Translations under genes and position numbers: made by a program
The notes under the pieces: model-generated
Told to the model about the DNA's origin: nothing
The model's database searches: none
Seen by the model: only the letters and a program-made list of their open reading frames with translations
Origin: an uncultured Burkholderiales bacterium
GTDB lineage: Bacteria; Pseudomonadota; Gammaproteobacteria; Burkholderiales; Burkholderiaceae_C
DNA length: 44,158 nucleotides
NCBI GenBank assembly: GCA_937873395.1
Contig: CALMYH010000068.1
Span: forward strand, 1 to 44,158
Direction: 5' to 3'
In this document: piece after piece, positions 1 to 44,158 of the stretch
How positions within the stretch are numbered: the first letter of the stretch is position 1
Layout: every line of letters starts with the position of its first letter

Positions 1-1437
1 CGGCAGGATCACGTCGTCGATGAAGCCGCGGGCCCCGGCGACGAAGGGGTTGGCGAAGCGGGCCTTGTACTCGGCCTCGCGCTCGGCCAGCTTGGCCGGG
101 TCCTTCTTCTCTTCGCGGAAGATGATCTCCACTGCGCCCTTGGCGCCCATCACCGCGATCTCGGCATTGGGCCAGGCGAAGTTCACGTCACCGCGCAGGT
201 GCTTGGACGCCATCACGTCGTAGGCACCGCCGTAGGCCTTGCGGGTGATCACCGTGATCTTGGGCACCGTGCACTCGGCATAGGCGTACAGCAGCTTGGC
301 GCCGTGTTTGATGATGCCGCCGTACTCCTGGCTGGTGCCAGGCATGAAGCCAGGCACGTCCACGAAGGTGATGACCGGGATGTTGAAGGCGTCGCAGAAG
401 CGCACGAAGCGCGCAGCCTTGATGGAACTCTTGATGTCCAGGCAACCGGCCAGCACCAGCGGCTGGTTGGCCACAATGCCCACCGTCTGACCGTCCATGC
501 GGGCGAAGCCGACGATGATGTTCTTGGCGTAGTCGGGCTGGATCTCGAAGAAATCGCCGTCATCGACCGTCTTGAGGATCAGCTCCTTCATGTCGTAGGG
601 CTTGTTCGGGTTGTCCGGCACCAGGGTGTCCAGGCTGGTGTCCATGCGGTCGATCGGGTCGCCGCTGGGGCGCACCGGCGCCTTTTCCTTGTTGTTCAGG
701 GGCAGGTAGTTGTAGAGGCGGCGCAGCATCAGCAGCGCTTCCACGTCGTTCTCGAACGCGCCGTCGGCCACGCCGCTCTTGGTGTTGTGCGTCACGGCGC
801 CGCCCAGCTCCTCGGCGGTGACTTCTTCGTGCGTCACCGTTTTCACCACCTCGGGGCCGGTCACGAACATGTAGGAGCTGTCCTTGACCATGAAGATGAA
901 GTCGGTCATGGCCGGCGAATACACCGCGCCGCCGGCCGAAGGACCCATGATCATGCTGATCTGCGGGATCACGCCACTGGCCATGACGTTGCGCTGGAAC
1001 ACCTCGGCGTAGCCGCCGAGCGAGGCCACACCCTCCTGGATACGGGCGCCGCCCGAGTCGTTGAGGCCGATCACCGGCGCGCCCACCTTCATGGCCTGGT
1101 CCATGATCTTGCAGATCTTCTCGGCGTGCGCTTCCGACAGGGCGCCACCGAAGACGGTGAAGTCCTGGCTGAAGACGAACACCAGACGGCCATTGATCAT
1201 GCCGTAGCCGGTGACCACACCGTCGCCGGGAATCTTCTGGTCCTGCATGCCGAAGTCCACGCAGCGGTGTTCCACGAACATGTCCCACTCCTCGAAGGTG
1301 CCCTCATCGAGCAGCACCTCCAGGCGTTCGCGCGCCGTCAGCTTGCCCTTGCTGTGCTGGGCATCGATGCGCTTCTGGCCGCCGCCCATCCGCGCTGCGG
1401 CGCGTTTCTTTTCGAGTTGTTCGAGGATTTCATGCAT
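1..1437 (-). CDS. pccB: Propionyl-CoA carboxylase beta chain (carboxyltransferase), C-terminus cut by window edge
   Basis: Carboxyltransferase subunit of a biotin-dependent acyl-CoA carboxylase, most likely propionyl-CoA to methylmalonyl-CoA. The reading frame runs from ATG 1437 (a GGAGA ribosome site lies just upstream) through 479 codons to the window edge; PccB is usually about 510 residues, so roughly the last 30 are missing. The N-terminus shows the usual [15 protein letters not shown] helix, then the first crotonase-like fold with the SGGARIQEG acyl-CoA loop and a [11 protein letters not shown] turn, and a second half with [13 protein letters not shown] and a [11 protein letters not shown] stretch, all typical of PccB/AccD-type enzymes. 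It is the third gene after the mutase and meaB, so propionyl-CoA is the expected substrate; the biotinylated alpha chain is probably just outside the window. Substrate is inferred from context; the family call is firm. Confidence 0.95.
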
Positions 1438-1476
1438 GGTGGTCTCCGGTGAAAACGGTGGTCGGGCTCTGCCCGC

Positions 1477-2581
1477 TCAGTCAAAAAATTCAAGCAGTTG
1501 CCGGGCGGCGGTCGAGGCGGCCAGTTGGCCACCCTGCACCTGCTGCGTCAGAAGGTTCAGGTTTTCGCGAACCCGGGGGTGTTCGCGAAAGCGCTGCTTG
1601 AGGCCGGCATCGATGCGCTCCCACATCCAAGCGCGGGCCTGCTGCTGGCGACGTGCCGCCAGGCGGCCGTTGGCGGTCTGCAGGCGTCTGAACTCGCTCA
1701 CGGCCGTCCAGAACGTGTCCACGCCCTGCCCGTGCAGCGCGCTGATCTGGATTACCTGCGGATGCCAGATCTTCTCATCATGGTGCAAGTCCTGCGAGCC
1801 CCCACGCTCCCCCACTGCGTGAGGGTCGCTGCCCCCCGAGGGGGTGTGATCGCTCTTGGGGCGGCCCGGCGAGCGATCCGGGTTGCCATGCAGCCCAAGC
1901 AGGCGCAGCGACGAGGTGATCTGTGCCCGCGCGCGGGTGGCGGCGTCGGGGTCGATGTCGGCCTTGTTGATGACCACCAGATCGGCCAGCTCCATCACGC
2001 CCTTCTTGATCGCCTGCAAATCGTCGCCCGCGTTGGGCAACTGCAGCAGGCAGAACATGTCGGTCATGCCGTGGACAGCGGTTTCGCTTTGCCCCACGCC
2101 CACGGTCTCGACGATGACCACATCGTAGCCCGCCGCCTCGCAGACCAGCATGGCCTCACGCGTCTTTTCGGCCACGCCGCCCAGCGTGCCGCTGCTCGGG
2201 CTCGGGCGGATGTAGGCCTTCTCGTGCACCGAGAGGTGCTCCATGCGCGTCTTGTCGCCGAGGATGGAACCGCCCGACACCGACGAGGACGGATCGACCG
2301 CGAGTACCGCCACGCGGTGACCGAGGCCGATCAGATAAAGGCCGAGCGCCTCGATGAAGGTGCTCTTGCCCACGCCGGGCACGCCGCTGATGCCGAGCCG
2401 GAACGCGCCACCGGTGTGCGGCAGCAGCCGGGTCAGCAGCGCGTCGGCCTGCTGGCGGTGATCGGGGCGGGTCGACTCCAGCAGCGTGATGGCCTTGGCC
2501 ATCGCGCGGCGCTGTACGACCGGCGCACCGCCGACGATGCCCGCCTGGATCTGTTCAGGGGTCACGGATGTGTCCGGACGG

Positions 2582-2595
<14 letters not shown>
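1477..2595 (-). CDS. meaB: Methylmalonyl-CoA mutase-associated GTPase MeaB, with an in-frame repeat insertion
   Basis: G3E-type P-loop GTPase that protects and reloads methylmalonyl-CoA mutase with adenosylcobalamin. Visible motifs are the Walker A loop GVPGVGKST (about residues 71-79), [28 protein letters not shown], and the NKAD base-recognition motif (about 210-213). It lies immediately downstream of the mutase. The start is uncertain: TTG 2595 overlaps the mutase stop by 14 bases, while GTG 2565 (protein beginning VTPEQIQ) leaves a 16-base gap; neither has a clear ribosome site. At 372 codons it is about 40 longer than typical MeaB (about 330). The excess is a low-complexity, Pro/Gly/Ser-rich stretch at about residues 238-275 that coincides with a GC-rich palindromic DNA repeat, placed between the NKAD motif and the ISALHGQG segment. 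The frame stays open, so the protein is probably functional with a surface loop. Confidence 0.95.
1797..1878. repeat. GC-rich palindromic repeat inside meaB
   Basis: The stretch contains two nested inverted repeats: CACGC with GCGTG around 1803-1820, and a C-run/G-run hairpin (CCCCC, CGA, GGGGG) around 1832-1845, followed by a CTTGGGGCGGCCCGGCGA segment. This resembles the intergenic palindromic repeat that I recall as abundant in Comamonadaceae genomes. Here it sits in frame within meaB and accounts for the extra residues of the protein. No second copy is evident in this window, so the identification as a repeat family rests on memory of related genomes. Confidence 0.6.
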
Positions 2596-4744
<2,149 letters not shown>

Positions 4745-4838
4745 GGTGCGGTGGACGGGTGATTCGGGGCGGGCTTCAGGCCCGCAGCCCAGGTTGTCGG
4801 GGATCCGGTTGGGCCGGATTTTACGTCATTCATAATTA

Positions 4839-4869
4839 TTGATGCAAAATATTCTTTCGACCTTACAAT
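4839..4869 (+). promoter_or_regulatory. Candidate promoter in the AT-rich gap between mcm and the GntR gene
   Basis: The 166-base gap (4745-4910) contains an AT-rich island at about 4831-4870 in otherwise GC-rich DNA. A possible -35 TTGATG (4839-4844) and -10 TACAAT (4864-4869) are separated by 19 bases, slightly long. The region must also hold the divergent promoter for mcm-meaB-pccB, so it is the natural place for GntR operators. No perfect palindrome was found. Confidence 0.3.
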
Positions 4870-4910
4870 ACAAGTCTGTCACGCCCACCCGCCGCCCTCA
4901 CTTTCCGACA

Positions 4911-5546
4911 ATGTCTGCCGTCTCCCTCGCACCACGCGCCCTTTATGAAGAGGTGGCCGAACTGCTGCGCCAGAGGATCTTCCGCCGGGAACTCGAGCCG
5001 GGCAGCTGGATAGACGAGCTCAAGCTCGCCGAGGAATACGGCATCAGCCGAACCCCACTGCGCGAGGCGCTGAAAGTCCTGGCGGCCGAAGGCCTGGTCA
5101 CCATGAAAGTCCGGCGCGGCGCCTACGTCACCGAAGTGTCCGAGAAAGACCTGGCGGATGTCTACCACTTGCTGTCGCTGCTGGAGTCTGATGCGGCCGG
5201 CGTGGTGGCGGCCACGGCCAGTGACGAACAGCGCGATGAGCTGCGCGCCCTGCACCGGGAACTGGAGGCGGCGGTATCCGACCGAGAACGCTTCTTTGCC
5301 GTCAACGAAACTTTCCATCTGCGCCTGCTTGAAATGGCCGACAACCGGTTTCGGCTCCAGATGGTCACCGACCTGCGCAAGGTGATGAAGCTCAACCGGC
5401 ACAGCTCCCTGTTCAAGACTGGTCGGATCGGAGAATCCCTGGCAGAGCACCGGGCCATCATGGCCGCCCTGGACCAGGGCGACCGCCAGCTTGCCATGCA
5501 GCGCATGCGCGAACACTTCCTGAACGGACTCGAAGCCGCCACCTGA
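4911..5546 (+). CDS. GntR-family transcriptional regulator (FadR/FCD subfamily)
   Basis: DNA-binding regulator of 211 residues. The N-terminal winged helix-turn-helix contains LRQRIFRRELEPGSWIDE, LAEEYGISRTPLREALKVL and the wing GLVTMKVRRGAYV; the all-helical FCD ligand domain follows (residues about 80-205), including the FHLRLLEMADN stretch and a final EHRAIM/MREHFLN helix with metal-binding-type histidines. An open frame continues upstream to TTG 4839, but ATG 4911 (MSAVSLAPRALYEEV) fits the family start better. It is divergent from mcm-meaB-pccB, so control of propionyl-CoA metabolism and of itself is likely. The effector is unknown; an organic acid or CoA-pathway intermediate would be usual for this subfamily. 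Confidence 0.9.
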   Translation: MSAVSLAPRALYEEVAELLRQRIFRRELEPGSWIDELKLAEEYGISRTPLREALKVLAAEGLVTMKVRRGAYVTEVSEKDLADVYHLLSLLESDAAGVVAATASDEQRDELRALHRELEAAVSDRERFFAVNETFHLRLLEMADNRFRLQMVTDLRKVMKLNRHSSLFKTGRIGESLAEHRAIMAALDQGDRQLAMQRMREHFLNGLEAAT

Positions 5547-5609
5547 GCACGCAGGCTGGTAAATTCCCGGGGGTAAGCCACAGGAACCACCCACCCGGAA
5601 GGCCCCCCG

Positions 5610-6503
5610 ATGTCCCTTGCCTCCTTCGCCCAGCCGGGCATTCTCCAATCCATTCCGCCGCACGCGCGCTACCTGACCTGCCAGTTGCGCGTCGGCGCCG
5701 ACCCTGCGGTCGTGCTGCGTCGTCTGGCCAGCCAGGCCGACGGAGCTTCCACGGTGGTCGGACTGGGCCCATCGCTCGTCAGCGAGCTGCACGGCAACGT
5801 GCCGGGGCTTCGCAGCTTTCGGGGCATCGACGGCGCACGCATCAAGCTGCCCGCCACGCCCGCCGATCTCTGGCTCTGGCTGCGCGGCACGGACCGCGGC
5901 GAACTGCTGATCCGGAGCCGGCACCTCGAAACCCTGATTGCTCCCGCCTTCGACGTGCAACAGATCACCGACGCCTTCAACCACAACGGGGGCCGCGACC
6001 TGACCGGCTACGAAGACGGAACCGAGAACCCGCAAGGTGCAGAGGCCGAGCAAGCCGCCCTGCTGCCCGAATCGGCTGGCCCAGGCCTCGCCGGCAGCAG
6101 CCTGGTGGCGGTGCAGCACTGGCACCACCACATGAGCCGTTTCGAGGCCATGTCCCGCCACCAGCAGGACCACACCATCGGCCGCGCCCGGGATACCAAT
6201 GAGGAACTCGAACAAGCGCCCGATTCGGCCCACGTGAAACGCACCGCCCAGGAGAGCTTCGAACCCGAAGCCTTCGTACTCAGGCGCTCCATGCCCTGGG
6301 CCGAAGGCAACACCGGGGGCCTGGTGTTCACCGCCTTTGGCAGCAATTTCGACGCCTTTGAGGCCCAGTTGCGGCGCATGGCAGGCGCCGAGGATGGAGT
6401 GACCGATGCCCTGTTCAGCTTCACCGAGCCGGTAACGGGTGCCTACTTCTGGTGTCCGCCGTTGCTGGAAGGCCTGATCGACCTGAGGGCCGTCGGGCTC
6501 TGA
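5610..6503 (+). CDS. DyP-type (dye-decolorizing) haem peroxidase
   Basis: Haem peroxidase of 297 residues in the cytoplasmic, YfeX-like size class (type B). The diagnostic GXXDG motif appears as GYEDGTENP at residues 133-141 with the distal Asp136. His208 (SAHVKR) is the expected proximal haem ligand, and Arg225/226 in LRRSMPW fits the distal arginine. No signal peptide or Tat motif is present, so it is cytoplasmic or encapsulated. GGAAGG about 10 bases upstream supports ATG 5610. It stands alone between the GntR gene and the convergent dusA; no encapsulin gene or encapsulin-targeting tail is obvious. The physiological substrate is unknown. Confidence 0.93.
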   Translation: MSLASFAQPGILQSIPPHARYLTCQLRVGADPAVVLRRLASQADGASTVVGLGPSLVSELHGNVPGLRSFRGIDGARIKLPATPADLWLWLRGTDRGELLIRSRHLETLIAPAFDVQQITDAFNHNGGRDLTGYEDGTENPQGAEAEQAALLPESAGPGLAGSSLVAVQHWHHHMSRFEAMSRHQQDHTIGRARDTNEELEQAPDSAHVKRTAQESFEPEAFVLRRSMPWAEGNTGGLVFTAFGSNFDAFEAQLRRMAGAEDGVTDALFSFTEPVTGAYFWCPPLLEGLIDLRAVGL

Positions 6504-6506
6504 GGA

Positions 6507-7532
6507 TCAGCCGGGAGATGCCATCGTCTCCGCCGACACCGACTCGTCCACGTGCTCCTGAGCCATGGCCCACACCTCGCGTGGCGGCAGGGGCTTGAGC
6601 CTGTGATCACTCCAGATCTGTCTCCAGCGACGCGCCCCGCGCAGTCCGTGCCTCAGCCCGAGCATGTGACGGGCAATGGCATACCAAGGGCATCCGTCCT
6701 CGGCATGAGCGCGCTCCATGTAGTCCACCATGGCCAACTCGACCGCTGAGCGTGAGGGCACTTCCCGGGTATCACCATAGAAGAGTCGATCCCACTCGGA
6801 CAGCATCCAGGGTTGATGGTAGGCCGCACGCCCCAGCATCACGCCATCCACGTGTTGCAGGTGGTGTTCGATCTGGCTGCAGTCGGTGATGCCACCGTTG
6901 ATCACGATCACCAGTTCTGGAAAATCCTGCCGAAGCCGGTAGGCCATGTCGTAACGCAGGGGCGGTATCTCCCGGTTCTCCTTTGGACTGAGTCCCTGCA
7001 GCCAGGCGTTGCGTGCGTGCACGATGAACACCTCGCAGCCGGCCTCACTGACCTGACCGACAAAATCTCGCACAAAACCGTAGCTTTCTTCGCGATCGAT
7101 CCCGACGCGGTGCTTGACCGTGACCGGCACCGAAACCACATCGCGCATGGCACGTACGCCATCGGCCACCAAAGCCGGCTCGGTCATCAGGCAGGCGCCG
7201 AAGGCGCCGCGTTGCACGCGTTCGCTCGGGCAACCGCAGTTGAGGTTGATCTCGTCATACCCCCATTGCTCGCCCAGCCGCGCCGCCGCGGCCAGGTCTG
7301 CCGGCTCGCTGCCACCGAGCTGAAGGGCGACCGGATGCTCCTCCGCGTTGAATCGGAGGTGCCGTTGAACGTCGCCATGCATCAGGGCACCGGTGGTCAC
7401 CATCTCGGTGTACAAGAGCGTGTGCCGGGTCAGCAGGCGATGGAAGAAGCGGCAATGGCGATCCGTCCAGTCCATCATCGGCGCCACGGACAGGCGCCAG
7501 CGACGGGGATCGGGCTTGGTTTTCTCGGGCAT
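6507..7532 (-). CDS. dusA: tRNA-dihydrouridine synthase A
   Basis: FMN-dependent reductase that forms dihydrouridine at U20/U20a of tRNA. The protein has 341 residues from ATG 7532 (MPEKTKPDPRRWRLSVAPM). It shows SVAPMMDWTDRHCR at the FMN site, the catalytic cysteine in NLNCGCPSERV (Cys101), VKHRVGID, FIVHARNAWLQGLSPKEN and GVMLGRAAYHQPW, which are hallmarks of DusA rather than DusB/C. An upstream in-frame start at 7586 is less likely because the added residues do not belong to the family. It ends just past the peroxidase gene on the opposite strand and follows the HD-GYP gene by 47 bases in the same direction, so the two may be co-transcribed. Confidence 0.97.
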   Translation of the reverse strand: MPEKTKPDPRRWRLSVAPMMDWTDRHCRFFHRLLTRHTLLYTEMVTTGALMHGDVQRHLRFNAEEHPVALQLGGSEPADLAAAARLGEQWGYDEINLNCGCPSERVQRGAFGACLMTEPALVADGVRAMRDVVSVPVTVKHRVGIDREESYGFVRDFVGQVSEAGCEVFIVHARNAWLQGLSPKENREIPPLRYDMAYRLRQDFPELVIVINGGITDCSQIEHHLQHVDGVMLGRAAYHQPWMLSEWDRLFYGDTREVPSRSAVELAMVDYMERAHAEDGCPWYAIARHMLGLRHGLRGARRWRQIWSDHRLKPLPPREVWAMAQEHVDESVSAETMASPG

Positions 7533-7579
7533 GGCGCGATTATCCCGCCTGCCTGGGGCGCTCCTGCCGTCCGGTGGGG

Positions 7580-8785
7580 TCAACAACGAGCCAGCAGCCG
7601 CTCGATGTTCAGTGTGACCTTGACCTCGCCGGGGGGGAGGCTGGACTGCACGGCCCAGGTGGGTTCCGAGCAGTCCCTGAGCACCGGCTCTCCGAGCGGA
7701 AGGCCGTGGCGACCGGTCAGTACCATGACACGCGGTGCATTGGCTTTCTGTCCACGGCGCACCACCACGGCCTGCTCACCATTGGCCAGCCGGACGTAAC
7801 TGCCTGGCGGGAAGAACCCCACCGACTTGACAAACAGGGTGCCCAGGCGATCGGGGGTGCTGCCGAAACCCAGGTACAACTGGCGAGCCACTTCCTGCGC
7901 CGGCAAGGGACCTCGGGCTTCGCGCGGACTGATGCAGGCGACGTAGATGTCCGCCAATTGCAGCAGACGGTGATCGGCTCCCACCGTGGTAACCCCGGCC
8001 GGATACCCGGTGCCGTCTCCGCGCTCGTGATGCTGCAGAACGAGACGCAGCCAAGCTGTATCGTTGACACCCACCGCCCGCAACACAGCCACACTGCGCT
8101 CCGGATGCTCGCGCACCAGCCTGCGCTGCACCGCGGTCAGCGCCGTGCCCTGACGCGCCAGTTCGTCATGCAGTCGCGTCATGCCGACATTCATGGTCAG
8201 GGCCGCGCTCAACAGGCAACGACAATCCGCCTGCGGCAGGCCGGCCTGGGCAGCCACCAGATGACAAAGGCCGGCGGTCAACAGCGCATGTGTGGTGCTG
8301 TAGGAGAGGTTCCGGTCGAACAGCAGCTGCACCAGCACAAGCAGGCTGTTGTCGGGCTGCTGAGACCAGAGCGGGACGAGGCTGTCCTGCACCTTTTGCA
8401 GTCGCTCCAGGAAATGGCTCGCTCCGGCCCCTTGGTGCAGCAGGTTGCCCAGCGTGGCGTGAAGATCCGCCCACTGCTCGGTCACAGCCATCTGTTCGCT
8501 GGAGGCCTGCGTTCCCGGTCCTACCGCCAGGGCAGCCACCTTGGCAATTTCGCTCAAGGATTGGTTGTTCCGAACCAGCCGGTCCAGTGTGCGGGTGTAG
8601 CCGTAGCTCACGGACTGCCAGTCGCTGGCCAGCACGCCGGGCGAGTGCAGCATGATCTGATCGCGGTGCCGCTCGGAGGCGATGACCTCCCCTTTGCGCA
8701 GCAGAAGCACGCCCTTGGGGTCCCAGATGTTGACCGGGACCGGCTGGTTCAGGACGAGCGCATCCGCAGTCAACAGCTGGTACAT
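7580..8785 (-). CDS. HD-GYP domain protein with degenerate HD metal site
   Basis: Protein of 401 residues from ATG 8785 (MYQLLTADALVLNQ). The N-terminal about 110 residues are of unclear fold; the central and C-terminal part is an HD-GYP domain, the family of c-di-GMP phosphodiesterases. The GYP half is intact: HHERGDGTGYP at residues 252-262, with upstream His166 (STTHALL) and His227 (REHPERS). The HD pair itself is replaced: the expected HDxGK reads as TMNVGM around residues 197-202, so Met198-Asn199 stand where His-Asp should be. Loss of these ligands should weaken or abolish hydrolysis, suggesting a c-di-GMP sensor or adaptor. No membrane segment or response-regulator domain is visible. 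It starts downstream of the phaB terminator, so it has its own promoter. Confidence 0.85.
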   Translation of the reverse strand: MYQLLTADALVLNQPVPVNIWDPKGVLLLRKGEVIASERHRDQIMLHSPGVLASDWQSVSYGYTRTLDRLVRNNQSLSEIAKVAALAVGPGTQASSEQMAVTEQWADLHATLGNLLHQGAGASHFLERLQKVQDSLVPLWSQQPDNSLLVLVQLLFDRNLSYSTTHALLTAGLCHLVAAQAGLPQADCRCLLSAALTMNVGMTRLHDELARQGTALTAVQRRLVREHPERSVAVLRAVGVNDTAWLRLVLQHHERGDGTGYPAGVTTVGADHRLLQLADIYVACISPREARGPLPAQEVARQLYLGFGSTPDRLGTLFVKSVGFFPPGSYVRLANGEQAVVVRRGQKANAPRVMVLTGRHGLPLGEPVLRDCSEPTWAVQSSLPPGEVKVTLNIERLLARC

Positions 8786-8846
8786 GCCAACACTGTAGAC
8801 TGACCCCGTGGCGGCGATGCCCGAAATACCGGCCGAAAACTGGCGC

Positions 8847-8870
8847 AAAAAACCCCGCCGAGGCGGGGTT
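8847..8870 (-). terminator. Intrinsic terminator of the phaCAB operon
   Basis: Read on the minus strand this is a perfect 9-bp GC-rich stem (AACCCCGCC / GGCGGGGTT, two-base loop) followed by a T run at 8847-8852. It lies about 20 bases after the phaB stop and before the HD-GYP gene. Confidence 0.9.
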
Positions 8871-8890
8871 CTGGTGGGTTCTCGAAGGTC

Positions 8891-9628
8891 TCAGCCCATG
8901 TGCAGGCCACCGTTGACCGAGAAGTCGGCCCCGGTCGCGTAACCGCCCTCCTCGCTGGCCAGCCAGGCGATGATGGACGCGATCTCCGACGGTTCACCCA
9001 GCCGCTTGACGGGCACCGTAGCCACGATTTTTTCCAGCACGTCGGGGCGGATCGCCTTGACCATGTCGGTACCGATGTAGCCTGGGCTCACCGTGTTGAC
9101 CGTCACGCCCTTGGTGGCCAGTTCCTGCGCCAGCGCCATCGAGAAACCGTGCATGCCGGCCTTGGCGGCCGAGTAGTTGGTCTGACCTGCCTGACCCTTC
9201 TCGCCGTTGACCGAGCTGATGTTGATGATGCGGCCCCAGCCCTTTTCCACCATGTCGGCCACGACCTGTTTGGTCACGTTGAACATGGAGTCCAGGTTGG
9301 TGTTCATCACCGCGTCCCAGTCTTCGCGCGACATTTTCAGGAACATGCGGTCCTTGGTGATGCCGGCGTTGTTGACCAGCACGTCGATGCTGCCGTGCTC
9401 GGCCTTGGTTTTGGCAAAGGCTTCCACAGTCGAGTCCCAGTCACCCACGTTGCCGACCGAGGCATAGAAGGTGTACCCCAGGGCTTTCTGTTCGTCCAGC
9501 CACTTCTGGTAGTCGCGGGTCGGTCCGCAACCGGCGATGACCTTGAAGCCCTCCTTGTGCAGGCGCTGGCAGATGGCGGTTCCGATGCCGCCCATGCCGC
9601 CGGTGACGTAAGCTACTTTTTGAGTCAT
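8891..9628 (-). CDS. phaB: Acetoacetyl-CoA reductase (NADPH-dependent)
   Basis: Short-chain dehydrogenase of 245 residues that reduces acetoacetyl-CoA to (R)-3-hydroxybutyryl-CoA for polyhydroxybutyrate synthesis. The Rossmann loop GGMGGIG lies at residues 10-16, NNAG at 86-89, and the catalytic Ser139-Tyr152-Lys156 set in NISSV and NYSAAKAG. The C-terminal IIAWLASEEGGYATGADFSVNGGLHMG is typical of PhaB. A GAGGAG ribosome site precedes ATG 9628. It is the last gene of phaCAB and is followed by a strong terminator. Confidence 0.97.
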   Translation of the reverse strand: MTQKVAYVTGGMGGIGTAICQRLHKEGFKVIAGCGPTRDYQKWLDEQKALGYTFYASVGNVGDWDSTVEAFAKTKAEHGSIDVLVNNAGITKDRMFLKMSREDWDAVMNTNLDSMFNVTKQVVADMVEKGWGRIINISSVNGEKGQAGQTNYSAAKAGMHGFSMALAQELATKGVTVNTVSPGYIGTDMVKAIRPDVLEKIVATVPVKRLGEPSEIASIIAWLASEEGGYATGADFSVNGGLHMG

Positions 9629-9695
9629 GTTGTTTGCTCCTCTTGGTGGTGCCGATATGGCGGAAAAAAGATCGAAGAAAGTTTCTTGTTCAAGT

Positions 9696-9744
9696 GGTGC
9701 GGTGGAACCGTCCTTCGAAAAGCTCAGGACAAGCCACTCGCACC
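9696..9744. repeat. Imperfect inverted repeat between phaA and phaB
   Basis: The outer arms GGTGCGGTGG (9696-9705) and CCACTCGCACC (9734-9744) pair with one bulge, and the inner arms GTCCT (9710-9714) and AGGAC (9726-9730) surround a TTCGAAAAGCTC core. The core resembles the short repeat around CTTCGACAAGCTCAGG that is scattered in many proteobacterial genomes. Its place inside the 153-base phaA-phaB gap suggests a REP-like element or an mRNA-processing hairpin. Confidence 0.55.
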
Positions 9745-9781
9745 GCCCCTTGAGAGGGTGACGCCGCAGGCAGCCGGCGAA

Positions 9782-10960
<1,179 letters not shown>

Positions 10961-10989
10961 ATGCGGGTCTCCTCAGGGTACAAAAACAA

Positions 10990-12828
10990 TCAGGCCTTGG
11001 CTTTGACGTAGCGGCCAGGCGCCGGCTCGATCACGGCGTACTGCTTGCCCTTGCCGTAGGCTTTGGGGGCCGCGACCTGTTTGCCGGCATGGGTCTTGAG
11101 CCAGGCAGACCAGTCGGTCCACCAGCTGCCAGGATGCTCGGTGGCACCGGCGATCCATTCGTTCACGTCGGCCGGGAACCGGGTGGCCGAGCCGATCCAG
11201 TGGCTGCGCTTGCCCTTGCTGGCCGGGTTGATGACGCCAGCGATGTGGCCCGACGCCCCCATGACAAAACGCTTCTTGCCGGGGAACAGCTGCGTGCTGG
11301 CGTAGGCACCACCAATCGGCACGATGTGGTCTTCGCGCGAGCCGTAGAGGTAGACCGGCAGCTTGACCTTGCGGAAATCCACCTGCTGGCCACACACCGT
11401 CGTCTTGCCCGGCTTGACCAGGTTGTTCTCCAGGTACATGTTGCGCAGGTACCACGCGTAGTACGGACCGGGCAGGTTCGTGCTGTCGGAATTCCAGTAG
11501 AGCAGATCGAAAGGCGGCGGTGTCTCGCCCTTGAGGTAGTTGCCCACCACATAGTTCCAGACCAGGTCGTTGGGACGCAGAAAGCTGAAGGTGGTGGCCA
11601 GGTCGCGGCCGGGCATCAGGCCGCCCTGAGCGAACTGCATCTCGCGGAACTTGACGAAGTTTTCGTCGATGAAGACGTCCAGGATGCCGGTGTCGGTGAA
11701 GTCCAGCAGGGTCGTCAGGAAGGTGGCGCTGGCCACCGGTTCCTGGCCGCGTGCGGCCAGCACCGCCAGTGCCGTGCCCAGCATGGTGCCGCCGACGCAG
11801 AAACCCAGGGCGTTGATCTGCGGCGCTCCGGTGATGTCCTGCGTGACGCCGATCGCCTTGATGACGGCATCTTCGATATAGTCGTCCCAGGTCTTGTGGC
11901 CCAGCGATGCGTCCGGGTTGCGCCAGCTGACCACGAAAGTGCGGTGGCCCTGCTCGACGGCATAACGAATGAAGGAGTTCTCGGGCTGCAGGTCGAGAAT
12001 GTAGAACTTGTTGATGCAGGGTGGAACCAGCAGGAAAGGCCGCTCGTAGACCTTGGTCGTGAGGGGCTTGTACTCGATCAGCTGGAACAGCTCGTTCTCG
12101 AACACCACCGCTCCTTCGGTGGTGGCGACGTTCTTGCCGACTTCGAACACGCTTTCGTCGGTCATGGACACATGGCCCTGGCGCATGTCGTGCAGCAGGT
12201 TGGCCACGCCCTTGGCGATGCTTTCGCCCTGCGTTTCGATGGCCTTCTTCTGGGCCTCGGCGTTGAAGGCAAGAAAGTTGCTCGGGGCGCTGGCGTCGAT
12301 CCACTGCTGGACGGCAAATCGCACCCGGTTGCGCGTCTTGGCATCGCCCTGCACCGCCTCGGCCAGTGCCATCAGGGTGCGCGCATTGAGGAGGTAGAGG
12401 GCCGCCGAATAGGCGGCCACCGGGTTGCTGCCCCAGGCCTCCGACGAAAAGCGGCGGTCTCCCTTCGGCTTGACGTCCATGCCCTGGTTCCAGAGCTCCA
12501 CCGCTTCCTTGAGATAGTTGTTCTGGATCTCGAGCCAGCGGGCAGGATCGATGCTGGCCGTCTGGCCGGCAGCCTTGCCGACCACCTCCGAAAGGTCGGC
12601 CAGCCCCCCGGCGCCCATGAGAGGGGACATGCCCATCGGGTGGTTCATGGCACCCGCCGGCATGAAGGCCTTCAGCAGGCCCATGGCGTCGGTTGCGCCC
12701 ACGCCAGAAGGGACCTGGGCCATCTGGGGCAGGCTCTGTAGCGCTTGCGCCCACTGGTTCATGAATTGCTGCTGCAGTTGCTGTGCCGACTCCATCCAGG
12801 GGTTGTCGGTCGGCTTGTCGCTTGCCAT
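10990..12828 (-). CDS. phaC: Class I polyhydroxyalkanoate synthase
   Basis: Polymerises (R)-3-hydroxyacyl-CoA into PHA on granule surfaces. The protein has 612 residues from ATG 12828, which follows a strong AAGGAGA site; the frame also extends 14 codons further up without support. The lipase-like box is GFCVGG with catalytic Cys344; Asp500 in YGSREDHIVP and His528 in GASGHIAGVINP complete the triad. The class I length and the N-terminal Gln/Met-rich segment (MESAQQLQQQFMNQWAQAL) fit short-chain-length synthases of the Cupriavidus type. It is the first gene of phaCAB; no phasin or phaR gene is seen in the window. Confidence 0.97.
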   Translation of the reverse strand: MASDKPTDNPWMESAQQLQQQFMNQWAQALQSLPQMAQVPSGVGATDAMGLLKAFMPAGAMNHPMGMSPLMGAGGLADLSEVVGKAAGQTASIDPARWLEIQNNYLKEAVELWNQGMDVKPKGDRRFSSEAWGSNPVAAYSAALYLLNARTLMALAEAVQGDAKTRNRVRFAVQQWIDASAPSNFLAFNAEAQKKAIETQGESIAKGVANLLHDMRQGHVSMTDESVFEVGKNVATTEGAVVFENELFQLIEYKPLTTKVYERPFLLVPPCINKFYILDLQPENSFIRYAVEQGHRTFVVSWRNPDASLGHKTWDDYIEDAVIKAIGVTQDITGAPQINALGFCVGGTMLGTALAVLAARGQEPVASATFLTTLLDFTDTGILDVFIDENFVKFREMQFAQGGLMPGRDLATTFSFLRPNDLVWNYVVGNYLKGETPPPFDLLYWNSDSTNLPGPYYAWYLRNMYLENNLVKPGKTTVCGQQVDFRKVKLPVYLYGSREDHIVPIGGAYASTQLFPGKKRFVMGASGHIAGVINPASKGKRSHWIGSATRFPADVNEWIAGATEHPGSWWTDWSAWLKTHAGKQVAAPKAYGKGKQYAVIEPAPGRYVKAKA

Positions 12829-12971
12829 GACTGTCTCCTTTGGTATTGCCCGGGGCTTATGATGCGTCAAATGCGGAACGGATCCGGGTTTTCCCCAGTA
12901 TCGGGCGAGCGGCTTCCGCCAAGCTGACAGTCGTCTGTTTCACCATCACGTCGGGGTTCCCGGGAGTTTTT

Positions 12972-13283
12972 GTGTATCTGGTCGTCATTGCCTGGATGTA
13001 TGTGGTTCTGATGATGGCCGTGGCCGAGGCAACCAATGCCACCGGCACCGTGCTCGGAGCCATTGTCACCTTTTTTCTTTACGGTTTGATGCCGCTGGCA
13101 CTGGTGGTTTACCTGATGGGCACGCCGCAACGAAGGCGTCGCATCAAGGCCAGGGAGGCCGAGGAGCACGCGGCCGCCGTGGCCGCCATGCAGGCCGCAT
13201 CAGCGCAGCCAGACACAGGCGGCCATGCGACCGCTGCTGCCGAGGACCCGGGCGTCGCGCCGATGAGAAAAGAAGCGCGATGA
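12972..13283 (+). CDS. Small two-helix inner-membrane protein of unknown function
   Basis: Hypothetical protein of 103 residues starting at GTG 12972, preceded by GGGAG at five bases. The frame is open further upstream, but those residues are not membrane-like and lack a ribosome site. Two hydrophobic helices (VYLVVIAWMYVVLMMAVAE and VLGAIVTFFLYGLMPLALVV) are followed by LMGTPQRRRRIKAREAEEHAA, a positively charged turn and an Ala-rich cytoplasmic tail. I recall similar small proteins in Burkholderiales but know no function. Its last 84 bases overlap the end of pgeF on the opposite strand. It is divergent from phaC. Confidence 0.7.
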   Translation: MYLVVIAWMYVVLMMAVAEATNATGTVLGAIVTFFLYGLMPLALVVYLMGTPQRRRRIKAREAEEHAAAVAAMQAASAQPDTGGHATAAAEDPGVAPMRKEAR

Positions 13284-13985
13284 CTGGCTGACCGTGCACC
13301 ACCGTGCGGTACCGTCGTTGCCGGTGATCGAGCCTATCTCGAGCGCCTGCAGCCGGTGCCGGGCCAGCAAAGCCAGATCGGCGAGGTATTTGCCCTGCCC
13401 CTGCGGCCGGAATGCCGCTGCAGCGCGGCTGTCGGCTGACACGAACGCCTGGCGCACCTCCTCGCCGACCTCGAAGGCTTGCGGGCCGATGCAAGGGCCC
13501 AGCCAGGCAACGACGTCGCCCGGCGCGCCGCCAGCGCTGATCAGGGTTTTCCGCAGGGCATTGACGGCCTCTTCGAGCACGCCTGCGGCCAACCCGCGCC
13601 ATCCGGCGTGGGCTGCCGCCACCGCCTGACCATGGCGGTCGGCCAGCAGCACCGGCAGGCAGTCTGCCACCATCCCCGTGCAGGCCCCCCCCGCCGAGGT
13701 GGCGACACAGGCGTCGGCCTCGACTCCATCGCGCGTGTGCTCGTCAAGCGCCGCCACATCGCAGCCGTGCACCTGGCTCAGGAAGACCGGACGCACGCCG
13801 ATCGAGCGGGTCAGCCGCAGCCGATTGGTCGCCACCGCCGCCGCATCGTCGCCCACATGGTCGCCCAGGTTGAAGTCGTCGAACGGCGCCAGGGAAACGC
13901 CCCCCTGCCGCGTGGTGAACACGGCACCGACCCGGTCAGCGGCCTCCCACTCGGGGACGATCCAGCCGGACGGGAAAGACCCCAT
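13200..13985 (-). CDS. pgeF: Peptidoglycan editing factor PgeF (YfiH/laccase-domain family)
   Basis: Protein of 261 residues from ATG 13985 (MGSFPSGWIVPEWEAADRVG). The family's metal/catalytic residues are seen as His73 (SQVHG), Cys109 (ADCLPVLL) and His126 (HAGWRG). Members were first called polyphenol oxidases; E. coli YfiH acts in peptidoglycan quality control, removing wrongly incorporated residues. The start overlaps the maiA stop by one base (TGATG), so the two are translationally coupled. In many Burkholderiales pgeF lies near phaC, which matches this context. The 3' end overlaps the convergent membrane-protein gene by 84 bases. Confidence 0.93.
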   Translation of the reverse strand: MGSFPSGWIVPEWEAADRVGAVFTTRQGGVSLAPFDDFNLGDHVGDDAAAVATNRLRLTRSIGVRPVFLSQVHGCDVAALDEHTRDGVEADACVATSAGGACTGMVADCLPVLLADRHGQAVAAAHAGWRGLAAGVLEEAVNALRKTLISAGGAPGDVVAWLGPCIGPQAFEVGEEVRQAFVSADSRAAAAFRPQGQGKYLADLALLARHRLQALEIGSITGNDGTARWCTVSQSSRFFSHRRDARVLGSSGRMAACVWLR

Positions 13986-14626
13986 CACCCCTCGGCGTCC
14001 GGGCAGGCCGAGGGCTGGGTACCGGCAAACGCCGGCAAGGCCATGCACGCATCAAAGGCCGCCATGGTGCGGGGCAGGCCGTCCAGCGGGGTGTCAAACC
14101 GTCGGGCATTGAAGATCTGCGGCACCAGGCAGCAGTCGGCCAGGGTCGGTGTTTCGCCGAAGCAATAGGTGGACGCGGGGTGTTGCGCCAGCTGGCGTTC
14201 GAACGCCTCCAGACCGGTGCGGACCCAATGGCGGTACCAGGTGTTCTTGGCTTCGTCGTCAACCTTGAGCACGCCGCTGAGGTACTTGAGCACCCGAAGG
14301 TTGTTGATCGGGTGGATTTCACAGGCGATCGACTGCGCCAGGGCACGCACACGGGCCCGTCCCAGGGCCTCGGCCGGCAACAGGCGGGGCTCGGGGTGGG
14401 TCTCGTCCAGCCACTCGATGATGGCCATGGACTGCGACAGGCGGGTGCCGTCCGGCAGTTCCAGCAGGGGCACCAGACCGTCGGCAGCGATATCGGCATA
14501 GGCCGCCTGGCGGTGTTCGCCTTTGGCCAGGTGCACCGGCAGGTACTCGTAGTCGATGCCCTTGAGGGCCAGGGCAATACGAACGCGATAGGACGCAGAC
14601 GATCGGAAGTAGTTGTAGAGCTTCAT
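13985..14626 (-). CDS. maiA: Maleylacetoacetate isomerase (zeta-class glutathione transferase)
   Basis: Isomerises maleylacetoacetate (or maleylpyruvate) to the fumaryl form using glutathione, in tyrosine/homogentisate or gentisate breakdown. The 213-residue protein begins MKLYNYFRSSASYRVRIAL, where the SSxS-Y-RVRIALALKG stretch is the zeta-class signature; GLVPLLELPDG and LSQSMAIIEWLDET form the glutathione site, and ACEIHPINNLRVLKYL is typical. Start ATG 14626 fits the family; a longer frame to 14764 does not. It lies directly upstream of pgeF with a one-base overlap. No other aromatic-pathway gene is adjacent, so the actual pathway is not shown. Confidence 0.93.
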   Translation of the reverse strand: MKLYNYFRSSASYRVRIALALKGIDYEYLPVHLAKGEHRQAAYADIAADGLVPLLELPDGTRLSQSMAIIEWLDETHPEPRLLPAEALGRARVRALAQSIACEIHPINNLRVLKYLSGVLKVDDEAKNTWYRHWVRTGLEAFERQLAQHPASTYCFGETPTLADCCLVPQIFNARRFDTPLDGLPRTMAAFDACMALPAFAGTQPSACPDAEG

Positions 14627-14744
14627 GCCGCAAGCATATACCCACCGGTGCTGCTCTGTACGACAATGAGCTGGCCGACCGCCACCGCCCGCCCCGGGAC
14701 CGGTGGGCAGCGGCCAGGCAACGTGCAGACCGACAGGCAGCTCC

Positions 14745-17585
14745 ATGGACGCACCGCACGCCAAAGACGCAGCACCCGGCTGGAGCCCGACGGCGCTCTG
14801 CCAGCTGGTCGCCCGTGCGCGCCATGACCTCTACCCCGAAGGGGCCGGTCACGGCGAGGTGGATCTGAACTGTTCGCTCGACCGCGATCTGGGGTTCGAC
14901 AGCCTGGGACGCATGGAGCTCCTGCTGCGCATCGAGGCGGCGACGGGTCTGGCACTGCCCGAGAACACGCTGGAAACCGCCGAAACGGTCGCCGACCTCT
15001 GGCAAGCCACCTGCCAGGGGCAAACCCGCCCGTCGACGCCCAGCCCGCTCGCCGAGGCCGCCTCGGCGGTCGATCTGTCAGGAACGGCAAGCGACGCCCG
15101 CGCCCCCGTCGGGCAAGCCCGGACCCTGCTTGACGTGCTGGATGCGCATCTGGAGGCCCATCCGGACCTGGTACAGATCGTCCATCTGGCCGGCGAGGTG
15201 GAGACCCCGCTCACCTACCGGCAGCTTCAGCAGGCCTCGCTGCGGATGGCCTGCGGCCTCCAGCAGGCCGGGCTGCGTCCCGGCCAGACCGTGGCCATCA
15301 TGCTGCCCACCTCGCCGGACTACTTCTTCACCTACCTGGCCATCCTGCGCGCCGGCGGAATCCCCGTGCCCATTTACCCGCCGGCGCGCCCTTCGCAGCT
15401 CGAAGACCATGTGCGGCGGCACACCGGCATTCTGGCCAACGCGCAAGCCACCTGCCTGGTCAGCGTGCCCGAGGCGATGCAGGTGGCACGCCTGCTGCAG
15501 GCCCGGGTGCCCGGCCTGCGCGCCCTGCACACGCCAGAGGAGCTGATGAACGCGGGCCAGGGACGCACCGTGTCCCCCGTCCGTGTGACCGAGGACGACG
15601 TGGCCTTCATCCAGTACACCTCGGGCAGCACCGGTCAACCCAAGGGCGTGACCCTGACCCATGCCAACCTGCTGGCCAACATCCGGGCCATGGCCCAGGC
15701 CATCGGAGCACGCCCCGACGACGTGTTCGTGAGCTGGTTGCCGCTCTATCACGACATGGGCCTGATCGGGGCCTGGCTGGGCAGCTTCACGGTCGGCTTT
15801 CGCCTGGTGGTGATGTCGCCGCTGGCCTTCCTGGGGCGTCCCAGGCGTTGGCTGGAGGCGATCTCCCGCCATGGCGGCACCCTGTCGGCCGGACCGAACT
15901 TTGCTTACGAGCTGTGCCTCAACCGCATCGACGACGAGGCGCTCGCCGGTCTGGACCTCAGCCGCTGGCGGCTGGCCTTCAACGGGGCCGAAGCGGTCGG
16001 CCCGGACACCGTGCTGCGCTTCGGGCAACGCTTCTCCCTCTGCGGACTGCCAGCCGATGCCATGACACCGGTTTACGGTCTGGCCGAATCCTCGGTCGGT
16101 TTGCTGTTTCCGCCTCTGGGGCGGGGCCCCCGCATCGACGCCATCGACCGCGAAGTCTTCGAGGCCGAACGTCGGGCGGTGCCCAGCCCGTCGGCGAATG
16201 CGCTGCGCTTCGTGGCCTGTGGCCATGCCCTCCCCGGACATGAGGTCCGCATTGTCGATGCCAGCAACCGGCCGGTGGGTGAGCGCATCGAGGGTCGGCT
16301 GGAGTTTCGCGGACCGTCCGCCACCAGCGGCTACTGGCGGGCACCCGAGCTCAGCGCCCGGCTGTTTGCCGACGAGAGCGGGCAATGGCTGGACACCGGC
16401 GACCGCGCCTACCTGGCCGAGGGCGATGTCTTTGTGACCGGTCGCGTCAAGGACATCGTCATCCGGGGCGGCCGCAACCTATACCCGCAGGAAATCGAGT
16501 CGGCCGTGGGCGAGGTGGCGGGCATCCGAAAGGGGTGCGTCGCGGTGTTCGGTCGCCGCGACGCCGGCAGCGGCACCGAGCGTCTGGTGGTCATGGCCGA
16601 GGCCAGCCCACGGACCAGCCAGAGCACCCAGGTCCTGCGCGAGGCGGTGGCACAGGCGGTGCTGTCGGCCATCGGTGAACCGGCCGACGAGATTCTGCTG
16701 GTTCCACCCCACACGGTGCTCAAGACATCCAGCGGCAAGGTTCGCCGTTCCGCCTGTCGGGAGCTGGCGGAACAGGGCTCGTGGCAGCTGCCGGCGAAGA
16801 GCGTGCGGATGCAGTGGCTGCGGCTGGCCGCCGGGGCTGCCCTGCTGCGATTGCGATATGCGGCGCAGACCCTGGACGGACTGGTGTTCGGCCTGCGGGC
16901 ACAGCTGGTGTTCTGGCTGATGGCACCGGCCGGATGGCTGATCACCGCACTCGCACCGAGCCGGCCCTCGGCCTGGCGATTCTGCCACCGGGCCGCCCGG
17001 CTGCTGCTGCGCCTGTCCGGCCTGCCCCTGGAGGTACGGGGCACCGAACACCTGCCTGAGGACGGTCGCGGGGTGCTGGTATCCAACCACGCCAGCTATC
17101 TGGACGGGCTGGTGCTGGTGGCGGCCCTGGAACGCCCGCACACCTTCATCGCCAAACGGGAACTGGCCGACCAGTTCGTGGCCGGCCGCTTCCTGCGCCG
17201 CCTCGGGGTCGCCTTTGTGGAACGTTTTGATCCACGGCGCAGTGTGGCCGACGCCCAGCAGATGACCGAACATGCCCGCTCCGGCTCACCGCTGCTGGTG
17301 TTCCCGGAGGGCACCTTTGTGGCGGCGCCCGGTCTGCTGCCCTTCCGGCTGGGCGGCTTTCTGGCGGCCAGCCACGCGCAGGTGCCCGTCATTCCCCTCA
17401 CCCTGGGCGGCACCCGCCAGCTGCTGGGGGCTGGATCCTGGTGGCCGCACCGGGCGATGCTCTCGGTTCACATCGGGCCGCCGCTCACGGCCGCGGCAGA
17501 CCTGACGCCGATGGCTGCTGCGGTCCAGTTGCGCGACCGGGCGCGCCGGCACATTGAGCGCGCCCTGGCCCGCACCGAAGGCTGA
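14745..17585 (+). CDS. Three-domain fusion: acyl carrier domain - acyl-AMP ligase - PlsC acyltransferase
   Basis: Protein of 946 residues from ATG 14745. An acyl carrier domain (about 15-90) has the phosphopantetheine site DLGFDSLGRME (Ser53). An adenylate-forming domain (about 125-680) has YTSGSTGQPKGV (291-302), SWLPLYHDMGLIG (330-342, characteristic of fatty acyl-AMP ligases), the VYGLAESS region, WLDTGD (548-553) and the A10 lysine in SSGKVRR (Lys665). After a hydrophobic segment (about 715-735) comes a PlsC domain with NHASYLD (781-787, catalytic His782 and Asp787) and FPEGTF (853-858). The parts imply acid activation, loading on the built-in carrier, and transfer to a lysophospholipid or similar acceptor at the membrane. 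E. coli Aas is a functional parallel, with PlsC first and no carrier domain. It is convergent with the MFS/2-oxoacid dehydrogenase operon. The substrate is unknown. Confidence 0.9.
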   Translation: MDAPHAKDAAPGWSPTALCQLVARARHDLYPEGAGHGEVDLNCSLDRDLGFDSLGRMELLLRIEAATGLALPENTLETAETVADLWQATCQGQTRPSTPSPLAEAASAVDLSGTASDARAPVGQARTLLDVLDAHLEAHPDLVQIVHLAGEVETPLTYRQLQQASLRMACGLQQAGLRPGQTVAIMLPTSPDYFFTYLAILRAGGIPVPIYPPARPSQLEDHVRRHTGILANAQATCLVSVPEAMQVARLLQARVPGLRALHTPEELMNAGQGRTVSPVRVTEDDVAFIQYTSGSTGQPKGVTLTHANLLANIRAMAQAIGARPDDVFVSWLPLYHDMGLIGAWLGSFTVGFRLVVMSPLAFLGRPRRWLEAISRHGGTLSAGPNFAYELCLNRIDDEALAGLDLSRWRLAFNGAEAVGPDTVLRFGQRFSLCGLPADAMTPVYGLAESSVGLLFPPLGRGPRIDAIDREVFEAERRAVPSPSANALRFVACGHALPGHEVRIVDASNRPVGERIEGRLEFRGPSATSGYWRAPELSARLFADESGQWLDTGDRAYLAEGDVFVTGRVKDIVIRGGRNLYPQEIESAVGEVAGIRKGCVAVFGRRDAGSGTERLVVMAEASPRTSQSTQVLREAVAQAVLSAIGEPADEILLVPPHTVLKTSSGKVRRSACRELAEQGSWQLPAKSVRMQWLRLAAGAALLRLRYAAQTLDGLVFGLRAQLVFWLMAPAGWLITALAPSRPSAWRFCHRAARLLLRLSGLPLEVRGTEHLPEDGRGVLVSNHASYLDGLVLVAALERPHTFIAKRELADQFVAGRFLRRLGVAFVERFDPRRSVADAQQMTEHARSGSPLLVFPEGTFVAAPGLLPFRLGGFLAASHAQVPVIPLTLGGTRQLLGAGSWWPHRAMLSVHIGPPLTAAADLTPMAAAVQLRDRARRHIERALARTEG

Positions 17586-17636
17586 CCATGCAGGCAAGCC
17601 ATCGGCCGCTGCAATGCCAGCGCCCCGGACACCCGC

Positions 17637-18962
17637 TCAGCTTGACCGTTGTCCGTTGCTTTCATTGGCGGTGGCTGCGGCGGCGATGCCCCGTTGCACG
17701 TTGACCAGCGTGAGCAACACCAACCCGGCCACGAAGAACAGGCCGGTGGACACGATGGCCAGCCGGTGATTGCCATCGGTCAGCCAGGTGACCAGGCCGT
17801 AGGTCATCGGACCCACGATGGCCGACAGTCGGACAGCGAACATCCACAGCCCGAAGAACTCGGCGCGGCGCAGCTCGGGCGCCAGCACACCGGCCAGTGC
17901 ACGGCCGGCCGACTGGCTGCTGCCCATGCACAGACCGGCAATCACGGCCGCCACCCAGAACAGGCCCGGCCCGGTGGCCATCGCCGCCAGGATGGTCATG
18001 ACGATCCAGCCGGCCAGGGTGATGGCCAGCGCCGGCCGGTGACCGATCCGGTCCTGCACATAACCCCAGGCAAATGCACCGAGCGCCGCCGCGATGTTGA
18101 CCAGGAAAATCAGCATCATGGTCTCGGTCTGCTCGAAGCCCAGCACCTGCGCGGCGTACACGGCCGCCAGCGCGATCACCACCGAGATGCCGGCCTGGTA
18201 GGCCACCGAACAGGCCAGCAGTGCGGTGAAATCCTTGAACGAGCGAGCCTCGTGCCAGGTGCGCTGCAGACGGGCCAGTGACGCTTTTAGGCCCGCCGCT
18301 TCGGTGGCCCTGACCTGTGGCCGGGCACGTTCCTTGAGCAGCGCAAAGGTGACCAACGCCGAGGCACCGAAGATGCCGGCAGTGATCAGCATGGTCACCG
18401 GCACAAAATGCGAGGCGGGCAGGCCCTGCCCCTGGGCCCAGATCACATACCAGAGGCTGAGTCCCAGCGTGAGCATGCCCCCCAGGTAACCAAAGCTCCA
18501 GCCCCAACCCGAGACGCTCCCCATGCGGTCCTCCTGGGCCAGCTCGGGCAGAAAGGCGGCAATCAGGGACTCGCCGTAGGTGTAGAACACATTGGACAGG
18601 ACGATGGCCACCAGTGCCCAGGCCACATCCCCGGGTCCGGCGCCGGCCAGCGCGGCGGTGGCCACCACACAACCGAGCGTGGAGAGCACCAGCAGGCGCT
18701 TCTTGGCCGCGCGCAGGTCGGCATAGGCGCCGATGGCGGGCATGGTGAACATGACGATCAGGCTCGAGACCGCCAGCGCACTGGTCCAGGCCAGTGTGCC
18801 CCAGGCCTCGCCGCCGGCGATGCCTCCGACGAAGTAGGCGCTGAACACCGCCGTCAGCACCACGGTGGTGTAGCCGGAATTGGCGAAGTCGTACATGGCC
18901 CAGCCGAAGACCTCGCGCTTGCGCACGCCGGGCTTGAGGGCGTCTTGGGGAAACAGGGGCAT
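17637..18962 (-). CDS. MFS transporter of the UMF1/Atg22-like family
   Basis: Integral membrane protein of 441 residues with about 12 predicted helices. The N-terminal KREVFGWAMYDFANSGYTTVVLTAVFSAYF is the signature of the UMF1 family, related to yeast vacuolar Atg22 amino-acid effluxers. Start ATG 18962 (MPLFPQDALKPGVRKREV) fits the family; 21 upstream codons do not. It lies 75 bases after the acyl carrier protein gene in the same direction, with a plausible promoter in the gap, and faces the carrier-ligase-PlsC fusion. By analogy with the E. coli lplT-aas pair it could move a lipid or lipid precursor, but the family is not LplT and the cargo is unknown. Confidence 0.88.
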   Translation of the reverse strand: MPLFPQDALKPGVRKREVFGWAMYDFANSGYTTVVLTAVFSAYFVGGIAGGEAWGTLAWTSALAVSSLIVMFTMPAIGAYADLRAAKKRLLVLSTLGCVVATAALAGAGPGDVAWALVAIVLSNVFYTYGESLIAAFLPELAQEDRMGSVSGWGWSFGYLGGMLTLGLSLWYVIWAQGQGLPASHFVPVTMLITAGIFGASALVTFALLKERARPQVRATEAAGLKASLARLQRTWHEARSFKDFTALLACSVAYQAGISVVIALAAVYAAQVLGFEQTETMMLIFLVNIAAALGAFAWGYVQDRIGHRPALAITLAGWIVMTILAAMATGPGLFWVAAVIAGLCMGSSQSAGRALAGVLAPELRRAEFFGLWMFAVRLSAIVGPMTYGLVTWLTDGNHRLAIVSTGLFFVAGLVLLTLVNVQRGIAAAATANESNGQRSS

Positions 18963-19003
18963 GGCCAGGGGGGCGACGGGCGCCGTTGCTGCAGCTGGCC
19001 GCC

Positions 19004-19032
19004 AGTGTAGTGGCCGGCCGGTCAATTGTCAG
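19004..19032 (-). promoter_or_regulatory. Candidate sigma-70 promoter for the MFS gene
   Basis: On the minus strand CTGACA (19032-19027) and TACACT (19009-19004) are spaced by exactly 17 bases, about 42 bases before the MFS start codon. This suggests that the transporter can be expressed separately from the upstream operon. Confidence 0.4.
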
Positions 19033-19037
19033 GCGGA

Positions 19038-19280
19038 CTAGCCCTGCCCTTGCAGATACGCCTGCAGGCCGGCCAGGGTGAAGAGTTTCGGGTAATCGCT
19101 TTCCGGAATATTGATGCCGCTGCCCTGGCTCAGGCCGATGATGAAATTCAGGAAGTCCATCGAGTCGAGGTCCAGCGCCTCACGCAGGTCTTCGTGCTCG
19201 GCGACCGTGCCCAGGTCGGCTTCGGGGGCAATGCCGGCCAGGACATCGCCGGCCAGCTGGCGGATCTCGGATGGGTTCAT
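19038..19280 (-). CDS. Free-standing acyl carrier protein
   Basis: Carrier protein of 80 residues starting at ATG 19280 (MNPSEIRQLAGDV), preceded by GGAG; an ATG at 19295 also fits the frame but overlaps that ribosome site. The phosphopantetheine attachment serine is Ser40 in LDLDSMDFLNFI. This is not the housekeeping fatty-acid AcpP, which has the DSLDTVE context; it resembles carriers of dedicated pathways. It starts 21 bases after the E2 stop codon, so it is made together with the 2-oxoacid dehydrogenase. It could hold the acyl group made by the complex or receive one from a ligase; which is not shown by the sequence. Confidence 0.88.
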   Translation of the reverse strand: MNPSEIRQLAGDVLAGIAPEADLGTVAEHEDLREALDLDSMDFLNFIIGLSQGSGINIPESDYPKLFTLAGLQAYLQGQG

Positions 19281-19301
19281 GCTTCCACTCCTCATGAAGA
19301 C

Positions 19302-20504
19302 TCAAAGCTGTTCGGGTTTCTGCAGCGCCTGCGCCACGGCAGCCAGCAGCTGGCCGCCCAGGTGTCCGTCGCTGGTACGGTGGTCGGCAGCCAGGCTGCA
19401 CTGCACCAGTGGCCGGACCACAAGGGCTCCGTCGACGACCCAGGGACGGTCGGCGACACGCCCGAAACCCACGATGGCCACCTGGGGCGGATAGATCACG
19501 CCCTGCACGCGCTCGGCGCCCCGGTCGCCCAGGCTGGTGACGGTGATGGTCGGATCGGTGAGTTCGGAACTTCGCAGTCCGCCGGCGCGGGCCCGCTGAA
19601 CGAGGTCGCGCAGAGCCGTCATCAGTTGCGGCAGGGACTGCCGGTCGGCATGGCGGATGGCCGGAGCGATCAGCCCACCCCCGCGCAGGGCAACCGCCCA
19701 GCCGATGTGGATCTCCTCGGACGCCACGAGCCGGCCGTCCACGCAGAAACCGTTGAGTTGGGGTACGGCCCGCAGGCCGACTGCCACCGCTTTGAGCAGC
19801 AGCACCGCCGGCAGCAGCCGCTCGGCGGGCGGCCGCTCTCGGTTGTAGGCCTCGATCCAGGACAAGGCCGACCCGACGTCGATCGTCTCGTCGAGGTAGT
19901 AATGGGGAATTTCGCGCTTGGAGCGCGCCATGGCGGTGGCGATGGCCTGGCGCATCTGCGCCGGGTCGAAGCCGACCGGGCGCCGGGCGGCTGCCGGAGA
20001 AACGCGCTCCGTCATCGCCTGTTCGACATCGGCACGGATCACGGCCCCGTCGGCGCCGGTCCCCCTGAGCGCGGCCGTGTCCAGACCGGCCTGGGCGGCG
20101 AGCCAGCGGGCTGCCGGCGAGACACGGACCCGGTCGGCGCCGCGCGATGGCGGCGGCGCCCTCCTGGCCACCGGCTCCGGCGCAGGACGGGCGTCCTGAG
20201 CATCGGCCGTCTGCGGGGAAACTGGCGCAACCGGGCCTGCAGGCGGAGCGGTTGCAGGCGCTCCCGCATCGCCGGGTTGACGCACCCGCGCCAGCACCGC
20301 ACCCACCGGCAAGGTCTGTCCGAGGGGCACCAGATCGTCGATCACGCCTTCCAGAAAGCACTCGACATCGATGGCACCCTTGTGGGTCTCCACCACCGCC
20401 ACCACATCGCCCGAGTGCACCCGGTCACCGGCCTTCACCAGCCATTGCACAACCTGACCGGTCTCCATGTCCGCGCCGAGAGCCGGCATCGTGAATTCGG
20501 CCAT
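19302..20504 (-). CDS. 2-oxoacid dehydrogenase E2 (dihydrolipoamide acyltransferase)
   Basis: Core acyltransferase of a pyruvate/acetoin/branched-chain 2-oxoacid dehydrogenase complex, 400 residues. One lipoyl domain (about 1-75) has its lysine at Lys42 in VETHKGAIDVE; a Pro/Ala linker follows, then a peripheral subunit-binding domain (about 126-162, RVSPAARWLAAQAGLD) and a catalytic domain ending in AADHRTSDG with His375 and Asp379. All catalytic residues are present. It starts two bases after the E1 beta stop and precedes a free acyl carrier protein. No E3 gene lies in the operon, so dihydrolipoamide dehydrogenase must be supplied from elsewhere. Which 2-oxoacid is used cannot be told; pyruvate or acetoin are the best guesses. 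Confidence 0.93.
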   Translation of the reverse strand: MAEFTMPALGADMETGQVVQWLVKAGDRVHSGDVVAVVETHKGAIDVECFLEGVIDDLVPLGQTLPVGAVLARVRQPGDAGAPATAPPAGPVAPVSPQTADAQDARPAPEPVARRAPPPSRGADRVRVSPAARWLAAQAGLDTAALRGTGADGAVIRADVEQAMTERVSPAAARRPVGFDPAQMRQAIATAMARSKREIPHYYLDETIDVGSALSWIEAYNRERPPAERLLPAVLLLKAVAVGLRAVPQLNGFCVDGRLVASEEIHIGWAVALRGGGLIAPAIRHADRQSLPQLMTALRDLVQRARAGGLRSSELTDPTITVTSLGDRGAERVQGVIYPPQVAIVGFGRVADRPWVVDGALVVRPLVQCSLAADHRTSDGHLGGQLLAAVAQALQKPEQL

Positions 20505-20506
20505 GA

Positions 20507-21499
20507 TCAGCCCCGCACCGGCACGATCTCGCGCACCGCCGACACGATATCCGGCACCGACGGCAGGGCTGCCGCTTCCAGGTGCAGGGCGTAGGGCACC
20601 GGCACCTCGCGGCCGCAGACACGCCGCACGGGCGCGTCCAGTTCATAGAGGGCGTCTTCGGCGAGGCGGGCCGCGATCTCGGCCGAGACCGAGCCGCTCT
20701 TCCAGCCTTCGTCGACGATGACCACACGGCGGGTGCGGGAAACGGAAGCCAGCACCGTTTCCATGTCGAGGGGGCGCAACATGCGCAGGTCGACCACCTC
20801 GGCCTCGATGCCCTGCGCCACCAGCTCGGTGGCGGCCTGCAGGCATTTGGGCAGGCTGTTGCCATAGGTCACCAGAGTCACATCGCGACCCTCCCGCCGA
20901 ACCCGGGCGTGTTGCAGGTCGACGGCCTGGACATCGGGGTCGAGTTCGCCCTCGACGTTGTACAGCACGATGTGTTCGAAGATCAGCACCGGGTTGGGGT
21001 CGGCCAGGGCAGCGGCCAGCATGTGGCGCGCGTCCTCGACGGTGCCCGGCACCGCGACCTTGAGGCCCGGAATGTGGGCATACCAGCCTTCCAGGCTGTG
21101 CGAGTGCTGCGCCGCGAGTTGCCGCCCGCCGCCGGTGGCCATGCGGATCACCAGCGGGACGGCGAACTGGCCGCCGGTCATGTGCGGCAAGGTGGCCGCG
21201 TTGTTCATGATCTGGTCCAGCGCCAGCAGGCTGAAATTGCAGGTCATGATCTCGACGATCGGCCGCAGCCCGGCCAGCGCCGCACCGACACCGATGCCGG
21301 TGAATCCGTTCTCGGCCAGCGGGGTGTCGATGATGCGTTGGGCGCCGAACTCTTCCAGCAGGCCCTTGGTCACCCCGTAACACCCTCCATAGTGGCCCAC
21401 GTCCTCGCCCATGACGAAGGTGCGGGGGTCGGCCGACAAGGCGTCGCGCAAGGCCTGGCGGCAGGCCTCGCGGTAGGTCAGGCGCAGGGGGGCGTTCAT
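20507..21499 (-). CDS. 2-oxoacid dehydrogenase E1 component, beta subunit
   Basis: Transketolase-like beta chain of the thiamine-diphosphate E1 heterotetramer, 330 residues from ATG 21499. Family landmarks include [54 protein letters not shown], and in the C-terminal domain [14 protein letters not shown] and [16 protein letters not shown]. Its start overlaps the E1 alpha stop by four bases (ATGA), so the two subunits are translationally coupled in equal amount. The GAGGAGG ribosome site lies inside the end of the alpha gene. A much longer open frame running to 22450 is only the extension of this frame through the alpha gene and is not a gene. Confidence 0.93.
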
Positions 21500-22490
21500 G
21501 CGGCCTCCTCCTGGACGACCCGTTCCATGAGGACAAACCGCTCCAGGTCGTCCAAGGGTTCCAGGGTCCCCGCCTCGGCAAATGCCACGGCGTCGGCGAT
21601 TTCGTTGTCCACCGACTGTTCGATCGCTGCCAGCTGCGTGTCGTTGGCCTGGTGGTTGTCCAGCATCCACTGGCGCAGGCGGGCGAGCGGATCGATGCGT
21701 CGCCACTGTTCGACTTCTTCCCGGCTGCGATAGGCTTGGGTGTCGAACATGGAATGGGCACGGAAGCGGTAGGTCCGCGCCTCCAGCAGGACCGGGCCCT
21801 GCCCCTGACGAATGTGGGTGACGGCGCGCCGCGCTGCGGCCTCCATCTGTACCGGGTCCATGCCGTCGACCTGCTCGGCCGTCATCCGGTAGGCGGCTGC
21901 CTTGCGCCAGATGTCGGTTTCCGCGTCCGATTCGGCCAGCGGCACGCCCATCGCGTAAAGGTTGTTCTCGCACACGAACAGCACCGGCAGCTTCCACAGC
22001 TGCGCCAGGTTCAGGGTTTCGTGGAACACGCCTTCGGCCACCGCACCCTCGCCGAAGAAACAGGCGGTGACCGCGCCGGGGCGCAGACGCTGGTCGGCCA
22101 TGGCAATGCCGGCCGCCAGCGGCAGGCCGCCGCCCACGATGGCGTTGCCACCATAGAAGCGGTGTTCGCGGCTGAACAGGTGCATCGATCCGCCCCGCCC
22201 CAGGCAACAACCTTCCCGTTTGCCCAGCATCTCGGCCATCAGGGGGCGCATCGGCACCCCGTGCGCGAGGGCCTGGCCATGTTCGCGATAGGTGGCCACG
22301 ATGGCGTCCCGAGGCTCCAGCGCGGCCGCCACGCCGACCGCGACGGCCTCCTCGCCATCGTACAGGTGCAGAAAGCCTCGAATCTTCTGCGCCTGGTAGA
22401 GCTCCACGCACTTGGCCTCGAAACGCCGGATGCGCAGCATCTGGCGCCACAGGTGCAGCAAGTGTTCACGATCGAGATGGATCTTGTCGG

Positions 22491-22494
<4 letters not shown>
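21496..22494 (-). CDS. 2-oxoacid dehydrogenase E1 component, alpha subunit
   Basis: Thiamine-diphosphate-binding chain of 332 residues, of the PdhA/AcoA type. It shows [21 protein letters not shown], the [12 protein letters not shown] loop, GRGGSMHLF, and the thiamine motif starting at [15 protein letters not shown] and ending at CENN, where the usual GDG is [12 protein letters not shown] near residue 270 is the phosphorylation-loop region of eukaryotic homologues. The start overlaps the acetyl-CoA synthetase stop by four bases. The GRGGSMH and [17 protein letters not shown] stretches favour a pyruvate or acetoin dehydrogenase over a branched-chain enzyme, but this is a judgement by eye. Confidence 0.93.
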
Positions 22495-24272
<1,778 letters not shown>

Positions 24273-24274
24273 GC

Positions 24275-25063
24275 TCAATCCTCCGACTTGGCGGCGCCCG
24301 GAACGCCCGGCTGCCGGTTCAACAGGCGCCCCAGCAGATCCATGGGCAACGGGAACACGATGGTGGAGGCGCGGTCGCCGGCCACCTGGGTCATGGTCTG
24401 CAGGTAGCGCAGCTGCATGGCCTCGGGCTGCGCCGACAACATCTGCGCGGCCTCCAACAAGGCGACAGCCGCCTGCTTCTCGCCTTCGGCATGGATCACC
24501 TTGGCCCTTCGTTCACGTTCGGCTTCGGCCTGACGCGCTATCGCCCGCACCATCGACTCGTTCAGGTCGATGTGCTTGATCTCGACATTGGTCACCTTGA
24601 TGCCCCAGGCATCGGTCTGGGAGTCCAGAATCTGCTGCACATCCAGGTTCAGGCGCTCGCGTTCGGCCAGCATTTCGTCGAGCTCGTGCTTGCCCAGGAC
24701 CACCCGCAAGGTGGTCTGGGCCAGTTGGCTGGTGGCCATGAGGTAGTTCTCGACCTGGATGATGGCCTTCTGGGGGTCGATGACCCGAAAGAACACCACC
24801 GCATTGACCTTGACCGAGACGTTGTCGCGCGAGATCACGTCCTGCGGTTCCACGTCCATGGTCACCACGCGAAGGTCGACCCGAACCATCTGCTGCAGGC
24901 CCGGGATGACGATCACCAGGCCGGGGCCCTTGACCTTCCAGAACCGCCCCAGCTGGAAAACCACGCCTCGTTCGTATTCGCGCAGGATGCGAAACGAGGC
25001 ACCCAGCAGCACCAGGACCAGAGGCAGCAGAATGCCGCCCACACCGATGTTGAAATCCAGCAT
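24275..25063 (-). CDS. Slipin (stomatin-like SPFH/band 7 membrane protein)
   Basis: Membrane scaffold protein of 262 residues. One N-terminal membrane helix ([16 protein letters not shown]) is followed by [22 protein letters not shown], which is the start of the SPFH domain, [24 protein letters not shown], and a C-terminal coiled-coil/oligomerisation part with [20 protein letters not shown]. These are typical of bacterial slipins, which form large ring assemblies and mark membrane microdomains. The ATG overlaps the nfeD stop by one base (TGATG). Pairing of slipin and NfeD is widely conserved; linkage to acetyl-CoA synthetase and a 2-oxoacid dehydrogenase is not something I know. Confidence 0.93.
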
Positions 25064-26541
25064 CACGACGTCTCCTTTTCCGAACCAGGGGAATCCTCTT
25101 CGAGCGGTGCCACGTGCAGCACCAGGCCGTCCACACGCAGCACCCGCACCCGTTGCCCGCTGACCAGCGCCTGTCCGGAGCACACCACGTGCCAGCGCTC
25201 ACCGGCCACCTGTGCCCAGGCCTGGGTACCTTCCACCACGGTGACCTCGCCCAAAGCACCCACCAGACCCTCGGCACCACTGACCACCCTTGCCCGACGC
25301 GCCCGCAAGGCCATGCTGCCCCCCAGAAGCACTGCCGCACCGGCCGTCAGCGAGATGCCGAACAGCAGCGGCAGCGGCACGCCCATGCCGGGCACCTCGC
25401 GGTCGAACAGCAACAGGCCACCGGCCATGAAGGCAATGACACCACCCACGCCGAGCACACCGAAAGCCGGCGTGAGGAGCTCGGCCGCCAGCAGCGCAAA
25501 ACCCAGCAGGATCAGGGCCAGCGCGGCGTAGTTCACCGGCAGCAGCTGCAAGGCGAACATCGCCAGCAACAGGCAGATGGCGCCCACCGTGCCGGGAATG
25601 CCGAACCCGGGCGAGGAGAACTCGAACATCAACCCGTAAACACCGATCATCAGCAGGATGAGGGCGAAGCTGGGGTTGGCAATCACCCCCAGCAAGCGGT
25701 GGCGCCAGTCGGGCGGCTGCATGACCACCGTCAGGCCGGAGGTGGCCAGCCGGATTTCGCCCTGGGCGGTCCGGATGCTGCGGCCATCGATCTGCTGCAG
25801 CAGGTCGGACAGATCCCGGGCCACCAGATCAACCACCCTCTGATCCAGGGCCTCTGCCGCTGTCAGGCTGACCGCTTCGCGCACCGCCCGCTCGGCCCAT
25901 TCGGCATTGCGCCCGCGCTCCTTGGCCAGCCCCCGGATGAAGGCCGCCGCATCGTTGACCTGCTTGGCGGTCATGGCGTCTGCCGGTGAAGCCGCTGGCC
26001 CGGGCTTCTCTTTGTCTCCCTCTTCCTTGCCTCCGGCCGGAGCTGTCGGTTGAGGCGCCCCCGGCATTCCGATGGCCACCGGCGTGGCTGCGCCCAGCGT
26101 GGTGGCCGGCGCCATGGCCGCGACATGACTGGCGTAAAGGATATACGTGCCCGCGCTGGCTGCGCGGGCGCCGGCCGGTGTCACGTAGGTCACCACCGGT
26201 ACGGGGGACGCCATGATGGCCTGGATGATCTGGCGCATCGACAGGTCCAACCCGCCCGGCGTGTCCATCTGCAGGACCACGAGCACGGCCCCGTTCCGCC
26301 TGGCCTGCTCCAGACCCCGCACGACGTAGTCGGCCGTGGCAGGGCCGATCGCCCCCTCGATGCTGAGCACCGGCGCGGTGGCGGATCGGGCAGACGGCAG
26401 GCCGGGATACAAGCAACCCAGCAGCGCCAGCGCGATCGGCAGCCACAATCGCACCCTGCACGCGTGCGCTGAAGCCGCGAAATGCCTGAGAAGCAAGAAG
26501 GACTGCCGCAAGACCTGTCTCCTGTCTTGGGGTCTGACCAT
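25063..26541 (-). CDS. nfeD: NfeD-family membrane protein with ClpP-like serine protease domain (NfeD1b)
   Basis: Long-form NfeD of about 492 residues. A basic N-terminus and hydrophobic helix ([13 protein letters not shown]) form a signal sequence or anchor. The ClpP-fold protease domain has [17 protein letters not shown] and the AASAGTYI segment holding the probable catalytic serine; a lysine in MTAKQVND fits the second member of the Ser-Lys dyad. Between them is an unusual Pro/Gly/Lys/Glu-rich insert (about 30 residues, 25987-26075). Four or so membrane helices and a C-terminal OB-fold ([14 protein letters not shown] to [10 protein letters not shown]) follow. In archaea this protease cuts stomatin, so it likely acts on the slipin encoded next. 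The start is uncertain: ATG 26541 is preferred over 26613. Confidence 0.9.
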
Positions 26542-26597
26542 GGGCACAGACCTGTTTGTCTGCTGACATGGTCGCCAATCAGGGGGCGCGTGTCCAG

Positions 26598-26626
26598 AGC
26601 CGGGGCCACTCAATCGGCCCCAGGCT
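26598..26626. terminator. Hairpin between the OYE gene and nfeD, possible terminator
   Basis: GGGGCC (26602-26607) and GGCCCC (26616-26621) form a stem with an eight-base loop, extended by AGCC/GGCT across a one-base bulge. There is no T run, so termination is only suggested by its position downstream of the Old Yellow Enzyme stop codon on the minus strand. Confidence 0.35.
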
Positions 26627-26693
26627 GATGCAAGTCAAGGAAATAAGCCTTGAACGGCCACGGGCGCGCACCGCAGGCGCCCGACGCGGCCCC

Positions 26694-27794
26694 TCAGTTC
26701 AGTGCCGGGTAGTCGGTGTAACCTTGTTCGCCGCCACCGTAGAAGGTCTTGCGGTCGGGTGTGTTGTACGGCCCACCCCGGCGCAGGCGCTCGACCAGGT
26801 CCGGGTTGGCGATGAAGGGTTTGCCGAAGGCGACCAGATCGGCACCCTCCGCCAGCGCCTGGCGGGCCAGCGACAGGTCGTAGCCGTTGTTGACCATCCA
26901 GGCCCCCTGCCCGCCCGCCGCCCGCCAGGCGCTTCGCAGCGCCGGGTAGTCGAACGGCCGCTCGGGCAACTCGCGCGGGCCGCCGGTCGCTCCTTCGATC
27001 ACATGCACATAGGCCAGCCCCATCGGACCCAGCTTGCGCACCAAGTATTCGAACAGCGGCTGTGGATCGGCATCGATCACATCGTTGGCCGGGGTCACCG
27101 GCGACAGCCGGATGCCGACCCGGCCACCGCCAATGGCTTGTGTCACCGCCTGCATCACCTCCAGCAGCAGGCGGGCCCGGTTTTCGATGGAGCCTCCGTA
27201 AGCGTCGGTGCGGTGGTTGCTGCCGGTCTTGAGGAACTGGTCCAGCAGGTAGCCATTGGCCGCGTGCACCTCGATGCCGTCGAAACCGGCTTCGACAGCC
27301 GCCAGCGCCGCACGCCGGTAGTCGTCGACGATGCCCGGCAGCTCATCGATGGCCAGAGCCCGGGGTTCCGACGTGTCGACAAAGGTCGGCACCCCGTCGC
27401 GGATCAGCACGGTCTTGGTGTTGGCCCGGATGGCCGAGGGCGCCACCGGCGCGCCGCCACCGGGCTGCAGCTCGTTGTGCGAGACGCGGCCCACGTGCCA
27501 GAGCTGGGTCACGATGCGCCCGCCGGCTTCATGCACCGCCGTGGTCACCTGTCGCCAGCCCGCCAGCTGCTCAGGGGCATACAGGCCGGGCACGTCCGCA
27601 TAGCCCTGCCCCTGGTGGCTGATGGCTGTGGCCTCGGTGATGATCAGGCCGGCGCTCGCGCGCTGGCGGTAGTAGGTGGCCATGGCCTGCGTGGGCACCG
27701 CACCGGGGGCGCGGTTGCGCGTCAGGGGCGCCATCACGATGCGGTTGGACAGGCTCAGATCGCCGGCGGTGACCGGCTCAAACAGGTCGCTCAT
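26694..27794 (-). CDS. nemA: Old Yellow Enzyme-family alkene reductase
   Basis: FMN- and NAD(P)H-dependent ene-reductase of 366 residues, of the NemA/pentaerythritol tetranitrate reductase type. Evidence includes NRIVMAPLTRNRA at the start, TEATAISHQGQGY, QLWHVGRVSH, the active-site VHAANGYLLDQFLK with the His-x-x-Asn pair, NHRTDAYGGSIENRARLLLE, and GRPF-like VAFGKPFIANPDLVERL at the end. Such enzymes reduce activated double bonds and nitro compounds; the natural substrate is usually unknown. It is read in the same direction as nfeD but is separated from it by about 150 bases and a hairpin. Confidence 0.94.
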   Translation of the reverse strand: MSDLFEPVTAGDLSLSNRIVMAPLTRNRAPGAVPTQAMATYYRQRASAGLIITEATAISHQGQGYADVPGLYAPEQLAGWRQVTTAVHEAGGRIVTQLWHVGRVSHNELQPGGGAPVAPSAIRANTKTVLIRDGVPTFVDTSEPRALAIDELPGIVDDYRRAALAAVEAGFDGIEVHAANGYLLDQFLKTGSNHRTDAYGGSIENRARLLLEVMQAVTQAIGGGRVGIRLSPVTPANDVIDADPQPLFEYLVRKLGPMGLAYVHVIEGATGGPRELPERPFDYPALRSAWRAAGGQGAWMVNNGYDLSLARQALAEGADLVAFGKPFIANPDLVERLRRGGPYNTPDRKTFYGGGEQGYTDYPALN

Positions 27795-27857
27795 GGGCAG
27801 AGGGTGGGCAGAGTCAATGATGGGCGCATTGTGTCCGCCACCATGGGCTCCTGTCTG

Positions 27858-28751
27858 TCACCCCCGCAATGCCCCCGCAACGGCGTTTGCAATGCTCACC
27901 GCATTGGTCGGGTGCGCCACGGCATCGGTGCTCCAGAACGCGCCCACCCCGGCCTGGTGTATTCGCGCCAGCGCGGCCTCTTCCAGCAGGGCATGGGTCA
28001 CCGCCACGTCGACCGAGCGGGCACCAGCGGCCTTCAGCAGTTCGGCAGCCCGCACCAGGGTCTGACCGGAGCTGGCCACGTCGTCGATCAGGACCACCGC
28101 CTCGCCGGCCAGCGCCATCTTGGGCAACACGATGTCAACCTCCCGGTCGCCATGGCGGGTCTTGTGACAGACGGCATGCTTCCAGCCATGCAGACGCGCC
28201 GCGCTGGCCACCCATTGCAGGGACTCCTCGTCAGGACCCAGCAGCACCACCGGTCCGCGCACACGCGCGATGTGCTCGGCCAGCAGGGGCGCACCACTGA
28301 GTACCACGGCCCGCGCCACCGGCACCGCCTCCTGCAGGGTGGCCACGCGATGCAGGTGGGGGTCGACCGTGATCACCGCATCGAACAGCCCGGCCAGAAA
28401 GCGCCCGACAATGCGCTGGCTGACCGCCTCGCCCGGCCGGAAGGCCATGTCCTGGCGCATGTAACCCAGGTAAGGGGCCACCAGGGTCAGCTCTTGCGCG
28501 CCCAGGTCCCGAGCCGTCTGCGCCACCAGCAGCAGCTCCACCAGCTTTTCGTTCGGCTGGTGCAGGCCACGCCAGACCACCACCCGGGCCGGCAACGCAG
28601 GCGGCAGGCACAGGCGCAGCTCGCCGTCCGGGAAGCGGTGGCGTTCAATGGCCAGCGCCGCCAATCCGGCCGAACTGGCCACCGCCGTGGCAAGGGCCTG
28701 CTCCTCGGGCACGTACAGCAGCGCACCGCCGGTCTCGCGAGTTGGCTGCAT
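27858..28751 (-). CDS. prs: Ribose-phosphate pyrophosphokinase-like protein
   Basis: PRPP synthetase-family protein of 297 residues. It shows RFPDGELRL near the N-terminus, PYLGYMRQDMAFRPGEAVSQ for ATP binding, the VDPHLHR metal/ribose-phosphate segment, a flexible-loop HKTRHGDREV, and the PRPP loop LIDDVASSGQTL. Loop sequences differ from the housekeeping bacterial enzyme (KRR and DDIIDTGGT) and look closer to archaeal class III enzymes; this is by eye. It begins three bases after the DeoA-family gene, so the two form an operon. It probably links ribose phosphates released by that phosphorylase to PRPP, but it could be an inactive or altered-specificity paralogue of the main Prs. Confidence 0.85.
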   Translation of the reverse strand: MQPTRETGGALLYVPEEQALATAVASSAGLAALAIERHRFPDGELRLCLPPALPARVVVWRGLHQPNEKLVELLLVAQTARDLGAQELTLVAPYLGYMRQDMAFRPGEAVSQRIVGRFLAGLFDAVITVDPHLHRVATLQEAVPVARAVVLSGAPLLAEHIARVRGPVVLLGPDEESLQWVASAARLHGWKHAVCHKTRHGDREVDIVLPKMALAGEAVVLIDDVASSGQTLVRAAELLKAAGARSVDVAVTHALLEEAALARIHQAGVGAFWSTDAVAHPTNAVSIANAVAGALRG

Positions 28752-28754
28752 GAC

Positions 28755-30320
28755 TCAGAACTCCACAAACACCTGCGGCATCTGCTCGGGTGCTCCGATG
28801 CGGTAGCCGCTGTGGCGCACACAGGCCTGGCGCGCAAATTCCAGGTCTGACGGGTAGGCGGCGTGCACCCGGTACAGGGGCTCGCCCCGCCGCACCGTTT
28901 CGCCCAGCTTGCGCAGCAGGTCGACCCCGGCGGCCTTGACCTTGGGCGCTCCCGCCAGGCGCGCAATCTGCGCGACCTGCAGGTTGTCGATGCCGATGAC
29001 GGTGCCGTCGGCATCCGCCGGCACATCGAAGCTCAACGCACCCAAGGGCGGATGCTGGTGCTTGAAGCCGCGCCCGCCCTGGGCCTCGATGATGGCCCGC
29101 ATGCGGGCCAGCGCCCGACCCGAGTCCAGGATGTCGCGCGCGATGTGAAAGCCGTCGCCACCCCGCACATCCGGGCTGCATTCGATGATGCGGCCGGCCA
29201 GGCGCAGCGATTTCTGCCGCAGGTCATCCGGCGCCGCCGGGTCGTTTTCCAGCACCTGCATCACGTCGCGCGCTTCCAGCATGGGGCCGATGCCGCGCCC
29301 GATGGGCTGGCGGCCATCGGTGATCACCACGTCCAGCGACAGGTGCATGCGCTGCGCCACATACTCGAACAGTCGGCGCAGGCGTTGGGCCTCGGGCATG
29401 GAGCGCACCTTGGCGGTCGGCCCGATCGGGATATCCAGCACCAGGTGGGTCGCACCGGCCGCGATCTTCTTGGACAGGATGGAAGCCACCATCTGGCCGG
29501 GCGAGTCGATGGACAGGGGGCGTTCGACAGAGATCAGCACGTCATCGGCCGGAGACAGGTCGGCCGTGCCCCCCCAGGCCAGACAGCCCCGGTGGGCACG
29601 CACGATGTCGGTCAGATGATCGAACGGCAGTTCCACATTGGCCAGCACCTCCATGGTGTCGGCCGTGCCGGCCGGCGACGTGATGGCGCGTGACGAGGTC
29701 TTGGGAAACACCAGGCCATAGGCCGCCACGATGGGCACCACCAGCATGGAGGTGCGGTTGCCGGGAATGCCACCGATGCAGTGCTTGTCGACCACCAGCG
29801 GCTCGCGCCAGTCCAGCCGTCGGCCCGACGCCACCATGGCCTCGCTCAGGAAATACACCTCCTCCCGGTCCAGCTCGCTGCGGTTGCAGGCCACCACAAA
29901 GGCGGTCAGTTCGATCTTGGAATAGCGCAGGTCCGCGATGTCGCGAACGATGGCCCGAAAATCCTCGCGACCCAGGCGCTCGCCGTTGATCTTGCGAAAC
30001 AGGGCCGGAATCGACTCCGGGGGCTCAGCCTGCGAGACCGTGGCCAGGTGCCCGTCGGGCACCTGCAACTGGGCAAACGCATCTTCAGACACACCGAGCT
30101 CGTCGCAGCCGACGATGCGCTCGTCGTCCACCACATTCAGCGTGGCCAGGATGCGCCGACCATTGGCCCGCACTTCCACCTTGGACAGGGCCTGAAAGCC
30201 CTCGGCCCGGTAGACGGCGCAGTCGCGGTGCAGGTAGGCGACGTTTTCGTGGTACGTGTCAATCGCCACCCGGCGCAGGCTCAGCGTGCCGGTGGCATGG
30301 TCGGGGTTTTCTCGGGACAT
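28755..30320 (-). CDS. deoA: Thymidine phosphorylase-family protein, AMP phosphorylase-like
   Basis: Nucleoside/nucleotide phosphorylase of 521 residues, about 80 longer than E. coli DeoA. The N-terminal extension ([22 protein letters not shown]) resembles the small extra domain of archaeal AMP phosphorylases. The core has [42 protein letters not shown], the phosphate-loop serines and threonines, and a C-terminal barrel-sandwich region ([28 protein letters not shown]). Archaeal relatives turn AMP, CMP or UMP plus phosphate into base and ribose 1,5-bisphosphate. The bacterial family is often annotated as putative thymidine phosphorylase. The adjacent PRPP-synthetase-like gene supports a nucleotide salvage role. 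Substrate is inferred, not shown. Confidence 0.9.
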
Positions 30321-30362
30321 GCATCAACGATACACCGGCGCAGGCCGGGTGAGCGCTGGCGC

Positions 30363-31082
30363 TTACCCCACCACCAGCCGGATGGCCGGCAACACGGCCT
30401 GCGACTCGCTGCGCCGCTCCAGCGCCAGGCGCATGTTCATCTGGGCCACCTCGGTGTGCTCGGTGGCCAGGGCCTGGGCCCGGGCACCCTCACCCCGGCG
30501 CAGGGCGTCGACCAGCATGTGGTGCTGGCGGTGCGCGTAGCGCATCCAGTCCAGGTCCTTGTCCAGGGTGCCCTGCATGGGCAACATCGCCGATGCCGGC
30601 GCAAACGGCAGCCGGTCGTTCTGGGCCACGGCCCGCTGCAGCGCGCGGTTGCCACAGGCCTGCAGGATGAGCGCGTGGAAGCGGTCGTTCATGCGCGCAT
30701 AGTCGGCGTAGCTGTCGATGTCCAGCGCCTGGGTGCCCAGCAACCGGTCACCCTCGTCCAGGCAGGCCTGCAAGTCACCCTGCAAGGCCCGGGATACACC
30801 GTGCTCGGCCACCAGCCGTGCCGCCATGCCCTCCAGGTGCCCGCGCACCGCAATGGCATCACAGACCTCCTGCGCGGTGTAGGGCCGCACCTGCAGCTTG
30901 CCGGTCTCGGTGGCCTCCAGCAGGCCCTCCTGCTCCAGCTGCACCAGCGCCGCCCGCACCGGCGTGCGAGATGCCCCCAGGCGCTGGGCCAGCTGTTGTT
31001 CGGCCAGGTGCTGCCCGGGCGGAAACACACCGCTGAGGATCAGGTCCCGCAACTGCATCAACACGGTTTCTTGCAAGCTCAT
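30363..31082 (-). CDS. GntR-family transcriptional regulator (FadR/FCD subfamily), divergent from Rieske operon
   Basis: Regulator of 239 residues from ATG 31082 (MSLQETVLMQLRDLIL). The winged helix-turn-helix has SGVFPPGQHLAEQQLAQRLGASRTPVRAAL and the wing GLLEATETGKLQVRPY; an FCD ligand domain follows (about 80-215), with the MNDRFHALIL and RQHHMLVDAL helices typical of metal- or carboxylate-binding FCD domains. It is divergent from the Rieske oxygenase gene, and a perfect 16-bp palindrome lies between the two. It is therefore the likely repressor of the oxygenase operon and of itself. An alternative start at 31106 lies closer to the palindrome and is less likely. Confidence 0.92.
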   Translation of the reverse strand: MSLQETVLMQLRDLILSGVFPPGQHLAEQQLAQRLGASRTPVRAALVQLEQEGLLEATETGKLQVRPYTAQEVCDAIAVRGHLEGMAARLVAEHGVSRALQGDLQACLDEGDRLLGTQALDIDSYADYARMNDRFHALILQACGNRALQRAVAQNDRLPFAPASAMLPMQGTLDKDLDWMRYAHRQHHMLVDALRRGEGARAQALATEHTEVAQMNMRLALERRSESQAVLPAIRLVVG

Positions 31083-31091
31083 GCCTTCAAC

Positions 31092-31124
31092 TGTACACTG
31101 AAACAACCAAACGGTATACCGTTT
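31092..31124 (+). promoter_or_regulatory. Rieske-operon promoter overlapped by a perfect 16-bp GntR operator
   Basis: AAACGGTATACCGTTT at 31109-31124 is a perfect palindrome with the GGTATACC centre expected of FCD-type GntR operators. A plausible promoter reads TGTACA (31092-31097), 17 bases, TATACC (31115-31120), so the operator covers the -10 box. Repression of the oxygenase genes, relieved by the pathway substrate, is the simple interpretation. Confidence 0.7.
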
Positions 31125-31149
31125 CTCAAACTCCTACTCAGGTCATGCC

Positions 31150-32541
31150 ATGAAAGCCGAACAGAACGACAAACTCACCCGGGTCGGCCCCGGTACACCC
31201 GGTGGCGAACTGCTGCGCCGCTACTGGCAACCGGTGGCGCTGCTCGACGAGTTCGACCCCCGCTTCGACCCGGCCATGGCCACCCGTCCGGTCAAGGCCA
31301 TCCGCCTGCTCGGTCAGGATCTCGTGCTGTTCAGGGACGCCCAGGGCCAGTTCGGCCTGCTCGACCGCGACTGCCCACACCGCGGCGCCGACCTCGCCTA
31401 CGGCCGCAACGAGGGCGATGGCCTGCGCTGCCCTTTTCACGGCTGGAAGTTCGACATCAGCGGCCAGTGCACCGAGACCCCGGCCGAACCGACCGGCAGC
31501 ACCCTGTGCCGGCGCATCCGCCAGCGCAGCTACCCGCTGCAGACCCGGGCCGGCGTGCTGTTTGCCTGGCTGGGTCCCGAAGGTTCCACCCCACCGCCGC
31601 TGCCCGCCCTCGACTGCTTCGAAGCCCCCGACTCGCACAGCTTTGCCTTCAAGGGCCTGTGGCACTGCAACTGGTTGCAGGCCTTCGAGGTCGGGATCGA
31701 CCCGGCCCACGCCTCCTATCTGCACCGCTTCTTCAACGACGCGTCGCTGGAGGACAGCTACGGCAAGCAGTTCCGCGGCGCCAGCCTGGGCGAGAAGGAC
31801 GGCGAACACTGGCCCATGACCCGTGTCATGCGCGAGTTCGGACAGCCCGACATCAGCCACGAAGCCATGCCCTGGGGCATCCGCCTGACCGCACTCAGAC
31901 GCATGACGGAAGACCTCATGCACGTGCGCATCACCAACGCGGTGTTCCCGCAGACCTTCGTCATCCCCCTGTCGCCCACCATGACCATCACGCAGATGCA
32001 TGTGCCGGTCGACGATACGCGCAACTACTGGTACGCCTTCTTCACCAGCTTCGACACCCCGGTGGACAAGGACACCATGCGCAGGCAGCGCCTGCCCGCC
32101 GTCACGCTGCCCGACTACATCCCCAAGGCAGGCCGGCACAACCACTGGGGCTTCAACCCCGAGGAACAGCAGTCCCGCACCTACCTGGGCATGGGCGAAG
32201 ACGACATCAACGTGCACGACCAGTGGGCCTGCGAGAGCATGGGCGCCATCCAGGACCGCACCCGCGAACACCTGGGCACCACCGACAAGGTGATCATGGC
32301 CAACCGCCGCCTGTTGCTGCAGGCCATGGACACGGTCGCGGCCGGAGGGACCCCGCCGGGCATCGCCGATCCGGCCCTGCACAGCAGGATCAGTGGCCCC
32401 GATACGGTCGACGGCATTGCTCCGGCAGCCGACTGGCAGACCTGGTGGCAGAACGCGGTAGAGCGCCGACGCGCGGATGCCCCCTGGCAAAACCCCCACC
32501 ACCATGGCGCAATGGCGTCCGCTGCGGCAGACGCGCTGTGA
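31150..32541 (+). CDS. Rieske non-haem iron oxygenase, alpha subunit (phthalate-oxygenase type)
   Basis: Terminal oxygenase of 463 residues. The Rieske [2Fe-2S] ligands are Cys75-x-His77 (DCPHRGADL) and Cys94-xx-His97 (CPFHGWKFD). The mononuclear iron site shows GIDPAHASYLHRFF with His187 and His192; the third ligand is an acidic residue further on. Length and the C-terminal region (PDYIPKAGRHNHWGFNPEEQQSRTY) match the phthalate 4,5-dioxygenase group, which works without a beta subunit. The next gene starts with a four-base overlap (GTGA). No flavin reductase is encoded alongside; only a ferredoxin two genes downstream. The substrate is unknown. Expression is probably controlled by the divergent GntR protein. 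Confidence 0.94.
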   Translation: MKAEQNDKLTRVGPGTPGGELLRRYWQPVALLDEFDPRFDPAMATRPVKAIRLLGQDLVLFRDAQGQFGLLDRDCPHRGADLAYGRNEGDGLRCPFHGWKFDISGQCTETPAEPTGSTLCRRIRQRSYPLQTRAGVLFAWLGPEGSTPPPLPALDCFEAPDSHSFAFKGLWHCNWLQAFEVGIDPAHASYLHRFFNDASLEDSYGKQFRGASLGEKDGEHWPMTRVMREFGQPDISHEAMPWGIRLTALRRMTEDLMHVRITNAVFPQTFVIPLSPTMTITQMHVPVDDTRNYWYAFFTSFDTPVDKDTMRRQRLPAVTLPDYIPKAGRHNHWGFNPEEQQSRTYLGMGEDDINVHDQWACESMGAIQDRTREHLGTTDKVIMANRRLLLQAMDTVAAGGTPPGIADPALHSRISGPDTVDGIAPAADWQTWWQNAVERRRADAPWQNPHHHGAMASAAADAL

Positions 32542-34028
32542 ACAAATCGACAGACTGCTTTGCCGCCCGCTGCGGCATCCACGACCCCGCGCGTGAGCTG
32601 GCCTGCGAGCAGGCACTGCGCCGGATGGAAGACGCCGGCGTCGAGCGGGTGCGCCTGAGCTGGTGCGACGCGCACGGCCTGCTGCGCGGCAAGACGCTGA
32701 TGCCCGCCGCAGCCGCACGCGCCTTGCGCGAGGGGGTCGGCATGGTCGGCACCCTGATGCTCAAGGACCATGCCGATCGCACGGCCTGGAAGGTGTTCGA
32801 GCGCGGCGCCACCGACGACATCCCAGGCTTCGCCGGCGCGGCCAACCTGATGCTCTTGCCCGACCCGGACAGCCTGGTGATGCTGCCCTGGTCACCCGGC
32901 ACCGCGTGGCTGCGCTGCCAGCCCTGGTTCCAGGACGGAACGCCGGTGCCCATGGACAGCCGGCGCGTGCTGCAGGACGCACTGAACCGACTGGCCCACA
33001 CCAGCCACGGCCTGAAGGTGGGTCTGGAGGTCGAGTTCCACGTCTACCGCCTGCTCGACGCCAGCCCCCAGCTCGACCCCGAGCTGGCCGCCTGGCCCGG
33101 ACTGCCGCCGCGGGTGGAAATGATCCACCCGGGTTACCAGTTGCAGGGCGAGGCCATGACCGACATGGCCGAGCCGGTGCTGCGCATCGTGCAGGACACG
33201 GCCCAGGCCTTGGGCCTGCCGCTGCAGTCACTGGAAATCGAACTCGGCCCCAGCCAGATCGAGGCCGTGTTCGACGCCACCGATGCCCTGACCGCCGCCG
33301 ACCAGATGGTGCTGTTCCGCAACGGCGTTCGCCAGGCGCTGCGGCGGGCCGGCTATCTGGCTACTTTCATGTGCCGCCCGCCATTTCCCAACATCATGTC
33401 CAGCGGCTGGCACCTGCACCAGTCCCTGGTCCGGCTGGACGACGGCGCCAACGCCTTTGCCCGCCCGGCCCCGGCGCCCGGCAGTGACGTCCTGGCCGCC
33501 AGCCACACCCTCTCGGACACGGGCTGCCAGTGGCTGGCCGGCCTGCTGGCGCACGCCGATGCCCTGGCCTGCCTGTGCACCCCGACCGCCAACGGATTTG
33601 GACGCTTCCGGCCCAACGCCCTGGCGCCCAAGGCGGCGGTCTGGGGCCGAGACAACCGAGGTGCCATGCTGCGCGTGGTCGGCGCACCGGGCGACCCCGC
33701 CACCCGCATCGAAAACCGCCTGGGCGAACCCGCGGCCAACCCCTACCTCTACATGGCTGCGCAGATCGCCGCCGGCCTCGACGGCATCGAGAAGGCACTG
33801 ACACCGCCGGGAGCCAGCGAAGACCCCTACGACCCCGGCCACCCCCACATCCCTGCCACACTGGGCGCCGCACTCGACGCCCTGGAGGCCGACATCGTGC
33901 TCACCGCCAGTCTCGGACAGGTCGCCACGGCGCACTTCCTGCGCATCAAGCGCGCCGAGGCAGCCCGTCACGCCGAAGCCGAAGACAAGCTTGAATTCGA
34001 CCGCCGCGAGTACTTCAGCCGCATATGA
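32538..34028 (+). CDS. Glutamine synthetase-like ligase (probable gamma-glutamylation enzyme)
   Basis: Glutamine-synthetase-fold protein of 496 residues starting at GTG 32538, which overlaps the oxygenase stop by four bases. It has the N-terminal beta-grasp region (RVRLSWCDAHGLLRGKTL) and a catalytic domain with GLEVEFHVY, LEIELGPSQIE, SSGWHLHQSL, NGFGRFRPNALAP and RIENRLGEPAANPYLYMA. These carry the metal-binding Glu and His residues and the ATP-site Arg. It lacks the GlnA adenylylation-loop context, so it is not the housekeeping enzyme. Relatives glutamylate amines in putrescine, isopropylamine and aniline breakdown (PuuA, IpuC, TdnQ). In an operon with a Rieske oxygenase, glutamylation of an amine substrate or product is a reasonable inference. 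The open frame runs far upstream through the oxygenase, but only as an antisense or shadow frame. Confidence 0.9.
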   Translation: MNKSTDCFAARCGIHDPARELACEQALRRMEDAGVERVRLSWCDAHGLLRGKTLMPAAAARALREGVGMVGTLMLKDHADRTAWKVFERGATDDIPGFAGAANLMLLPDPDSLVMLPWSPGTAWLRCQPWFQDGTPVPMDSRRVLQDALNRLAHTSHGLKVGLEVEFHVYRLLDASPQLDPELAAWPGLPPRVEMIHPGYQLQGEAMTDMAEPVLRIVQDTAQALGLPLQSLEIELGPSQIEAVFDATDALTAADQMVLFRNGVRQALRRAGYLATFMCRPPFPNIMSSGWHLHQSLVRLDDGANAFARPAPAPGSDVLAASHTLSDTGCQWLAGLLAHADALACLCTPTANGFGRFRPNALAPKAAVWGRDNRGAMLRVVGAPGDPATRIENRLGEPAANPYLYMAAQIAAGLDGIEKALTPPGASEDPYDPGHPHIPATLGAALDALEADIVLTASLGQVATAHFLRIKRAEAARHAEAEDKLEFDRREYFSRI

Positions 34029-34372
34029 CCTTCCTGGAACCCCATCCCATGATCTCCATCCGCCTCATCGCCACCGACGGCAGCGAACAGACCCTGCGGG
34101 CCATCCCGGGCCAGAGCCTGATGAAGGCCGCCGTCGACGCCAACATCACCGGCATCGAAGCCGACTGCGGCGGCACCCTCACCTGCGCCACCTGCCACGT
34201 CATGATCGAAGCGCCCTGGGCAGAGCAACTGCCGCCACCCAGCCGCGACGAGACAGACATGCTCGACTTCGCGGCCAGCCCGGTCCAGCCCAGCAGCCGT
34301 CTGAGCTGCCAGGTCGTGCTCAAGCCGGAGCTTGATGGCATGGTGGTGCACCTGCCCGCCAGCCAGCACTGA
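34025..34372 (+). CDS. [2Fe-2S] ferredoxin, adrenodoxin type
   Basis: Electron carrier of 115 residues. The cluster ligands follow the C-x5-C-x2-C...C pattern: Cys48, Cys54, Cys57 (DCGGTLTCATCHV) and Cys95 (LSCQVV). This spacing is that of adrenodoxin/putidaredoxin-like vertebrate-type ferredoxins. ATG 34025 overlaps the preceding stop by four bases (ATGA); ATG 34049 (MISIRLIATDG) is an alternative and matches the family N-terminus better. It should deliver electrons to the Rieske oxygenase of the same operon; the reductase is not encoded nearby. Confidence 0.94.
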   Translation: MTFLEPHPMISIRLIATDGSEQTLRAIPGQSLMKAAVDANITGIEADCGGTLTCATCHVMIEAPWAEQLPPPSRDETDMLDFAASPVQPSSRLSCQVVLKPELDGMVVHLPASQH

Positions 34373-34397
34373 GCTTCACCCCCGCACGCAGGACTCT

Positions 34398-34421
34398 GGT
34401 GGTGCCAGCGAAGGCACCACC
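34398..34421. terminator. Perfect hairpin between convergent ferredoxin and moaE genes
   Basis: GGTGGTGCC and GGCACCACC form a nine-bp perfect stem with the loop AGCGAA in the 72-base gap between two convergent genes. It lacks a T run on either side, so it may be a weak bidirectional terminator or an mRNA end-protecting structure. Confidence 0.45.
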
Positions 34422-34444
34422 TGAAAGGACCTTCGGCCCGCCGC

Positions 34445-34918
34445 TCAGGCGTTGGAACGCTCGATGCCCCACCGCGCCAGCGCCTCGTCGTCGCTGACCC
34501 GGGCGTCCACCCAGCGTGCGCCTCCGGGGGTCTGTTCCTTCTTCCAGAAGGGTGCCTGCGTCTTGAGGTAGTCCATCAGGAACTCGCACGCCTGAAAACT
34601 CTCCCCGCGGTGGGCCGACGTCACCGCCACCAGCACGATCTGGTCCAGCGGTTGCAGCACACCCACACGGTGGATCACGCGCGCACCGAAGATGTCGAAC
34701 CGGCGGAACGCCTCATCGATCATCGCTTCGATGGCCTTTTCGGTCATGCCCGGGTAGTGCTCCAGCTCCAGCGTGCTGACCGACTGCCCGTCATTCCGGT
34801 CACGCACCGTGCCGACAAACGAGCAGACCGCACCGACCCGCTGATCCTGCGAGCGCAGGCGCCCCACTTCCGCGGACAGGTCGAAGTCCCCGGTTTGGAT
34901 GCTGACGCGGCCGCTCAT
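34445..34918 (-). CDS. moaE: Molybdopterin synthase catalytic subunit
   Basis: Large subunit of molybdopterin synthase, 157 residues, which receives sulfur from MoaD thiocarboxylate to convert precursor Z into molybdopterin. It has AVCSFVGTVRD, LELEHYPGMTEKAI, RVIHRVGVLQPLD, VAVTSAHRGESFQACEFLMDYLKTQAPFWKKE with the active-site lysines of the KTxAPFWKKE motif. ATG 34918 lies two bases after the moaD stop; TTG 34924 is possible. It is the last gene of moeA-moaD-moaE. Confidence 0.96.
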   Translation of the reverse strand: MSGRVSIQTGDFDLSAEVGRLRSQDQRVGAVCSFVGTVRDRNDGQSVSTLELEHYPGMTEKAIEAMIDEAFRRFDIFGARVIHRVGVLQPLDQIVLVAVTSAHRGESFQACEFLMDYLKTQAPFWKKEQTPGGARWVDARVSDDEALARWGIERSNA

Positions 34919-34920
34919 GC

Positions 34921-35172
34921 TCAACCCCCGGTCACCGGCGGAAAAAACGCCACTTCCGCACCATCCTGCAGGCTGGCAGACTCGTCGGCCATGGTCTGGT
35001 TGAGCGACACGCGCACGGCGCGGCCACGCGCCAGGGCCTCCGCGTGCCCGGCCCCGCGGGCGACGAGTTCGTCGCGCAGGGCAGCCAGGGTGGAGGCTTC
35101 GGTGTCCACCGTTTCACTGCCATGGCCGATGGCCTCGCGGATGGAGGCGAAGTAACGCAGCTGGATTCTCAT
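34921..35172 (-). CDS. moaD: Molybdopterin synthase sulfur carrier subunit
   Basis: Ubiquitin-like sulfur carrier of 83 residues, MRIQLRYFASIREAIG at the start and FPPVTGG at the end. The C-terminal Gly-Gly is adenylated and turned into thiocarboxylate. Its ATG overlaps the moeA stop by four bases (ATGA). A longer open frame up to 35607 in this phase is a shadow of moeA. Confidence 0.96.
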   Translation of the reverse strand: MRIQLRYFASIREAIGHGSETVDTEASTLAALRDELVARGAGHAEALARGRAVRVSLNQTMADESASLQDGAEVAFFPPVTGG

Positions 35173-36470
35173 GTGAGCAATTCGGAAAGGGCAATGTAGT
35201 CCACCAGGTCGCCCCGTGCGATGGTGGTGCCGGCCGGGTTGTCCACCAGCCCGTCGGCCCAGCTGGCCGAGGTCAGAACGCCCGAAGTCTGGTTGGGGAA
35301 AAGATCGAGGCCACCTTCGCTGTTTCGACGCACCCGCAGGAACTCGCGCCGTTTGTCGGCACGGGGCAGGTCGAAATCCGCCCGCATCCTGATCGGACGC
35401 CAGGCATGAAGGCATCCGGCCAGGGGAACGCCCTGCAGTCGAAGCAGAAACGGCCGCACCAGCAGCAGAAAGGTGACAAAACTGGACACCGGGTTGCCGG
35501 GCAGTCCGATGAAGTGGCAGGGCTGACCGGCGTCCGTACCGGCACCGGCATCGCGCCGCACCGTGCCATACGCAAAGGGCTTGCCCGGTTTCATCGCAAT
35601 CTGCCACAGGTCCAGAGTCCCCAGCTGCTGTACCGCCGGTTTGATGTGGTCTTCTTCCCCCACCGACACGCCGCCGCTGGTCAGAATCAGGTCGTGGTGA
35701 TCGGCGGCGGTCCTGAGGGCGGCCAGGGTGGCCTCGCGCCGGTCGGGCACGATGCCCAGGTCGCTGACCTCGCAGCCCAGTCGCTCCAGCAGCCGGCGCA
35801 GGAAGAAGCGGTTGGAGTTGTAGATGGCACCGGCCACCATGTCTTCGGGGGCCACCTCGCCGGGCATCACCAGTTCGTCACCGGTGGAAAACAGCGCGAC
35901 CCGCGGACGGCCGACCACCTGAACGCGCGCTCGCCCCATGCCGGCCGCCAGACCGACCGAGGCTGGCGACAGCCGCACCCCGCGCGCCAGCACCACAGCA
36001 CCCAGGCTCACGTCTTCACCCGCACGGCGCACCCACTGACCGGGCTGCGGCACCACATCGATGTGCACCCCGTGGATGTCGCCACCCACCTCCCGGGTGT
36101 CCTCCTGCATCACGACCGCATCCGCGCCAGGCGGCATCGGCGCCCCGGTGAAGATGCGGGCGCAGGTGCCCGGCAGCAGCGGCATGCCGGCGTGTCCGGC
36201 CGCAATGCGCTGGGACACCGGCAAGACCACACCCGGCGCGGTCACGTCGGCCGAGCGAACGGCATAACCATCCATGGACGTGTTGTCCTGGGGCGGTACG
36301 TGCAGCGGCGACACCAGGTCCTCCGCCAGCACACGGCCATCCGCGTCAATGGTCGCCACCGTCTCCACAGCCGGAAGCGGCACAAGCTCCCGCAACAAGG
36401 CGGACAAGGCCTGATCCAGCGCCATCAGCGGAGAGCGGGTGCGGGGAATCGATGCATTCATGCCGGTCAT
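35169..36470 (-). CDS. moeA: Molybdopterin molybdenumtransferase
   Basis: Inserts molybdenum into adenylylated molybdopterin; 433 residues. It shows DNTSMDGYAVR, GTCARIFTGAPMPPGADAVVMQEDT, the MPT-binding domain with ALFSTGDELVMPGE and YNSNRFFLRRLLERLG, LTSGGVSVGEEDH, KPGKPFAYG and FIGLPGNPVSSFVTF. All the family's active-site features are present. ATG 36470 and ATG 36461 are both possible; the GGTGG about 10 bases before 36470 is weak. It begins about 37 bases after mobB and is translationally coupled to moaD. Confidence 0.96.
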   Translation of the reverse strand: MTGMNASIPRTRSPLMALDQALSALLRELVPLPAVETVATIDADGRVLAEDLVSPLHVPPQDNTSMDGYAVRSADVTAPGVVLPVSQRIAAGHAGMPLLPGTCARIFTGAPMPPGADAVVMQEDTREVGGDIHGVHIDVVPQPGQWVRRAGEDVSLGAVVLARGVRLSPASVGLAAGMGRARVQVVGRPRVALFSTGDELVMPGEVAPEDMVAGAIYNSNRFFLRRLLERLGCEVSDLGIVPDRREATLAALRTAADHHDLILTSGGVSVGEEDHIKPAVQQLGTLDLWQIAMKPGKPFAYGTVRRDAGAGTDAGQPCHFIGLPGNPVSSFVTFLLLVRPFLLRLQGVPLAGCLHAWRPIRMRADFDLPRADKRREFLRVRRNSEGGLDLFPNQTSGVLTSASWADGLVDNPAGTTIARGDLVDYIALSELLT

Positions 36471-36506
36471 CTGGTCAGGCCACCTTTCGCGCGAACAGAC
36501 AAGCTC

Positions 36507-37040
36507 TTACCGATAGGCTTCCGGGTTGTAGTCGAATCTTTCTCCATTGTCGACCAGCCAGGCTGCCACCGCATCGGCATCGCCCAGATCCAGTTGCGGC
36601 CGCAGGGTGTCCTGGGGCAAGCGGTCCTCGGCCGGGAGCGCAATGGCGGCCACAAAGGGGTCGTCCGGATAACGCACCGCCGTGGCGGTTGACGCTCGCC
36701 AGACCTCGATCTTGTGAAGGTTGCTGTCACGCCAGCCTTCGACCAGCACCCAGTCCACCCCGGGATGGAAGGCGGTCAGGACATCGTGCACCGAACGCTC
36801 ACCCGGTTGCTCGAAGGTCCGCTGCAGGACCAACCGCTCGGGCGAGACCGCCAGCACCTCGTAGGCCCCGGCCTCCCGGTGGCGCCAGCTGTCCTTGCCG
36901 GGCGGGTCCACCTCCAGTCCGTGGTGCGCGTGTTTCAGCACCGACACGCGCAGGCCACGCGACCGCAGCGCCGGGATCAGGCCCTCGATCAGCGTGGTCT
37001 TTCCCGAGCCGGAATTTCCTGCCAGGACAACGACTTTCAT
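36507..37040 (-). CDS. mobB: Molybdopterin-guanine dinucleotide biosynthesis adapter protein
   Basis: P-loop protein of 177 residues from ATG 37040 that assists MobA in attaching GMP to molybdopterin. It has VVVLAGNSGSGKTTLI (Walker A), VLKHAHHGLEVDPPGKDSWRHREAG and VDWVLVEGWRDSNLHKIEV, which are characteristic of MobB. It starts 17 bases after the thrC stop, joining the cofactor genes to the threonine operon. mobA is not in the window. Confidence 0.95.
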   Translation of the reverse strand: MKVVVLAGNSGSGKTTLIEGLIPALRSRGLRVSVLKHAHHGLEVDPPGKDSWRHREAGAYEVLAVSPERLVLQRTFEQPGERSVHDVLTAFHPGVDWVLVEGWRDSNLHKIEVWRASTATAVRYPDDPFVAAIALPAEDRLPQDTLRPQLDLGDADAVAAWLVDNGERFDYNPEAYR

Positions 37041-37057
37041 GACCCTCGTCTCCTGCG

Positions 37058-38488
37058 TCAGGCCGGACAATGCTCGGCCATGTAGCGTTTCACCGCCTCC
37101 GCGTCGGCCGGCATCACCTGCACCCGTTTGGGCAAGCGCTCGATCCCGTCGAACCTCGAAGGACGCTCGGGCTCACGCCCGAGTGCCTCACGGATGGTCT
37201 CGGCAAACTTGATCGGCAGCGCGGTCTCGAGCACCAGCACGGTCTCGTCGGCCAGGCGTCGTTCGCGCGCCACCTTCACGCCGTCGGCGGTGTGGGTGTC
37301 GATCATCACGCCAAAACGCTCGAAAGTGTCTTTGATGGTCGCCAGACGGTCGGCGTGCGTGCTCCTGCCACTGACAAAGCCGAATCGGCTGCCGGCCTGG
37401 GCAAACAGCGGATCAGTGCCGAGGTCGAAGCGACCGCTCAGGCGCAAGCCGTCGTCGAACAGCTGTTTTGTGCGCTGCGCATCGCGACCCAGCAGATCGA
37501 ACACAAAGCGCTCGAAGTTGCTCGCCTTGGAAATGTCCATCGACGGGCTGGAGGTCTCGTAGGTGTCGGCACTCTCGCGTACCCGGTAGGTGCCGGTGCG
37601 GAAAAACTCGTCGAGCACGTCGTTTTCGTTGGTCGCCACCATCAGACGCTCGATCGGCAGGCCCATCTGGCGCGCCACATGGCCGGCGCAGACATTGCCA
37701 AAGTTGCCCGAGGGAACGCAGAAACTGACCTTCTGGTCGTTGCGCTCGGTGGCCTGGAAGTAACCGGCAAAGTAATAGACCACCTGGGCCAGCAGACGCG
37801 CCCAGTTGATCGAGTTCACTGTCCCGATCTTGTAGCGACGCTTGAATTCCAGGTCGTTGGACACCGCCTTGACCATGTCCTGGCAGTCATCGAACACCCC
37901 TTGCACCGCGATGTTGTGGATGTTCTCGTCCATCAGGCTGAACATCTGCGCCTGCTGGAACGGGCTCATGCGGCCGTGCGGGCTCAGCATGAACACACGC
38001 ACCCCCTGCTTGCCGCGCATGGCGTACTCGGCCGCGCTACCGGTGTCGCCGCTGGTGGCGCCCAGGATGTTCAGCTGCTCGCCCCGACGCCCCAGTTCGT
38101 ACTCGAACAGGTTGCCCAGGAGCTGCATGGCCATGTCCTTGAAGGCCAGCGTCGGACCGTTGGACAGGGCCTCCAGGTACAGCCCCTCTTCAAGCCGTTT
38201 GAGCGGGACGATCGCTTCCGTGCCAAACACCTCGGCCGTGTAGGTCTTCCGACACAGCTCGTGCAGATCGGCCGCAGGAATGTCGTCCACGTAGAGCGAC
38301 AACACCTCAAAGGCGAGTGCCGCATAGCCCTGCTGCTTCAACACCGATCGCCAGCGCTCCAGAGTTGCGCCATCCACCTGCGGATACACCTCGGGCAGGT
38401 AAAGGCCACCATCGGGCGCAAGGCCTTCGAGCAGGATTTCGCAGAAGCGCTTGCGGTCCGGATGACCGCGGGTCGACAGGTACAGCAT
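37058..38488 (-). CDS. thrC: Threonine synthase
   Basis: PLP enzyme of 476 residues converting O-phosphohomoserine to threonine. The N-terminal domain begins MLYLSTRGHPDRKRF; the PLP lysine is Lys117 in SNGPTLAFKDMAMQLLG; GATSGDTGSAAEYA and VPSGNFGNVCAGHVA bind PLP and phosphate. Length fits the long (class II-like) enzymes of Proteobacteria and yeast. It follows hom by one base, so the two are co-translated. Confidence 0.97.
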   Translation of the reverse strand: MLYLSTRGHPDRKRFCEILLEGLAPDGGLYLPEVYPQVDGATLERWRSVLKQQGYAALAFEVLSLYVDDIPAADLHELCRKTYTAEVFGTEAIVPLKRLEEGLYLEALSNGPTLAFKDMAMQLLGNLFEYELGRRGEQLNILGATSGDTGSAAEYAMRGKQGVRVFMLSPHGRMSPFQQAQMFSLMDENIHNIAVQGVFDDCQDMVKAVSNDLEFKRRYKIGTVNSINWARLLAQVVYYFAGYFQATERNDQKVSFCVPSGNFGNVCAGHVARQMGLPIERLMVATNENDVLDEFFRTGTYRVRESADTYETSSPSMDISKASNFERFVFDLLGRDAQRTKQLFDDGLRLSGRFDLGTDPLFAQAGSRFGFVSGRSTHADRLATIKDTFERFGVMIDTHTADGVKVARERRLADETVLVLETALPIKFAETIREALGREPERPSRFDGIERLPKRVQVMPADAEAVKRYMAEHCPA

Positions 38489-38489
38489 G

Positions 38490-39812
38490 TCAGTTCAGCT
38501 CTTCCTTGCGGATCCGGGTGATCGGGGCCAGCACGCTGGGCAAGGCCTGCATGCGGGTCATCACCGCGTTCATGGTCCCTTCGAGCGTGTCGTGGGTCAG
38601 GATGATCAGATCGGTGGACGTGGCGCCCTCGCCCCCCACTTCATCGGCCTCACGCTGCAGCACGGCATCGATGCTCACGTCAGCCTCGGCCAGCAGACCG
38701 GTCACCCGCGACAGCACGCCGGCCTGGTCGGCCACACGAAGGCGCAGGTAGTAGCTGGTGCGAACCTCGGTCATCGGCAGCACCGGCAGGTCGCTCAGGG
38801 CGTCGGGCTGGAAGGCCAGGTGGGGCACGCGGTTGAGCGGATCGGCCGTGTGCAGGCGGGTGATGTCCACCAGGTCGGCCACCACCGCACTGGCGGTCGG
38901 CTCGCTGCCGGCGCCCTTGCCGTAGTAAAGCGTGGTGCCCACGGCATCGCCCTGCACCACCACCGCGTTCATGGCGCCTTCGACATTCGCGATCAGCCGC
39001 TTGGACGGCACGAGGCAGGGGTGAACCCGCAGCTCGACGCCACGCTCGTTGCGCTTGGTGATGCCCAGCAGCTTGATGCGGTAGCCCAGCTGCTCGGCGT
39101 AACGGATGTCGACAGCCGAAAGCTGGGTGATGCCCTCGACATGGGCCTTCTCGAACTGCACCGGAATGCCAAAGGCGATGGCGCTCATGAGGGTCGCCTT
39201 GTGCGCCGCATCGACCCCCTCGATGTCGAACGTCGGATCGGCCTCGGCGTAGCCCAGACGCTGGGCTTCCTTGAGCACCACATCAAAATCCAGGCCCTTG
39301 TCGCGCATTTCGGACAGGATGAAGTTGGTGGTGCCGTTGATGATGCCGGCGATCCATTCGATGCGGTTGGCCGTCAGGCCTTCGCGCAAGGCCTTGATGA
39401 TGGGAATGCCCCCCGCCACAGCGGCTTCGAAGGCCACCATCACGCCGCGAGCCGAGGCTGCCGCAAAAATCTCCGTGCCGTGTACCGCCAGCAGGGCCTT
39501 GTTGGCCGTGACCACGTGCTTGCCGGCCGCGATGGCCTCCAGCACCAGGGCTTTGGCCACGCCGTAACCCCCGATCAGTTCGATGACGATGTCGATGTCC
39601 GGATTGGCGATCACCTCACGCGCATCACCGACCACCGTCACATCCGGGCCAACGATGGCGCGTGCTCGTTCGGTGTCGAGGTCAGCCACCATGGTGATCT
39701 CGATGCCACGGCCGGCACGCCGCTGGATCTCTTCCTGGTTGCGCTTGAGCACGTTGAACGTGCCGCTGCCGACGGTGCCAATGCCCAGCAGGCCTACTTG
39801 GATCGGTTTCAT
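38490..39812 (-). CDS. hom: Homoserine dehydrogenase
   Basis: NAD(P)-dependent reduction of aspartate semialdehyde to homoserine; 440 residues. It has the Rossmann start QVGLLGIGTVGSGTF, ANKALLAVHG, the catalytic GGIPIIKALREGLTANRIEWIAGIINGTTNFIL region, EADPTFDIEGVDAAHK, and a C-terminal ACT domain (about 355-440, SYYLRLRVADQAGVLSRV) used for threonine feedback inhibition. It is upstream of thrC and 106 bases after alaA. Confidence 0.97.
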   Translation of the reverse strand: MKPIQVGLLGIGTVGSGTFNVLKRNQEEIQRRAGRGIEITMVADLDTERARAIVGPDVTVVGDAREVIANPDIDIVIELIGGYGVAKALVLEAIAAGKHVVTANKALLAVHGTEIFAAASARGVMVAFEAAVAGGIPIIKALREGLTANRIEWIAGIINGTTNFILSEMRDKGLDFDVVLKEAQRLGYAEADPTFDIEGVDAAHKATLMSAIAFGIPVQFEKAHVEGITQLSAVDIRYAEQLGYRIKLLGITKRNERGVELRVHPCLVPSKRLIANVEGAMNAVVVQGDAVGTTLYYGKGAGSEPTASAVVADLVDITRLHTADPLNRVPHLAFQPDALSDLPVLPMTEVRTSYYLRLRVADQAGVLSRVTGLLAEADVSIDAVLQREADEVGGEGATSTDLIILTHDTLEGTMNAVMTRMQALPSVLAPITRIRKEELN

Positions 39813-39885
39813 GAGGTTCTCAGTGGTTTCGATGATGCCGCTGCCTAGCCCGGAAGCGGGCAGTCAGGATAGTGGTTTGACATGC

Positions 39886-39899
39886 CGTCATTGATGACG
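39886..39899. promoter_or_regulatory. Short inverted repeat upstream of hom
   Basis: CGTCAT and ATGACG flank a TG centre in the 106-base gap between alaA and hom. It may be an operator or simply a small hairpin; no regulator is identified. Confidence 0.25.
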
Positions 39900-39918
39900 A
39901 TGGAACGTCCCATTCATG

Positions 39919-41145
39919 TCAGGTGCCGTGCCGCTTGCGCCAGTGCTCCAGGAAGCGGGCCAGCCGGCCTATGGCCTCACGCAAGTCGTCCTCGTGCGGG
40001 AGGAAGACAATGCGGAAATGCTGGTTGTCCGGATAATTGAATCCGGAACCCTGGACCAGCATCACCCGCGTCTCCTGCAGGCACTCCAGAAAAAACTGCT
40101 GGTCGTCCTCGATGGGATAGACCGCCGGATCGAGCCGCGGAAACATGTACAGGGCGGCTTTCGGCTTGACGCAGCTGACACCGGGAATGGCGGTGATCAG
40201 TTCGTAGGCCAGGTCGCGCTGGCGCCGCAGGCGCCCCCCCTCGGCCACCAGCTCGTTGATGCTCTGATAGCCACCGAGTGCCGTCTGGATGGCCCACTGG
40301 CCCGGCACGTTGGCACACAGGCGCATGTTGGAGAGCATGTTCAGGCCCTCGATGTAGTCGCGCGCCGGCTTCTTGTCGCCGGAGACTACCAGCCAGCCAG
40401 CCCGGTAGCCACAGGAACGGTAGCTTTTGGACAGGGAGTTGAACGTGAGGGTCAGGACGTCGTCCGACAGGCTCGCAATGGCGGTGTGCCGGTTGCCGTC
40501 GTAGAGCACCTTGTCGTACACCTCGTCGGCGAAGATCACCAGTCCGTGCTGACGTGCCAGGGCCACGATGTCCAGCAGCAGTTCGTCCGGGTACAGGGCG
40601 CCAGTCGGGTTGTTCGGGTTGATGACCACGATGCCCTTGGTGGCGGGCGTGATCTTGCGCCGAATGTCCTCGAGATCCGGTAACCAGCCCTTGGACTCGT
40701 CGCACAGGTAATGCACCGGCGTGCCCCCGGAAAGGCTCACGGCGGCGGTCCAGAGCGGATAGTCGGGTGCAGGCAGCAGCAGCTCATCACCGTTGTCCAG
40801 CAAGGCATTGGTGGCCATGACGATCAGCTCGCTGGCACCATTGCCCAGGTAGATGTCGTCCAGCGTCACGCCCTGCACGCCCTGCTTCTGGGTTTCGTGC
40901 ATGACTGCCTTGCGGGCGGCGAAAATGCCCTTGCTGTCCGAATAACCTGCCGAGTTCGGCAGGTTGCGAATCATGTCCTGCTGGATCTCCTCCGGCGCAT
41001 CAAAGCCGAACACCGCCAGGTTGCCGATGTTGAGCTTGATGATCTTGTGGCCTTCTTCTTCCATCTGCCGCGCCGCATCCATGATCGGGCCGCGGATGTC
41101 GTAGCAGACGTTGGCCAACTTGGCGGATTTCTGTACAGTCTTCAA
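39919..41145 (-). CDS. alaA: Alanine aminotransferase (AlaA type), TTG start
   Basis: Class I PLP aminotransferase of 408 residues transferring amino groups between glutamate and pyruvate. It has KSAKLANVCYDIRGPIMDAARQMEEEG, LNIGN, GYSDSKG, PAPDYPLW, NPNNPTGAL, FADEVYDKV, and the PLP lysine Lys240 in NSLSKSYRSCGYRAGW. The family N-terminus (KTVQKS) is reached at TTG 41145, which has a strong GAGGGAGGG ribosome site immediately upstream; the ATG at 41223 adds 26 unrelated residues. It leads the alaA-hom-thrC-mobB run. Confidence 0.94.
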   Translation of the reverse strand: MKTVQKSAKLANVCYDIRGPIMDAARQMEEEGHKIIKLNIGNLAVFGFDAPEEIQQDMIRNLPNSAGYSDSKGIFAARKAVMHETQKQGVQGVTLDDIYLGNGASELIVMATNALLDNGDELLLPAPDYPLWTAAVSLSGGTPVHYLCDESKGWLPDLEDIRRKITPATKGIVVINPNNPTGALYPDELLLDIVALARQHGLVIFADEVYDKVLYDGNRHTAIASLSDDVLTLTFNSLSKSYRSCGYRAGWLVVSGDKKPARDYIEGLNMLSNMRLCANVPGQWAIQTALGGYQSINELVAEGGRLRRQRDLAYELITAIPGVSCVKPKAALYMFPRLDPAVYPIEDDQQFFLECLQETRVMLVQGSGFNYPDNQHFRIVFLPHEDDLREAIGRLARFLEHWRKRHGT

Positions 41146-41320
41146 GTTCCCTCCCTCGCAGAGGCTCAATGGGTGGCGTCCGGACAGGCAAAGGTGCCCC
41201 AAGCTATAGTGCCGTACAGACACCAGGCCAGGCGCCAGCCGATCCGGGAAAATCCTTCAATTTGACCACAGTTCCAGCAGGCCAACGCCCGCAGGCAAGC
41301 CTCACAGCCAGCGCCCACCG

Positions 41321-41731
41321 ATGAAGCTCCACGCCGACCGCCACGACCACCTGGCCATCACCGCCTACGGTGCCGGCTGGCTGGCCGTCAACGGACAACG
41401 CCACGAAGGCAGTCTGGTGATTTCGTCGTCCGGACGCATGAGTGCCTGGGATTGCCAGCATGTCGATCATCTGACGTCGGCTCATTTTTCGGCCCTGCTG
41501 GCCGATGAGGACCCACTTCCCGAGCTGGTCATCTTCGGCAGTGGCGAGCGCCTCCGATTCGTGCACCCGTCCCTGCTGGGTGAGCTGACGGCGCGCCGCA
41601 TCGGGGTGGAAACCATGGACACCCAGGCCGCCTGCAGGACCTACAACATCCTGGCTGGCGAGGGGCGCCGCGTCGTTGCCGCCCTGCTCCTGGTCCGGCG
41701 CGATCCACAACCCGACCCCGGTTCGGGGTAA
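41321..41731 (+). CDS. Mth938-like domain protein (Xcc1710/DUF498 family)
   Basis: Small protein of 136 residues, cytoplasmic, with LAITAYGAGWLAVNGQRHEGSLVIS, PELVIFGSGERLRFVHPSL, IGVETMDTQAACRTYNILAGEGRRVVAALLL. This matches the Mth938-like family (related to the mitochondrial NDUFAF3 fold), whose bacterial role is not settled. It is divergent from alaA and followed by bcp. Confidence 0.88.
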   Translation: MKLHADRHDHLAITAYGAGWLAVNGQRHEGSLVISSSGRMSAWDCQHVDHLTSAHFSALLADEDPLPELVIFGSGERLRFVHPSLLGELTARRIGVETMDTQAACRTYNILAGEGRRVVAALLLVRRDPQPDPGSG

Positions 41732-41944
41732 AATGCGAGTTTGTTTCCTGCCCTGCGCCCTGCAGGGGCAGCGCGCTTTGAAGGCACTGCGCCGGCCAGC
41801 GAGCCAACGTCTGCGGAGCCGGGACGGCCAGGCCATGTCGGCATGGCGTTCTGCCTGATGTGGCGTTGCACTGCAGCCCGCTGTGCCGAGCTCGGCCGGG
41901 AAGCCAACGAATTTCCACCAACTCACGTCAGGGGTCCTCGCAGC
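41732..41944 (+). other. Structured 213-base leader between the Mth938-like gene and bcp
   Basis: No gene is convincing here. The stretch holds several self-complementary elements: CTGCCC...GGGGCAG around 41749-41771 and a clean GCCATG / CATGGC hairpin at 41832-41847 (TCGG loop), plus further GC-rich pairing. An open frame runs through it into bcp but has no family-like sequence. It may be the 5' untranslated region of bcp; I do not recognise a known riboswitch. Confidence 0.45.
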
Positions 41945-42421
41945 ATGGCAGTCGTTGTCAACAAACCCATTCCCGAATTCGAAGCCCAGGCCACCGGCGG
42001 AGTCAAGGTCAGCCACCAGTCCCATCTGGGCCAGACCCTGGTGCTCTACTTCTACCCCAAGGACAACACCCCCGGCTGCACCACCGAGGCCATGCAGTTT
42101 CGCGACAAGTACAAGGACTTCGTCAAGGCGGGAGCCCAGGTTTTTGGTGTCTCGCGCGACAACATGAAGTCGCACGACGACTTCAAGCTCAAGCTGGAGC
42201 TGCCCTTCGAGCTCATTGCCGACACCGAAGAGAAGATGTGCCACATGTTCGGTGTGGTCAAGAACAAGATCATGTATGGCAAGAAGGTCAAGGGCATCGA
42301 ACGCAGCACCTTCCTGATCGGCGCCGACGGCGTGCTCAAGCAGGAATGGCGCGGCCTGAAAGTCCCTGGACACGTGGAAGAAGTCCTGAAAGCCGTCAAG
42401 ACCCTGAAGAAGGCCGCCTGA
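41945..42421 (+). CDS. bcp: Thioredoxin-dependent thiol peroxidase (bacterioferritin comigratory protein)
   Basis: Peroxiredoxin of 158 residues from ATG 41945 reducing hydroperoxides. The catalytic motif is YFYPKDNTPGCTTEA with peroxidatic Cys45. The resolving cysteine five positions later in E. coli BCP is Met50 here; another cysteine is at about position 99 (EEKMCHMFG), so it may be a 1-Cys type or use a different resolving residue. The longer upstream frame (to 41741) is leader, not protein. A terminator lies about 145 bases downstream, and phoH2 follows. Confidence 0.95.
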   Translation: MAVVVNKPIPEFEAQATGGVKVSHQSHLGQTLVLYFYPKDNTPGCTTEAMQFRDKYKDFVKAGAQVFGVSRDNMKSHDDFKLKLELPFELIADTEEKMCHMFGVVKNKIMYGKKVKGIERSTFLIGADGVLKQEWRGLKVPGHVEEVLKAVKTLKKAA

Positions 42422-42495
42422 GCGCCCGGTCTGCATTCCCGCAAAGACCCTGAGCGGCCGCCGGTGCCCTGCGGCCATCGGTGTCACCGGACTCA

Positions 42496-42595
42496 TGCAT
42501 AATGGTTCCATGACCCGAGGACGCCGCTTGGCCATCCCAGCCACCGACCATCCCAGCCACCCCGAGAGCCGCCCGGTGACCCTGGCGGCTTTTTG
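42496..42595 (+). ncRNA. Candidate small RNA upstream of the PhoH gene
   Basis: An extended -10 element (TGCATAAT, 42496-42503) is followed about 85 bases later by an intrinsic terminator (42567-42594). Between them are two exact copies of CATCCCAGCCACC (42533-42545 and 42549-42561) three bases apart, which would be exposed C-rich seed-like sequence. No good -35 box is seen. It could instead be the 3' end of the bcp transcript. Confidence 0.3.
42567..42594 (+). terminator. Intrinsic terminator after bcp
   Basis: AGCCGCC (42567-42573) and GGCGGCT (42584-42590) form a perfect seven-bp stem with a ten-base loop, followed by TTTTTGTTT. It separates bcp from the PhoH gene. Confidence 0.88.
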
Positions 42596-42629
42596 TTTGT
42601 CGGCCCCGCGCCGGACCTGACCGCTGCCC

Positions 42630-44158
42630 ATGCCCCTTCCGCCCGCCCCCGCCAAACGCGCTGCCCTGCTTGCCCCCGAGGCCTACAGCCTCAGATCCAC
42701 ATCCGAAGAAGTCGGTACCGATGTCCCGGCAGCCCCGGCACCGGCTGCCCGATCCGGGTCTGGCCGCCCGGCCCGCCGAGCGGCGACCGGTGCAGCGCGC
42801 GCACGCAAGCCCCCCCAGGAAGAAGCACCCGCGGCAGCACCGCTCAGCCCGCCGGTTGCCCTGGTGCCGAAATCGCCCCCTCCCGTGCAGAAGCCCGCCC
42901 GGACAACGGGAAGCCCGGCGTTGGCCCCTCGCACCGGGAAAGTCCGGGCCCGAGGCCAAGGCAAGCCCCGATTGTTCGTGCTGGACACCAACGTGCTGCT
43001 GCACGATCCGATCAGCCTGTTCCGCTTCGAAGAGCACGACATCTTCCTGCCCATGATCGTGCTGGAAGAGCTTGACGGGCACAAGAAGGGCATGACAGAA
43101 GTCGCCCGCAACGGCCGCCAGACCAGCCGCACCCTGGATGCCCTGGCAGCCCAGGCCGGGGGAGACATGAGCCAAGGCCTCAGGCTGTCGGCCACAGGTC
43201 ACCAGTCGGCCCGGGGCCTGTTGTTCTTCCAGACCGAGCCCCTGACCGATGACCTGCCGGCCAGCCTGCCCCAAGGCAAGGCCGACAACCAGATCCTGGG
43301 TGTCGTCCATGCCTTGCGCGGCAAGCACCCGGACCGGGAAGTCATTCTGGTGTCCAAGGACATCAACATGCGGGTCAAGGCCCGCGCGCTCGGGCTGGCC
43401 GCCGAAGATTACGAGAACGACAAGACCCTGGACGACGGCGAGCTCCTGTATTCGGGCGCACTCGCCCTGCCGACCGACTTCTGGACCCGCCAGAGCAAGA
43501 CCATCGAAAGCTGGCAGAGTGGCAGCCACACTTTCTACCGGGTCAGTGGACCCGCGGTCAGCCAGTTCCACATCAACCAGTTCGTGTACTTCGAAGCCCC
43601 GGGCGAACCCTCTTTGTATGCCCGGGTGACCGAGATTCGTGACAAGACTGCGGTCCTGAAGACGCTCAAGGACTACACCCACCTGAAGAACGCGATCTGG
43701 GGCGTGACCAGCCGCAACCGGGAGCAGAATTTCGCCCTCAACCTTCTGATGGATCCGGAAATCGACTTCGTGACGCTGGCGGGCACGGCCGGTACCGGCA
43801 AGACGCTGATGGCGCTGGCCAGTGGCCTGACCCAGGTGCTGGACGAGCGGCGCTACACCGAAATCATCATGACCCGCGCCACCGTGAGCGTGGGTGAGGA
43901 CATCGGGTTCCTGCCGGGCACCGAAGAAGAGAAGATGGGCCCGTGGATGGGTGCCTTGGACGACAACCTCGAGTTCCTGGCGAAGGGTGACGCCGGCGGC
44001 GCAGGCGAATGGGGCCGGGCGGCCACCAACGAGCTCATCCGCAGCCGCATCAAGGTCAAGAGCATGAACTTCATGCGCGGGCGCACCTTCATGAACAAGT
44101 ACGTCATCATCGACGAGGCGCAGAACCTGACGCCCAAGCAGATGAAGACGCTGATCAC
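42630..44158 (+). CDS. phoH2: PhoH2-type PIN-PhoH ATPase/ribonuclease, truncated by the window edge
   Basis: Fusion of a PIN nuclease domain with a PhoH P-loop ATPase; relatives are RNA helicase-nucleases. From ATG 42630 a Pro/Ala-rich, basic disordered tail of about 110 residues precedes the PIN domain (RLFVLDTNVLLHDP, IVLEELDGHKKG, VSKDINMRVKA with conserved acidic residues). The PhoH domain has Walker A GTAGTGKTLMAL, RATVSVGEDIGFLPGT, and Walker B KYVIIDEAQNLTPKQ. An in-frame stop just before 42621 rules out an earlier start. About 509 codons are seen; the last 50-70 residues should lie outside the window. Confidence 0.95.
   Translation, partial: MPLPPAPAKRAALLAPEAYSLRSTSEEVGTDVPAAPAPAARSGSGRPARRAATGAARARKPPQEEAPAAAPLSPPVALVPKSPPPVQKPARTTGSPALAPRTGKVRARGQGKPRLFVLDTNVLLHDPISLFRFEEHDIFLPMIVLEELDGHKKGMTEVARNGRQTSRTLDALAAQAGGDMSQGLRLSATGHQSARGLLFFQTEPLTDDLPASLPQGKADNQILGVVHALRGKHPDREVILVSKDINMRVKARALGLAAEDYENDKTLDDGELLYSGALALPTDFWTRQSKTIESWQSGSHTFYRVSGPAVSQFHINQFVYFEAPGEPSLYARVTEIRDKTAVLKTLKDYTHLKNAIWGVTSRNREQNFALNLLMDPEIDFVTLAGTAGTGKTLMALASGLTQVLDERRYTEIIMTRATVSVGEDIGFLPGTEEEKMGPWMGALDDNLEFLAKGDAGGAGEWGRAATNELIRSRIKVKSMNFMRGRTFMNKYVIIDEAQNLTPKQMKTLI

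What the first reader, a model, noticed from the sequence alone, without database searches (positions are those of the whole stretch)
17637..26541. Candidate undescribed system: nfeD-slipin-acsA-E1a-E1b-E2-ACP-MFS run facing the ACP-ligase-PlsC gene
Six genes from nfeD to E2 are joined by overlaps or gaps of 0-2 bases, so they are made as one unit. They combine membrane-microdomain proteins, acetate activation and a 2-oxoacid dehydrogenase; an acyl carrier protein follows 21 bases later and a transporter after it. The convergent neighbour is a lipid-acyltransferase fusion. Nothing in central metabolism requires this combination. A membrane-associated route that makes short acyl groups and builds them into a special lipid or secreted ester would explain all members. 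The housekeeping PDH normally lies elsewhere, so this is probably a second, dedicated complex.
Basis: partly seen in the sequence, partly recalled or inferred. Interest (0 to 1): 0.75.

Follow-up and report, generated by a model that had tools for sequence, protein, structure and literature searches.

The report
Pyruvate dehydrogenase with its own ACP
A five-gene set that pairs an extra pyruvate dehydrogenase with an acetate-activating enzyme and its own acyl carrier protein is kept together in distant bacteria, often near stress and low-oxygen genes, and may park acetyl groups on a protein when oxygen is short.

Summary
The gene run is real, but the conserved unit is smaller: acsA, E1alpha, E1beta, E2, ACP. 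These five occur together in Pseudomonadota, Actinomycetota and Chloroflexota, and their E2s form one clade (99/99) apart from aceF and sucB. Of 23 E2s outside it, none had such an ACP in the stretch examined. The ACP is modelled as an ACP fold, with an invariant DSxD serine (44 of 44). NfeD, slipin and MFS belong to the window's clade; the ACP-ligase-PlsC fusion is an optional partner. FNR-type boxes precede the operon in two sets of proteobacterial loci (exact in 8 of 32 and 8 of 20; background 0.7% and 2.3%). Usp, Hsp20 or phosphoribosyltransferase-fusion genes lie near 6 of 20 loci fetched later, and near 0 of 27 control loci. Best reading: a low-oxygen PDH that hands acetyl from pyruvate to its own ACP, with AcsA handling acetate. 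Transfer to ACP is inferred from glycolyl-ACP cassettes, not shown.

The parts
22491..24278 (-). acsA, AMP-forming acetate-CoA ligase (core gene 1)
   Evidence: NF003313 885 bits, cut-off 729; WWQ[ST]ETG and SGKxxRR motifs in 44 of 44 orthologues
21496..22494 (-). E1 alpha, PDH type (core gene 2)
   Evidence: PF00676 290 bits; TIGR03182 436 bits, cut-off 394; best solved relatives human PDH E1 alpha
20507..21499 (-). E1 beta (core gene 3)
   Evidence: NF006667 407 bits, cut-off 321 (scanned within the longer ORF 20507-22450)
19302..20504 (-). E2: lipoyl domain, E3-binding domain, acyltransferase (core gene 4)
   Evidence: PF00364, PF02817, PF00198 over cut-off; lipoyl K42 and catalytic H375 invariant in 26 of 26 rows; one clade with other ACP-linked E2s
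19038..19280 (-). stand-alone acyl carrier protein (core gene 5); ORF opens at 19295
   Evidence: DS[MFLI]D motif in 44 of 44 orthologues; model pLDDT 90.6; the Foldseek rows shown are ACPs or complexes that hold one
24275..25066 (-). slipin (SPFH/Band 7), partner in the window's clade
   Evidence: PF01145 134 bits; near the block in 9 of 47 loci
25063..26541 (-). NfeD1b-type membrane protease-like protein, partner in the window's clade
   Evidence: PF24961, PF25145, PF01957; near the block in 7 of 47 loci
26625..26638 (-). FNR-type box TTGACTTGCATCAG upstream of nfeD (one mismatch to TTGAYNNNNRTCAA)
   Evidence: the same place holds TTGATRTGGGTCAG in three close relatives L051, L054, L055
17637..19025 (-). 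MFS / Atg22-like transporter, clade-specific neighbour
   Evidence: PF11700 140 bits; in 4 of 47 loci
14703..17585 (+). ACP - fatty-acyl-AMP ligase - PlsC fusion, convergent optional partner
   Evidence: PF00550, PF00501, PF01553; near the block in 8 of 47 loci, incl. Cupriavidus L088 and Saccharopolyspora L069, L079

Best explanation
The core is a five-gene cassette, acsA-pdhA-pdhB-E2-ACP, for handling C2 units under low oxygen or stress. E1 decarboxylates pyruvate and passes the acetyl group to the lipoyl arm of E2; E3 from elsewhere in the genome re-oxidises the arm, giving NADH. E2 then hands the acetyl group to the 4'-phosphopantetheine of the dedicated ACP instead of, or as well as, CoA. 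AcsA activates acetate (or works backwards on the acetyl thioester). In Proteobacteria an FNR-type regulator switches the operon on at low oxygen. Shown here: gene set, order, common descent, intact active-site motifs, ACP fold, FNR-type boxes, stress-gene neighbourhood. Inferred: pyruvate as substrate (from family), ACP as acetyl acceptor (from the company it keeps and from glycolyl-ACP cassettes), and what acetyl-ACP is used for, which is open.
For: All five genes in 43 of 47 loci (42 by tblastn; L084 by ACP HMM); the other 4 are cut by contig ends. All 22 later loci have the five in one order. E2 and ACP overlap or abut in 30 of 44 and lie within 60 bases in 43 of 44. ACP-linked E2s form one clade, 99/99; 0 of 23 other E2 loci have the ACP. 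ACP serine 44 of 44; ACP fold. FNR-type boxes: exact 8 of 32 vs 0.7% background, up to one mismatch 19 of 32 vs 3.8%; second set exact 8 of 20 vs 2.3%. Own genome has a Crp/Fnr protein with CxxCxxxxxC and ETVSR. Usp/Hsp20/PRTase-fusion genes near 6 of 20 later loci, 9 of 25 other proteobacterial, 9 of 12 actinobacterial, 0 of 27 controls. SclQ1-4 and QncL/M/N: E1-, E2-like proteins plus ACP give glycolyl-ACP (passages of PMC6335953).
Against: No biochemistry: acetyl-ACP is not shown, and E2 keeps the ordinary fold family and may simply use CoA. No E2-ACP gene fusion was found in the loci held. 13 of 32 and 10 of 20 proteobacterial loci lack a box at one mismatch, 0 of 11 actinobacterial loci have an exact FNR box, and OsdR-like boxes are not enriched there (exact 1 of 11, one mismatch 4 of 11 vs 19% background). 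The window's own box has one mismatch. 30 of 45 proteobacterial block loci have no Usp/Hsp20/PRTase fusion nearby, the window among them. No ketosynthase or other evident user of acetyl-ACP recurs beside the block (the family lists were capped at 25).
Confidence: 0.48

Rival explanations
1. An ordinary auxiliary PDH plus acetyl-CoA synthetase that raises acetyl-CoA when oxygen is low. The ACP is a helper: for example it carries octanoate for lipoylation of the E2, or stabilises the complex.
For: E1, E2 and AcsA keep the motifs of normal acetyl-CoA enzymes; the E3-binding domain is kept; lipoylation uses octanoyl-ACP (recalled).
Against: Other E1-E2 loci manage without an ACP (0 of 23); no lipA/lipB was seen next to the block in the annotated plasmid loci; the genome has another small-ORF ACP elsewhere (C24).
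Confidence: 0.27
2. Energy-conserving acetate formation: pyruvate to acetyl thioester (NADH), then AcsA run backwards (AMP + PPi to ATP + acetate), as the low-oxygen counterpart of Pta-AckA.
For: The lxa low-oxygen locus of Burkholderia carries acetate kinase and phosphate acetyltransferase with Usp, heat-shock, cation-ATPase and PpsA genes (Table 2 of PMC4981469), so acetate chemistry suits such islands; block loci share Usp, Hsp20, P-type ATPase neighbours.
Against: Does not need an ACP; the backward AcsA reaction needs PPi and is known to me only from recall.
Confidence: 0.12
3. One reading: a membrane-bound route with nfeD, slipin, MFS and the ACP-ligase-PlsC fusion as integral parts, making a special lipid or secreted ester.
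For: Tight packing in this clade; the fusion recurs beside the block in Cupriavidus (directly upstream, same strand), Saccharopolyspora and another Burkholderiales family, and co-occurs more than expected (p = 0.002).
Against: Outer genes are absent near most blocks; 23 of 31 genomes with the fusion lack the block and 18 of 26 with the block lack the fusion.
Confidence: 0.09
4. An acetoin dehydrogenase complex with acetate re-activation by AcsA.
For: E1alpha-E1beta-E2 layout and AcsA also fit acetoin use (recalled).
Against: E1alpha passes the PDH model TIGR03182 (436 vs 394 bits) and its E2 is of PDH type (TIGR01349 best, below cut-off); nearest solved E1alpha is human PDH; no ACP is expected.
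Confidence: 0.04

Closest known systems
Pyruvate dehydrogenase complex (alpha-beta E1, E2, E3)
   Same: E1alpha, E1beta, E2 with lipoyl, E3-binding and acyltransferase domains
   Different: own clade; always-linked ACP and acsA; E3 gene usually absent from the block (an E3-like gene follows it in L067); clade-specific E2 residues such as G252, R229, M295
Glycolyl-ACP cassettes of natural-product clusters (SclQ1-4, QncL/M/N; NapB/NapD recalled)
   Same: E1-like, E2-like and ACP proteins made together; C2 unit moved from a thiamine/lipoyl system to an ACP
   Different: those sit in peptide-antibiotic clusters and take the C2 unit from a ketose phosphate, per PMC6335953 passages; here PDH-type E1, acsA in the block and no synthetase cluster
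lxa low-oxygen-activated locus of Burkholderia
   Same: Usp, heat-shock, cation ATPase, PpsA neighbours; CRP/FNR-type regulators proposed
   Different: Table 2 of PMC4981469 lists acetate kinase and phosphate acetyltransferase but no PDH, acsA or ACP
DevR/DosR and OsdR dormancy regulons of Actinomycetota
   Same: Usp, Hsp20, P-type ATPase, phosphoribosyltransferase-fusion, nitroreductase genes around actinobacterial blocks
   Different: the passages seen of PMC5069765 do not list this block; OsdR-like sites found exact only at L090
Aas/FadD32-like acyl-ACP and fatty-acyl-AMP ligases (for the fusion)
   Same: ACP, AMP ligase and PlsC acyltransferase domains
   Different: single fused protein, family of its own, found in 31 of 300 Burkholderiales genomes

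Membership tests
Pyruvate dehydrogenase complex | alpha-beta E1 passing a PDH model | tested here: met
   TIGR03182 436 bits vs cut-off 394; NF006667 407 vs 321
Pyruvate dehydrogenase complex | E2 passing a curated PDH E2 model | tested here: not met
   best TIGR01349 208 bits, cut-off 445
Pyruvate dehydrogenase complex | lipoyl lysine, catalytic His, E3-binding domain | tested here: met
   K42 and H375 invariant in 26 rows, P130/A132 invariant; PF02817 over cut-off
Pyruvate dehydrogenase complex | activity on pyruvate with CoA as acceptor | not testable with these tools
   needs enzyme assay
Glycolyl-ACP cassette (Qnc/Scl type) | ACP gene joined to E1- and E2-like genes | tested here: met
Glycolyl-ACP cassette (Qnc/Scl type) | common descent with QncL/M/N or SclQ1-4 | not tested
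   their sequences were not at hand
Glycolyl-ACP cassette (Qnc/Scl type) | part of a non-ribosomal peptide cluster | tested here: not met
   no such cluster among the window genes scanned or in the annotated plasmid loci
Acyl carrier protein | four-helix fold with serine at the start of helix II | tested here: met
   helix 45-59 starts at S45; pLDDT 90.6; best match TM 0.75-0.79 to an ACP
Acyl carrier protein | phosphopantetheinylation | not testable with these tools
   needs mass spectrometry
FNR regulon | FNR-type box upstream | tested here: met
   enriched in two proteobacterial sets; window's box has one mismatch
FNR regulon | oxygen-dependent expression | not testable with these tools
   needs expression data
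DosR/OsdR regulon (Actinomycetota) | DosR/OsdR palindrome upstream | tested here: inconclusive
   exact in 1 of 11 (L090), relaxed pattern not enriched
lxa locus | block is listed in the described locus | tested here: not met
   Table 2 of PMC4981469
Acetoin dehydrogenase | E1alpha closer to AcoA than to PDH | tested here: inconclusive
   PDH model passed and PDB nearest is PDH; no tree with named AcoA rows was made

The most novel reading that the evidence does not exclude
A new kind of 2-oxoacid dehydrogenase whose physiological product is acetyl-S-ACP rather than acetyl-CoA: a low-oxygen acetyl store or signal, kept apart from the CoA pool, loaded from pyruvate (E1-E2) or acetate (AcsA), and spread between phyla as a dormancy cassette.
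Probability: 0.33. Interest if true: 0.82.

Novelty: new variant of a known kind. Interest (0 to 1): 0.62.

Why it matters
Pyruvate dehydrogenase is textbook central metabolism with CoA as acceptor. A separate clade that carries its own ACP and AcsA through at least three phyla, under FNR-type boxes in Proteobacteria and in dormancy-type islands in Actinomycetota, points to an undescribed way of handling acetyl groups when respiration stops. It gives a concrete, testable candidate for what non-growing aerobes do with pyruvate, and the Proteobacteria, Actinomycetota and Chloroflexota copies allow comparison in harmless laboratory species.

Tried and rejected
Acetoin dehydrogenase: E1alpha passes the PDH model and is nearest to PDH among solved structures. 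E2-ACP gene fusion as decisive link: none in the loci held; a second ACP position printed for L122 was an artefact. OsdR/DosR boxes in Actinomycetota: not enriched. RNA families and tRNAs in the window: none. Papers naming the block: none recognised in searches (open-access PMC only), nor in passages of PMC3759415, PMC6127331, PMC9104464, PMC5934665; PMC3966863 held none of the terms asked for. Sass 2013 (lxa) is not held and is known here only through other papers. PSBD and lipoyl motif patterns were too strict (13 and 24 of 41) and were replaced by alignment columns. The neighbour tallies used mechanically chosen ORFs and show only the top 25 families.

Rows dropped before counts: from the 47-locus set, L039, L046, L047 (copies of L056, L072, L075), L042 (3.6-kb contig), and L052, L053, L085 (outside the clade). 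From FNR set 1: L064, L079, L082 (no usable upstream) and L067 (Chloroflexota, no hit). From FNR set 2: L105 and L124 (acs start off the contig); with them one search printed 9 and 12 of 22, without them 8 and 10 of 20. From the tree: partial or duplicate rows listed; L081 was labelled noACP there by score only (its E2 reads in two frames) though an ACP follows it. Binomial p-values treat loci as independent, which they are not. The stress-gene queries were taken from some of the block loci, so only the 20 loci L105-L124 are independent of them; the control loci were 20 aceF/sucB regions plus 7 other E1-E2 regions, with 1 P-type ATPase hit and no Usp, Hsp20 or PRTase-fusion hit.
Full report
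What is there. The window is contig C68 of a 3.70-Mb, 183-contig genome (99.5% complete). Nearest named relatives of the block are Hydrogenophaga and unnamed Betaproteobacteria. On the minus strand lie nfeD, slipin, acsA, E1alpha, E1beta, E2, ACP and an MFS gene, and convergent to them an ACP / fatty-acyl-AMP-ligase / PlsC fusion.

The second complex. PF00198 finds three E2 genes in the genome: two on contig C40 and this one. Both C40 E2s fall in the clades outside the ACP-linked one (L006, L007), and each is followed within about 1.5 kb by an E3 over the curated cut-off. PF00550 finds another ACP-sized frame on C24 (173 codons), two hits in very long frames on C43 and the fusion's own domain. 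So the window's complex is an addition to the housekeeping set.

The conserved unit. I took E2 as the handle. In 60 relatives, 14 genomes have an orthologue, 10 of the 36 in the genus and 4 of 24 elsewhere in the order. A scan of 84,980 species genomes gave 32 loci, 31 of the clade. With plasmid records this makes 47 non-duplicate loci; 42 show acsA, E1alpha, E1beta, E2 and ACP by tblastn, a 43rd (L084) has its ACP by HMM, and the other four are cut by contig ends. In one (L062) acsA lies on the opposite strand just after the ACP. Twenty-two further loci, 20 from a draw of 300 Burkholderiales (26 positive) and two plasmids, have all five in the same order. E2 and ACP lie within 60 bases in 43 of 44 measured pairs and overlap or abut in 30. 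In Leisingera E1alpha and E1beta are annotated as one 1,998-base gene.

One clade. A maximum-likelihood tree of 66 E2s puts all 42 ACP-linked rows, and L081 (split frame, ACP present), in one clade with 99/99 support. The 23 other E2s, among them aceF and sucB types, have no hit to the ACP model in their loci, most of which reach 1.5 kb either side. Actinobacterial rows fall in two places: one group of nine (100/99), and Mycobacterium sp. MAG plus Rhodococcus inside a mostly Burkholderiales group (100/99), which speaks for transfer between phyla.

Are the parts intact? AcsA keeps the WWQ[ST]ETG and SGKxxRR motifs in 44 of 44; E1alpha a TPP motif in 45 of 45. E2 keeps its lipoyl lysine and catalytic histidine in 26 of 26, although one row (L067) departs from DHRxxDG. 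The ACP keeps DS[MFLI]D in 44 of 44, is acidic (pI about 4), and its model (pLDDT 90.6) matches ACPs, with the serine at the start of helix II. Positions that set this E2 clade apart from other E2s include R229, G252, G276, M295 and G348 (65 of 65 rows each); what they do is unknown.

Control. The motif TTGAYNNNNRTCAA (FNR type, consensus recalled) lies within 400 bases of the first gene exactly in 8 of 32 proteobacterial loci, against 0.7% of same-sized windows of those loci, and with up to one mismatch in 19 of 32 against 3.8%. In a second set of 20 usable loci the counts are 8 and 10, against 2.3% and 4.6%. The window has TTGACTTGCATCAG at 26625-26638, upstream of nfeD; three close relatives have TTGATRTGGGTCAG there. 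The genome encodes a Crp/Fnr protein with an N-terminal CxxCxxxxxC and ETVSR. Actinomycetota have no exact FNR box (0 of 11), and OsdR-like palindromes are exact only at L090. Herbaspirillum Fnr proteins are known to switch on Usp and PHB genes at low oxygen (passages of PMC5934665).

Company. Usp, Hsp20 or phosphoribosyltransferase-fusion genes lie near 6 of 20 later Burkholderiales loci, 9 of 25 other proteobacterial loci and 9 of 12 actinobacterial loci, against 0 of 27 control loci (the first set is the one independent of the queries). In five of six annotated plasmid blocks a Usp or Hsp20 gene is listed (the exception is Cupriavidus). The mix (Usp, Hsp20, P-type ATPase, phosphoribosyltransferase-erythromycin-esterase, nitroreductase, PpsA) resembles the DevR/OsdR regulons (passages of PMC5069765) and the lxa locus of Burkholderia (Table 2 of PMC4981469). 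lxa carries acetate kinase and phosphate acetyltransferase but not this block.

Outer genes. nfeD is near the block in 7 of 47 loci, slipin in 9, MFS in 4, fusion in 8, and none of the four in the 22 later loci. The fusion co-occurs with the block in 8 genomes of 300 (2.7 expected; p = 0.002 without correction for kinship), on one contig in two. It is a recurrent but optional partner.

How it probably works. E1 and E2 should oxidise pyruvate and load acetyl on the lipoyl arm; the E3-binding domain argues for NADH formation with an outside E3. The new element is the ACP. In SclQ1-4 and QncL/M/N an E1-like, an E2-like and an ACP protein bring a C2 unit onto the ACP (passages of PMC6335953). By analogy this E2 would acetylate its ACP. 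AcsA can feed or drain the same pool. This last part is inference. A plain auxiliary PDH with a helper ACP is the main rival.

Noticed in passing
window 27858-30320 (-): A PRPP-synthetase-like gene next to a pyrimidine/AMP-phosphorylase-like gene. Prs-like genes lie near 8 of 45 proteobacterial block loci and 0 of 27 controls (one query came from a block locus).
   Followed up: partly
window 14703-17585 (+): ACP / fatty-acyl-AMP-ligase / PlsC fusion, a family of its own: 31 of 300 Burkholderiales genomes, also in Saccharopolyspora and Cupriavidus.
   Followed up: partly
L068, L089: Mycobacterium sp. MAG and Rhodococcus plasmid copies of the E2 nest inside a mostly Burkholderiales group (100/99): probable transfer between phyla.
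   Followed up: partly
L099:5986-7983: Leisingera plasmid: E1alpha and E1beta in one 1,998-base gene within the same block.
   Followed up: no
L067:7162-8565: In a Dehalococcoidia MAG an E3-like flavoprotein directly follows the ACP.
   Followed up: no
window 1477-4744 (-) and 9782-10960 (-): MeaB and methylmalonyl-CoA mutase, and a thiolase, upstream in the same contig: other acyl-CoA genes, with no link tested.
   Followed up: no
window, whole: 16 loose FNR-type matches (up to 2 mismatches) against 4.8 expected from shuffles; most lie inside genes.
   Followed up: no
L062:180-947, L084:12983-14146: Slipin-like SPFH genes (50% identical) also lie near two actinobacterial blocks, so the slipin link may be older than the window's clade.
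   Followed up: no
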